Positions 1 to 64,000 of a stretch of DNA of 64,000 nucleotides are shown in pieces (position 1 is the first letter of the stretch; every line of letters begins with the position of its first letter). A model generated the notes under the pieces. It saw only the letters and a list, made by a program, of their open reading frames with translations, was not told where the DNA came from and made no database searches. Position numbers and translations under genes: made by a program. Source of the stretch: an uncultured Granulosicoccaceae bacterium (GTDB lineage: Bacteria > Pseudomonadota > Gammaproteobacteria > Granulosicoccales > Granulosicoccaceae); contig CALISD010000016.1 of assembly GCA_938041955.1 (NCBI GenBank), forward strand, positions 26,230 through 90,229. The letters are read 5' to 3'.

Positions 1-801
1 CGCGAAATCGGTGTGACGGTCAGAAACAACGAAACCTACGAAAGCGTAGAGACCGATGATGACTCTATGGTCCTGCATCTGCAAAGCGGAAAGCGCTTCA
101 AAGCAGACGTTATGCTGTGGGCAAATGGCCGCTCAGGTGCGACAGACAAGCTCGATCTGGAGAAAGCAGGCTTAACACCCAATAGCCGCAAACAGATCGA
201 AGTAGACGAATACTACAGATCTTCAGTGCCGCATATTTATGCTGTCGGTGATGTTGTAGGCGCACCGGGCCTTGCCAGTGCCGGTTATGACCAAGGGCGC
301 TTTGCCGGTACGCATATCGGCGAGGGGCATTGCGATACCCGACTGATAAGCGACATTCCGACCGGAATCTACACAGACCCCGAGATCAGTTCTATCGGCT
401 TAACCGAAGCAGAACTGACAGAACAAAAAGTGCCTTATGAGGTAGGAAGATCACTATTCCGCTCCATCGCCCGTGCACAAATCACCGGCCAAACCACAGG
501 GATGTTAAAGATATTATTTAATACCCAAACGCTGGAGATTTTAGGTATCCACTGTTTCGGCTATCAGTCTTCAGAGATCATTCACATTGGCCAGGCCATC
601 ATGCGTCAACCCGGTGATGGTAATCGTGTCACCTACTTTACCGAAAATACTTTTAACTATCCGACCATGGCAGAAGCCTATCGAGTGGCTGCATTGAATG
701 GTTTAAATCGAATTCAATGGCAGGAGCATGATCGCGATCAAAGCAGCAGTGACACCGGTTCATGTGATCCCGGTTCGTCTGATGAAAGTGAATCCGGCTA
801 G
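1..801 (+). CDS. sthA: Soluble pyridine nucleotide transhydrogenase / FAD-dependent disulfide-reductase family, C-terminal part (truncated at left window edge)
   Basis: Frame open from base 1; [29 protein letters not shown] motif and dimerisation domain ending [21 protein letters not shown]. Confidence 0.85.
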
Positions 802-863
802 ACGAAAACAACCCTTCAGTTACACTGCGCGTGGTAATTAGACTGTAACCACCGGACAACAGT

Positions 864-2048
864 ATGCGAACAACAGTCACCTCTTTCCTTCGGGATCTGT
901 CGCTGCCTGCCATTAGCGCAGGTTTTATTGCCGTTATCGTTGGCTATACCAGCTCTGTTGCCATTATTTTTCAGGCGGCAGCGGTGTCAGGTGCCAGTGC
1001 GGAACAGGTGAATTCATGGATAGGTGCACTTGGCATCGGCATGGGTCTCAGCACCATTGTATTATCACTCTATTATAAAGCGCCTATTCTGACAGCATGG
1101 TCAACACCCGGTGCGGCCTTACTCGCGACCAGCACTGCCTCACTTAGTCTTTCGCAACTAACTGCTGCATTTATGTTTTCTGCAATGCTGATCATCATTG
1201 CAGGGCTAAGCGGGTGGTTTGAGAAAATCATGGACCGCATTCCGATCTCACTGGCTTCAGCGATGCTGGCGGGCATTCTGTTTAATTTCGGTATGAACGT
1301 TTTTGTTTCTATGCAAACTGAGTTGATGCTCGCCATTGCGATGTTTGTCACCTACCTGCTAATCAAACTGATCGTGCCGCGATATGCTGTGATAGCAGCG
1401 TTAATCGCAGGGATTGTTGTCGCATGGCTAAACGGTTTTGCATTTAAATCGGTAAGTCTTGCAGTAACACATCCTGTCTTTGTATCACCCGATTTTACGC
1501 TCGCAAGTTTACTTGGCATTGGCGTGCCATTATTCGTGGTCACCATGACGGCGCAGAATATTCCAGGTATCGCCACCCTGCGTGCAGCGGGTTACCAAAC
1601 GCCTGTGTCTCCAGTGATCACCGCCACCGGTGTGATCACTTTATTGCTGGCACCATTCGGTTGCTTTGCATTAAACATGGCGGCAATTACTGCCGCGATT
1701 TGTATGGGAGAAAACGCCGGTGAAGATCCTGAGCGGCGCTATACGGCGAGTGTGGCAGCAGGCATTTTTTATCTGATCCTTGGCATCTTTGGCGCCACGG
1801 TCGGTGCTTTTCTCGCCTCTGTGCCGAACGAACTTATCTTAACCATTGCAAGTCTGGCTCTGTTTTCAACCATTGCCGGCAGTTTGGCCACAGCGCTCGC
1901 CACCGTAGAGCAACGAGAGCCTGCACTGATCACTTTTTTAATGACCGCATCGGGTGTTAGCCTGTTTGGAATAGGTGCGGCTTTTTGGGGATTATTGTTT
2001 GGTGGTTTTGCACTACTGATAAGCACTCTGCGGAAACCTGAAACGTGA
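864..2048 (+). CDS. benE: Benzoate/H+ symporter BenE family transporter
   Basis: 394 aa multi-TM protein; BenE-like N-terminus (AISAGFIAVIVGYTSSVAIIFQAA) and GIGVPLFVVTMTAQNIPGIATLRAAGY. Confidence 0.85.
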   Translation: MRTTVTSFLRDLSLPAISAGFIAVIVGYTSSVAIIFQAAAVSGASAEQVNSWIGALGIGMGLSTIVLSLYYKAPILTAWSTPGAALLATSTASLSLSQLTAAFMFSAMLIIIAGLSGWFEKIMDRIPISLASAMLAGILFNFGMNVFVSMQTELMLAIAMFVTYLLIKLIVPRYAVIAALIAGIVVAWLNGFAFKSVSLAVTHPVFVSPDFTLASLLGIGVPLFVVTMTAQNIPGIATLRAAGYQTPVSPVITATGVITLLLAPFGCFALNMAAITAAICMGENAGEDPERRYTASVAAGIFYLILGIFGATVGAFLASVPNELILTIASLALFSTIAGSLATALATVEQREPALITFLMTASGVSLFGIGAAFWGLLFGGFALLISTLRKPET

Positions 2049-2240
2049 GCAAGGGATGATGTCACGCCCAGAAAACCGATAGTACCGGGCAGGACACCCG
2101 GAACTGATCCACTCGCTCACGCGTCGGGTTTGCGAGTTGGATTAACGCCAAAGATTTAATAAACCTACGCACCTACACGATACGCCTCATATTGCCTGGG
2201 GCATTACACAATCCGCTTTCACCGGAAATACATCGAAAAG

Positions 2241-3662
2241 TTAGAAATAGGCATTACCTATTCTCTTACGAGCTTCTTCAATAGCACTTTTTACCTGCGC
2301 CGGCGCCGTGCCACCCATATGATCACGTGCTGCAACAGACCCTTCAAGAGTTAGAACCGAGAACACATCTTCCTCGATATCTGCGCTAAACCCCTGCAGC
2401 TCTTCCAGTGAAAATTCGCTTAAGTCTCTGCCCTGCTGAATGCCATAAGCTACCGCTTTACCTACCACTTCATGGCTGTCTCTAAAGGCCATTCCGCGTT
2501 TCACCAGATAGTCAGCAAGGTCAGTCGCAGTGGCAAAGCCTTTAAGCGCTGCATTCCGCATGCTGTCAGGCTTTGCTTCAATAGCAGGAATCATATCTGC
2601 AAAGGCGCGCAAGCAGCCCATCAGCGTATCTATAGTGTCAAACAGGGGTTCTTTGTCTTCCTGATTATCTTTGTTGTAGGCCAGTGGCTGAGACTTCATT
2701 AAAGTTAGCAGACTGACCAAATGACCATTAACGCGGCCGGTCTTACCGCGCACCAGCTCTGGCACATCGGGATTTTTCTTCTGCGGCATAATGCTTGAGC
2801 CGGTACAGAATCGATCGGGCAATTCGATAAAATCAAACTGCGCAGAAGACCAGAGCACCAGTTCTTCTGAAATTCTCGAAAGATGGGTCATTATAATGGC
2901 CGCACTCGCGCAGAATTCGATCGCGAAATCCCGATCACTTACCGCATCAAGCGAGTTTCTTGCAACACTGGCAAAACCGAGTAGCTCACAACTGTATTGC
3001 CGGTCAATCGGGTAGGTCGTGCCGGCCAGCGCTGCAGCACCCAGTGGCATCACATTAACCCGCTTGTTGCAGTCATGCAGACGTTCAATATCACGCGAGA
3101 TCATTTCAAACCAAGCCATCACATGGTGGCCAAAAGTGACAGGCTGAGCAGTTTGCAAATGGGTAAAGCCAGGCATGATTACATCGGCATTACGCTCTGC
3201 AAGCGTAAGCATGCCATGTTGCAGGCGCTGCGCCTCTGCTATCAGCACATCTATCGCCTCACGCATATACAGGCGAATGTCTGTGGCGACCTGATCATTT
3301 CTAGAGCGCCCGGTATGCAATCGCTTACCGGCGTCACCGATGCGATCGGTCAACCGCGCTTCGATATTCATGTGTACATCTTCAAGCGCCACGGACCACG
3401 GAAACTCACCGGCCTCTATTTCCTGGCTGATCTCCTCCAGACCCTGAAGAATTTTTTCAACATCCTGCGCAGACAATACCCCGGTTTTGCCCAACATCTG
3501 GGCATGCGCGCGTGAGCAATTAATATCCTGTTGTGCCATTCGTTGATCAAACGTGACCGACGCGGTAAACGCCTGCACGAATTCATCAGTGGATTCGCTA
3601 AAACGGCCGCCCCACAACTGATTGCTTTTATCTTTTTTGTCTTTGCTCATTGAATCCGGCAT
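2241..3662 (-). CDS. argH: Argininosuccinate lyase
   Basis: [21 protein letters not shown]-terminus and [20 protein letters not shown] fumarase/lyase signature. Confidence 0.97.
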
Positions 3663-3805
3663 CTGGGCGGGCTTTACGCCACGCCAGTATAAATAAACGA
3701 TTATTGGTGAATCCTCATTGCTGATATTATCAGCTTGGCGCTAACCGGTCAGTTTTGACGGTACGACCAATCCCAAAGCCTTCGCTGCACGGTAGACATT
3801 CCCGC

Positions 3806-4729
3806 ATGCCAGATACTCTCAGAATCGCGACACGAAAAAGCCCGCTCGCACTTTGGCAGGCTGAAGAGGTGCAAAGGCATCTGGCACTTGCAGGTGCCGG
3901 GTCAGAATTAATAAAGATGTCGACTCGTGGCGACGAAATACTTGATCAGCCGTTAGCAAAAATCGGTGGTAAAGGACTTTTCATCAAAGAGCTGCAAAGA
4001 GGCATGCTGGACGGGCGTGCGGATATGGCGGCCCACTCAATGAAAGATCTGCCCGCCGAGTTTCCAGAGGGACTGCATCTGGGTGCAGTAATGAAACGCG
4101 AAAACCCGACTGACGCTTTCGTATCAAATAAATACGATAACCTTGATGAACTTCCGGAGGCCGCAGTGGTTGGTACCTGCAGCCTGCGCCGGCGCTGTCA
4201 GTTACTGGCAAAGTACCCACATCTAACCGTTATAGATTTGCGCGGAAACGTCAACACCCGACTTGCCAAACTCGATTCCGGCCGTTATGACGCTATTATT
4301 CTGGCAAGCGCCGGACTGATACGTCTGGAACTGCAGTCGCGAATAAAATCTCAGATTGATGTTGAGATCATGCTGCCGGCCTGTGCTCAGGGCGCCGTTG
4401 GCGTAGAGTGCAAAGTCGACGACATTAAAACCAACCAACTGCTCACACATTTGCACGACGATGATACCGCCAGCCGGGTAGCGTGCGAGCGCAGCCTGAA
4501 CGCCTATCTGGGGGGCAGTTGCCAAACACCTATCGCAGCATATGCAGAGCTAGAAGGAGATACGCTAACTTTACGAGGATTGATCGGCACACCCGATGGT
4601 AGCCGCATACTGACGGCACAAGCTTCAGATCATCGTGATAATGCCCAGGCGCTGGGTAATTCGGTAGGCGAGCAGTTACTCGACGCTGGTGCGCAGGAGA
4701 TTATAGATGCACTGGCACTGCCAGTATGA
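3806..4729 (+). CDS. hemC: Hydroxymethylbilane synthase (porphobilinogen deaminase)
   Basis: LRIATRKSPLALWQAEEVQ; SLRRRCQLLAKYP; LGGSCQTPIAAYA dipyrromethane cofactor Cys motif. ORF opens at 3755 but internal ATG at 3806 fits the family start. Confidence 0.97.
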   Translation: MPDTLRIATRKSPLALWQAEEVQRHLALAGAGSELIKMSTRGDEILDQPLAKIGGKGLFIKELQRGMLDGRADMAAHSMKDLPAEFPEGLHLGAVMKRENPTDAFVSNKYDNLDELPEAAVVGTCSLRRRCQLLAKYPHLTVIDLRGNVNTRLAKLDSGRYDAIILASAGLIRLELQSRIKSQIDVEIMLPACAQGAVGVECKVDDIKTNQLLTHLHDDDTASRVACERSLNAYLGGSCQTPIAAYAELEGDTLTLRGLIGTPDGSRILTAQASDHRDNAQALGNSVGEQLLDAGAQEIIDALALPV

Positions 4730-4778
4730 ACATTTCCTATAGTCGCCGCAGGAACCACCAACGGATTCGCTACCCTCT

Positions 4779-5546
4779 TTGAACGATGTGGAAAAATCAC
4801 TAGGCAATATAAGCGTTTTGGTTACCCGGCCTGCGCACCAGGCATCTGGCTTTACTCAGCGGTTGGAAGAAGCGGGCGGTATCACTTCAATTGGTTTGCC
4901 GACAATAAAAATACAGTATGTAAAAACCGACGTTGATGTAGCACTGAAAAGTGATATCAACATTTTTACCAGTGTTAATTCGGTTATTGGCGCGCATCGT
5001 TGCTCTGCACTCCCCTGGGCTTGCCCTGGTAAAACGGCCGCTATTGGTATCGCCACTGCCAGCGCGCTGAAATCACACGGTGTCAGCGTTGATTTCGAGC
5101 CTGCCAGCGGTGCCGGTAGTGAAGCATTGCTGCTGGAAATATTAAATGTAAACAGCAAATCTGCAATCACGATTATCCGTGGAGACAGCGGGCGTGAAAA
5201 ACTTCGCAACTCGCTAACGGAAGCCGGTTCAGTAGTCGATTACCTGACCGTCTACAAAAGAATATTGCCTGACTATACGAATGCAGAGCTCAATAGACTC
5301 TTAACGCCGGCACTGCCCGATATTATCTCCGTCACCAGTGACCTTGGTCTGACCAATCTATTGAAAATCGTTCCAGTCGAGCTCCGGGCCGAACTGAAAA
5401 CCCGCCCGCTGGTGGTTAACAGTGAACGATGCGCCAGCCTTGCAAGATCCAACGGCTTTGCCGGAGAAATTGCGATCGCCGATCCGCCTGGCGACGATGG
5501 CCAGGTGACAGAAATTTTACGCATGGCTTTGCAACTCAAAAAATAA
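4779..5546 (+). CDS. hemD: Uroporphyrinogen-III synthase
   Basis: Directly downstream of hemC; VLVTRPAHQASGFTQRLEEAGG N-terminus, YLTVYKRILPDY, VTSDLGLTNLL. Confidence 0.85.
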   Translation: MNDVEKSLGNISVLVTRPAHQASGFTQRLEEAGGITSIGLPTIKIQYVKTDVDVALKSDINIFTSVNSVIGAHRCSALPWACPGKTAAIGIATASALKSHGVSVDFEPASGAGSEALLLEILNVNSKSAITIIRGDSGREKLRNSLTEAGSVVDYLTVYKRILPDYTNAELNRLLTPALPDIISVTSDLGLTNLLKIVPVELRAELKTRPLVVNSERCASLARSNGFAGEIAIADPPGDDGQVTEILRMALQLKK

Positions 5547-5751
5547 CGCTGCAATCCTGCCTGGAATAACTCCCGGTCTTCCACAGACAGAGCTCGACTA
5601 CGTGTCCTGGTTCACAAAACCCAGCGTCCGTAGCAGATGCTCCTCCGCAACTCTCAACCCTTAACTTCAGATGCCGACCAAGTCTTAAGGTGCTCCGTAG
5701 ATTCTGAGCGCAAACCATTAATACCGCACTGATTTCTTAGAAGGTTTGACC

Positions 5752-6105
5752 ATGACTATTCAATTTTTCAAGGCCAGCGCACTTAAAACAAGTGTAGTGG
5801 CTATAGCTTTCGGGGCTTTGCTTGCAGGTTGTGCTGCGCCAAAGCAAGGTCCGATGTTTGATCACGCATCTACCGCAATAAGAGCCGCTCAAACCGCCGG
5901 TGCGCTGGAATATGCACCTGATCACTACCTAAAAGCTAACGAAATTTTCCGGAAGGCAGAGGCAATGCAGCAACGACGCCGCACAGAACGCGCACAGAAA
6001 TTGCTGGAACTTGCAACGGCCCAGGCGAGTTTAGCCAAAGCGATCAGTGAGGCTGCGCAAGCGGAGTCTTCACTAGGTTACATCCGCACAGGCATGGCTC
6101 GCTAA
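5752..6105 (+). CDS. DUF4398-type lipoprotein
   Basis: Signal peptide with LLAGC lipobox; AAQTAGALEYAPDHYLKANEIFRKAEAMQQRR helical region typical of DUF4398. Confidence 0.65.
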   Translation: MTIQFFKASALKTSVVAIAFGALLAGCAAPKQGPMFDHASTAIRAAQTAGALEYAPDHYLKANEIFRKAEAMQQRRRTERAQKLLELATAQASLAKAISEAAQAESSLGYIRTGMAR

Positions 6106-6135
6106 CCTAGCAAACGTAATCATTACGGAATAAGC

Positions 6136-7224
6136 ATGACTAACAAATTCCAACTTTCGAGCACCGCACTACTGTTGGGCGCAATCGCTCTGACGGGATG
6201 TGCAAGTAAACAGACCTGGAGCCCTGAGCTCGAGGATGCCCGACAAGCCTACCAGCAGGCCAGCAGTGACCCGCAAGTTTCAGCGCTCGCGGCTGCCGAA
6301 CTGGACAGTGCACAGAAACAGCTGAAGGTAGCGCAAGACGCATCAGACTATTTTAAGAGCGCTGAGGTGATCTCGCACGAAGCAGCTCTGGCTAAGCTGA
6401 AAGCTCTCGAAGCTCAGCAAACTGCACGAGCTCTTGCAGCTAAGCAAGACTTACGTCTGGCACAAGCAGAGGCAGTACAACCCGGAGCACAACCTGTCCT
6501 TGCCGCTGCAACTCCAACACCGGGTGGTCGCGCATACGGTGGGCACTCGGCAATGGAATCATCACTGAGCGAAACACAGCAAATTGCCCAGCAACTTGCT
6601 GCGCTAAGCCAACAGATCATGCAGCTTCAGGCTCGTATAGAAGGCGGCGCGATGCAAGCTGGCAGTCAAACCACCGGCTACACGCAACAGTACAACAGTA
6701 CTGCCACTCAACCGATGGCAGCGATAATTGAAACCGAGATCAGTCCAGAAATACAAACAGAGCCCGCATTGGCTGCAGCAATGTCAGTACCCGCGGAACC
6801 TGAGCTACTGTCTGATGCAAGGCTTCACGAAGAGCTGCGCGCCATGAATGCCCGTCCTTCCAGTCGCGGTATGTCGCTGACTCTGGGTGAACGTTATTTC
6901 GAGGCAAACTCAGCACGAGTGTGGCACGGTCGTGCGGCCAGACACCTTGATAACATTGCAGCGGTCATGTCTGAAAACCCTGCACTGATGTTGGATGTTG
7001 AAGCTCACACAGACACTTCTGGTTCGCCAGAAGCTAGAAACAACCTGTCGTCTGATCGCGCAATCGCAATAAAGTCAGCACTGGTTCTGCGTGGCGTGAA
7101 TGCCAAAAGAATTAATGCTACAGGCTATGGCGATTCAGCCCCCATAGCAGACAACAGCACTCAACTTGGCCAATTGCAAAACCGGCGTGTGGAAATAATT
7201 TTTCCTAATGTCGCTGCGATGTAA
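6136..7224 (+). CDS. OmpA-family lipoprotein with N-terminal DUF4398-like helical region
   Basis: LTGC lipobox; C-terminal OmpA peptidoglycan-binding motif DVEAHTDTSGSPEARNNLSSDRAIAIKSALVLRGV...NRRVEIIF. Confidence 0.85.
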   Translation: MTNKFQLSSTALLLGAIALTGCASKQTWSPELEDARQAYQQASSDPQVSALAAAELDSAQKQLKVAQDASDYFKSAEVISHEAALAKLKALEAQQTARALAAKQDLRLAQAEAVQPGAQPVLAAATPTPGGRAYGGHSAMESSLSETQQIAQQLAALSQQIMQLQARIEGGAMQAGSQTTGYTQQYNSTATQPMAAIIETEISPEIQTEPALAAAMSVPAEPELLSDARLHEELRAMNARPSSRGMSLTLGERYFEANSARVWHGRAARHLDNIAAVMSENPALMLDVEAHTDTSGSPEARNNLSSDRAIAIKSALVLRGVNAKRINATGYGDSAPIADNSTQLGQLQNRRVEIIFPNVAAM

Positions 7225-7244
7225 CGCTATTTGCAGGAGAATAG

Positions 7245-7272
7245 AAAAAACCCGGCTGGTCCGGGTTTTTTT
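7245..7272 (+). terminator. Rho-independent terminator after OmpA-family gene
   Basis: AAAAAACCCGG-CTGGT-CCGGGTTTTTTT stem-loop plus T-tract. Confidence 0.85.
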
Positions 7273-7318
7273 GTGTCTGACGCAGCAGCACTGACGATAA
7301 CGTGCATCCGAGAGACCA

Positions 7319-7915
7319 ATGAGTAAATGCATTAAATACGCAACATGGGCACCTGTAGCACTACTCCTTCTCGGGTCGAGCTACTGTTCGGACAATGGAG
7401 CTCCGCCGCAACAGACGGCAGCGCTGGAAGCCCTAAATGGAAACTGGAAAACCAGCTGCCTGGAAAACCCACGTGATGAATCTATTGCCAATAGTGTCAT
7501 TGGATACTACGACGAAACCCTGCAGATTAATGGTTTAAACGCCAGCCTGACTTTTAACTATTACCAGGATCCTGAATGCAGCCTTGCAGTTACTGCAGAA
7601 CAGGTGGTTAACCCGGTAGATCAAAGATTCACCATACAGTCTCAGTCTAAAAAGCTGTCTTTGAGTTTTCCATTCGGTACAACAAGCACAGATCTAGGCA
7701 GTGCGCAGCACATTAATCTTCTGGAGAGCTCCGTCATGATTGATGGTGAAACCCTATCTGAATCTGAGCTTCAAGAGCGCAGTATTGAGCTCGACAATCT
7801 GTTGGGAATATTTGTTATCACGCCAAGCGACCGATTGCACATCGCAACCACCAACACCAATAGTCGACCGACAACGGTTCCCTTTGACTATTTCTATACT
7901 CGCTCGTTTCAATAG
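7319..7915 (+). CDS. Hypothetical exported protein
   Basis: 198 aa ORF with N-terminal hydrophobic segment; no family recognised. Confidence 0.5.
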   Translation: MSKCIKYATWAPVALLLLGSSYCSDNGAPPQQTAALEALNGNWKTSCLENPRDESIANSVIGYYDETLQINGLNASLTFNYYQDPECSLAVTAEQVVNPVDQRFTIQSQSKKLSLSFPFGTTSTDLGSAQHINLLESSVMIDGETLSESELQERSIELDNLLGIFVITPSDRLHIATTNTNSRPTTVPFDYFYTRSFQ

Positions 7916-7987
7916 GGAAGCCAATTTAAGTGCTTTCCAGCGCCGTTGGTAAAACGCTGCAGTTAAGCACTACTGGGCTGTGCGAGG

Positions 7988-8115
7988 AGTTCGGTAATAA
8001 ACTTTTCACAGCGCCGTCGTCAGAGCAAGGCGAAAAATTGCAGGCATACAGGCCTAAGTTGAATTTTTCTAACGCCGCTATGGCGGCTGTGGCGAAGATA
8101 GAGCGTTACCGAACT
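7988..8115. repeat. ~128-bp imperfect palindromic element with perfect 10-bp terminal inverted repeats
   Basis: AGTTCGGTAA (7988-7997) ... TTACCGAACT (8106-8115), with nested complementary blocks CACAGCgCCG/CGGCTGTG, GGCGAAAAATT/AATTTTTCtaaCGCC and AGGC/GGCCT. Confidence 0.65.
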
Positions 8116-8129
8116 TTCCAAACAGCCGA

Positions 8130-9593
8130 CTAGATACCGAGTGACTCCCAAATATCATCGACACGCCTCTTGGTATCGTCTGACATCACAATCGGCTCAC
8201 CCCACTCTCTTTGGGTTTCACCCGGCCACTTGTTGGTAGCATCAAAACCGATCTTTGAGCCAAGCCCTGAGACGGGCGATGCAAAATCCAGATAATCGAT
8301 AGGGGTATTTTCAATCACAGTGCAATCACGCGCCGGATCCATTCTGGTAGTCATCGCCCAAATAACATCCTTCCAGTCCCGGGCGTTGATATCGTCATCT
8401 GCAACAATGACCATTTTGGTGTACATAAACTGACGTAAAAAAGACCACACCCCCATCATCACTCGCTTGGCATGACCAGGATATTGCTTCTTCATCGTTA
8501 CCACTGCTACCCGATAGGAACAACCTTCAGGAGGTAAGTAAAAATCCACTATCTCCGGAAATTGCTTTTGCAGTATAGGGACAAACACTTCGTTCAGCGC
8601 TACCCCCAGTACGGCGGGTTCGTCCGGCGGTCGGCCAGTGTACGTGGTGTGGTAAATCGGTGATTCACGTTCGGTGATGGTCTTGATCGTAAAGCACGGA
8701 AAGCTATCCACTTCATTGTAGTAACCGGTGTGATCACCAAACGGGCCTTCATCAGCCACATCACCGGGAGAAATGGTTCCTTCCAGCACGATCTCGGCGC
8801 TGGCCGGCACCATCAGATCATTGCTTTTACACTTCACCAATTCAGTTCGGCTACCACGCAACAAGCCGGCAAATGCATGCTCAGACAAAGTATCAGGGAT
8901 GGGAGTCACGGCAGCCAGTATCGTTGCTGGATCACAGCCCAGCACCACCGACACCGGGAACGGTTCATCGGGAAACTTCTGCTGCCATTCTAGTAAATCG
9001 AGCGCTCCACCACGATGCGACAACCATCGCATAATGACTCTATTACGACCGATTACCTGCTGGCGATAGATCCCCATATTCTGGCGTTTTTTATTAGGCC
9101 CCCTGGTCACCACCAATCCCCAGGTTATCAATGGCCCTGCATCACCCGGCCAGCAGTGCTGTACCGGATAACGCGATAGATCCACTTCTTCGCCCTGTAA
9201 AACACGCTGCTGACAAGAAGCGTTCGATACCGTTTTAGGTGCCATATCAAGCACCTTTTTAAAGATTGGTAACGAGTTCCAGGCGTCTTTAATACCCTTG
9301 GGTGGATCAGGTTCCTTCAGAAACGCGAGCAATTTACCCACCTCGCGCAGAGCCGCAACATCATCTTCACCCATGCCATAGGCCACCCGTGTGGGTGTAC
9401 CGAACAAATTACACAGCGCCGGAATTTCACTACCGACCGGATTTTCAAACAACAGAGCCGGACCTTCAGCACGCAATACGCGATCGCTTATCTCGGTCAT
9501 TTCAAGATGTGGGTTGACGGGTTGGCTAATCCGCTTAAGCTCACCGCGCTGCTCAAGGCTCTGAATAAATTCCCTCAGGTCACGATATTTCAA
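8130..9593 (-). CDS. ubiD: UbiD family 4-hydroxy-3-polyprenylbenzoate decarboxylase
   Basis: [74 protein letters not shown]. Confidence 0.95.
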
Positions 9594-9647
9594 ATGATAT
9601 TTTGTCTCTGGTTATCGCGTTGTATCGATTCTATTTCAACAGCGCTA

Positions 9648-11675
9648 TTAGGCTGCTAAACCGGTATGACGCAACAATGCATCAATCTTTGGCTCACGCC
9701 CGCGAAAACCGATAAACAGATCAAGGGCTTTTTCTGTACCGCCCTTTTCAAGAATAGATTGCATAAAGTGACGACCGGTTTCCTGGTTGAAGATACCGTC
9801 CTCTTCAAACTTTGAAAAAGCATCCGAAGACAAAACCTCAGCCCATTTGTAGCTGAAATATCCGGCGGCATAACCACCTGCAAATACATGTGAGAAGCTG
9901 TTCTGAAATTTCACTTCACCGGGTATCTCGTAAACCGCTACATCAGATCGCACAGAATCAAGAATACTTTGAATTGCTTTTGCGTCCGGTGAATCTGTAC
10001 GTAAATGCGTCTTCATATCAAAAAGTCCAAACTCCAGCTGTCTGACTGTCATCATTCCGGATTGAAAATTCTTTGCCGCCTTTGCCTTGTCTAATAGCGC
10101 TTGCGGGAGTTTTTCACCGGTTTCAAAATGGCCACTGACCAAATCTATTGATTCACGCTCCCAACACCAATTCTCAAGAAACTGACTGGGTAGCTCAACC
10201 GCATCCCACTCAACACCGCTGATGCCAGCGACAGATGCATGCTCCACACGAGTCAGCATATGATGTAAACCATGGCCAAACTCGTGGAACAGTGTGGTCA
10301 GTTCATTGTGAGTTAATAGCGCTGGTTGATCACCGACAGGGGGAGTCAGATTGCAGGTCAGGTAGGCCACAGGCAGTTGTATGCCTTTGGCTTTACGCAT
10401 ACGGCCAACGCAAACATCCATCCAGGCGCCTGCCCTTTTACCATTGCGGGCATAGTTGTCCATATAAAACGCGCCGCGCAGCTCACCGCTGTCAGTGTCT
10501 TTTATCTGATAAAGCGCCACATCTTCATGCCACACATCAGCGCCTTCGACTTTACTGATATCAATACCGAACAACCTGCCAGTGACCTCGAACATTCCCG
10601 GAACTGCAATACTGGCAGGGAAATAAGGCTTTAGATCTTGCTCTGAAAAATCGTAAAGCTTCTTTTTTAATTGATTGGCGTAGTAGGAAATATCCCACGG
10701 CTGAAGGTCATCCACTTTGATAGTCGCTTCAGTGCGGGCAAAGTCACGCATCGCATCGTGGTCTTTCTGCGCTGACGGTTTAGCGCGTATAGCCAGATCA
10801 TTAAGAAAGTCGAGCACCTGCTGCGGGCTTTCGACCATTTTGCTGGCTATTGAATAATCTGCATAGCTATCGAAACCCAGCAATATAGACTTTTCTGTAC
10901 GCAGTGCCACTGTGCGCTCGATAATTCCGGAGTTATCCCAGTCTTTTTCGCCGCCAGCGGTAGCACGTGTGGACCAGGCAAAATACATTGTCTTGCGCAG
11001 CTCGCGATCTTCAGCGAAAGTCATCACGGCATGGTAGTTCGGATAGTCGAGCGTCAGGCTATAACCCTCTTCACCTTTCTCTTCTGCACACTGCCTGGCG
11101 AGATCGAGAGAGTTTTGCGGAAAACCGGCCAACGCCTTGTCGTCAGTAAAGTTCATCCGCCAGGCATTACCGGAATCCAATACGTTTTCGTTAAAGCGTG
11201 TACTTAATTTGCTGAGTTCGGCAGCTATCTCTTTAAAGCGTTGGCGATCTTTGCCTTCCAGTGCCACGCCACCTAATTTGAAGCTCAACAACTGATCGTC
11301 AATACTTTTTCTCTGTCCCTGATCAAGAGAGGCAAACCCATCACTCTGTGCGATCTTCTGCATTCGCTCGTAAAGCGCCTTGTTTTGACCTAACTCTGTG
11401 TACCAGGCAGTCAACTTAGGCAGGCAGTTATTGTGTACCTCACGAATTTCATCGCTACTCGCAACTGAATTTAAGTGCCGTATGGGCGAGTAAAATCGCT
11501 GTATGGTATCAACAGCCTGATCGAGCTCAAAGACAAAGTTGTCCCAATCGGGATCAGATAACTCAGACAGTTCTGCGATTTTTTTATCACTGGCGGCGAG
11601 CAGCTCGTCGAGCTCCGCTTCCACCTTGTTCAGTTCGATTTTGGAGAATTCAGGTAGATCCAGGAATCCTTGCAT
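9648..11675 (-). CDS. prlC: M3 family oligopeptidase A
   Basis: LFHEFGHGLHHMLTRVEHASVAGISGVEWDAVELPSQFLENW zinc-metallopeptidase M3 motif; likely start at internal Met (11675) rather than 11720. Confidence 0.92.
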   Translation of the reverse strand: MQGFLDLPEFSKIELNKVEAELDELLAASDKKIAELSELSDPDWDNFVFELDQAVDTIQRFYSPIRHLNSVASSDEIREVHNNCLPKLTAWYTELGQNKALYERMQKIAQSDGFASLDQGQRKSIDDQLLSFKLGGVALEGKDRQRFKEIAAELSKLSTRFNENVLDSGNAWRMNFTDDKALAGFPQNSLDLARQCAEEKGEEGYSLTLDYPNYHAVMTFAEDRELRKTMYFAWSTRATAGGEKDWDNSGIIERTVALRTEKSILLGFDSYADYSIASKMVESPQQVLDFLNDLAIRAKPSAQKDHDAMRDFARTEATIKVDDLQPWDISYYANQLKKKLYDFSEQDLKPYFPASIAVPGMFEVTGRLFGIDISKVEGADVWHEDVALYQIKDTDSGELRGAFYMDNYARNGKRAGAWMDVCVGRMRKAKGIQLPVAYLTCNLTPPVGDQPALLTHNELTTLFHEFGHGLHHMLTRVEHASVAGISGVEWDAVELPSQFLENWCWERESIDLVSGHFETGEKLPQALLDKAKAAKNFQSGMMTVRQLEFGLFDMKTHLRTDSPDAKAIQSILDSVRSDVAVYEIPGEVKFQNSFSHVFAGGYAAGYFSYKWAEVLSSDAFSKFEEDGIFNQETGRHFMQSILEKGGTEKALDLFIGFRGREPKIDALLRHTGLAA

Positions 11676-11867
11676 AACGCATCCGCTCGCTGTGTTAATC
11701 AGCGCGGTATCAAAAAACACCGCTGCTTATAAAGACAAAATGGGTTTGACGCTGGCTTCAACCGGCCGCCAACACTTTAAACAAAGCCTAGACGCAATTT
11801 TTTCACCACAAGCCCGCTTTACGTCAGCGAGCTATAACCGCGGCTTCAATTTTTTCAGTGACCAGCG

Positions 11868-14315
<2,448 letters not shown>

Positions 14316-14343
14316 CTATTTCAGCGGTAGGCTGGGCAGCTCT

Positions 14344-15426
14344 TTAGTATACCACGTTTTCGATTTTGCCTCGTTCCACGTGGAACGTTTTGTTTACACT
14401 TTGTACGGTTTTAGAAATATCCTCTACGCCTGTTAGAAACACCTGAACAGAACAGGTTTCCAGGTAAGCAAATACAAACTCGCGTGCTTTTTCATCAAGC
14501 TCAGAAGGGAGATCATCGAACAGTAATATCGGTGCCTGCTGATGATGATCAGTGTACAAATCTACCTGTACTAACTTAAGCAACACAGCCAGTAATTTTT
14601 GCTGACCACGTGAATGCACATATCTAGCTTCGTCACTTCCCACTTTTAATTTGATGTCAGCTCGATGTGGCCCGGTCGATGTCGTGCCTAGTCGGCGGCA
14701 GTTGTCCAGGGATCTTTCCAACGTGTCGATCAATGAAATACCTTCAGCCCAGCCCTGGCGATAATGAAGCTGTGGAAGAATTGCATTGTTATCCATCTGT
14801 TCGGCAAATTTGCCAAGACGGTGCTGTACTTGCTCACAGACTAATCTTCGGCACAGAGCAATGGCTTCGCCTGATTCTGAAAGCTCAGTGTTCCACAAAG
14901 ACACCATTTTATCCGGGGCGTTTGCGCGCAGCGCCGCATTCCTTTGCGACAATGCTGTTTTGTACCGTTTCGATAAATGTACAAAAGTGTGCTCCACGTG
15001 AAACAGTATCCAATCGAGGAAGTTTCTCCGCTCGCCAGGACCCCCTTCAACCAGTTCGTGATTCTTCGCTGATATCGCGACACTAGGAACAGCAATAGCT
15101 AGAGCAGACAAACGATTGATATTCTGACCATCAATACGGGCGGTTGTCGAATCTTTCCCACGACTAATCCCGACAGAAGTACTCGATTGCCGTAAACGAT
15201 CCGAAACAGATCCGCTCACCGTAAGCTCTGAATTATCGTTAGAAATTATTGTCGTGATTTTGCCGGAGCGAAAGCTACGGCCTACAGACAGAAGTGACAC
15301 AGCCTCAAGCAAACTGGTTTTGCCAGCGCCATTATCTCCGTAAAAATAATTGATACCTTCACCAGGCTCAATATGTACAGAAGATAAATTGCGAACTCCG
15401 AGCACATCTAGACGAGTCAGATGCAT
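14344..15426 (-). CDS. recF: DNA replication and repair protein RecF
   Basis: FYGDNGAGKTSLLEAV Walker A; GPHRADIKL; LLFDDLPSELD; adjacent to gyrB and dnaN. Confidence 0.96.
   Translation of the reverse strand: MHLTRLDVLGVRNLSSVHIEPGEGINYFYGDNGAGKTSLLEAVSLLSVGRSFRSGKITTIISNDNSELTVSGSVSDRLRQSSTSVGISRGKDSTTARIDGQNINRLSALAIAVPSVAISAKNHELVEGGPGERRNFLDWILFHVEHTFVHLSKRYKTALSQRNAALRANAPDKMVSLWNTELSESGEAIALCRRLVCEQVQHRLGKFAEQMDNNAILPQLHYRQGWAEGISLIDTLERSLDNCRRLGTTSTGPHRADIKLKVGSDEARYVHSRGQQKLLAVLLKLVQVDLYTDHHQQAPILLFDDLPSELDEKAREFVFAYLETCSVQVFLTGVEDISKTVQSVNKTFHVERGKIENVVY
14372..14387. other. parS-like centromere site (within recF 3' end)
   Basis: CGTTCCACGTGGAACG, perfect 16-bp palindrome, differs from TGTTNCACGTGNAACA only at the two outer bases. 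Confidence 0.75.
14990..15005. other. parS-like centromere site (within recF)
   Basis: TGCTCCACGTGAAACA, single mismatch to TGTTNCACGTGNAACA. Confidence 0.75.
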
Positions 15427-15514
15427 AGAGCGAATACATTCGCGATGAATAGTTGCATGGGTAGGGCGCTTAAATCAGATGGCATCTCAATTACCCTTAT
15501 ACCCAGGCCGCTTT

Positions 15515-16615
15515 TTATAGCCGCATTGGCATAACAACATACGTGCTTTGCTTATCATCACTGGGATGGATCACCATGCTACTGGTGTTATCACTGACAT
15601 TCAATTCAGCTGTTTCAGAATCAATTGCGTTTAAAACATCGAGAAGATAAACCACATTAAACCCTATTTCTATAGGCTCACCGTCGTAATCTATTTGCAA
15701 TTCATCTTCCGCTTCTTCATGTTTGGGATTGTTTGTTTGAATTCCCAATTGATCTTTGGCTAAGGTTAGCCGAACGCCTTTGTACGTTTCATTAGCCAAA
15801 ATCGCGCTTCGACGTAAAGCCTGTTTCAGAAGATCCCTATCGACAATGGCAATGTTAGTACTTGCCAATGGAATGACCTTTTCATAGTCGGGAAATTTCC
15901 CATCGATAAGCTTAGTGGTCAGCTGAAGTGCACCTAATTTCACCTGAAGATGATTGCTGGTCAGATTCAACGTGATATCTGTATCTGTGTCGTCCATTAA
16001 TCGTGACAATTCGCTTATTGCTTTACGAGGAATAATGGCTGATATCGCCTCAGTGGTATTGATATCTATTGCTGTTCTATGTAATGCCAGTCGATGGCCG
16101 TCAGTGCTTACACAACACAGTTCATTTTCACCGATCTGCAATAACAGACCATTCAGGTAATAACGAACATCTTGTTGAGCCATTGCGAACGAGGTGCGCT
16201 TAATGGCCAGATCCAAATGCTTTTGAGGAAGTGAAACAGCCGTTGCATCCGTTAGTTCATCCACTAACGGAAATTCATCGACTGGCAGAGTAGCCAGAGT
16301 AAAGCGGCTTTTGCCTGTTTTTACTTTGGCTTTTTCTGTATCGACTTCGAAATCGAGTCGTGCGTTGTCATCAAGTGATCGACAGATATCAAAAAGCTTG
16401 CGTGCAGGAATAGTTGATCGTCCCGGTTCGGTGACAATCAGAGGAATCCTGGTTTTAAGTTCCACCTCATTGTCAGTACCCGTGATTTCCAGACTATCTT
16501 CAGTTGCTACAAACAAAAGATTGTTCATCACTTCATGGGTTTGTTTTCGTTCTACAACACCTACAACCTGCTGTAGTGGAGTGAACAATTCGAGTTTGGA
16601 AATTGCGAATTTCAT
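15515..16615 (-). CDS. dnaN: DNA polymerase III beta sliding clamp
   Basis: MKFAISKLELFTPLQQVVGVVERKQTHEVMNNLLF; C-terminal YVVMPMRL. Confidence 0.98.
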   Translation of the reverse strand: MKFAISKLELFTPLQQVVGVVERKQTHEVMNNLLFVATEDSLEITGTDNEVELKTRIPLIVTEPGRSTIPARKLFDICRSLDDNARLDFEVDTEKAKVKTGKSRFTLATLPVDEFPLVDELTDATAVSLPQKHLDLAIKRTSFAMAQQDVRYYLNGLLLQIGENELCCVSTDGHRLALHRTAIDINTTEAISAIIPRKAISELSRLMDDTDTDITLNLTSNHLQVKLGALQLTTKLIDGKFPDYEKVIPLASTNIAIVDRDLLKQALRRSAILANETYKGVRLTLAKDQLGIQTNNPKHEEAEDELQIDYDGEPIEIGFNVVYLLDVLNAIDSETAELNVSDNTSSMVIHPSDDKQSTYVVMPMRL

Positions 16616-16639
16616 GGCGTATATAAGTATTGTTTTTGT

Positions 16640-16880
16640 TTACTGGGTTACCTTGCTCTAACTACTAAGCAGGATAATTCTGTATATAACTAATTTTTCT
16701 TTATATTAATCAATTGCTTACAACATAAAATTTGTATGTGGATGCCATTCATTAAGCTGTGGATAACTTGGGTTCAAATATTCTCGAAAAAGTTGTTAGG
16801 TTTTTATTCCTGACTTTTTCACAACTTATCTACAAGGGGTGACCTTACCAGACATACACAACATACAGTACCTGTAGCAT
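16640..16880. promoter_or_regulatory. Candidate oriC region / DnaA-box cluster between dnaN and dnaA
   Basis: TGTGGATAA at 16758-16766 (perfect inverted DnaA box), TTATCTACA at 16826-16834 (1 mismatch), and adjacent AT-rich tract about 16665-16735. Confidence 0.55.
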
Positions 16881-18254
16881 TTATTGAGTCAATGTTCTTG
16901 TCAGTTGCTTGATGTCTTCTTCCATTCTCCCATCAGATAGTGAAAGCTCGGTGATCTTGCGAAAGGCATGCAAAACGGTGGTGTGGTCACGACCGCCAAA
17001 TGCTTCTCCTATCTCAGGCAGGCTGTGTCTGGTGAGCTTCTTGGATAAAAACATCGCCACTTGCCTAGGTCTCGCGATAGATCGATTGCGCTTCTTAGAT
17101 AAGAGCTCAGAGTTTCGTACCTGATAGTAATCACAGACTGTTTTCTGAATATTTTGCACAGTAACCAGGCGTTCCTGTACTGCTAACATGTCTTTCAGAG
17201 CGTCTTTCACAAACTCAATGGTGATTGGTTTGCCGGTAAACTGGGAGTTTGCTGCTACACGCCGCAGTGCACCTTCAAGTTCACGAACATTAGAGACGAT
17301 TCGCTGCGCAATAAAAAAGCTGACTTCTTCGCTTAACGGATAGCCGAACTGTTCTGCCTTTGCGTTTAGAATGGCTACTCTGGTTTCCAGCTCTGGCGGT
17401 TCAATAGCCACCGTTAAACCCCAGCCAAAACGTGATTTAAGCCTTTCCTCTACGCCATCTATTTCTTTCGGGTAGCGATCACTGGTCAAAATAATTTGCT
17501 GACCATCCTCAAGCAGTGCGTTAAAGGTATGAAAAAATTCTTCCTGTGTTTGCACCTTGTTTGCGAAAAACTGGATGTCATCAATGAGCAGAGCATCAAG
17601 GCTCCTATAGTGCTTCTTAAATTGATCCTGAGTACCGTTTTGCAGAGATTTCACCATTTCACGCACGAATTTCTCAGAGTGTAAGTACTGAACTTTTCGT
17701 GCGCCGCGGCTCACCATGTGATTGCCAACCGCTTGCATTAGATGAGTTTTGCCTAATCCGACGCCACCATAAATAAACAATGGGTTGTATGAGCCGCCCG
17801 GGTTTTCTCCAATCTGCAATGCTGCCGCACGCCCGAACTGGTTGGATTTACCCTCTATATAGGTATCGAAGTTGAAAGTAGGGTTCAGCGCGGTTTTAAA
17901 TTCTTGAAGCGGGGCGTTTTGTGCCGATGAACGCCGTGAGGGGTTGTGACTGCCATCAAAACCGTTGGAATTGAGATCAGTGGATTTAGCAACTGCTTTT
18001 GCCGGTGCCTGTAGTTCATCGGTACCGACCCGAAGCAATACATTAAATCCTTTTTTATCAGCCAGGCTTGTGACGATTTCTCTGATTCTTTCCGCATAGC
18101 TGGTCTCAACCTTTTCTCGTACATATTCGTTTGGTGCAAGTAGCTTGATGCCTTCTTCGGTTTCCATGGCTTGTAAGCACAGAACCCATGTGGTCATTTC
18201 TTGTACAGACAGTTCGTTTGACAAATGCGAGAGACAGCGATTCCAGACCGACAA
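16881..18254 (-). CDS. dnaA: Chromosomal replication initiator DnaA
   Basis: NPLFIYGGVGLGKTHLMQAVGN; RRVAANSQFTGKPI; GGRDHTTVLHAFRKI. N-terminal VWNRCLSHLSNELSVQEMTTW homology implies a TTG start at 18254 preceded by GGGGAG, not the ATG at 18569. Confidence 0.95.
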   Translation of the reverse strand: MSVWNRCLSHLSNELSVQEMTTWVLCLQAMETEEGIKLLAPNEYVREKVETSYAERIREIVTSLADKKGFNVLLRVGTDELQAPAKAVAKSTDLNSNGFDGSHNPSRRSSAQNAPLQEFKTALNPTFNFDTYIEGKSNQFGRAAALQIGENPGGSYNPLFIYGGVGLGKTHLMQAVGNHMVSRGARKVQYLHSEKFVREMVKSLQNGTQDQFKKHYRSLDALLIDDIQFFANKVQTQEEFFHTFNALLEDGQQIILTSDRYPKEIDGVEERLKSRFGWGLTVAIEPPELETRVAILNAKAEQFGYPLSEEVSFFIAQRIVSNVRELEGALRRVAANSQFTGKPITIEFVKDALKDMLAVQERLVTVQNIQKTVCDYYQVRNSELLSKKRNRSIARPRQVAMFLSKKLTRHSLPEIGEAFGGRDHTTVLHAFRKITELSLSDGRMEEDIKQLTRTLTQ

Positions 18255-18478
18255 CGAGCGACACTCCCCGGTTGAGGCCAATACTGGCCAAAAAGGTAAA
18301 TAATATTCAGTTTTTACTGGCGGAAAATAATGGCGGTCGGTGTGACGAACGAGTATTTTGTTGTTGTACCTCGCTGCGCTTATCAATTGATAACCTAGCT
18401 CGGCGACAGGTTTGCAGTGCGTGTTGCTAAACCAGCGCTTCACATCGACGAAAATTAGTCTATTACTGTTTGAGAAAG

Positions 18479-18487
18479 TTATCCACA
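18479..18487 (+). promoter_or_regulatory. Perfect DnaA box in the dnaA-rpmH intergenic region
   Basis: TTATCCACA; palindrome TTATCAATTGATAA also present at 18380-18393. Confidence 0.7.
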
Positions 18488-18613
18488 GTTGATTTCGAGT
18501 TAGTCGCCACGTGTAATTATTGACGACAGCCCATTTTGTAGCGATAATCAGAGAGCTAACCCGAAACAAAGTGCTTGCGCCACTGCGGCGCTTGTAAATC
18601 CCGGTATCTAATA

Positions 18614-18748
18614 ATGAAACAGACCTTCCAGCCTAGCAACTTGCGTCGCAAGCGAACTCACGGTTTCAGAGCTCGTATGGCCACTCGTGGTGGACGCGCA
18701 GTTATCCGTGCAAGAAGAGCCAAAGGTCGTCGCAGACTTTCTGCGTAA
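18614..18748 (+). CDS. rpmH: 50S ribosomal protein L34
   Basis: 44 aa [44 protein letters not shown]; absent from the ORF track because of length. Confidence 0.98.
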
Positions 18749-18848
18749 ATCCAGACCTCAGCCCTGGTGGTGTAAAGCCAGGCACGTCACGGTAAAGTAT
18801 TTGTCCGATCGAACTTGCGTTGCAGGCTCGAATGAAATGTAGCGTGTC

Positions 18849-19286
18849 TTGCGCTACGGACCGGTATTGCCAGAAAATACTGAGCGTGACTCGCGGGGTT
18901 CACATCAACGGTCTGATAAAATCACTGTGCCGCACACTCCTGACTCAAGTTTTCCCAGAGAATCCAGGCTGACTGCCGCTTCCCAATACCGCAAGGTATT
19001 CGAAAAAAACCATCGTACAGCCGATAAGCACTGGACCATCCTCTACCGTGCCAACGATGATGGTGCCGCAAGACTCGGCATGGCGGTGGCAAAAAAAAAT
19101 GCAAAAAGAGCGGTCGACAGGAACCGACTCAAGCGTTTAGCCAGAGAATCATTCAGGCAACACAAGAAATCACTCGCAGGTTTTGATATCGTACTGATGA
19201 TACGCCACGCCAGCGTGTCAGCTGGTAATGAAGAGCTGTACAAAGGCTTAGAGGCGCATTGGTCACGGATTGCGAAGAATGCGTAA
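18849..19286 (+). CDS. rnpA: Ribonuclease P protein component
   Basis: [28 protein letters not shown]...[22 protein letters not shown]; located rpmH-rnpA-yidD. Confidence 0.95.
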
Positions 19287-19515
19287 ATCGCTTTGTTTTA
19301 TAATCAGTGGTTACCAACGCTTTATAAGTCCGTGTTTGCCACCACACTGCAGATACACACCGAGCTGTTCACAGTACACTATGGAAGCAATTCAACTATA
19401 CGGACCCTTCAAAGGCAGTTGGCTGGGTTTAAAGCGTATTGGGCGTTGTAATCCACTTGGATCACATGGATATGATCCGGTACCAGATGTAGCGTCAGAC
19501 AGAGCAGAACAGTAA
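19270..19515 (+). CDS. yidD: Membrane protein insertion efficiency factor YidD
   Basis: [32 protein letters not shown]...[14 protein letters not shown]. Confidence 0.95.
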
Positions 19516-19627
19516 AGATCTATGTTTCGTGAAATCAAGCCAGTTGGCATCGAATCAGATATCGTCGATTCAGCCAACTTCAAACCAGAAAGAAGAATAA
19601 TGACCAGTACCCCGGGGCAGTACCAGC

Positions 19628-21310
19628 ATGGATAATCAGCGCGTTTTGCTTTGGGCAGCTCTGGGATTTTTATTGCTCCAGGTGTGGACATCGTGGCAAC
19701 AGGACTACGGTCCCAAGCCACAGGTGGCGGTAAACCAACCCGGCGCGGTGCAATCATCGGTTGGCATTGATCAAACAGAAAATGCCACCACTGGTGTGAC
19801 CCCGTCAAATGATTTGCCGACACCGGTTGCCGGTGCACAAACAGCTGTTGCCGCAGGCTCTGTGGCTGAAGATTCAGGCCCTGCCGGTGAGCAGATCACT
19901 GTAACCACAGACACTATAAAAGTGACTATCGGTAGCAAGGGTGGAGACATCAATTCAGTCAGGCTGCTGCAATACCCGACTTCTCTGGAAACGCCTGATG
20001 ATCCTTTTGTGTTGATGAACAACACCGAAGAAGATTATTTTGTCGCCCAATCGGGATTGCAATCGACCGCAGGTGAAGCGCCAAACCATCACGCTCTGTT
20101 TAGCGTTGATAAAACCGAATTTACACTGGCTGAAGGGGAACAAGAAATGCGCGTTCCGTTGAGCTGGAAGTCAGCAGACGGAGTCACGGTCACTAAAACC
20201 TATATTTTTAAGCGTGACCGTTACCTGATCGATCTTGAGTATGAGATCCAAAATGCGTCCGGTGCGTCTATGAGTTTCAATCAGTACCGGCAGTTGCGCC
20301 GTAAGCCAGTCACAGACGATGAGACGCAGAGCTTTATCTATACCTTCATTGGTGGTGTGGTCAGCACAGACCTTGACCCATATGAAAAGATCAAGTTTGA
20401 AGATTTTGACGATGTTACTAATCAGTCAAAAACCACCGGTGGCTGGGCGGCGATCATTGAACATTACTTCCTGGGTGCCTGGATCCCGCAGCAAGATGAA
20501 ATAAACACTATTTACACCAAGTCATTGAGTTCGCCACAGCGCTATATTATTGGTCTGCAGTCCGAAGCGACTGTTGTCCCTGATGGCGGCTCGGGCATCA
20601 TGCAAAGCAGCTTTTTTGTCGGCCCGAAAATTCAGGAACGCATGGCGGCCGTTGCGCCAAACCTGGATCTCACTGTTGATTACGGGTTTTTGTCTGTTAT
20701 TGCCAAGCCGATCTTCTGGCTGCTGCAGAAGATCCACTCCATTGTCGGCAACTGGGGTTGGGCCATCGTCGGCGTGACCATGTGCATTAAGCTGATTTTC
20801 TACAAACTGTCTGAAGCGAGTTATCGCTCGATGGCTCGTATGCGCAAGCTGCAACCTCAATTGGCCTCGCTGAAAGAGCGTCATGGTGATGATCGCGCCA
20901 AAATGGGTCAGGCGACGATGGATTTGTATAAGAAAGAGAAGGTCAATCCACTGGGTGGGTGTTTGCCTATTCTTGTGCAAATTCCTGTTTTTATCTCACT
21001 CTACTGGGTGCTGTTGGAAAGTGTGGAACTGCGCCAGGCACCCTGGATACTATGGATCAAGGATTTGTCATTAATGGATAAGTTTTATGTGCTGCCGCTG
21101 ATAATGGGCATCACCATGTTTATCCAACAGCGCCTTAACCCGGCACCGGTTGATCCAATTCAAGCCAAGGTGTTTATGGCCATGCCGTTTGTGTTTACTG
21201 TGTTCTTTGCTTTCTTCCCCGCCGGGCTGGTGCTCTATTGGGTAGTGAACAACACCTTATCTATTGCACAGCAGTACTATATTACCCGCCACGTGTTGGC
21301 AGAAAAGTAG
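19628..21310 (+). CDS. yidC: Membrane protein insertase YidC
   Basis: MDNQRVLLWAALGFLLLQVW; ISLYWVLLESVELRQAPW; GLVLYWVVNNTLSIAQQYY. Confidence 0.97.
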   Translation: MDNQRVLLWAALGFLLLQVWTSWQQDYGPKPQVAVNQPGAVQSSVGIDQTENATTGVTPSNDLPTPVAGAQTAVAAGSVAEDSGPAGEQITVTTDTIKVTIGSKGGDINSVRLLQYPTSLETPDDPFVLMNNTEEDYFVAQSGLQSTAGEAPNHHALFSVDKTEFTLAEGEQEMRVPLSWKSADGVTVTKTYIFKRDRYLIDLEYEIQNASGASMSFNQYRQLRRKPVTDDETQSFIYTFIGGVVSTDLDPYEKIKFEDFDDVTNQSKTTGGWAAIIEHYFLGAWIPQQDEINTIYTKSLSSPQRYIIGLQSEATVVPDGGSGIMQSSFFVGPKIQERMAAVAPNLDLTVDYGFLSVIAKPIFWLLQKIHSIVGNWGWAIVGVTMCIKLIFYKLSEASYRSMARMRKLQPQLASLKERHGDDRAKMGQATMDLYKKEKVNPLGGCLPILVQIPVFISLYWVLLESVELRQAPWILWIKDLSLMDKFYVLPLIMGITMFIQQRLNPAPVDPIQAKVFMAMPFVFTVFFAFFPAGLVLYWVVNNTLSIAQQYYITRHVLAEK

Positions 21311-21319
21311 TCGCGTGTT

Positions 21320-22672
21320 GTGTCATCTGACACGATAGCAGCAATTGCTACGGCATCCGGCAAGGGTGCCATTGGCATTGTTAAGATCAGCGGCTCTAAA
21401 TCACACGACATCGCAAAGCTGATCACAGGTCAAAACCTATCACCCAGACTGGCGTGCTACACCCCATTTTATAATGCCGATGGTCTTACGATTGATCACG
21501 GCATAGCACTGTTTTTCAAAGGCCCTGATTCGTATACAGGGGAAGATGTGCTTGAGCTACAGTCGCATGGCAATCATGTGCTGCTTGATCAATTGCTTGA
21601 AGTAGCGACCCATGCAGGGGTACGGTCAGCACGGCCAGGGGAATTCACCGAGCGCGCTTTTCTAAACGATAAAATGGATCTTACGCAGGCAGAAGCGGTC
21701 AGCGATTTGATTCAGGCCAGCACTGCAGATGCCGCCAGTGCTGCGGTAAGATCGCTCCAGGGTGAGTTTTCGAAACAGGTATCTGACATACTCGAACAAC
21801 TTCTAAATTGCCGTGTCTATGTTGAATCTGCCCTCGACTTTGCAGAGGAGGAGATCGATTTCTTAAAAGACAGTGATCTGGCAGATCGCTTTGCACGTCT
21901 GGATAGCAGCGTCACTCAATTACTTGCCAGAAGTCAGGAAGGCATATTGCTCAGAGACGGCATCAGTATTGTTATTGCTGGTTTGCCCAATGTGGGTAAG
22001 TCGAGTTTATTAAATCGATTGACTGGCGAGGACACGGCGATTGTCACTGACATTGCTGGTACCACACGCGATGTATTAAAAGAAGAAATCAATATTGATG
22101 GGTTGCCGATCCACATCATTGATACAGCCGGTTTGCGAAAAAGTGATGACCCGATAGAACAGGAAGGTATGCGCCGCGCACGAGCGCAAATTGATCAGGC
22201 AGATAGAATCCTCTTTATTGTTCAGGCGGGGGAATATCAACACGATCACTACACAGCGGAAGATGAGTCACTGCTGAATGAGTTACCCAGCCATATTCCA
22301 GTCAGCATTGTGATCAATAAAGCTGACTTGATGCATGACACCGCGAAAGAATCTACGTACCAAGATTCAATTCTGGTCTCTGCCAGAACGGGTCAGGGAA
22401 TAGAACACCTGAAGGATCATTTAAAACAATGCGCTGGATTTGAAAAAACACCCGAGGGCGCGTTAATGGCGCGTCGTCGGCATATCACTGCATTGAATAA
22501 CCTTCAGCTTCACATCCAAATGGCACATCAAAGTCTGGTTAATCAAAGTGCAGGGGAAATTGCTGCTGAGGAATTGCGATTGGCTCAGGACCAGATTAAT
22601 TTGATTACCGGAGAATTTACCAGTGATGATTTATTGGGTGAGATCTTTTCCCGGTTTTGTATTGGAAAATAA
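21320..22672 (+). CDS. mnmE: tRNA modification GTPase MnmE
   Basis: DTIAAIATASGKGAIGIVKISG; GLPNVGKSSLLNRL; C-terminal LGEIFSRFCIGK; GTG start. Confidence 0.97.
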   Translation: MSSDTIAAIATASGKGAIGIVKISGSKSHDIAKLITGQNLSPRLACYTPFYNADGLTIDHGIALFFKGPDSYTGEDVLELQSHGNHVLLDQLLEVATHAGVRSARPGEFTERAFLNDKMDLTQAEAVSDLIQASTADAASAAVRSLQGEFSKQVSDILEQLLNCRVYVESALDFAEEEIDFLKDSDLADRFARLDSSVTQLLARSQEGILLRDGISIVIAGLPNVGKSSLLNRLTGEDTAIVTDIAGTTRDVLKEEINIDGLPIHIIDTAGLRKSDDPIEQEGMRRARAQIDQADRILFIVQAGEYQHDHYTAEDESLLNELPSHIPVSIVINKADLMHDTAKESTYQDSILVSARTGQGIEHLKDHLKQCAGFEKTPEGALMARRRHITALNNLQLHIQMAHQSLVNQSAGEIAAEELRLAQDQINLITGEFTSDDLLGEIFSRFCIGK

Positions 22673-22879
22673 TCTCAGGGTTAGGGAAAACCTATCGCTT
22701 ACCGTAGTTGCCATTTATACGGTATCAGCAGCTTTTTGAATACACTGGTAAATGTAGCGATATAAGTATTTAAGTACAGTGGAGATCATACCTCCTGGGC
22801 CTGATTGTTCTTAAACTCGTTGGGCTGTGAATATAGCTGGTGTTTTTAAAAGAATACTGTCGCGATAAAATCAGGCCTG

Positions 22880-23875
22880 TTGTATTGCGGTGACCAGGGC
22901 ATGAGAGCCGGGTCATCCCGGAGGAAAATCATCGAAAATATAAATGAACAAACCGAACTGCCACCCATTTTCGTTGTTGGGTGCCCGCGATCCGGAACCA
23001 CAATGATGGCCGAGTTGCTGGCAGATACGGCGTGGGGCGCGCCGTTTGAAACACACTTCATTATCAAGCATATGAGAAAGCTTTCCGGCGCTTTGGATTT
23101 GTCTTCTCGCGAAAAATTTATACAGGTAGTAAAGGCCATTCTGCGTGAGCGCACAATGTTGCAAATTAACATAGATATTGATCTGAATGCTTTTTATGAA
23201 AGCCTTGATCAACACGATTATGCTCACGTAGTGGATCAACTTATTAGAAGAAAAAGGGCAGAGCAGGGTTTTAAATCGTGGGGTGACAAAACACCGCTGT
23301 ACGTGAAACATCTGCAAGAACTTCATCAATTGTTTCCAAAAGCGAAGTTTATTCTGATGGTGAGGGACGGTCGCGATGTCGCGCTCTCTCTGCTGGAGAA
23401 AGAATGGGGGCCGGTCAATATATTTTCCTGCGCTGAGCTTTGGAAGGAGTGTTACAAAAATACAGAGATAGTTGAAGCGCTTGAAAATAAACAACTACTG
23501 CTTACTGTCTGCTACGAAGATGTTCTAAAATCGCCCGAGGCATCGATGGAAAGGGTATTCAATTTTATAGGTGCGTCTGTAGATCAACATAAAATATCGC
23601 TCGTCGCTAATCATGTGCGCAGAAGTAACTTTAACAAGTGGCGCACTGCAATGACCTCAAAGCAAATAACCACTTTTGAAAGTGTGGCAGCGACATCATT
23701 GATACGCCTTGGTTACGACGCGTCTCACGAAGAAGGCAGTCTTCCACCATTGATGGAAAAACTCTTTCGCATCGACTCTGCTTTCAAAGGATGCTGGCAA
23801 TTGTTCAAGCTTAATGTGATAGACGAAATATTAATTCGCCTTGGCAAGAAAGAACCCTTCGGCGACCCGAACTGA
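22880..23875 (+). CDS. Sulfotransferase family protein
   Basis: PPIFVVGCPRSGTTMMAELL (5'-PSB loop) and KAKFILMVRDGRDVALSLL (3'-PB motif). Confidence 0.8.
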   Translation: MYCGDQGMRAGSSRRKIIENINEQTELPPIFVVGCPRSGTTMMAELLADTAWGAPFETHFIIKHMRKLSGALDLSSREKFIQVVKAILRERTMLQINIDIDLNAFYESLDQHDYAHVVDQLIRRKRAEQGFKSWGDKTPLYVKHLQELHQLFPKAKFILMVRDGRDVALSLLEKEWGPVNIFSCAELWKECYKNTEIVEALENKQLLLTVCYEDVLKSPEASMERVFNFIGASVDQHKISLVANHVRRSNFNKWRTAMTSKQITTFESVAATSLIRLGYDASHEEGSLPPLMEKLFRIDSAFKGCWQLFKLNVIDEILIRLGKKEPFGDPN

Positions 23876-24201
23876 TCATGTGATCGCAACGTTGCGATTG
23901 GGTACACCCGTAAACTATTTCAGTGGCGAACTAACCGGAAGTATCGGATCAATTGAATCGATGTTCGACTCTTTAAAGTTGGTTCGGAAAGTCGCGACCG
24001 TGTCGTGCAGATTACTCATGGTACACAGTAAAATTACGGGTGATCCGTTGTGAAGAAATGCAAATAATCTGTTTAATATCAGTAACCTATTCGTAAATAT
24101 CTGCAACTAAAATGTGAGCATAGCCATAAATGAACTACCATGAGTGTGGCTGAAACAGTTCTATCTAGTACTGTATGCTCATCTAGATTAAGGAGATTAT
24201 T

Positions 24202-24468
24202 ATGGATCCGGTTGGACTTATTATTTGGTTGGTTTTAGGTGCCGTCGCTGGTTGGTTGGCAGGTATGATCATGAAAACAGGTAGCGGGAGCGTTGTGACC
24301 AACATCATAGTCGGGATTATCGGCGCTTTTCTGGGCGGCTGGCTTGCCAGTATGCTCGGTTTTGCATCAGCTACAGGCGGCTTTTCGATCGCTTCAATAG
24401 TGACGGCGGTTATCGGTGCCTGTGTGTTGTTATTTGTTCTTGGTTTGATCCAGAAAGGCAGAACCTAA
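24202..24468 (+). CDS. GlsB/YeaQ/YmgE family stress-response membrane protein
   Basis: 88 aa Gly-rich membrane protein: IIWLVLGAVAGWLAGMIMKTGSG...IIVGIIGAFLGGWL. Confidence 0.88.
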   Translation: MDPVGLIIWLVLGAVAGWLAGMIMKTGSGSVVTNIIVGIIGAFLGGWLASMLGFASATGGFSIASIVTAVIGACVLLFVLGLIQKGRT

Positions 24469-24539
24469 AACCGCGTCGTTTTTGTACCGAAGTATATAAG
24501 CAAGAAGTTATAGTTGCGATTAGTTGTAATGTAGTAGGA

Positions 24540-24565
24540 GGGGCGCTATCGGCGCCCCTTTTTTA
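24540..24565 (+). terminator. Rho-independent terminator after YeaQ-like gene
   Basis: GGGGCGC-TATCG-GCGCCCC followed by TTTTTT. Confidence 0.85.
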
Positions 24566-25158
24566 TTGTTGAATTCGCTGCACTGAAGGCTGAGAAACGC
24601 AGTCGACTCAAACACAGTATGCTACTCACTCTCGGGGTTTCCGAGAGTACACGGTATCGATCACTCACGTCGTTGTTCACAAAAGTCCAAAAGTGCCGCA
24701 CGAGTATTTCAACGGTAAGAAGGCGGGACAGAGACGCACATAGCTGGTTTCTTCAAACTCACAGTGGCTAGCGCAACGCTATGGTTCAATTTCAAGCTGC
24801 TCCGGCACTTAATCTTTTAAGCGCCAGTATTACCGGAGCCAGCTAACTGGGTTCTTGCTGAGCGTAATTATGCAAATGCGAGGGCAGAAATAAGGCTAAC
24901 TTCAAGTTGTGTGGTGAGTTGGGTGTATCATACAAGCAGGCGACTACTTCCCTGTGCCGGCATCACGTGTTCCCCGTTACATAAAATGGGGGTCAGCGAG
25001 CCATGCAGGAAGATGGCCGGCGAAATTATCTGCTTGATTGTCTTTACTGGTGATCGATGCACGTTGTCGTACGCGACTTGTAACTATAATTGCTGAGTTA
25101 GAAATCAGTATTTCTATGCCACAGCAAAAATGCAATGTAATAGATTTTCGGCTTACTC

Positions 25159-27057
25159 ATGAATAATCAATTTAACTACGATGTCATCGTTGTCGGCGGT
25201 GGCCATGCAGGCACCGAGGCGGCATTGGCAGCCAGTCGCGCTGGTGCACGAACTCTTTTGCTTACCCACAACATAGAAACCATTGGTCAGATGAGCTGCA
25301 ATCCTGCTATTGGCGGGATTGGCAAAGGTCATCTGGTGAAAGAAATTGATGCGCTCGGCGGAGTGATGGCACAAGCGGCCGATCATGCCGGTATCCACAT
25401 TCGAACTTTGAACGCGCGTAAAGGGCCAGCGGTGCAAGCCACGCGAGCCCAGTCTGACCGTGCGTTGTATAAAGCGTTCATCAGGCGCGTGGTAGAGAAT
25501 CAGCCCGATCTGCATATTTTTCAGCAATCGGTAGACGATTTGATTGTTAATTCTGATCGTTGTGAGGGTGTGGTCACTCAAACAGGTTTGCGTTTTACAG
25601 CGCAACGCGTGGTGCTTACAGTCGGGACTTTTCTCGGTGGCAAAATTCATATTGGCGATGTCCAGGAAGCCGGAGGCAGAGCCGGGGATATGCCTTCTAA
25701 TGCCTTGGCCCTGCGTTTGCGTGATCTGCCCTTTAGAGTGGCGCGGCTAAAAACCGGAACACCACCAAGAATTGATGGCCGCTCGATTGATTACTCTCAG
25801 CTTGAAGCACAGCCAGGTGACACACCACGGCCGGTGTTTTCGTATCTTGGATGTGAAGAGGATCACCCTGAACAAGTGCATTGTCATATCACTCATACCA
25901 ATGAAGCGACGCATGAAATAATTCGTTCTAATCTTGAACGTTCGGCGATGTATTCAGGGAATATTGAAGGTGTAGGGCCACGCTACTGCCCGTCTATAGA
26001 AGACAAGGTAGTGCGATTTGCAGATAAATCGTCGCACCAGATCTTTATAGAACCTGAAGGCTTAAATACCCACGAGGTCTACCCGAATGGAATATCTACC
26101 AGTTTGCCTTTTGAAGTGCAGCTTGATTATGTGCATAGCATAAAGGGTTTTGAGAGCGCTCACATCACGCGTGCAGGTTATGCAATTGAGTATGATTTTT
26201 TTGATCCGCGCGATTTGCATGACTCTCTTGAAACCAAATTCATTCAGGGTTTGTATTTTGCCGGCCAGATTAACGGCACCACTGGTTACGAAGAAGCCGC
26301 AGCTCAGGGGTTGATAGCAGGTGTTAATGCTGCGCGCGCGGTGGCAGGGCAGGATGCCTGGTGTCCACGCCGCGATGAAGCCTATATTGGTGTCATGGTG
26401 GATGATCTCATTACACGGGGTACCCTTGAACCTTATCGTATGTTCACCAGCCGGGCTGAATACCGTTTGCTGTTGCGTGAAGACAATGCCGATCTCAGAC
26501 TCACCGAAAAGGGTCGTGAGCTTGGTTTGGTCAATGATGACCGTTGGCAGCGGTTCAATACCAAGCGCGATGCGGTAGAGCAAAGTCGCGATGCGATCGG
26601 TCAATGGTTTGTGCATGCTAGCTCGGATGATGCGCGCCAGATTGAAACAGCGTTCGATGTGAAAGTGCAAAAAGATCAGCCGGCTCTGGATTTGTTGCGC
26701 CGGCCGGAAGTGAATTGCGGTGGCTTGCAAAAACTGTTTCCCGATCGCTTTCCAGTCAGTGATCCTGTTGTGCTGCAACAGCTGGAAACCCAAATTCGCT
26801 ACCAGGGTTATATTGATCGCCAACAGGATGAGATCAATAAACAGTCGCGCTTTGCCCAAACCCTGCTGCCTGCATCATTTGACTATAACGAAGTGTCCGG
26901 CCTGTCGTCGGAGGTGCAGCAAAAGCTTTCTGAACAGCGACCGGATACGGTTGGCCAGGCCTCGCGTATCCCCGGGGTTACTCCGGCGGCCATCTCTTTG
27001 TTGCTGGTGAGTTTGAAAAAGCAGCACTTGCTTGAGCGTGTCGGAAAAATTGCCTGA
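25159..27057 (+). CDS. mnmG: tRNA uridine 5-carboxymethylaminomethyl modification enzyme MnmG
   Basis: [67 protein letters not shown]. Confidence 0.98.
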
Positions 27058-27700
27058 TTCGAGCGCCTACGGTGCGACCACTCCCCGCCTGGCGCTGCGA
27101 GACGGGTTAGAGCGCATGCAAATTCAGCTTAGCGATCAGCAAATTGTGTCGTTGCTGGGTTATGTTCAGCTGCTGGTTAAATGGAACAAGGTAGTGAACT
27201 TGACCGCGGTGCGTGACCCGCTGCAAATGATTCACCGGCACTTGCTCGATTCTTTGTCTATTCTCGAATATATTGATGCGGAGACGCTGATTGATGTCGG
27301 GGCTGGTGCCGGCTTGCCCGGCATTCCACTGGCGATCGCAAACCCTCACGTGAATGTAACCCTGATTGACAGCGTGGCTAAAAAAACCCGTTTCATGCAG
27401 CAAGTCGCCGCGGAATTACGGCTCGCTAATATTACGGCGTTGCATCAGAGAGTAGAGCAGGTCAACTTGCAAAGTGATCTGGTGGTGGCACGTGCGTTTG
27501 CCTCTATCGACAAGCTGGCATTGCTAACCGGTCATCTATTACCGACGGGCGGTAAACTGCTAGCGATGGTCGGACAACTGCCATCTACTGAACAGATTGA
27601 GAAAATTGACGGCTTTTCGTTCGTAAAAGCGGCCAAATTAACGATTCCCGATGAAACCGCCGAGCGCAACATAGTAATATTAGAGCGCGACCTTACCTGA
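27032..27700 (+). CDS. rsmG: 16S rRNA (guanine527-N7)-methyltransferase
   Basis: [44 protein letters not shown]; overlaps the mnmG 3' end. Confidence 0.96.
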
Positions 27701-27785
27701 GGCGTCTTAATTTAGAGTTCTTGCTCTATTAGTTCTTGCTTTATTTAAGTGTCAGGTAATGTGGATCGCAGAACTCGGGAGCTCC

Positions 27786-28724
27786 ATGGCCAAGATCATT
27801 GCAATTGCGAACCAGAAGGGCGGTGTGGGGAAAACCACCACAGCGATCAATCTGTGTGCGGCGTTGGGCGAGACTCAACGACGGGTGCTGCTTATCGATC
27901 TCGATCCGCAGGGTAACGCCACCACTGGTGCGGGTGTGGACAAAAATGCTCACGATCTAACCACCTGTGATGTGCTGCTTTCGACGTGTCAGACAAAAGA
28001 GGCCATTGTCAGCCCGGAGCACGTCAAGTTTGATGTGATGCCGAGCAACGCTGACCTGACGGCTGCTGAAGTACATCTGATGAGCACGGAGGGGCGCGAG
28101 CGTCGATTGGCCGAGGCTCTTACGCAGGTGCAGGAAGATTATGACTATATTTATATTGATTGTCCGCCGGCACTGAATGTACTTACGCTAAATGCGTTTG
28201 TCGCAGCCAATGGGGTTTTGATCCCAATGCAGTGCGAGTACTACGCGCTTGAGGGGCTCTCTTCATTGCTGCAAACAATTAAACAAGTCCAGGGCTCAGT
28301 GAATCCACAACTGGCTATCGAAGGTATCTTGCGAACCATGTTTGACGGCCGAAATAAGCTTGGGCATGAAGTGTCTAATCAATTAATAGAACATTTTGAA
28401 TCGCGTGTTTACCGCACGATTATTCCGAGAAATATCAGGCTTGCTGAAGCGCCGAGCTTTGGCCAGCCGATTGTCTATTACGATAAATCATCTCGTGGGT
28501 CGATTGCTTATCTGGCGCTGGCAGGTGAGATTATTCGTCGTGAAATGGCTACCGCCTCGGCCCGGAACGCAGCCCAGACTGCATCCCGGGACGAGGCCTC
28601 GCAGAGCGTGGAAGCATCCACTGATGATAACAAGAACAGCGCAGAGTCAGTGCCATCGGATACTGCCGGGCGCGGTGACAAACCGGTAGAGTCATCTTCG
28701 CAAGAAGCGCCAACAGTGTCGTAG
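27786..28724 (+). CDS. parA: Chromosome partitioning ATPase ParA/Soj
   Basis: MAKIIAIANQKGGVGKTTTAINLCAAL; LLIDLDPQGNATTG; C-terminal disordered Ser/Ala/Glu-rich tail. Confidence 0.96.
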   Translation: MAKIIAIANQKGGVGKTTTAINLCAALGETQRRVLLIDLDPQGNATTGAGVDKNAHDLTTCDVLLSTCQTKEAIVSPEHVKFDVMPSNADLTAAEVHLMSTEGRERRLAEALTQVQEDYDYIYIDCPPALNVLTLNAFVAANGVLIPMQCEYYALEGLSSLLQTIKQVQGSVNPQLAIEGILRTMFDGRNKLGHEVSNQLIEHFESRVYRTIIPRNIRLAEAPSFGQPIVYYDKSSRGSIAYLALAGEIIRREMATASARNAAQTASRDEASQSVEASTDDNKNSAESVPSDTAGRGDKPVESSSQEAPTVS

Positions 28725-28771
28725 TTATTTTGAATTTTGTATTACGGTTAAGCGCAGGGTAGAAAGAACAA

Positions 28772-29749
28772 GTGTCGACAGCAAAAAAAAGCGGTTTAGG
28801 TCGAGGTCTTGGAGCATTGCTTCAGGGCATAGATATCGCTGCGCCGGTAAGTCCGGCTGATGATGAGGCTAAGACTGCGAGGGATGTGGCTAAACCTGCC
28901 GCTCCGGCAGTTCGCAGAGCAACCGAACCCGCCGATTCGGCCATAGCCGAAGGCACAGCCACTGGCGAGGGGTCGGTGAGAGATATTCCGGTTGAAGCAA
29001 TCACCCGGGGTATTTATCAGCCACGCGTCCACTTTGATCCCGAAGCACTGCAGGAATTGGCTGACTCAATTACCGCGCAAGGATTAATACAACCGATACT
29101 TCTGCGTCGTCGTGGCGGTGGTTTTGAGTTGATTGCAGGGGAGCGACGCTGGCGTGCGGCGCAACTTGCCGGCCTGAAAACTATTCCGGCAATTGTTCGT
29201 GAAATGGATGACACCGCAGTGGCGGCCGTGACCCTGATCGAAAACATTCAGCGCGAGGATCTGAACCCTCTGGAAGAGGCGCGCGCGCTTTATCGATTAA
29301 AAAACGAATTCAGCATGACTGATCTCTCTGTTGCCGAGGCCGTGGGTCGCTCGCGAGCCGCCGTATCAAATCTGATCCGACTGCTGGATCTTGATGAGCG
29401 GGTCTCTGACATGCTTGCCACTGGCAAGATAGAAATGGGTCACGCACGGGCACTGTTGACACTGGCGGCCGATGAGCAGCATACGATCGCCATGAAAGTG
29501 TATGCAGAAGGATTAAGTGTTCGAGCAACTGAGGCATTGGCTCGGGGTGGAGCTGCGCCGAAAAAGCAAAAAAGTGGCAAGGCCACCAGGAAGCCACAGG
29601 ATGGACACATTAAGGCGCTCGAGTTGCAGCTATCAGAGAAGCTTGGTGCTGGTGTGTCGATCGAACATTCAAGCGGTGGCAAAGGCAGCATTACCATTAG
29701 TTATAGTTCGCTAGACGAGCTGGATGGCATCTTGTCTCACATCAACTAG
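28772..29749 (+). CDS. parB: Chromosome partitioning protein ParB
   Basis: KSGLGRGLGALLQG; GIYQPRVHFDPEALQELADSI; GERRWRAAQLAGL; ENIQREDLNPLEEA. Confidence 0.96.
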   Translation: MSTAKKSGLGRGLGALLQGIDIAAPVSPADDEAKTARDVAKPAAPAVRRATEPADSAIAEGTATGEGSVRDIPVEAITRGIYQPRVHFDPEALQELADSITAQGLIQPILLRRRGGGFELIAGERRWRAAQLAGLKTIPAIVREMDDTAVAAVTLIENIQREDLNPLEEARALYRLKNEFSMTDLSVAEAVGRSRAAVSNLIRLLDLDERVSDMLATGKIEMGHARALLTLAADEQHTIAMKVYAEGLSVRATEALARGGAAPKKQKSGKATRKPQDGHIKALELQLSEKLGAGVSIEHSSGGKGSITISYSSLDELDGILSHIN

Positions 29750-29855
29750 GATCACTTCAACAGGCACCAAATTGCTAGCTTGTCGGGCGCAGCCAAATAA
29801 GTGAGGCTTAAGTGTTAAGTCTAACCATACCGTGCAGAGAATATTTTTCTGATCC

Positions 29856-29885
29856 TTGACCCTTGGATACTTCCGCCCGTATACT
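29856..29885 (+). promoter_or_regulatory. Candidate sigma70 promoter of the atp operon
   Basis: TTGACC - 18 nt - TATACT upstream of atpI. Confidence 0.6.
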
Positions 29886-29947
29886 TCGCCGCGTCAAACA
29901 GTCTTGTTTTTGCGCTCGACGGAACGCCATTTGTAGCCTATAAATAA

Positions 29948-30355
29948 TTGGATATGCGCTCCATGGCTGTGCGATCACCACATATTTTTATCGTTCGACG
30001 ACTTCTGCTAACGCAGTTGGCTATATCGATATTTTTTCCTCTCGCGTTTCTACCGTTTGGAATGAACGCTGCATGGTCCGCATTAGCTGGCGGGTTTGCG
30101 AGTTTTATCCCGAATGCCTATTTCGCTTACAGGACTTTTCAGTACAGCGGCGCCAGGGCGGTGAACGCAATTGCGCGGTCGATGTTTGCAGGAGAGATTG
30201 GCAAGTTAGCTTTGATGGCACTGATTTTTATAGTGCTTTTTAAATATCAGAAAACGCTGAATCACGGAGCATTGTTCAGCGGTTTCATAGTGGTTCAATT
30301 GTCAGTTTGGTTAACCCCGCTGCTGTCGAACCGAAAACCAAATTCTAGCATTTGA
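29948..30355 (+). CDS. atpI: ATP synthase subunit I
   Basis: Multi-TM 135 aa protein immediately upstream of atpB; GGFASFIPNAYFAYRTF motif. Confidence 0.88.
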   Translation: MDMRSMAVRSPHIFIVRRLLLTQLAISIFFPLAFLPFGMNAAWSALAGGFASFIPNAYFAYRTFQYSGARAVNAIARSMFAGEIGKLALMALIFIVLFKYQKTLNHGALFSGFIVVQLSVWLTPLLSNRKPNSSI

Positions 30356-30361
30356 AATTAG

Positions 30362-31225
<864 letters not shown>

Positions 31226-31249
31226 TTTCTTCCAACCAACACATTTTAA

Positions 31250-31528
<279 letters not shown>

Positions 31529-31567
31529 GCAATATCTTTAACCACAGATTGACCCGGAGATAAGCAA

Positions 31568-32038
31568 ATGACAATTAACGCTACGTTACTGGGCCAGGCC
31601 ATATCGTTTTTCTTTTTCGTTATGTTTTGCATGAAGTTCGTTTGGCCACCATTGATTGGTGCTCTGCGCGAACGACAGGCGACTATTGCGGAAGGTTTGG
31701 CAGCTGCTGAGCAAGGTGCTCAGGCGCAAGAAATTGCACAGGCAGAGGCAGACAAGATGGTGGCTGAAGCCAAAACACAGGCATCGGAAATCGTTTCGCA
31801 GGCACAGCGTCGGCACAACGAGATCGTCGATGAAGCCAAGCAGAATGCCGTTGTCGAAAGCGATCGCATTAAAGTGACTGCTCAGGCCGAGATGGACCAG
31901 GAAGTTGTGAGTGCGCGTGAAGCGTTGCGCAAGCAAGTGTCCGGTGTTGCCGTCGCCGGTGCAGAGAAAATTCTGCAGCGCGAAGTAGATGCCAAAGCAC
32001 ACAACGCCATTCTTGACGACCTGATTGCGAAGATCTAA
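31568..32038 (+). CDS. atpF: F0F1 ATP synthase subunit b
   Basis: [37 protein letters not shown]. Confidence 0.97.
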
Positions 32039-32040
32039 CC

Positions 32041-32577
32041 ATGTCTGAAAACGTCACCGCAGCGCGGCCTTACGCTAAGGCCATATTTGAACTCGCTAAG
32101 AAAAGCGGCAACTACGGCGATTGGTCCGAACGACTGGTGTTTTTAAACGCCGTGGTGGTTGAACCAAACGTTGCAGCAGCGCTTGATAATCCTTCCAGCA
32201 CGGCAAGTGACCGCGCTGCATTAGTAGAGAAAATTGCCGGTGATCGTTTAGATGCCGAGAGTGTCAACATGGTGCGCTTACTGGCAGAAAATAATCGCCT
32301 GCCATTGATGGGCGACATTGGTGAGATATACGAGACACTTCGCGCTGACGAAGAGGGCGTTCTCGAAGCCAGTGTGGTTTCCGCGATGGCGCTTGATGAT
32401 ACCTACAGAGCAAAGCTTGCCGAAGCTCTGCAGCGTAAGTTCAACAAGAAAATTAATATTGTCGAATCCGTAGATGTGTCCCTCATAGGTGGGGCCATCA
32501 TTCGCGCCGGAGATGTCGTGATAGACGGGTCGATCAAAGGTCGCCTGGCTCAGCTCAACAGTAGCTTAAGCGCCTAG
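32041..32577 (+). CDS. atpH: F0F1 ATP synthase subunit delta
   Basis: ARPYAKAIFELAKKSGNYGDWSERL; position in operon. Confidence 0.97.
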   Translation: MSENVTAARPYAKAIFELAKKSGNYGDWSERLVFLNAVVVEPNVAAALDNPSSTASDRAALVEKIAGDRLDAESVNMVRLLAENNRLPLMGDIGEIYETLRADEEGVLEASVVSAMALDDTYRAKLAEALQRKFNKKINIVESVDVSLIGGAIIRAGDVVIDGSIKGRLAQLNSSLSA

Positions 32578-32617
32578 ATAGCCTGCGCGCGTACAGAATT
32601 TATTTAGAGGACACCAC

Positions 32618-34165
32618 ATGCAACTCAACCCATCTGAAATCAGCGAGCTGATCAAAGAGCGCATCGGTAACTTCGAGGCGTCTGCTGAAGCACGCACCGA
32701 AGGCACTATCGTTAGTTTGAGCGATGGTATTGCGCGTATTCACGGTCTGAATGACGCGATGTCAGGCGAGATGATCGAATTCCCTGGCGACACTTATGGA
32801 CTGGCTTTGAACCTTGAGCGCGACTCTGTCGGCGCCGTGGTTTTAGGTAGTTACGGTCACCTTAAAGAAGGCGACAAGGTTCGCTGTACCGGCAAAATTC
32901 TGGAAGTGCCCGTCGGGCCCCAGTTGCTTGGTCGTGTAGTGAATGCACTCGGACAACCAATTGATGAAAAAGGCCCGTTGAACACCACGGAGTCTGCTCC
33001 CATCGAGAAGATTGCCCCCGGTGTTTACTGGCGTCAATCAGTTGATCAGCCAGTACAGACTGGTTTGAAATCAATTGATGCGATGGTGCCGGTTGGACGT
33101 GGTCAGCGCGAGTTGATTATTGGTGACCGTCAGACAGGTAAAACAGCCGTTGCGATTGATGCCATCATCAATCAGAAAGACACAGGCGTTAAATGCATAT
33201 ATGTAGCGATCGGTCAGAAGCAGTCGACTATTGCGAACGTGGTATCGAAGCTCGAAGAGCACGGTGCAATGTCAAACACTATCGTGGTTGCAGCCGGTGC
33301 CGCTGAATCCGCTGCGATGAACTTTATCGCACCTTACTCCGGTTGCTCAATGGGCGAGTACTTCCGTGACAACGGTGAAGATGCACTGATTGTTTATGAT
33401 GATCTCACCAAGCAGGCATGGAGCTACCGTCAGGTATCCCTTCTCCTGCGTCGCCCACCGGGTCGTGAAGCTTATCCTGGTGACGTATTTTATCTTCACT
33501 CCCGTTTGCTTGAGCGTGCTGCCAGAGTAAGTGCTGAGTACGTTGAAAAATATACCAACGGCCGTGTAAAAGGTAAGACAGGTTCACTGACTGCACTACC
33601 CATCATTGAAACTCAGGCGGGTGACGTATCAGCTTTCGTACCGACCAACGTAATTTCAATTACCGATGGCCAGATCTTCCTTGAGACAGATCTGTTTAAC
33701 GCTGGTATCCGTCCGGCGATTAACGCCGGTCTTTCGGTATCACGAGTGGGTGGTGCTGCTCAGACCAAGATCATTAAAAAGCTTGGTGGTGGTATTCGAC
33801 TGGCACTTGCGCAGTATCGTGAACTGGCAGCTTTCGCACAGTTCGCCTCTGATCTCGACGAAGTGACCCGTAAGCAATTGGAACGTGGCCAACGCGTGAC
33901 AGAATTGATGAAGCAGAATCAGTATGCGCCACTGTCTGTAGGTGAAATGGCTGTGTCTTTATATGCGGCGAACGAAGGTTATCTCGATAACACTGATGTA
34001 AATCGCATCGTTGAATTCGAACAAGCTATGCATGACCATATTCGCGCAAAACACGGTGCCTTGCTCGATAAAATCAACGAGAAGGGTGACTACAACGATG
34101 AAATCGCCGGTGGATTGAAATCCGCTATAGATGATTTTGTCGCTAATGGCGCTTTTCAGGCTTAA
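32618..34165 (+). CDS. atpA: F0F1 ATP synthase subunit alpha
   Basis: [19 protein letters not shown]; canonical alpha subunit. Confidence 0.99.
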
Positions 34166-34194
34166 GGCACGGGATAAGGCACAGGTAATAGCAG

Positions 34195-35058
34195 ATGGCC
34201 AGCGCAAAAGAAATACGCACCAAGATCAAAAGCATTCAGAACACGCAGAAGATCACCAAGGCGATGGAAATGGTCGCCGCGAGTAAGATGCGCCGTGCAA
34301 AAGATCGCATGGAGGCTACACGCCCCTATGCTACAAAGATTCGTGAAGTGGTGGGCCATGTCGCCGCCGCTAACACCGAATATGTGCACCCGTATATGCG
34401 TCCACGCGATAACGTTAAGCGTGTGGGTTACATCGTGATGTCGACTGACCGTGGTCTATGTGGTGGCTTGAACACCAATACCTTTAAAGGCGCTGTTGCT
34501 TCAATGCAAGAGTGGTCCGAAAAGGGTGTTGAAGTTGAGGTCTGCACCATTGGTAAAAAGGCGGCCAGTTTTTTCAGCCGACTCGGCAGCGACATCGTTG
34601 CTGATGTTCAAGACCTGGGTGATCAGCCGAAGCTTGAGGATTTGATCGGTGCGGTAACTGTAATGCTGAATGGAATTGAAGAAGGCAAGCTCGACCGGTT
34701 GTTTCTGGCAGAAAACGAGTTCGTTAACTCAATGACGCAAACACCACGCCTGACACAGTTGATACCTACAGAGGCAGATGAAGATGATCGCCTGGGTGAA
34801 AACTGGGATTACTTATACGAGCCTTCTTCAGAAGAAGTGCTTGATCAGTTGATGCGCCGTTACATTGAATCTTTGATCTTTCAAGCGGCAGTTGAAAACG
34901 TTGCATGTGAAATGGCTGCTCGAATGGTTGCGATGAAGAGTGCTACGGACAACGCTGGCGACATCATCAACGACTTACAATTGGTTTATAACAAGGCGCG
35001 GCAAGCGGCAATTACTCAGGAAATATCCGAGATTGTCGGCGGTGCGGCAGCTGTTTAA
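34195..35058 (+). CDS. atpG: F0F1 ATP synthase subunit gamma
   Basis: [45 protein letters not shown]. Confidence 0.99.
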
Positions 35059-36471
<1,413 letters not shown>

Positions 36472-36516
36472 CGGCTTAGACCGTTATAGAATGCGAAGCG
36501 ATAACAGAGCGCGAAC

Positions 36517-36933
36517 ATGGCAAAAGTAATCCAAGTCGACATCGTCAGTGCTGAGGAAGAAATTTTCTCCGGCGAAGCAGAGATGCTCGTGGTGTCAGCC
36601 GAGATGGGTGAAGTCGGTATTGCGCCGGGACACGCGCCTTTTATCACCGGTATCAAGCCAGGTAATGTGGCAGTCCACATTGAGGGTGATACTCAGCACT
36701 TTTTTGTCTCCGGGGGCATGCTTGAAGTACAACCACATGTCATCACTGTATTGGCTGACACGGTTATTCGCGGTGGCGACCTCGACGAGGCAGAGGCTGA
36801 AGAGGCTCGCAAGCGCGCTGAAGAGCAGGTTAAAGAGAGTCAGGGCACACCTGATTACGCAGCAGCGGCGGCCAGCCTGGCTGAAGCGTCTGCCCGCTTG
36901 AGCGTACTGAAGAAAATGCGTAGCGTAAAATAA
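36517..36933 (+). CDS. atpC: F0F1 ATP synthase subunit epsilon
   Basis: [45 protein letters not shown]. Confidence 0.97.
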
Positions 36934-36978
36934 CGAAGGCGAGTACCAGCAGCTTGGATTTGCCCATCTGTATTGCCA

Positions 36979-36999
36979 TAGCGCGACCTTGTCGCGCTA
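36979..36999. terminator. Hairpin between convergent atpC and hypothetical gene (possible bidirectional terminator)
   Basis: TAGCGCGAC-CTT-GTCGCGCTA perfect 9-bp stem; no strong T-tract. Confidence 0.4.
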
Positions 37000-37986
37000 G
37001 TACTTCCCGAAGCGAACTTCAGTTCGTATCAGACCGCCGATCTTCGGATCACTATCTTCACCGCTTAACCAGCTGATGCTTGGCCACACTTCAAAGTGAA
37101 ACCACGGTCGAAATGCGTTGCGCCGATACCGCAGTCTTAACTGGTGGCCTTCATAATAACTTTCGGACTCATTAGCTGGAGAGGTGTTGTAGCCAGCCAG
37201 GGCTTCGAATGCCAATAACGATTCCCGGCTTAACTCCTTATATACTCCAATGGTTTGATCGACGCGTGCGCCCGCATGATTGCGTTGCCATTTGAAGCTT
37301 GTTGAGGTTCGGAAAACTGTAGATGACCCTTCACGGGTATAGCGCCAAAAATCGAAATTTAACCGGTTCCAGTACCCTGTTGAGTAATATTCGCGCAAAT
37401 CATTATTAATTTTTGAGGACCAGCCGTTCTCACTTGTAGTTTCTGCCGAAGTGCGAAGTCTGGCGAAGGTTTGGAATTTCTGCTCGTGCCGACGAGCGCC
37501 GATATCTATATTCACGCTTGCACCTTCCCTCACCTTGCGTATGAAGCGCAGTGCCAAGGCGAGACTACGATCTTCATCTGTGCTTGAGAGTGATTGTGCG
37601 GAAGATGATCGCGAGTTGTCATCGATGTCTTCATCGTCAACATCCAGCAGTAAGCGAACCCGTCGCTGACTTCGCGGAAGTACCAGGCGCAGTTTAAGTT
37701 TGGCATTTGCCGAGATATCGCCATGAGACGGATCGGCAAAGTCGACTCTTAGCGTTGCACTCGTATCGTTCGCTTTATCAGTGTCGATTTCATCGGCGAA
37801 ATAATTGTCGATTTGCGATGCGAACCCGTTGAGGAGCTTGCTCGCTCCTTTGTGTGCGCTGTCTATGGCGACTGTGGGTGATTCAACCACCACAGGGGTC
37901 TGATCACTCTCAGCCATCAAGTTTGAATTGGAGCACACTGCAACACCTATGACCAAAGCGGTGTAAATCACAGGATTGCACTTCAT
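36997..37986 (-). CDS. Hypothetical exported protein, probable outer-membrane beta-barrel
   Basis: Signal peptide from internal Met at 37986 (MKCNPVIYTALVIGVAVCSNSNLMA); alternating aromatic beta-strand pattern in the C-terminal half. Confidence 0.6.
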   Translation of the reverse strand: MKCNPVIYTALVIGVAVCSNSNLMAESDQTPVVVESPTVAIDSAHKGASKLLNGFASQIDNYFADEIDTDKANDTSATLRVDFADPSHGDISANAKLKLRLVLPRSQRRVRLLLDVDDEDIDDNSRSSSAQSLSSTDEDRSLALALRFIRKVREGASVNIDIGARRHEQKFQTFARLRTSAETTSENGWSSKINNDLREYYSTGYWNRLNFDFWRYTREGSSTVFRTSTSFKWQRNHAGARVDQTIGVYKELSRESLLAFEALAGYNTSPANESESYYEGHQLRLRYRRNAFRPWFHFEVWPSISWLSGEDSDPKIGGLIRTEVRFGKY

Positions 37987-38468
37987 AGATGTTAAGTGTT
38001 TTTCTCGGATAACCATAAACCGATGGTATACGAGAACACCCATCGATTGCTGACCAGGCTTATTGGCAATTGTTACGTGGAGTAAATAGTGCGAGTAACT
38101 TTACTAACGTCATTAATGAGATTCCCGGGCCAGGGGCTACACCGGTTGAGCACGTAAACTCACGACGATCTGAGTGATCACACAATGTGCCTTTCACAAT
38201 TGGAATCAACCACTTGGTTACTCGAGTGCTAGACTGAGTGACTAAAAAGGCTGTACTTATCGGATAGATTTGAGATGTTGGAGCACCACTGTAAAGCTCG
38301 CTTTTTCGTTCATAACAGGCTGTATGCTGGTTAAGAATCCAGCAAACGAGCATGTATTGTAAGCAGAGAAAGTGTCCGACAGATAGAAAGCACTACAGGT
38401 TGGTCAATTAATTGCCGCTACCCGTAGAATGTTAATTGTTGCGATGCAAAGCATACAGGACTATCACA

Positions 38469-39833
38469 ATGCCTTTAAAAGTTGTCATCCTCGCTGCCGG
38501 TAAAGGTACGCGTATGAAATCAAGCATACCGAAGGTGCTGCATCGAATTGCGCATAAGCCAATGGTAGAGCATGTGGTGGATGCAGCTTCGTCTCTTGGT
38601 GCGCAGAAAACTGTGTTGGTAGTGGGTCACGGTGCGGATCAGGTACGGGCAACTGTGACTCGCGATGTTGAATATGTGGAGCAAACCGAACAGCTTGGTA
38701 CCGGGCATGCGGTGCAGCAAGCGCTGCCACTGCTTGATCCTGATGATACCGTTCTGGTGGCCTACGGTGACGTGCCGTTAACCAACCCTGAAACGTTTAA
38801 ACAACTCATTGATGATGTCAGTGACAGCAACATCGCCTTGTTGACAGTGATTATGCAAGACCCCACTGGGTATGGTCGAATCGTCCGGGATGCTGCAGGT
38901 AAGGTGCAGGCGATTGTTGAGCAAAAAGATGCCACCGAAGAACAGCTAAAAATCACAGAAGGTAACACTGGCATACTTGCCGCACGTGCCAGCGCTTTAA
39001 ATGAGCTTCTGGGTCGAATTAACAATAACAATGCTCAGGGCGAGTTCTACCTGACCGATATTTTTGAATTAGCAGTAAAGCAGGGTATGACAATCACCAC
39101 CCATCAACCGGAACACGAGTGGGAGACAGCGGGTGTTAACAGCCGCTTGCAGATGGCCGAGCTTGAACGAATCTATCAGCTGAGTCAGGCAGATAAATTA
39201 ATGACAGCGGGTGTGACGCTGCGTGACCCGGCACGCATTGATGTTCGAGGCAATTTAATCGTCGGGCAGGACAGCATCATTGATGTTAATTGTGTGTTCG
39301 AAGGTGATGTCACTATCGGTGAAAACGTAAGCATTGGACCGAACTGCTCAATCAGCAATGCGACTATCGCAGATGGCACAATTATCAAAGCCAATACGGT
39401 GATAGAAGAGAGCAGTGTCGGGGAAAGTTGTACGATCGGCCCATTTGCGCGATTGCGCCCTGGTGCCGAGCTGGCAGAACGAGCACATATCGGTAACTTT
39501 GTAGAAATTAAGAAATCTACCATCGGTAACGGCAGCAAGGTAAATCACCTGTCGTATGTCGGTGATAGCACGGTCGGTGAAAACGTCAATATAGGTGCAG
39601 GAACTATTACCTGTAATTATGATGGTGCGAATAAACACCAAACAATTATTGAAGACGGTGTATTCATTGGTTCCTGTACACAATTGGTGGCTCCCGTGAA
39701 AGTGGGTATGAACGCTGTTATTGGTGCCGGATCAACAATTACCAAAGAAGTCACTGCTGATCAGTTGGCTTTTACGCGTGCGCCACTCAAGACTGTGGAA
39801 AATTGGCCGCGACCAACAAAGAAAAGCAAATAA
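38469..39833 (+). CDS. glmU: Bifunctional UDP-GlcNAc pyrophosphorylase / GlcN-1-P acetyltransferase
   Basis: VVILAAGKGTRMKSSIPKVLHRIAHKPM; left-handed beta-helix hexapeptides. Confidence 0.98.
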   Translation: MPLKVVILAAGKGTRMKSSIPKVLHRIAHKPMVEHVVDAASSLGAQKTVLVVGHGADQVRATVTRDVEYVEQTEQLGTGHAVQQALPLLDPDDTVLVAYGDVPLTNPETFKQLIDDVSDSNIALLTVIMQDPTGYGRIVRDAAGKVQAIVEQKDATEEQLKITEGNTGILAARASALNELLGRINNNNAQGEFYLTDIFELAVKQGMTITTHQPEHEWETAGVNSRLQMAELERIYQLSQADKLMTAGVTLRDPARIDVRGNLIVGQDSIIDVNCVFEGDVTIGENVSIGPNCSISNATIADGTIIKANTVIEESSVGESCTIGPFARLRPGAELAERAHIGNFVEIKKSTIGNGSKVNHLSYVGDSTVGENVNIGAGTITCNYDGANKHQTIIEDGVFIGSCTQLVAPVKVGMNAVIGAGSTITKEVTADQLAFTRAPLKTVENWPRPTKKSK

Positions 39834-39901
39834 CTTATAACGTTTTACTGCCTGTGTCTTAGTTAGACAGATTGGCTCGAACACGAACTGGATATAGAAT
39901 C

Positions 39902-41743
39902 ATGTGTGGAATTATTGCAGCATACGCACAACGCAATGTCACTCCAATATTGCTAGAAGGCTTACGGCGAATGGAGTACCGCGGCTATGACTCTGCCGGT
40001 ATTTCTGTTTTAGACAAAGACTACAAAATCCATCGTACTCGTGCGCTGGGTAAAGTAGCGATGCTCGGTGAAAAGCTTGAAAAAGCACCAATGGATAGCG
40101 GTATAGGTATCGCTCATACCCGTTGGGCTACACACGGTGAGCCTTCGGAAGCCAACGCACACCCACACAACTCAACCGAACAGTTCTCTGTTGTGCATAA
40201 CGGTATCATTGAGAATCACGAGCCATTGCGTGTTGAGTTAAAAGCAGCGGGTTACGAATTTACCTCACAGACTGACACTGAAGTCATTGTGCATTTAATT
40301 CACAGTGAAGTGAACAAGGCTGGTGGTGATTACCTGAAAGGGGTTAACAATGCCATAGACCAACTCCACGGCGCTTATGCTATCGCAATTCTAAACACAG
40401 AGATGCCTGATCGTTTGATCGCTGTACGTAAAGGCAGTCCTTTGCTGGTTGGTCTCGGTATTGGCGAGTTTTTTCTTGCATCTGATACCGCGGCGCTTAT
40501 TCCGGTGACACAAGAATTTATCTATCTGGAAGATGGTGACCTTGTCGATATTTGCGAAAGCAAAATGACAATCATGGATGAGTCTGGTGCAGAAGTGAAG
40601 CGTCCGGTAAAGGTATCTTCTCTGACTGCCAGTTCTTCGGATAAAGGCCCTTACAAGCACTATATGCTTAAAGAGATCTACGAACAGCCGAATGCTGTGC
40701 GTGCCACCCTGCAGGATAGAATCACTGAAGACCAGCTGTTACTAAATGGCTTTGGTGATCTTGATTTAAATTTACTGAAGCAAGTGAAAGCCATTCATAT
40801 TGTTGCTTGTGGAACCAGCTACCATGCAGGAATGACAGCAAAGTATTGGTTTGAGGAATATACAAAAACTCCCTGCACCGTCGAGATTGCCAGTGAATAC
40901 CGCTACAGAGAAGTCGCTGTACCGGAAAAAACGTTATACATTACTTTGTCACAATCAGGTGAAACTGCTGATTCACTGGCAGCACTTGATGAAGTGAAAA
41001 AATCTGGTTTGTACCTTGGAACACTGGCGATATGCAATGTTCCGGAGAGCACACTGACCCGTGAAGCTGATGCTACTTTACTTACAAAAGCCGGTCCTGA
41101 GATTGGTGTTGCCTCGACTAAAGCATTTACTACACAGTTGGTTGCGCTGCAACTGGTTGCTTTGACCATGAGCAAAGCGAAAGAGTCTCAGACCGAAGTG
41201 GAACGCGGTGAAATCATTAAAGCGCTTTATCACAGCCCGGTTACTATGGAGCGTCTGCTGATGGTTGATCGTACCATCGAACATTTAGCTGAGGTCTTTG
41301 TAGAGAAAGACCATGCGATATTTCTTGGCCGTGGTCCGCTGTTCCCTATTGCACTTGAAGGGGCTTTAAAGCTAAAGGAAATATCTTATATTCACGCAGA
41401 AGGATATCCGGCGGGTGAATTAAAGCACGGGCCGTTAGCACTGATTGATAACGAAGTCCCGGTAGTTGCCATCGCACCTAACAATAACCTACTGGAAAAG
41501 CTCAAAGCCAATCTTGAAGAGGTTCGTACCCGCGGCGGTCAGTTATACGTAATAACAGAAGAAGATACAGATATAGAACCTGTTGATGGTCTAACACTGG
41601 TTAAGATCCCGGGCTGCCCGGATCCGGTGAAACCGTTGCTGTTAACTGTGCCATTGCAGTTGTTGTCTTATCACGTTGCTGTGATGCGCGGAACTGATGT
41701 GGATCAGCCACGTAACCTTGCTAAGAGTGTGACTGTTGAATAA
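39902..41743 (+). CDS. glmS: Glutamine-fructose-6-phosphate aminotransferase
   Basis: MCGIIAAYAQRNV; HTRWATHGEPSEANAHPH; C-terminal PRNLAKSVTVE. Confidence 0.98.
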   Translation: MCGIIAAYAQRNVTPILLEGLRRMEYRGYDSAGISVLDKDYKIHRTRALGKVAMLGEKLEKAPMDSGIGIAHTRWATHGEPSEANAHPHNSTEQFSVVHNGIIENHEPLRVELKAAGYEFTSQTDTEVIVHLIHSEVNKAGGDYLKGVNNAIDQLHGAYAIAILNTEMPDRLIAVRKGSPLLVGLGIGEFFLASDTAALIPVTQEFIYLEDGDLVDICESKMTIMDESGAEVKRPVKVSSLTASSSDKGPYKHYMLKEIYEQPNAVRATLQDRITEDQLLLNGFGDLDLNLLKQVKAIHIVACGTSYHAGMTAKYWFEEYTKTPCTVEIASEYRYREVAVPEKTLYITLSQSGETADSLAALDEVKKSGLYLGTLAICNVPESTLTREADATLLTKAGPEIGVASTKAFTTQLVALQLVALTMSKAKESQTEVERGEIIKALYHSPVTMERLLMVDRTIEHLAEVFVEKDHAIFLGRGPLFPIALEGALKLKEISYIHAEGYPAGELKHGPLALIDNEVPVVAIAPNNNLLEKLKANLEEVRTRGGQLYVITEEDTDIEPVDGLTLVKIPGCPDPVKPLLLTVPLQLLSYHVAVMRGTDVDQPRNLAKSVTVE

Positions 41744-41777
41744 ACACGCTCATATGTATTAGCGCGCGCGCTCAATG

Positions 41778-41804
41778 AGGCGACCTTATGGTCGCCTTTT
41801 TTTT
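41778..41804 (+). terminator. Rho-independent terminator after glmS
   Basis: AGGCGACC-TTAT-GGTCGCCTTTTTTTT. Confidence 0.9.
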
Positions 41805-41946
41805 GCCTGTGTATATTGTAGGCTGACAGTTATTTTCCAGTCAGCGACGTCAGCAAATAGTGGTTCAGCTTAAGTACTACTATCTGGTGTAACATGGCCA
41901 CTCACGCGCATTTTCTTTGATACAAAAAAGACACGAGGTAATTTTA

Positions 41947-42348
41947 ATGACTACACGTACTAATAAAATTAGATTGATGGTTGGTCTGGTTGCAAGTCTG
42001 GTGGCGTTGCCTGCTTACGCTGATATTACGGGTAACTGGTTGTCTGAAAAAAACGAAGAAGGTAAGCAGATTTCAGTAGAGATATACAACTGCGGTGAAC
42101 AAATCTGCGGCAAAATTACCAATGTTCATAACTCAGATAACACCAAAATTATTGGTACTGAAATTATTGAAGGAATGAGCAAAAAAAATGAAAAAAAGTA
42201 TTCTGGCGGCAAGATTTACGCGCCTGATACTGAAAAATGGTACAAATCGAAAATTAAAGTGAAAGATGAAAACACCTTAAAAGTGTCTGGCTGTGTCGCC
42301 GGCGGGCTTATCTGTCGCGGACAGATCTGGACTCGCGAAGGCGGTTAG
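41947..42348 (+). CDS. DUF2147-type exported protein
   Basis: Signal peptide; ITGNWLSEKNEEGKQISVEIYNCGEQICGKI ... LKVSGCVAGGLICRGQIWTR. Confidence 0.75.
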   Translation: MTTRTNKIRLMVGLVASLVALPAYADITGNWLSEKNEEGKQISVEIYNCGEQICGKITNVHNSDNTKIIGTEIIEGMSKKNEKKYSGGKIYAPDTEKWYKSKIKVKDENTLKVSGCVAGGLICRGQIWTREGG

Positions 42349-42415
42349 TCGATACATCTGTAAATTGTTATTAACTTATGCCCGGGGCGCTTTGGCCCGG
42401 GTTGTTATTGCTTTC

Positions 42416-43198
42416 CTATTTTCCTGTCCATTTTGGTGTTCGTTTAGATAAAAAGGCCTCCAGCCCCTCTTTGAAATCTTTACTGGTATAGCACTGAACG
42501 ATGAGATCGTCGCTTTCCATATCTGCCGCCTTTGCGCGCAACCGGCGCAATCCCTCTTTTGTCGCAGCCATGGTCAGAGGTGCATGTCCCTTCATTAAGT
42601 TGGCAAGTTCGTGAGCTCGTTGCAATGGGTCTGGATGGATTTCTGATACCAGTGCAATACCCAGTGCTTCTTCGGCCAATATTAAGCGTGTCGTTAGAAT
42701 GATCTCTTTGGTTCTTGCGGCACCAATCAGGTAAACCAGGCGTGACAGGTTGGTCAACGATAGGCAATTACCCAGCGTACGTGCGATCGGAAACCCATAC
42801 TTCATATCGGCCGATCCGATTCGAATATCGCAACATGCAGCGATCGCTGCGCCGCCGCCTGTGCATGCCCCGCGTATGGCAGCAATTGTCGGGATGGGAA
42901 CTGACTCGAGTAAACCAAGTACATGATCCATGCGTCTTTCATAGTTGATCGCGTCATCGGCACCATTGAATTCGCGAAACCGTGATATATCAGTGCCGGC
43001 AGCAAATGCCTTGTCGCCTGCACCGGTGATCACTAAGGCTTGTGCATCAGTGTGATCGTTAATCAGTGACTGTGAGATTTCCGCCAATGTATCGTACATC
43101 TCAAACGTCAGTGCATTGCGGGCATAGGGTCGATTGAACGTCAGTGTGGCAATTCCGTTGTCTATCGAATAATTGATTTCCTGATTTGTCATAACCAC
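42416..43198 (-). CDS. Enoyl-CoA hydratase/isomerase family protein
   Basis: GIATLTFNRPYARNALTFEMYDTLAEI; IAAIRGACTGGGAAIAACCDIRIGS crotonase signature. Confidence 0.92.
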   Translation of the reverse strand: MVMTNQEINYSIDNGIATLTFNRPYARNALTFEMYDTLAEISQSLINDHTDAQALVITGAGDKAFAAGTDISRFREFNGADDAINYERRMDHVLGLLESVPIPTIAAIRGACTGGGAAIAACCDIRIGSADMKYGFPIARTLGNCLSLTNLSRLVYLIGAARTKEIILTTRLILAEEALGIALVSEIHPDPLQRAHELANLMKGHAPLTMAATKEGLRRLRAKAADMESDDLIVQCYTSKDFKEGLEAFLSKRTPKWTGK

Positions 43199-43253
43199 CT
43201 ACTGGTAACGGAGTGCTTTAGATTCGAGAGTTTGAATAGTATAAAATGTCAGG

Positions 43254-43751
43254 ATGAATATTAATCCATTCGAATCCAGGGAGGTAGAATTTGTATTTCA
43301 ACTGCCTCTGGAGCTGGCGGTTGAGAATCTACGCAGAACGGTAGGTGATCCCAAAGAAATATCTACGGAAGGCATGGTCGGTAGTGTCAGTCGGGATGAT
43401 TGCTATATCTACCGCGGGGTGCCAAGAACACGAAATTCATTCCGACCGACATTTTACGGCAGCTTCGCCACTCGTGGAACAGAGACCGTATTGAGTGGCA
43501 CCATTAGCCTGAATCGGGTGATTCGTAAATTTATGGTCTTGTGGTTAGGCCTCGTGGCAGTGGTGGCAGTTGTCACCCTGATTACATTGATCAAAAACCC
43601 CGCAGCTTCATGGACCTCTTTGCTTCACGTGATGATTATGCTGGCGGGTGTTTATACGCTATTTGTGGTGTTGAAAAATAAATGTGAACCAGATGTTGAA
43701 TGGTTGAAAGGTAAAATTGAAACGGCCATTGGCGATAGCCACGTATCTTGA
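43254..43751 (+). CDS. Hypothetical membrane protein
   Basis: 165 aa with two predicted TM segments; no family recognised. Confidence 0.5.
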   Translation: MNINPFESREVEFVFQLPLELAVENLRRTVGDPKEISTEGMVGSVSRDDCYIYRGVPRTRNSFRPTFYGSFATRGTETVLSGTISLNRVIRKFMVLWLGLVAVVAVVTLITLIKNPAASWTSLLHVMIMLAGVYTLFVVLKNKCEPDVEWLKGKIETAIGDSHVS

Positions 43752-43771
43752 ACAGATGCACCGGGATCAGT

Positions 43772-45448
43772 TTATCTACGCTGTAGTTTTAAATACTCTA
43801 TCGCGTAGCGTCTACCGATTTCACGCATTGATGCAGCGTTAAAATGTATTCCATCGGTTGTTTGCAATCTGCTGGAACTGACACAGCCAGTATACGGATC
43901 ACTGTCTGAGTTCAGCGCCATTAGCCTGCGGTTCACTGGTGCAATCGTAAGCGGGTCTGGATTGGTTGTTTGTGTTTCTGCGCATATGAATATCGGTTTT
44001 TGTGTAGAGAACCACGGTTCTTGCCGAAGGTTCGAAATAAGCCGATACAGTCTGTCTGGATAGTAGTTCTCGTCAACCCTCTCCAGGCTGGTGGCGGTGA
44101 TATCTGATGTGCCGTTGAACTGAAAATCCGTTTCCCCCTGGTGCCAAAGGATTCCATCGAAGCTGGACTTTGAGCTAGCGTTTAGCGCATTCATCGCTTT
44201 GCCGGACAGGCTGCGATAGAAACTCCTGTCTTGATCCCAGTGCTTAATTCCAGCGCCGGGGGCGGTGATGAGTACGAAGCCAACCACACGTTGCGGGTCC
44301 AGGGTTACCAGCGCTTTGCCGAAGTGGAAAGCAAAGTTGTTGTGAGGGGCGTTGGTCGGAAAAATCAACGCATTATTTCCCGGGTGACGGATCTCATTTG
44401 GACCATCCCAGTGCTGTCTTAGATCTGCGACTTGCCAGGTATTGTTGTCGGTGTAGGCGAATACCTGATTGTTGCTTGCATCAAGGATGGCCAGGTCCGC
44501 GGTTGAATTGTTTCCCTGCGCATTAGATTGTCCGGTGACAAGAATCAGGTCAGTCAGGTCTGCTATGCCGGGTGTTCCGCTTGTCCGGGGATTGCTTGTT
44601 GGGTTGATGGAATTACTGCTCACCGAAACGTTCAGAGTACAACTTGCTGCGCCGTTCCAGCCGTAACCATCATTGTCTGCATCAACACAGGGGCCAGCGA
44701 CGTTGCCGGTTGCCGAGCGAGTATTGGTATCTGAAGGCTGCGCGCTCGCCGGTGCAGCCGTTTGGATCCTGTCTTCGGTAGAGTTTGATTGGTTGTCGCT
44801 CACCAGGCAGGAGCGAGTGCCGTCCCATCCGTATCCATCATTGTCAGGGTCAGCACATACCTGGTTGCTCACAGTACTTACCTGCGTCTGGCGTGTAGCG
44901 GAGGAGTTGACCGGTGGAGATTGGGTGATTGTTCGGCAGGTGGCTACCCCATTCCAGCCAAAGCCGTCGTTGTCACTATCAATGCATGGCCCGATACCAG
45001 TGGGTTCGACAGTTACCGAATCCGGGCGACTCAGCGTACAGTTCATGTTGGCAGTGCTGTTGGCGTACAGTGTAGCTACAGCGTAACGGGTATCATCAGG
45101 CGCGCCCGGCATTGACACACGCAAGGTTGTAGATGTGCGTGTGGTATCAATTGATGATCTCAAGACTCGAAAATTTGCTTGAGAATACGCCAACTGGGTG
45201 CTGGTAAAGTCAGAGGTAGTGGTTTGGCAGACCAGTTCCAGGTTGTCGGACGGTGTGGCATTGACTTCCTGATAAATGCACTCGGAGTCTAGGCCGATAT
45301 TGGCGTTGAAGCTTCTAATGCGATTGTTGTTACTGCATGAAACCCAATTATCGGACAATAAGTTGGGTCCCGCGTTTACGCTCACTGTTGAGAGCAACAA
45401 CACAAGAGCGGGCAGGTGAGCTAGCATTAGCCGATAGGTTGTTTTCAT
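43772..45448 (-). CDS. Secreted SASA/SGNH-type carbohydrate esterase with three Asp-rich cysteine repeats
   Basis: Signal peptide; LILVTGQSNAQGNN (block I), GILWHQGETDF, DGIHFNAASMREIGRRY (D-x-x-H block V). Confidence 0.8.
   Translation of the reverse strand: MKTTYRLMLAHLPALVLLLSTVSVNAGPNLLSDNWVSCSNNNRIRSFNANIGLDSECIYQEVNATPSDNLELVCQTTTSDFTSTQLAYSQANFRVLRSSIDTTRTSTTLRVSMPGAPDDTRYAVATLYANSTANMNCTLSRPDSVTVEPTGIGPCIDSDNDGFGWNGVATCRTITQSPPVNSSATRQTQVSTVSNQVCADPDNDGYGWDGTRSCLVSDNQSNSTEDRIQTAAPASAQPSDTNTRSATGNVAGPCVDADNDGYGWNGAASCTLNVSVSSNSINPTSNPRTSGTPGIADLTDLILVTGQSNAQGNNSTADLAILDASNNQVFAYTDNNTWQVADLRQHWDGPNEIRHPGNNALIFPTNAPHNNFAFHFGKALVTLDPQRVVGFVLITAPGAGIKHWDQDRSFYRSLSGKAMNALNASSKSSFDGILWHQGETDFQFNGTSDITATSLERVDENYYPDRLYRLISNLRQEPWFSTQKPIFICAETQTTNPDPLTIAPVNRRLMALNSDSDPYTGCVSSSRLQTTDGIHFNAASMREIGRRYAIEYLKLQRR
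44637..44993 (-). repeat. Three intragenic copies of a C-x-D-x-DNDG-[YF]-GW-[ND]-G-x2-[ST]-C repeat
   Basis: CIDSDNDGFGWNGVATC / CADPDNDGYGWDGTRSC / CVDADNDGYGWNGAASC. Confidence 0.85.
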
Positions 45449-45683
45449 TGCGGGTCCATCTTAAAACTCCATCAGTGCATGCTACGTAACTTAAACAGCG
45501 GTTTCGAGCGGGATAAAACCCGGAACCGCTATCTGCCGTCACTATCTGTTGAAATTGCGAACGCCTGCACAATTGGTGTCTTAGTGAAATGTGCCAAGTG
45601 GCAACCATCCGTGTCTATTCCGGGGCCTGGTTTTTGATATAGTGCGGCCTTTGCTGATCGTCGGTTGAGGATAGTCACTGAAT

Positions 45684-46562
45684 ATGAAAAATAACAGGCT
45701 GCTACGTTCGGTACTATATGTTCCGGCGTGCAAGCAAAGAGCGATTGAAAAATCCGCTGGTATAGCGGCTGACTGGATTGTCTTTGATCTGGAAGATTCG
45801 GTGGCGCCGGAAAGCAAAGCTTCTGCGCGTGACGCACTGATCGCAGCATTTAAGTCTATGGATTTTAATGGTAGCCAGACTGCCATTCGCTGCAATCATG
45901 TAGATACAGCGGAATTTCCGGCTGACCTAGCTACGGTTGCAGCATGTCGGCCGCAGGCCGTTTTGTTGCCAAAGGTCTCATCAGTATCAGATATTGACGC
46001 TTTCGCGCAGCAAGCGGAGACGGTCCAGCTCGCCCCATCAGTGGCTACCTGGTTTATGATTGAAACTGCAAAGGGCATAGCACAGCTCGACAGTATTGTC
46101 CGCGAAGGCGGTAGCTTACCGTGGGTACTTACCACGTTGGTAGTTGGTCATAACGATATCGCCAGTGAGACTGGTGTGTCGCTTGATTTTGAACGTCGTT
46201 ATATTATCCCCTGGCTAATGCAGATTGTGCTGCAGGCGAAACAGGCAGAGCTTCATGTGCTTGACAGTGTGTGGAATCGATTTCGTGATCTAGAAGGATT
46301 TGAAGCAGAAGCAATGCAGGCAAAGAGTATGGGTTTTGATGGAAAAACGCTTATCCATCCATCGCAGGTCGACTCTGCAAATCACTTGTTTTCGCCCTCG
46401 GCACAAGAGATTACAAGGGCTCAGCTGATTGTTGATACTTTTGATGATCCGAAAAACGCACTGCTTAATGTGCTGAATATTGACGGTGAGATGGTTGAGC
46501 GATTACATTTGGATCAAGCACAACGGTTGCTTGAGAAATATAGTAAGAGACCTACTGCATAG
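45684..46562 (+). CDS. HpcH/HpaI aldolase / citrate lyase beta-like (CitE-type) protein
   Basis: LLRSVLYVPACKQRAIEKSAGIAADWIVFDLEDSVAPESKASAR; GKTLIHPSQVDSAN. Confidence 0.9.
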   Translation: MKNNRLLRSVLYVPACKQRAIEKSAGIAADWIVFDLEDSVAPESKASARDALIAAFKSMDFNGSQTAIRCNHVDTAEFPADLATVAACRPQAVLLPKVSSVSDIDAFAQQAETVQLAPSVATWFMIETAKGIAQLDSIVREGGSLPWVLTTLVVGHNDIASETGVSLDFERRYIIPWLMQIVLQAKQAELHVLDSVWNRFRDLEGFEAEAMQAKSMGFDGKTLIHPSQVDSANHLFSPSAQEITRAQLIVDTFDDPKNALLNVLNIDGEMVERLHLDQAQRLLEKYSKRPTA

Positions 46563-46590
46563 GTTATCGGTGAATGTAAGCGTGGCGTTA

Positions 46591-47124
46591 TTATTGCCGG
46601 ACGATGGACCTGAATTCCCACGGGGCAACTGCCTCTGTGTTTTTCCACAACCCCAGCTGGGCTCTTTTTGCCAGTGATTCTGCTTTTTTATATATCCGCT
46701 GATCACTGCGAGTCTGTTCTTGTCGATAGCGGGAGTAATACCAGGCCTGACCGCCTTTTAACATTTCGACATTAATGTCTGTGCCCTTGTGAGTAACCTT
46801 ACAGATTTGTCGTCGATATTTGTCGAGCTTGTTGCAATAGGCGACAACTTCACGATTCAGAATAAGACCCCGTAAGTAGTCACGGGATTTAATTCCGTGC
46901 TCTTGCTTGATTTCCGGCGCATCAATCGCCGCCAACCTGACAATAACCCGCTTGCTTCCAGTGGGGGTGATATGTGCAGAATCACCGTCATGCACTTTAG
47001 TGATCCTGCCGTTGATTTCCATATTGACGGGCAAGCCACTTTGGCAACCCATAAGCCCTATCATTACCAGAGCGGTTGCGAATTTCACGGTGCGAGTGAC
47101 CATTAAAAGGTGTTTGGTTTTCAC
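46591..47124 (-). CDS. Thermonuclease (SNase-like) family lipoprotein
   Basis: GRITKVHDGDSAHI...VRLAAIDAPEIKQEHGIKSRDYLRGLI; MGC lipobox. Confidence 0.85.
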   Translation of the reverse strand: MKTKHLLMVTRTVKFATALVMIGLMGCQSGLPVNMEINGRITKVHDGDSAHITPTGSKRVIVRLAAIDAPEIKQEHGIKSRDYLRGLILNREVVAYCNKLDKYRRQICKVTHKGTDINVEMLKGGQAWYYSRYRQEQTRSDQRIYKKAESLAKRAQLGLWKNTEAVAPWEFRSIVRQ

Positions 47125-47517
47125 AACCCAACTGTGCTTTGTTGATGAGAGGATTTGTTCTCCACGACGTGGATGAACCAGAGTTTATTGTAGCAGTGCC
47201 TGATTTGCTACGGGTGCGAGGCTCACACCAATACGTGTACAGCTGATACAGCAATGCAAGCAACCAGTATCTGGAATCGCAAGCGGTTTATACTTGTGTG
47301 TGTGCTTTTCATGTCTCGTCTCCGTCTGTTATATATATAGTTTAGTTTGGCTTCAAAACCAGACATTTTTGAGCTTGAAAAAAGCACAATTGTGGAGAAT
47401 TATGACAGTTTGTGTTGCTAGTTCAATTTGCTCGCGGCGCAGGTGCCAATAATTGTAATTTTGTCGTTTCAGTAATGTTTGTGGCCGGTGCGGTCTCTCT
47501 CTTGTGCGAGGTTAATG

Positions 47518-48282
47518 ATGTCTGAAGTGAACCAGATTCTAGATACGCTGAAGCAGCTTCTTAAAGAGAAAAATATCACTCAGTATGATGTTGCTGCGGT
47601 ACTCAACCTTGGTGTGGCTCGCGTAAAGCAGATGTTTGCCAATCAGGATTTTAGTATGAGTCGCCTGTCAATCATCTGTAATGAATTACTGGGTATGGAG
47701 ATTGTGGACTTAATCCAGGTCTCGCAAGATCGACAGAAATACATCGAGGGCCTTACCGAGAAACAAGAGCAGCAACTGATCTCAGATGAACGGCTGTTGG
47801 TGGTGTCAGTATCAATTATGAATAACCTGACTGCTGATGAAATTGTCGAACGATATGATATTTCTGAAGCTGAATGTCAGCAGCATTTAAAAACCCTGGA
47901 GAAGTTGAAGTTAATCAGTATTCGTGCAAATGGTCGAGTCAAATTACTCATTGATCGTAACTTCAAATGGATACCTAGTGGCCCACTTGAACAATTTTTT
48001 AGGCAGCATGTGCAAAGTGATTTTCTGGATTCCCGGTTTGATGCAGAGGGAGAAGTGCGGCTGTTTAGAACGGGTATGCTGACCAAACAATCTGCAGATG
48101 AGTTGATAAAAAAAATAGATAAACTCACAGCGGAATTTGTAGAGCTCAATCGTGAAGATACCAGGCTCGAATTAAAGTACAGAATAGGTTATAGCTTTGT
48201 TGTTGCATTGCGACCCTGGTTAATGCCGTCGTTCACCAGCCTGGTAAGATCCAATAGCCTGCCTGATGGCCCTACGGATTGA
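47518..48282 (+). CDS. XRE-family helix-turn-helix transcriptional regulator
   Basis: LKQLLKEKNITQYDVAAVLNLGVARVKQMFANQDFSMSRLSIICNELLGM. Confidence 0.8.
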   Translation: MSEVNQILDTLKQLLKEKNITQYDVAAVLNLGVARVKQMFANQDFSMSRLSIICNELLGMEIVDLIQVSQDRQKYIEGLTEKQEQQLISDERLLVVSVSIMNNLTADEIVERYDISEAECQQHLKTLEKLKLISIRANGRVKLLIDRNFKWIPSGPLEQFFRQHVQSDFLDSRFDAEGEVRLFRTGMLTKQSADELIKKIDKLTAEFVELNREDTRLELKYRIGYSFVVALRPWLMPSFTSLVRSNSLPDGPTD

Positions 48283-49168
48283 TGACATGCACACGAGGGC
48301 CTGACGAGTGCCATTTATGGGTGCCCTCGAGTGCCGCATGGTCCAGATGCGTGGTGTACCAGAAGACAATATCTTCTCTATCAATACTCTCGCTGTTGTC
48401 GAATAGATCGCCTATTTCAGCGCGAGCGCCCCAGCGCCAGCCAGAAGTCTCACCATTATTCCATTTACGTACCGCGACATCCCATTGGGAAAATTCGTCA
48501 GGAAACCCGTCGTTCGAACCCGGTGTCAATTCCACACGTAAGCCTGATTCGGCATCTCTTATTGTCCAGTAGTTGGTATTGGTTTTTCTATCATTGAACT
48601 CAGATGTCTGTAAGTTGCCGCTATTTTTGAGTACTTGATCGTTACTGCCGCCATCGAGATCGAAATCAAATAACCACTGTGCATGGTGGCGATGATCCGC
48701 GTCACACTGTAAGCCTCTGCTAAAAACAAAGGAATCAAAGAAACCTTCTGGACTAAATATGTAGGACTGATAAATCTCATATTCACCAAGCTTTGCGTTG
48801 ATGCCAAGTTCAAGAAACTCATCACCGTTCTGGGTATAAGTACGGCCACATAGTTTGTCTCCGTTACAGCTATCGTGCGGTGGATCTACATTGATAGGCA
48901 AATAGGTATCATTCCATAATATGTCTGCATAAGGTCCGCAAACATCATTGTCATACTCAACTCGCATCACAGGGAAACTAACGCGATGCAGAATGTTCCG
49001 GTTCTTATACTTTACATTGTTGAGTTCCAGACCAACGGCATTGTCGGTGGAGTAGGAGAAACTCCAATCGTGCCAGTCAATATCCCCTTGTTCCGCCATG
49101 GCCGCAGTAGTGGCTGTGAGAGACAGCATCAATAGGGCTAAAACGTAGTTAGTTTTTTCTTTGAGCAT
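48272..49168 (-). CDS. Exported copper amine oxidase catalytic-domain-like protein (short)
   Basis: Signal peptide; GLELNNVKYKNRNILHRVSFPVMRVEY; GEYEIYQSYIFSPEG (TPQ-position Tyr130); DHRHHAQWLFDFDLDG (H159-x-H161); EDIVFWYTTHLDH (H277). Confidence 0.7.
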   Translation of the reverse strand: MLKEKTNYVLALLMLSLTATTAAMAEQGDIDWHDWSFSYSTDNAVGLELNNVKYKNRNILHRVSFPVMRVEYDNDVCGPYADILWNDTYLPINVDPPHDSCNGDKLCGRTYTQNGDEFLELGINAKLGEYEIYQSYIFSPEGFFDSFVFSRGLQCDADHRHHAQWLFDFDLDGGSNDQVLKNSGNLQTSEFNDRKTNTNYWTIRDAESGLRVELTPGSNDGFPDEFSQWDVAVRKWNNGETSGWRWGARAEIGDLFDNSESIDREDIVFWYTTHLDHAALEGTHKWHSSGPRVHVINP

Positions 49169-50016
49169 TATTGCATTGCTCCACTACTTTCAACGCTTCC
49201 CTTGCTGAGATTAACCAGTGCTCGATAGTTAGGTATCGCGCCACCACCCGGACCAAAAGTGACATATAGTTTCCGGTCGCTGAAAAATACCTTGCCATCT
49301 TTAGCGACTTCACTTGCCGTGGGATAGGCGAGCAGTGCTGTGCCCTTGAGATGTATATGGTCGGCGAAGCCTTGCTCGTTTAGCGCGATGCTTGCCAGTG
49401 CTACTGCCTTTTGAACCTCTTGTTGAGATTCGGGAGGTTGATAGCTGCTGGCATCTGTCAGGGTGTAGCTGACAGTTCCATTAGCGCTGTATTTGGCAGT
49501 CAGTACTTTATTGCTTGTATAGATAAAGAACTCTGATTCGATCTGTGTGAGATTGCCTGCTTTGTCTTCGCGGTGGTGGTGGGTCAGCACTGCGTAGTTG
49601 TCACCGAGTTCAGCGACTAACTTTGGATCACTAAATATGGCGAGTTTTGCATCTTTCGCACTTGTTTTTTCTGATCTGCCAGCATCTTTTTCATTGCCGC
49701 TCACTGGAATTAATTTTTTCACGTTGGAGATGTTTCTTGGCTGTGGTGGCCAAATATCTTCGTTGGAATCAGTGAAGTATATTTCAGCTAATTGAGTGGT
49801 CGTCTGGACACCGGGGTTACTGCTGGGCTGAACAGTAGTTTGATGATCATCAGATCCCTGGTGGCTATTGGGATCAGTGTTAATTTGTGAATCGTCGCTA
49901 CCGTTGCAGCTGGACATAAATACCACGAGCACCACTGCCAGAAGCACGGTTGACCGGCGAACAATACGACCTACGATCCATTTTCGAAAATCAAGAGTTT
50001 GAGTTGACAAGTTCAT
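49168..50016 (-). CDS. Exported/lipoprotein, possible copper amine oxidase N-terminal (cystatin-like) domain
   Basis: Lipobox-like MSSC; C-terminal QQEVQKAVALASIALNEQGF...KVFFSDRKLYVTFGPGGGAIPNYRALVNLSKGSVE; stop/start overlap TAATG with downstream gene. Confidence 0.5.
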   Translation of the reverse strand: MNLSTQTLDFRKWIVGRIVRRSTVLLAVVLVVFMSSCNGSDDSQINTDPNSHQGSDDHQTTVQPSSNPGVQTTTQLAEIYFTDSNEDIWPPQPRNISNVKKLIPVSGNEKDAGRSEKTSAKDAKLAIFSDPKLVAELGDNYAVLTHHHREDKAGNLTQIESEFFIYTSNKVLTAKYSANGTVSYTLTDASSYQPPESQQEVQKAVALASIALNEQGFADHIHLKGTALLAYPTASEVAKDGKVFFSDRKLYVTFGPGGGAIPNYRALVNLSKGSVESSGAMQ

Positions 50017-50124
50017 TTCACAGCGTTGATAACGTCGTTATGGTAGCCCGAAATCGGGGTGTTTTCTAAGGAGATCATCACCGTTCCAGCTTTCGCGCAT
50101 TCTGGAAAGTGAGTTTTGTGTTTT

Positions 50125-51003
50125 TTATGATCGCAAAAGTGCGCAGACCACTGCCGTAACACCACGCATCGCATCGCGCCCAGAGCGGTGCCCATAATTA
50201 TTGAGCGCTTCTATCGCCTGTTGAACGGAAGAGGTGTCGTCGCTGAATATTGCGTTGATTAAGCGATGTAACGGGTCGACCGCCATGCCTTCACAGCTTG
50301 CATACAAGTGTGCCAGGCTTATGTGGTTGGTGCGGATATCAGCCTGAGTGTTTATGCATCGGGCGAGTGACGAAAATTTTTCAGCACAATTCAATTGGTG
50401 CAGCGTAACCATTGTACCGACCAGGATATCGTCTCCTGCAGGGGTCAGTCCTTCACCACAGCCGAGTAACTCCACCACGGCATTGGGAACACATTGAGAC
50501 GGTGATTGTAGCCACTGTTCTATGGCCTCTACTCCCGCTTGTAATCGTTGTTCTATTTTGTGTTGTAGATCGCCGATATACGGATCAGGTGATTCCTTAA
50601 GCAGTTTAAGAATGTTGCCATCAGGGAGGGTAGTTGTTTCTGTGTTGAGGCGCATCGGTGCCTCGAATGGCACACTATCGGAGTAGTCCAGAACGATGTC
50701 GTTACCCACATATAAACACTGGTCTTTGCAATACCATCTGGTGTTTAGCGCTATCGGGGATAATTGCCATTGTGATGTGCAGACATTGATCGGCCCACCG
50801 GGAAGCTTTGGGGTTCCAACACAGCATGAATGATGATCAGCGGTGCTTAGATAAAAGCTGTTGCCAAATACCGCTATGACATTGCCTGAACCTGAGTCAA
50901 GAACCCGTTGTGCAAGTTTACCGATCAGCGTTATACGATCGGTGTGACCGGTGAAGAGTGGTGTATCACCGCTGTGTTTACAGCTGGGCAAGTATCGCTG
51001 CAC
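50125..51003 (-). CDS. allH: DUF2877 protein (YlbF/AllH-like putative oxamate carbamoyltransferase subunit)
   Basis: LLGCGEGLTPAGDDILVGTMVTLH motif; immediately downstream of fdrA homologue. ORF opens at 51093 but true start probably GTG 51003 or TTG 50991. Confidence 0.75.
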   Translation of the reverse strand: MQRYLPSCKHSGDTPLFTGHTDRITLIGKLAQRVLDSGSGNVIAVFGNSFYLSTADHHSCCVGTPKLPGGPINVCTSQWQLSPIALNTRWYCKDQCLYVGNDIVLDYSDSVPFEAPMRLNTETTTLPDGNILKLLKESPDPYIGDLQHKIEQRLQAGVEAIEQWLQSPSQCVPNAVVELLGCGEGLTPAGDDILVGTMVTLHQLNCAEKFSSLARCINTQADIRTNHISLAHLYASCEGMAVDPLHRLINAIFSDDTSSVQQAIEALNNYGHRSGRDAMRGVTAVVCALLRS

Positions 51004-52459
51004 CCAGCTTTGCCATTTCGCTGTTGCAACTACAAAGAGTGACACCTGCTTGCTTAAGTACCTCGCACTGTTGTTGATAGTTTTGAGGATCATCGTTTGT
51101 GCCGCAGACAGTGCCGATCACTACCGGTTTGTCACTGACACCATGTAAGGTTTGCATGGCTTGAGTCACCTCATGTGCTGGATCATCGTGAGCGCCATAG
51201 CCGAGTACAACATCGAGCATTATCACAGCATTTGCCGGATCTTTTAGTTCTTCTAAAAGAAATGGTGTGCGTACTGCAGGTTCAAGCATTGGATGAGGTT
51301 TACCGAGTGTGTATTCGTCTGCGCCAAGATCAATTAACTGATGTGGTGTTGATGGATCGCTTTGCACAGCGTTGGAGCTAACGCGAACGCTGTTGTCTTT
51401 TAGTACCAGGTGAGCTTCAGTGCATAATGTGCCGCCGGTGTAGAGCCCTTTTAAATTTTTACGCTTTGCATTCATTCCTTTTGTAAGCGTTTTCGCGCTT
51501 TTATTATGATCAGATACTTCGAGCCTAGCACCGGAGGCCATCTCGGCTGCGGCAAGTAGCGTGCTGGCTTGTCGTATATTCTTTTCTTCTATTTCATTGA
51601 GCCCGAATACGCAGGCAATGGCAGGCTTGCCACAGTTGGCGAGTTTTTCAAATACTGCCTTGGCTGTTTTCTCACCAGGTGGTTTTGAGATCAGCACTAT
51701 TTGGTCCGTCAATTCATCTGCCGCAAGCAGGTCGATTGCCATCATTGTAGAAATCGCACCGACTTCGTCGCTCATATCTCGACCGCCAACCCCGATGCCA
51801 TGCCGGATCCCTGCGCCAAGCTTTGTTAATAGCACGGCAAATTCCTGGAGGCCGGTGCCGGAAGCTGCGATGACACTAGTGGTGCCCTTTGCCACTGCAT
51901 TGGCAAACGCCAACGGTACGCTATTGATATAGGCCGTGCCACAATCTGGCCCCATGACCAACAGGTCGAGATCACGTGCTTTTCGTTTAAGTGCCGCCTC
52001 TTTTTCGACTGAGACATTGTCGCTGAAAATCATTACATTCATACCGTGGTCAAGTGCCAGCTGTGCTTCTCGTGCAGCATATGCGCCCGGCGTTGAAATC
52101 AAAGCGAGGTTCATCTCCGGTGCTGCGGCACTGGCGCTACTCAATGTTGAATAGCGACGCTCGGAAGACGTGGTGTTTTTGGTTTTACCTTGCAGTGATT
52201 TCTGCGCTTGTGCCAATGCCCGGTTGGCGCTCGATGTGCCATCCGCACGCAGTGCGATCACCAGGTCGTTAGCGCCGGCAGCCTCACCTGTATCGTTTAA
52301 AAGACCCGCGTCTTTCATAATCTGCTTGTTGGCAGGTGTACCGGTCATCAGGACGGCGTCGAGGATACCGCCGAGTGCAGAGATGTCTGCCGACATTCGC
52401 ATCAGCGCCACTGAATCCAGATAAAAACCTTTGCGTACTTCGTTGATGATCTCACTCAT
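50978..52459 (-). CDS. fdrA: FdrA family protein (AllF-like putative oxamate carbamoyltransferase subunit)
   Basis: VRKGFYLDSVALMRMSADISALGG; LLVMGPDCGTAYINSVPLAFANAV; SGTGLQEF; ATGA overlap with upstream DUF1116 gene. Confidence 0.88.
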   Translation of the reverse strand: MSEIINEVRKGFYLDSVALMRMSADISALGGILDAVLMTGTPANKQIMKDAGLLNDTGEAAGANDLVIALRADGTSSANRALAQAQKSLQGKTKNTTSSERRYSTLSSASAAAPEMNLALISTPGAYAAREAQLALDHGMNVMIFSDNVSVEKEAALKRKARDLDLLVMGPDCGTAYINSVPLAFANAVAKGTTSVIAASGTGLQEFAVLLTKLGAGIRHGIGVGGRDMSDEVGAISTMMAIDLLAADELTDQIVLISKPPGEKTAKAVFEKLANCGKPAIACVFGLNEIEEKNIRQASTLLAAAEMASGARLEVSDHNKSAKTLTKGMNAKRKNLKGLYTGGTLCTEAHLVLKDNSVRVSSNAVQSDPSTPHQLIDLGADEYTLGKPHPMLEPAVRTPFLLEELKDPANAVIMLDVVLGYGAHDDPAHEVTQAMQTLHGVSDKPVVIGTVCGTNDDPQNYQQQCEVLKQAGVTLCSCNSEMAKLGAAILAQL

Positions 52460-53880
52460 ATCGCAGATAGCCTTTTGTCTAATGCGCGACAAGCTTGCTC
52501 AAAGCATGCTAGTGGTGCGTTAACGATGCCTGCGCCCACCTGACCGATGCCGGGTTCTTTGTGTGCGACACCCGTATTGATTGTCGGTGTAATTCCGGAG
52601 TTAACCACTTTGCGAACGTCTATACCGCTGGGCACACCTGCGAAGTCCAGCGCCGGTATAGTCCATTCCGGATTGCGGGTACAGGTAATTTCAGCCATTT
52701 GGTTGGTGTAGTTTGCTGCGTCTGAAGCACTGCCGGCACCTACAAAGCCTGCTACGGCAGGCGAGGCTGCCATTGCAAAGCCGCCCAAGCCAACGGTTTC
52801 TACGATGGTGGAATCACCCATGTCCGGGTTGGCATCTTTTTCACTGAAGCCGGGAAAATAAAGGCCGCGGGGCATCTCGACCGGAGCGGTGAACCATTCA
52901 TCTCCGCAGCCACTGACGCGAATACCAAACTCGGTGCCATTGCGTGACATAGCAGTGACCACTGAGCTGCCTGTTATGTCTCGCACCGGATCCATAATCG
53001 CTTTGCCCATGGCCATTGCGACGTTCAAGAAGAACTGATCGTTACCGGCGATAAAATTCAACACCTCATATGCCGTATCGGGTTCGGACACTCGTGCCAT
53101 CGTAGGAGCCAGTTCTCTCAGTAATAAACTGGTGCAAGCGACGTTGCGTTGGTGCATCTCGTCTCCCATGGATAAACCGCGAGCGATAATGTTTTTTAGC
53201 CCGACGCCATCACACGCTAATAAGGTGTCTGCCAGCAGTGGCCCGAGGGTGGATTCGAGCCAATGCAATTTTTCAATCACAGCCTCATCGTTGCCACCGA
53301 AACGCATGACTTTGCCCAGGCCCTCATTAATCGCGCAATACGCACGGTTGCCATGAGTACGATTCTCAACCACCATCAATGGCATTGATTGAGTGGTCAT
53401 GCCAGTCATCGGACCAACGGCACCATGATGATGATTGGGGCTAAATTCGATTTCTCCGCTGGCGGCGAGTTGTTCTGCCGCTTCGAGCGTTTTGGCCCAG
53501 CCTTCAAGCACTATCGCACCGCACACTGCACCGCGCATTGGACCACACATAGCATCCCACGCCAGTGGAGGGCCGGCGTGCAGTATTTGATGCTTGCCGA
53601 GTCCCTCTATCAAATCCCCGGCGGGCTGTACTTCAACCAATACCGGATCTGCCGAGAGCATGCGTTCAATGGCTTTCTCGTTCGCCTTGTCAATCATTTC
53701 GGCAAGGCTGTTATTTGACAGTCGGTCAGCAGCAGCAAGCACCTCGGGATTGGTGGTCGCTGGGGGGCGCCAGTCAACGGCCAGTGCTGGAATGTTCTGC
53801 GACTGCAGGTCGCTAACAAATCCGTTCAGGCCTACACCCAGCACTTTTGGGCCGCTTGTTAGTAGATCGCTTGCAGACAT
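52456..53880 (-). CDS. allG: DUF1116 protein (YlbE/AllG-like putative oxamate carbamoyltransferase subunit)
   Basis: VDWRPPATTNPEVLAA; GPMRGAVCGAIVLEGWAKT; ENRTHGNRAYCAINEGLGKVMRFGGND. Confidence 0.85.
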   Translation of the reverse strand: MSASDLLTSGPKVLGVGLNGFVSDLQSQNIPALAVDWRPPATTNPEVLAAADRLSNNSLAEMIDKANEKAIERMLSADPVLVEVQPAGDLIEGLGKHQILHAGPPLAWDAMCGPMRGAVCGAIVLEGWAKTLEAAEQLAASGEIEFSPNHHHGAVGPMTGMTTQSMPLMVVENRTHGNRAYCAINEGLGKVMRFGGNDEAVIEKLHWLESTLGPLLADTLLACDGVGLKNIIARGLSMGDEMHQRNVACTSLLLRELAPTMARVSEPDTAYEVLNFIAGNDQFFLNVAMAMGKAIMDPVRDITGSSVVTAMSRNGTEFGIRVSGCGDEWFTAPVEMPRGLYFPGFSEKDANPDMGDSTIVETVGLGGFAMAASPAVAGFVGAGSASDAANYTNQMAEITCTRNPEWTIPALDFAGVPSGIDVRKVVNSGITPTINTGVAHKEPGIGQVGAGIVNAPLACFEQACRALDKRLSAI

Positions 53881-53894
53881 AGTTTATCTCTCAA

Positions 53895-55163
53895 TCAAGC
53901 GTTGGTGATGTTGTTGCTGAATGCATCGTGGCTCGGGTCGTTATAAACCGCCAACGCAGCATCTACCCCGGCACCTGCAGGCGCACTGTGACCATTGCGT
54001 CGCAAGGTCATTTCAAGCGCTGCCAGGCAAGCGAGTACGTTGTCTTTGCGGCAACCGTAGCCCATGGTACCGATGCGCCAGATTTTGCCGTGTAGTGGTC
54101 CGAAAGAGGTGCCGATTTCAATGGCGAAGTCATGCAGCATCTCGCCGCGTAGTTTGTCCGCATCAACTCCCTTCGGGATTACCACGCCCGTAACGTTGGG
54201 CATTTTATACTGCAGATCTTTGCCAAACACTTCGAGGTCCATCGCTCGTAAGCCATTCACCAGCGCGGTACTGGTTTGGTTATGCCGTGCGAATCGAGTC
54301 TGCCACCCTTCCTGCAGGACTATTCGGGCACATTCACGTGCGGCATACAACATTGAGGTGGCTTCAGTGTGATGGTTAAGTCGTGCTTCGCTCCAGTAGT
54401 CCATGATCATGGCAAGATCGAAGTAGTTCGATTGAATCATTTCACCGTCTGCTGCCTGATAATTATCAGGCCTGATCCCCTGTTCTATATGCTTGCGGCG
54501 CTGTATCAGTTCGGCGGCACGATCATTCAATGTGATCGGTGCAATACCTGGCGGGCCCGACAGGCACTTTTGCAATCCTGCGGTGACGGCATCTATTTGC
54601 CAATCATCAGTGTCGAGTGGCATTCCGGTTAGAGAGGCAGTGGCATCTACGGCGATCAACACATCGTGTGCTCTGCAGATTTTGCCTATCTCATTCAGTG
54701 GCTGTGCCATGGTGGTTGAAGTATCGCCTTGCACACAAGCCAGCAATTTAGGTCGGTGCTGAATAATGGCGTCTTCAATTTGCTGCGGATCAAATACCTG
54801 ACCCCACTCTGCTTCGATTGTTATTACTTCAGCGCGGCAGCGACCAGCAATTTCAGCCAGCAGATGACCGAAGCGACCAAATACCGGTACCAGCACCTTA
54901 TCTCCAGGGCTTAGCAACGAGACCATCACGGCCTCAATGCCCGCTCTTGCTGTGCCATCGACCAGTAACGTCCATTCGTTGCGGGTTTGAAAAATGCCAC
55001 GATACAGAGACATCACTTCATTCATGTAGCTGGTGAAGCGCGGATCGAATTGACCCAGCATGGGCATCGACATAGCATTGAGAACGCGCGGATCAACCTC
55101 AACCGGGCCCGGGCCCATCAGTCGGCAGGCCGGTGGATTTAAGTCCTGAAAGAGATTTTGCAT
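53895..55163 (-). CDS. Alanine-glyoxylate / (S)-ureidoglycine-glyoxylate-type aminotransferase (PucG-like)
   Basis: MGPGPVEVDPRVLNAMSMPMLGQFDPRFTSYMNEV; VDATASLTGMPLDTDDWQIDAVTAGLQKCLSGPPGIAP PLP-lysine motif. Confidence 0.85.
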   Translation of the reverse strand: MQNLFQDLNPPACRLMGPGPVEVDPRVLNAMSMPMLGQFDPRFTSYMNEVMSLYRGIFQTRNEWTLLVDGTARAGIEAVMVSLLSPGDKVLVPVFGRFGHLLAEIAGRCRAEVITIEAEWGQVFDPQQIEDAIIQHRPKLLACVQGDTSTTMAQPLNEIGKICRAHDVLIAVDATASLTGMPLDTDDWQIDAVTAGLQKCLSGPPGIAPITLNDRAAELIQRRKHIEQGIRPDNYQAADGEMIQSNYFDLAMIMDYWSEARLNHHTEATSMLYAARECARIVLQEGWQTRFARHNQTSTALVNGLRAMDLEVFGKDLQYKMPNVTGVVIPKGVDADKLRGEMLHDFAIEIGTSFGPLHGKIWRIGTMGYGCRKDNVLACLAALEMTLRRNGHSAPAGAGVDAALAVYNDPSHDAFSNNITNA

Positions 55164-55362
55164 GGCATTAGGCTGTTTATGATATGTGGTGAATCATATC
55201 AATTTGATGCCGGTTCGACACGGCAATAGTTTATTTTAGCCCCGCTTAAGTCCGCATACTCGAATTTGTTGGGTGGTTAACTCAGGTAATAGTGAGTGAT
55301 GCCAATTTCAAAGCAGTAGGGGCAGACATTCTATTGGCGAATACCTGCCTTAAAACGAATGA

Positions 55363-56400
55363 TCAGTGTTTGTCGATTGACTCCAGAATGCCTCTGGCCG
55401 GAGGGCCGGTGATTAGATCGATGACTTCTCCCTGTCTGAAAACAGTGATGGAGTAAGCCTGATCATCCTCCAGTTCCAGTGTCGATGCTCTGATTAGCGA
55501 GAAATCATGCGGTGTTTTACACACGAGCCCATTGATTTCAAGAATAAGGTCGCCGCCGAGCAGCAAGCTTTGGCCGGCGATCTCAGCAGGTATGGTACCG
55601 GCGTTAAGACCGGCTTTTGCCACCATTGATTCTGCATTGACTCTCTGTACCAGTAGTCCGGCTTGCGGGTAGTTGAGCGCCCTGGCGACGTTATCGTCAA
55701 GCATGATTCCTTCAAATCCGGCCAGCACGCCTGAACTATTAAGGAGTGCCCGTCGCGCGGTGTTGCTGGAAGTAGCAAAGCCGATACCGTCAAAGCCACC
55801 GCTTTTTGTCAGGATGAAGCTTACAATACCGATGACTTCTCCCTGGGTGTTAAACATCGGACCACCTGAATTACCGGTGTTAATTGCGGTATCGGTCTGA
55901 AGAAATTCGATGGGTATACCACCGACCATGAGGCCCTTGTTCATCCGCCCAGACAGATGACCCACACTTAGCGTTTGAGAAATACCGAACGGCGCACCGA
56001 TGATAAACACCTCACTGCCAATAGGAGTGTCGTTTGAATCGGCCAGCACTGCGATTTGCGGGGCCGGGTGACTCTCGCGCAATTTAATCAGTGCGACATC
56101 GCTGGCCTTGAGAGAGGAAATAACATCGGCTTTGATTCTCTTGCCGTCAGTGAAGAGTACTTCAATCGCCTGTGCACCATCCACCACGTGTGCCGCAGTG
56201 AGAATTTGATCTTTTTCAATCAACACACCAGACCCGATGCCCAGAGACGCATTTGCCGCATCCTGCCCGGAGGGCACTGTAGCGGTGAACACCGTGACAA
56301 CGGATGTGGAATGTTTTTCGTAAAGCGCTGCAAAATCAGCATTGTTGCTGGCATGGCCTAGATGTGAAAACAACAGGATCAGGAAAAAGAGAACACGCAT
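55363..56400 (-). CDS. Exported trypsin-like (S1C/HtrA-like) serine protease with PDZ-like C-terminus
   Basis: Signal peptide; His LTAAHVV, Asp ASDVALIKL, Ser NTGNSGGPMF catalytic triad. Confidence 0.9.
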   Translation of the reverse strand: MRVLFFLILLFSHLGHASNNADFAALYEKHSTSVVTVFTATVPSGQDAANASLGIGSGVLIEKDQILTAAHVVDGAQAIEVLFTDGKRIKADVISSLKASDVALIKLRESHPAPQIAVLADSNDTPIGSEVFIIGAPFGISQTLSVGHLSGRMNKGLMVGGIPIEFLQTDTAINTGNSGGPMFNTQGEVIGIVSFILTKSGGFDGIGFATSSNTARRALLNSSGVLAGFEGIMLDDNVARALNYPQAGLLVQRVNAESMVAKAGLNAGTIPAEIAGQSLLLGGDLILEINGLVCKTPHDFSLIRASTLELEDDQAYSITVFRQGEVIDLITGPPARGILESIDKH

Positions 56401-56507
56401 CGTTCGTCTCCGAAAGTGACAGGTGTTATGACCGCGATAGCGGCGGCAGGTTCACAGCAGCGTAACACAGCGAGTGGATGAAACATCGAGCCGGCAAGTG
56501 TTTGAAG

Positions 56508-57656
56508 TTACCGCCAGCTTACTTGTTGGCCGCGAGCCAAACCTTTGTAGCATCCTACGAGGGAGGCTTTGATCATGACCAGCAAATACTTGCAAAAGCC
56601 AATAGCTTTGAAATTCAATAATGAAGGGAAGAATCTTATCAACAGCAACATAGATAAATAACTAATCACAACAATCGATGTAGAGAATAATATCGCTGTG
56701 TTGTTGGTCATCGCCCCACGTAAAAGAACCAGTGCAATAAATAGCACTGCTACCGGTCCTACGATCCATCTCATCACCTTGTGGCAGATAAATTTGGTAG
56801 TGGTCAGTGGTTGCCCTTTTGGCGGCCAGGCGGTCTTGCGTTGCAGGCTCTGGATACCACCGGCAACTATTCTTACTTTGCGGTTGTACTCAGATCGCAT
56901 CTCTGCAAGGTTTTTCTCAAAGCCGAGTGCTTCGGCATCGAAAATCAAACGGCTGCCCTGTTGTATGGCACCCATAGACAATACAAAGTCATCTAGCAGA
57001 GTATCTTTTTGCAGTGGTCGAAATAGCTCACGTCGCAGTGCATACATTGCGCCGTCAGCACCAATCAGATTGCCGGTGTTGCTCTCCAGCTGTTGAATTT
57101 TGTGTTCAATAGAGTAGTAAGCGTTTTCTGCATCTGAGTAACTCAATCCTTCGTTTAGCAAAACAACCTTGCCTGACACAGCGCCAATGGAGGGATCTGC
57201 AAAGTGTCGTACAAGTTTGCGGATAGCGTCATTTTGATACATGACATTTGCATCGGACAGCACCACAAGATCTGTCGTGATGTGTTCCATGCCTTTGTTA
57301 AGGGCAGTGGCTTTGCCTTGATTTACCTGATTGAGAATGGCGGTTATACCGTGTTCCTCAAACTGCTTTGCAATAACGTTGGTATCGTCTGTTGACCCGT
57401 CTGACACCACGATAATATTCAGCAACTCGGTGGGATAGTCCAGCGCCAGGCAGTTTTCGAGTTTTTCCTTTAGCACCGACCCTTCATTGTAGGCGGCAAT
57501 AAGCACTGTCACAGAGGGTGAAAAATCCGGATCTACGGTGTGATTTATTTTTCTAAAGCGCGCGACTACATTTAGCAGCAATGTATATGCGCCAAAGTTA
57601 AACGCTATTATTCCAAATAACAGAGCTAATAAAATATTTACGACGGTCACTGCCAC
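56508..57656 (-). CDS. Membrane glycosyltransferase family 2
   Basis: SVTVLIAAYNEGSVLKEKLENCLAL; VVLSDANVMY; C-terminal TM segments. Confidence 0.88.
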   Translation of the reverse strand: MAVTVVNILLALLFGIIAFNFGAYTLLLNVVARFRKINHTVDPDFSPSVTVLIAAYNEGSVLKEKLENCLALDYPTELLNIIVVSDGSTDDTNVIAKQFEEHGITAILNQVNQGKATALNKGMEHITTDLVVLSDANVMYQNDAIRKLVRHFADPSIGAVSGKVVLLNEGLSYSDAENAYYSIEHKIQQLESNTGNLIGADGAMYALRRELFRPLQKDTLLDDFVLSMGAIQQGSRLIFDAEALGFEKNLAEMRSEYNRKVRIVAGGIQSLQRKTAWPPKGQPLTTTKFICHKVMRWIVGPVAVLFIALVLLRGAMTNNTAILFSTSIVVISYLSMLLLIRFFPSLLNFKAIGFCKYLLVMIKASLVGCYKGLARGQQVSWR

Positions 57657-58603
57657 GCAGCACCCATAAAAAGTGATTGACCACGAGCGGTGAAATAAAC
57701 GTTGAGTAATGCCCAGATACCACTTGCTTGTTGCAGTCTATTGGTGCCTGCGCTTTTTTTGTAGCTCATCAAGCAGAGTGGCAGCTGCCACAGTAATATG
57801 CCCAGCAGTGCCCACCAGGGAGACACTATTCCTGCAATGGTCAGCGCCAGTGCCAACACGATTGTCGCGATAGCGATAATTTGCACTAAGGGGAAAAGCA
57901 AGCTGGGTAGCTCTGAAAATGAAAATCCATGCTTTCTCAGCCCCTCAATGTTACTCACTCCACGCCAGCGCTCTTTCTCGTAAAAACGCTTAACGTTGTG
58001 TGCTTCACCATGGTGAATTGCCTGAATGCCGGGGACGCACCAAATTTCACCATGCTGTTTCAGTCGAATTGCCAGATCGTAGTCTTCGCAGGTAACCAGG
58101 CTGGTATCAAAGCCGTTGACTGCATTGAATGTTTCACGCTGAACAAACAGATTCATAGACTCAAGCCATTCCACTGGCCGAGGTGGGTCTGTAGGGGTGC
58201 CTTTCTTTCTTATCTGATACCAACATTGCTGCACCCAGGTGGATCGAGCTGGAATACCGGGTGGGCTGCCGAAGCAGGTAATTGACGGGTGCCCGACATA
58301 GGGCAGCAATGAATCAAACCAATCAGGAAGTACTGTGCAATCTGCATCTAAGAAGGCCAGTATCTCGCCTTGAGCGTGCTCCGCACCGTAATTGCGCAGC
58401 GCTGCAACAGTGACATCAGGCACGATGAATACGGTGGCTTGATATTTGTTCGCGATCGCGACGGTATTGTCTTCTGAGCCATTGTCGATTACCAGGATCT
58501 CGTAACTCAGATCAACCGAACGAGCGTCACGAATAGAGCGCAGACACGCTTCCAGGTTCTGAGCTTCGTTTTTAACCGGAATTATTATTGAAAGACTAAT
58601 CAC
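57647..58603 (-). CDS. Glycosyltransferase family 2
   Basis: LSIIIPVKNEAQNLEACLRSIRDA; AFLDADCTVLPDWF; overlaps next gene by 10 nt. Confidence 0.9.
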   Translation of the reverse strand: MISLSIIIPVKNEAQNLEACLRSIRDARSVDLSYEILVIDNGSEDNTVAIANKYQATVFIVPDVTVAALRNYGAEHAQGEILAFLDADCTVLPDWFDSLLPYVGHPSITCFGSPPGIPARSTWVQQCWYQIRKKGTPTDPPRPVEWLESMNLFVQRETFNAVNGFDTSLVTCEDYDLAIRLKQHGEIWCVPGIQAIHHGEAHNVKRFYEKERWRGVSNIEGLRKHGFSFSELPSLLFPLVQIIAIATIVLALALTIAGIVSPWWALLGILLWQLPLCLMSYKKSAGTNRLQQASGIWALLNVYFTARGQSLFMGAAWQ

Positions 58604-58916
58604 TGGTATTTGGCCGGAGGTCTACCTGATGTGCGGGTAATCACAATAATACATTCAGTATTGCGTGAGGTGTATGACTATCGCGAGGAGTATACACCTG
58701 GCTTGGCTTGAACACGTTGAATGTGATCACAGCGAAGGGTCGATATTTGATGCGCTTAGGATGGGCCAATCAGATCATGAACCCAATCTCTCTTCAGCGG
58801 CTATCATGGTGATTCATTGACTGGCACATCGGACTATCCTTGAGTAATTAGCGTGTCTTGTGATGGGGTCGTCGGTTGCTATCAGGGGCTAACACCGATG
58901 GGACTATAGATCGGGA

Positions 58917-59876
58917 CTATCGAACCACCTGAGTTCCGCATTTACCCTGCAAGGCAGATACTGCGTCTTCAAGATGAGCAATCACCGCGCGCGTGCCGCC
59001 GCCGTGAATAAAATTGATTGCCGCTTCTACTTTCGGACCCATACTGCCGTCTGAAAACTCTCCGGCTGCGTGCAGTTTTTCGAGTTCTGCACAACTGACT
59101 TCACCCAGCGTTTGTTCCTGCTCTGTGCCGTAGTGAATTCTAACCGCATCTATTGCCGTCAATATAAGCATGGTGTCGATCTGCATCACGTTCGCCATTA
59201 ACGCAGAGGTTAAGTCTTTATCGATCACTGCTTCCACTCCCTTGCGTGTTCCATCACTGTTGCGAATTACAGGGATGCCACCGCCACCGCCGGCAATAAC
59301 AACAGCGCCGCTGTTGGCGATTGTTTCAACCAGGGAGATATCAACAATGTGCTTCGGCTTTGGTGATGGCACCATATAACGCCAGCCTCGTCCGCTGTCT
59401 TCTGCCATGTGCCAACCAAGTTTGTTGTGTACATCCTTAGCTTCTTCTTCACTGTAAAAGAAGCCTACGGGTTTGGTGGGGTTGTTGAAAGCCGGGTCGT
59501 CAGGATCTATTTCCACCTGGGTAAGCAGGCAAACCACATGTCGGCTGTTGTCCACCGCCCGAAGTGCATTTTCAAGGTTCTGCATTAACAGGTAGGCAAT
59601 CCCGCCCTGGCTGTGTGCAACACACACATCCATAGTCATTGGTGGTACGACTTCACTGGACATTACCTGGCGCATCAAAATTTTACCCACCACAGGACCG
59701 TTGCCATGGGTGATGATTAGATGGTTGTCCATCTCAAGGATAGGCAACAAGGCTTTGCCTGTTTTTACAGCGAATTCGATTTGCTGCTCAACTGTGCCTG
59801 GACGGCGAGTAGGGTGGGTCGCATTGCCGCCAATGGCAATTAACACGCGTTCTTTCTTTTCGTCACCGTTATTCAT
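58917..59876 (-). CDS. arcC: Carbamate kinase
   Basis: VLIAIGGNATHPTRRPGTVEQQ; HGNGPVVGKILMRQ; VVIAGGGGGIPVI; KDLTSALMA. Confidence 0.95.
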   Translation of the reverse strand: MNNGDEKKERVLIAIGGNATHPTRRPGTVEQQIEFAVKTGKALLPILEMDNHLIITHGNGPVVGKILMRQVMSSEVVPPMTMDVCVAHSQGGIAYLLMQNLENALRAVDNSRHVVCLLTQVEIDPDDPAFNNPTKPVGFFYSEEEAKDVHNKLGWHMAEDSGRGWRYMVPSPKPKHIVDISLVETIANSGAVVIAGGGGGIPVIRNSDGTRKGVEAVIDKDLTSALMANVMQIDTMLILTAIDAVRIHYGTEQEQTLGEVSCAELEKLHAAGEFSDGSMGPKVEAAINFIHGGGTRAVIAHLEDAVSALQGKCGTQVVR

Positions 59877-59925
59877 CAGATTTTCGTGCTTCGTTGTTGT
59901 TGAACCGCGCTTAGTCTTTTAGCAG

Positions 59926-61167
59926 TTAGGTGTCTAATTCAAATTGACGCAGGAAAGTGATCATTACGTTGAGTGCCGCGAGTGCGTCTTCTTTGGTGAT
60001 GCTCTCGTCCGGGTGGTGACTTAGCCCGTCTTTACAGCGAACAAATAACATCGCCACACGAGTGAGAGATGCCAGTGCCATGGCGTCGTGCCCGGCCCCA
60101 CTTGGAAGAGAGTGTAGTCTGTACCCGGCACTTTTGACCGCATTGCCCAGCTGGCCGCTGAGCCAGCTGTCACACCTGACACCCTTTGCACTGTAAGTAT
60201 TTTGCACCGTGATTTGCAATTGCCGTCTTTTGGCTATTTTTACCAGAGCCTCCTCAATTTGGGCGGTAGCATAGGCACGGTGATTGTCATCGCTTGAACG
60301 CAGGTCTAAAGAAAAAGAAACTTCCCCGGGGATGACATTTTCAGCACCTGGCTTGGCTTTGATTTGCCCCACTGTGCCTACCAGGTCATGTAGGCTGGTG
60401 CAGAGTTTTTCGATTTCGACAATACACTCGCAGGCTCCCGCCAGCGCATCTTTGCGTAAACCCATAGGCACAGTGCCAGCATGGCCCGCTTTGCCGATCA
60501 CTTTGATATTGAATCGAGAGGCGCCCGAAATAGCGGTCACCAGTCCGACCGGCAGGTCCTCACGCTCAAGCACCGGCCCTTGTTCAATATGGCATTCCAC
60601 AAACCCCAGAAAATCACCCGGCTGACGGGTTGCGGAGTCAATAGGTGCAGTGACACCAAAGGCATTTAAGGCCTCTTGCATGCTGATTTTGTCAGCATCA
60701 AGCTCTTGCAGAACACTTTCTTTTAAGGTGCCCGCTATCGCGTGTGAGCCAAGCAGAGTGGACGGGAATCGCACGCCTTCTTCGTCGCAAAAACCGACAA
60801 TCTCAACAGGGTAAGGAAGTGTCTCACCGTGGCTTTGCAGATGCTCAAGGCACATTATCGGTAGCACCACACCAAGCATACCGTCGTAGCGACCGGCATT
60901 GCGTACGGTGTCGAGGTGCGAGCCAATCAACATCGCGGCCTGATTCGGGTCATTGTCTGATCCCTCCAGTCGCCCGATTATGTTGCCAATGGCGTCGGTG
61001 TGAACCTGCATGCCAATATTTTGCATCCAATGACCCACGAGTGCATTAGCGCTTTGGTGTTCCGGGGTTAGCGACCGTCGGGTTAAGTGGTTTGGATTTT
61101 CTGATAGTTGTGCCAATTCATCAATTCTGTCGAATATCAGATCGGCAGCGGATGGGTTGGTATCCAT
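59926..61167 (-). CDS. M20-family Zn-dependent amidohydrolase (allantoate amidohydrolase / N-carbamoyl amino acid hydrolase type)
   Basis: IGSHLDTVRNAGRYDGMLGV; FCDEEGVRFPSTLLGSHAIAG; HIEQGPVLE; LPSGAGHDAMAL. Confidence 0.9.
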   Translation of the reverse strand: MDTNPSAADLIFDRIDELAQLSENPNHLTRRSLTPEHQSANALVGHWMQNIGMQVHTDAIGNIIGRLEGSDNDPNQAAMLIGSHLDTVRNAGRYDGMLGVVLPIMCLEHLQSHGETLPYPVEIVGFCDEEGVRFPSTLLGSHAIAGTLKESVLQELDADKISMQEALNAFGVTAPIDSATRQPGDFLGFVECHIEQGPVLEREDLPVGLVTAISGASRFNIKVIGKAGHAGTVPMGLRKDALAGACECIVEIEKLCTSLHDLVGTVGQIKAKPGAENVIPGEVSFSLDLRSSDDNHRAYATAQIEEALVKIAKRRQLQITVQNTYSAKGVRCDSWLSGQLGNAVKSAGYRLHSLPSGAGHDAMALASLTRVAMLFVRCKDGLSHHPDESITKEDALAALNVMITFLRQFELDT

Positions 61168-61282
61168 GAGCGGCTCGTTTGAAGCGATGCTCAGAGTATC
61201 TCATGCGGTCGGCATCTGTACATGGATGTTTATCGGCCGTTGCCAACGGTCGATAGAAATTCAATAGAATTGGCGGTATTCG

Positions 61283-61552
61283 CTAATTAACGAACATAGC
61301 GCCGGTCACCGGGTTGAAGTAATCTGTCTCATGGTACTCAGCGCCTGCAGCAACCAACGCATAGCAATTACCTTTTGTTACTGCAAAACTTTTGCTCGCG
61401 TAGCCTAGCTTTTCTGCAAGCCGCAGGAAGTCAGACTTGTTCATCCAGGTGGTTGTGTCAGCCGCAGTGCAATGTGGGGAATCCATAGCCACCGTGCTGC
61501 CCAGCATACTCAGTGGCACAAGTAACGCGAAAAGCTTTTTCATGGTCATCAT
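61283..61552 (-). CDS. Small exported PepSY-like protein
   Basis: Signal peptide; WMNKSDFLRLAEKLGYASKSFAVTKGNCYALVAAG...YFNPVTGAMF. Confidence 0.6.
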   Translation of the reverse strand: MMTMKKLFALLVPLSMLGSTVAMDSPHCTAADTTTWMNKSDFLRLAEKLGYASKSFAVTKGNCYALVAAGAEYHETDYFNPVTGAMFVN

Positions 61553-61893
61553 CCGTAAGATTTCGATGGCGGGTATTTATTAGATGGCTTACAACGTGTT
61601 CAGTGAAAACGAATGTGAGGGTAGCCGCTCGAAGGCTTCACTATCCAATGAAAATAATTTATTGCTTAGGCATTGTTGTATTTTTGCGTTTTTTATTATC
61701 AGTAAATCGCGACCTCCAATGCGGGTTAGTGGCATTTTTACAACGTAGAGATTAACGATTGGTCATGCGGCTTCGGACAGTGACAGAGACTTGCTGCGGG
61801 CAGTGACTCCACAAAGCAAGATTATCTGTGTGTTGTTTAATAAAGCCATATCGCTTGCCGAACGGCTACAGCACAAATACGCACTGAGTTTAG

Positions 61894-62910
61894 CTAGTTG
61901 TCGTAGCCTACTTTGTCTGCAAGTTTCACAGCATCGGATCGGTACTTGGCGATTTCAGCCAACGGAAGCTCATCAGTCTTGAATGTACCCCAGGACGTCA
62001 CCAAATCAGACCAGGCCACATCTGCTTTTACCGGGTATTCGTAGTTAGTCTCGGCATAGATACTTTGTGCTGTATCTGAAGACATAAACTCAATGAGCTT
62101 TATGGCATCTTCACGATTAGGTGCTCCGGCCGTGAGTGAGGCGCCACTGATATTCATATGTGTGCCGCGATTAGATTGATTCGGAAATATGATATTGACT
62201 GATTCGGCCCACTTTTTTTGCTCATCATCTGCCAACATCTGACCCATGTAGTAACTGTTGATGATCGCAATATCGCACTCGCCTTGTTTTATCGCTTTTA
62301 CCTGGCCGCGGTCATTGCCTTGTGGTTTGCGTGCCAGATTGTTTTTAACACCGCTCAGCCAGGCACTTGCCTGTTCTATACCGTGGTGCGCAATGATCGA
62401 AGCATTTAACGCCACCATGTAGGTGTGCTTGCCGCTGCGAGTGCACAGCTGAGACTTAAAGTCTTCCTTTGCCAGGTCTTCGTAGTCTTGTATCGCGGAT
62501 GCTTCGACCCGGTCTTTGGATGCGACGATCAGTCTTGCTCTGGTTGACAGTCCAAACCAATGGCCGGTCGGATCTCGAAACTCAGCGGGTATGTTTTTCT
62601 CTAACAGCGTGCTGCTGACCGCTTGCGTCAGACCCTGATCAACCGCTTGGTAAAGTGGCCCGCTGTCTGTGGTTAAGAGTAAATCGGCGGGCGTATTTCG
62701 CCCTTCGTTTTTTAACCGTTCAACCAGGCCTTTTTTGGCAAAAACGGTGTTTACTTTAATGCCTGTCTCAACGGTGAAGGCATCAAATATTGGCTCAATC
62801 AGGAAGGGCTGCCGGTAGGAGTACACGTTGACCTCAGCTACAACAGCCAGTGGAGCAGACAGGGCCAGAGTTGCCACCAATCTCGTGAGGGTGCGTTTGA
62901 GGTGCGTCAT
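61894..62910 (-). CDS. Iron(III) ABC transporter periplasmic substrate-binding protein
   Basis: Signal peptide; EVNVYSYRQPFLIEPIFDAFTVETGIKVNTVFAKKGLVERLKNEG; INISGASLTAGAPNREDAIKLIEFM. Confidence 0.9.
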   Translation of the reverse strand: MTHLKRTLTRLVATLALSAPLAVVAEVNVYSYRQPFLIEPIFDAFTVETGIKVNTVFAKKGLVERLKNEGRNTPADLLLTTDSGPLYQAVDQGLTQAVSSTLLEKNIPAEFRDPTGHWFGLSTRARLIVASKDRVEASAIQDYEDLAKEDFKSQLCTRSGKHTYMVALNASIIAHHGIEQASAWLSGVKNNLARKPQGNDRGQVKAIKQGECDIAIINSYYMGQMLADDEQKKWAESVNIIFPNQSNRGTHMNISGASLTAGAPNREDAIKLIEFMSSDTAQSIYAETNYEYPVKADVAWSDLVTSWGTFKTDELPLAEIAKYRSDAVKLADKVGYDN

Positions 62911-62945
62911 GGTCCTATGATCCTGAGTAAACTCTTAATGAGAAG

Positions 62946-62964
62946 GATAATGAGAATTATTCGC
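62946..62964. promoter_or_regulatory. Fur box upstream of iron-binding protein gene
   Basis: GATAATGAGAATTATTCGC, 15/19 match to GATAATGATAATCATTATC. Confidence 0.75.
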
Positions 62965-63053
62965 ATTGTCAATTAGGCTTTTGTACCATCAGCTGTTTCT
63001 TGATGCACTACACTGAATGGGTTCAGTCGGTCGGTTTTGAGATAGAGGTTTAT

Positions 63054-63647
63054 ATGATTGCGCTTTGGGATTTAGGCAATGTGGTTGTGCAGTGGAATCC
63101 AGAAAAAATTCTCGGCATGCTTCAATTGTCTGAAGACAAAAAAGACGTTTTAAAATCCAGATTATTCGATGGCAGTCTGTGGCTTGATCTGGATCGGGGC
63201 GTCACTACAGAGCCTGAAGTAGCCGCGTTGTTGTCTGCCGAGACACACTTGTCAGCGGATGAAGTGGAGCACTGCTTTGAAACCGTTCGTGAATCTCTGG
63301 TTAATTTTCCGCGCTCCGTTGAATTAATCAAGCAGATGAAGGACGCTGACATACCGATGTACGTGCTATCTAATATGTCGATAGTCAATGCCGGCTATCT
63401 TAGACCGCGTGAGTATTTTGAACTGTTTCAAGGCATTGTGATTTCCGCGGAGGAAAAGCTGATCAAGCCAGATACCTCGCTATTTCAGGTGGTTCTGGAT
63501 CGCTACGCGCTTGATGCTAATAACGTGGTATTTATAGATGACAGCCTGCCGAATATTCACGCAGCAAAATCACTCGGCATGCATGCGGTGCATTTCAAAG
63601 CCACTGATACATGCTATGCCAATATAAGAAAATACTTTACCTTATAG
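63054..63647 (+). CDS. HAD-superfamily hydrolase (YihX-like)
   Basis: IALWDLGNVVVQWNPEKIL; YVLSNMS; VVFIDDSLPNIHAAKSLGMHAVHF. Confidence 0.88.
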   Translation: MIALWDLGNVVVQWNPEKILGMLQLSEDKKDVLKSRLFDGSLWLDLDRGVTTEPEVAALLSAETHLSADEVEHCFETVRESLVNFPRSVELIKQMKDADIPMYVLSNMSIVNAGYLRPREYFELFQGIVISAEEKLIKPDTSLFQVVLDRYALDANNVVFIDDSLPNIHAAKSLGMHAVHFKATDTCYANIRKYFTL

Positions 63648-63683
63648 TTTGCCGAGAGAAGTCAGAGATGCGAGGAATAAGCA

Positions 63684-63974
63684 ATGCTTGAAGAGCGCCC
63701 TAAAGCCACTCCCACGGTGCAGGTTAAAAACGATCGTGTGGTGGTAACGGAATGGCGTTTTCCACCCCAGGGTGAGACCGGCTGGCATCGACATGGTCTT
63801 GATTATGTCGTAGTGCCACAGACGACCGGCCAGTTGCTGCTGGAGACGAAAGAAGGTCAGCACTTTTCGGATCTGGTGACTGGGATCGCCTACTATCGTG
63901 AACTCGGTGTGGAACACAATGTGATCAATCCAAATGATCATGAATTTGTTTTTGTAGAAACTGAAATTCTTTAG
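63684..63974 (+). CDS. Cupin-domain protein
   Basis: TEWRFPPQGETGWHRHGLDYVVVPQTTGQLLL...GVEHNVINPNDHEFVFVETEIL. Confidence 0.8.
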   Translation: MLEERPKATPTVQVKNDRVVVTEWRFPPQGETGWHRHGLDYVVVPQTTGQLLLETKEGQHFSDLVTGIAYYRELGVEHNVINPNDHEFVFVETEIL

Positions 63975-64000
63975 TTTTGCTACCCATTGGGCTGTTTGGA

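Follow-up and report, generated by a model that had tools for sequence, protein, structure and literature searches.

The locus examined here raises the question of whether a single-domain protein of 298 aa can be a working copper amine oxidase and, if so, where the rest of the enzyme is encoded. All structurally characterized members of this family are homodimers of ~70–80 kDa chains that carry domains D2, D3, and D4 together (PMC3382800). The small protein is encoded in a 64,000-nucleotide stretch (“the window”) of contig CALISD010000016.1 from an uncultured Granulosicoccaceae bacterium, a marine gammaproteobacterium, and the features discussed below are the following:

47479..48282 (+), gene for an HTH regulator (Pfam HTH_26), convergent with the catalytic gene
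48272..49168 (-), mini catalytic (D4-like) subunit, 298 aa, single domain
48338..48340 (-), codon 277, His, predicted third copper ligand (alignment)
48686..48694 (-), codons 159–161, H-R-H, predicted first and second copper ligands (alignment)
48779..48781 (-), codon 130, Tyr, predicted topaquinone precursor, preceded by Glu129 (hhalign and MAFFT alignment)
48923..48925 (-), codon 82, Asp, predicted catalytic base in a Y/F-x-D motif (MAFFT, conserved in 22/22)
49168..50016 (-), lipoprotein, 282 aa, lipobox MSSC, directly upstream of the catalytic gene

The 298-aa protein, which begins with a Sec signal peptide (approximately residues 1–25), had been described in an initial annotation as a copper-amine-oxidase-like catalytic domain, and an HMM search with PF01179 (Cu_amine_oxid) had been proposed as a check. 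Profile similarity was present: the Pfam model matched with an E-value of 3.1e-13 and 49.9 bits, above its curated gathering cut-off of 27 bits, and it also matched all 22 relatives of the protein. In a profile–profile comparison (hhalign), the mini family aligned to canonical catalytic domains with a probability of 97% and with the Tyr and the HxH motif in register. Given these three results, a chance resemblance to copper amine oxidases is excluded. The NCBIfam model for primary-amine oxidase (NF008559) gave 35.6 bits, below its curated cut-off of 651, and the E. coli enzyme was picked up by the mini-family profile via four weak collinear segments. The AlphaFold2 model of the protein (pLDDT 82.9, pTM 0.85, with low confidence around D82 and just beyond) had copper amine oxidases as all of its best 50 PDB matches in Foldseek (E-values of ~1e-14 to 3e-13), and TMq values of 0.67–0.79 are consistent with the catalytic beta-sandwich fold. 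HMM, profile–profile, and fold evidence thus all support placing the protein in the copper amine oxidase fold.

We next consider the catalytic residues. Translation of the open reading frame confirmed that Y130 lies in LGEYEIYQSYIFSPEG, that H159-R-H161 is followed by D172-G173 at +13/+14, and that H277 sits seven residues after W270. An unguided MAFFT alignment that combined the mini-proteins with canonical, three-gene, and fused forms set Y130 on the cofactor Tyr and H159, H161, and H277 on the three copper ligands; together with the HMM, profile–profile, and fold results, this upholds the earlier claim that every cofactor and metal position is retained. The same alignment placed Y72 with the Tyr that positions topaquinone (TPQ) and matched D82 to the base Asp in every canonical sequence, two further retained positions that were absent from the original list, and all six residues are invariant in the 22 relatives. 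The acidic residue at +1 of the Tyr, also pointed out initially, is present in the window protein but is not a family feature, being Gln in 11 of the 22. Relative to its canonical counterparts, the mini domain is shorter by ~36 residues between the base and the Tyr, 21 between the Tyr and HxH, 41–43 from HxH to the third His, and 18–26 at the C-terminus. This amounts to about 130 missing residues (~270 aa vs ~400 aa), some of which may belong to the dimer arms.

The main doubt over function comes from the residue before the cofactor Tyr. The motif around Y130, A-K-L-G-E-Y-E, lacks the Thr and carries Glu where Asn is expected, a departure that the initial annotation had noted and that extends across the family, with Glu in 21 relatives, Asp in one, and Asn in none. 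The residue at this position is Asn in canonical enzymes, mostly Ala or Ser in the three-gene relatives described below, and Trp in a more distant fused form. In the Arthrobacter enzyme, the N381A variant still forms topaquinone, although biogenesis is 180-fold slower and kcat is reduced 160-fold (PMC9491219), and by analogy the chemistry of the mini-protein may differ from that of canonical enzymes. On the other hand, one natural family has fixed an acidic residue at this position and another Ala or Ser, which suggests that the rest of the active site has adapted to a residue other than Asn.

The gene directly upstream offers a candidate for the remaining domains. Its stop codon overlaps the start codon of the catalytic gene (TAATG), and its product has a predicted layout of a disordered linker with His residues followed by two alpha-beta4 domains. 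In the AlphaFold2 model of the mature chain, pLDDT exceeds 90 across most of residues 90–246, and copper amine oxidases fill the first 37 places among its PDB matches (Foldseek probability 0.99–1.00, best E-value 1.6e-4), after which the list falls sharply to noise. Since the beta-sandwich catalytic domain is unable to explain this fold match, the two domains appear to be the equivalent of the copper amine oxidase N2–N3 pair; in known enzymes, D2 and D3 are two near-identical small alpha/beta domains of ~100 residues (PMC3382800). Searches of Pfam, NCBIfam, and PDB with the lipoprotein sequence gave no significant match. A direct comparison to N2–N3 yielded an hhalign probability of 6%, with a local match out of register, and a pairwise E-value of 0.006; the corresponding values were 6–10% against the N gene of the three-gene form and, in a small search set, an E-value of 0.056 for the lipoprotein profile against the N-terminal half of the distant fused form. 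Because direct sequence similarity is weak, the N2–N3 assignment leans on the predicted fold and on these intermediates. The description of the catalytic domain as “stripped-down” thus holds for its length, but not in the sense of a stand-alone protein, as N2–N3 apparently reside on the overlapping upstream gene.

Next, we evaluated how consistently the two genes occur together. A contig scan recovered 11 loci, all from Granulosicoccaceae or Chromatiales MAGs, including one bryozoan-associated, and whole-genome searches across 40 family genomes identified 22 distinct catalytic copies, spread over 15 genomes that belong to three genera of a single family. When the same 40 genomes were searched with the lipoprotein profile, the 22 copies recovered lay in these same 15 genomes and coincided in position with the catalytic ones, each directly upstream of a catalytic gene and in the same order, i.e., the two genes pair strictly one-to-one. 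In all 22 pairs, the catalytic start codon lies between -4 and +10 nt from the lipoprotein stop codon; overlaps of 4 nt or 1 nt are frequent, the 4-nt ATGA overlap being the commonest arrangement. About half of the copies are single-domain proteins like that of the window. The remainder are longer paralogues from the same genera (605–645 aa; L014, L016, and others) with a ~50% identical catalytic domain and the same kind of upstream lipoprotein, which, unlike the mini-protein, carry C-terminal CBM_4_9-like carbohydrate-binding domains, except where truncated by a contig end. Several genomes hold one single-domain and one long copy. Distant relatives in other gammaproteobacterial families are rare: counting the window’s own genome each time, there were 4 positives among 369 genomes of the class and 3 among 399 of the phylum. 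Relative to locus L006, dN/dS is ~0.036 for the catalytic gene and ~0.18 for the lipoprotein gene; synonymous change therefore far exceeds replacement change, and both are working genes under strong purifying selection. The lipoprotein evolves faster (dN 0.19 vs 0.06).

Separation of the N-terminal domains from the catalytic part is not restricted to this pair. A second arrangement was found in the window’s own genome:

G000:C92, L072:1499-5150, three-gene split copper amine oxidase, with N2–N3-like, degenerate, and intact genes

In the window’s own genome, a 249-aa protein precedes two catalytic-type proteins, of which one is degenerate and the other intact. The degenerate member lacks the Tyr and HxH, and the intact one probably carries a membrane anchor at its C-terminus. 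Of the 40 family genomes, 24 encode relatives of the 249-aa protein, and the profile of these relatives matches canonical N2–N3 with an hhalign probability of 91–92%; counting the two-gene pair as well, N2–N3 is separated from the catalytic part in at least two forms within this bacterial family. Like the mini pair, these loci have a separate upstream N2–N3-like gene and a replaced Asn, and members with Ala or Ser before the Tyr keep every other catalytic residue. They differ in having both degenerate and intact catalytic proteins, longer domains, and an N protein that is not obviously a lipoprotein. The degenerate and intact proteins could possibly form an active/inactive heterodimer. One three-gene locus (L073:1-5324) has, by eye, a di-haem cytochrome c peroxidase/MauG-like gene as its neighbor, and at L076:1546-9033 an SCO1-like gene and a cytochrome c gene were noted nearby in the same way. 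In another bacterial family, a single 561-aa frame (L069) has the catalytic relative as its C-terminal part, and a FYDY...RYQPLPTNAEF stretch in its N-terminal half resembles the lipoprotein, so that this distant protein appears to fuse both halves in one chain. Elsewhere in the class, L070 and L107 each show, by eye, a similarly organized lipoprotein upstream and lack the third copper His. At L074 and L107, a lipoprotein accompanies a catalytic-type protein in which the Tyr, the base, and HxH persist and the third copper His is gone (RDST); this pair adjoins a multihaem cytochrome gene, and copper loss or a changed function is possible.

The best explanation for the window locus, and one that we consider quite probable, is a two-gene split, miniaturized, membrane-tethered copper amine oxidase that is not degenerate. 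Homology, fold, residue retention, gene pairing, and selection are established computationally, and by analogy with the established chemistry of the family, the retained residue set should suffice for copper-dependent Tyr self-processing and amine oxidation. Tyr130 of the exported protein would self-process to topaquinone with Cu(II) coordinated by H159, H161, and H277, and D82 would act as the base that abstracts a proton. The lipoprotein, presumably translationally coupled to the catalytic gene, would fold as an N2–N3 pair and dock on the catalytic domain, tether it to a membrane, and probably shape the substrate entrance. Such a complex would act outside the cytoplasm and oxidize primary amines, yielding aldehyde, ammonia, and H2O2, and because the sister paralogues carry carbohydrate-binding domains, the substrates may be surface- or polymer-bound amines.

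Among the alternatives, most weight falls on a copper-binding, non-catalytic relative involved in storage, sensing, or adhesion, which would keep the fold and the metal site without making or using topaquinone. We judge this unlikely, even though the Glu or Asp before the Tyr in all 22 relatives, the shortened domain, and the slow N381A variant would each be in line with it. A pure metal site needs neither D82, Y72, nor Y130, yet all three are invariant in the mini family, and while related split loci do hold degenerate members (the type without Tyr and HxH, and L070 and L107 without the third His), it is precisely in these recognizably degenerate relatives that such residues or ligands are lost. 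Moreover, topaquinone still forms in N381A, and the Ala/Ser three-gene relatives are otherwise catalytically complete. The option of a degenerate copper-binding relative, left open in the initial annotation, is likewise disfavored by the strong purifying selection and the six invariant catalytic positions. A second alternative, to which we assign a distinctly lower probability, accepts both homologies and makes the lipoprotein a transient assembly or copper-delivery factor rather than part of one enzyme. Its faster evolution and the many lipoproteins with His-containing linkers could be read this way, whereas its predicted fold corresponds to N2–N3, which are structural parts of canonical enzymes, L069 appears to hold both halves in one chain, and pairing is strictly one-to-one. 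Finally, the idea that the gene is a remnant of a full-length enzyme (a fragment or pseudogene) or a product of misassembly has only the short length in its favor and is refuted to near certainty by 22 distinct loci with intact frames in independent genomes, by the protein’s own signal peptide and its partner’s lipobox, and by a dN/dS of ~0.04.

Compared with canonical topaquinone enzymes such as AGAO (Arthrobacter globiformis) and ECAO (E. coli), the split mini enzyme proposed here has in common the catalytic fold, the copper His triad, the cofactor Tyr, the base Asp, the TPQ-positioning Tyr, and N2–N3-like domains. It differs in being encoded by two genes, with N2 and N3 predicted from the fold to lie on a lipoprotein instead of in the same polypeptide, and in having Glu or Asp in place of Asn before the Tyr. 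Lysyl oxidase, with its LTQ cofactor, is also small and also combines copper, a Tyr-derived quinone, and amine oxidation. It is, however, non-homologous to topaquinone enzymes (PMC3382800). No description of a split or two-gene copper amine oxidase was found in the open-access literature. More tentatively, and with somewhat less than even confidence, the pair may represent a new class of two-component copper amine oxidases, characterized by separate coupled genes, a membrane tether, a Glu or Asp for Asn that alters biogenesis or catalysis, and an active site open to large or polymer-bound amines. If the split-enzyme reading is correct, a ~30-kDa catalytic subunit would reveal the parts required for self-processing to topaquinone and provide a compact scaffold for quinone biogenesis studies, the two-piece enzyme would show the role of N2–N3, and the Glu would tell whether the conserved Asn is dispensable once a carboxylate takes its place.

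Beyond the pair, neighboring genes differ between the 12 loci compared, and scans for promoters and terminators returned nothing usable. The convergent HTH gene was considered as a member of the core unit and rejected because it adjoins the pair in only 5 of these loci. Upstream, window positions 50125-55163 (-) encode AllH, CoA-ligase/FdrA-like, AllG, and class-V aminotransferase genes, likely an oxamate/ureide degradation cluster, which was rejected as an operon partner because it lies beside the pair in only 3 of the 12 loci. On the other side, positions 43772-45448 (-) encode a sialate O-acetylesterase-like carbohydrate esterase (SASA); judged by eye, its N-terminal region is similar to the CBM-like domains of the long paralogues.
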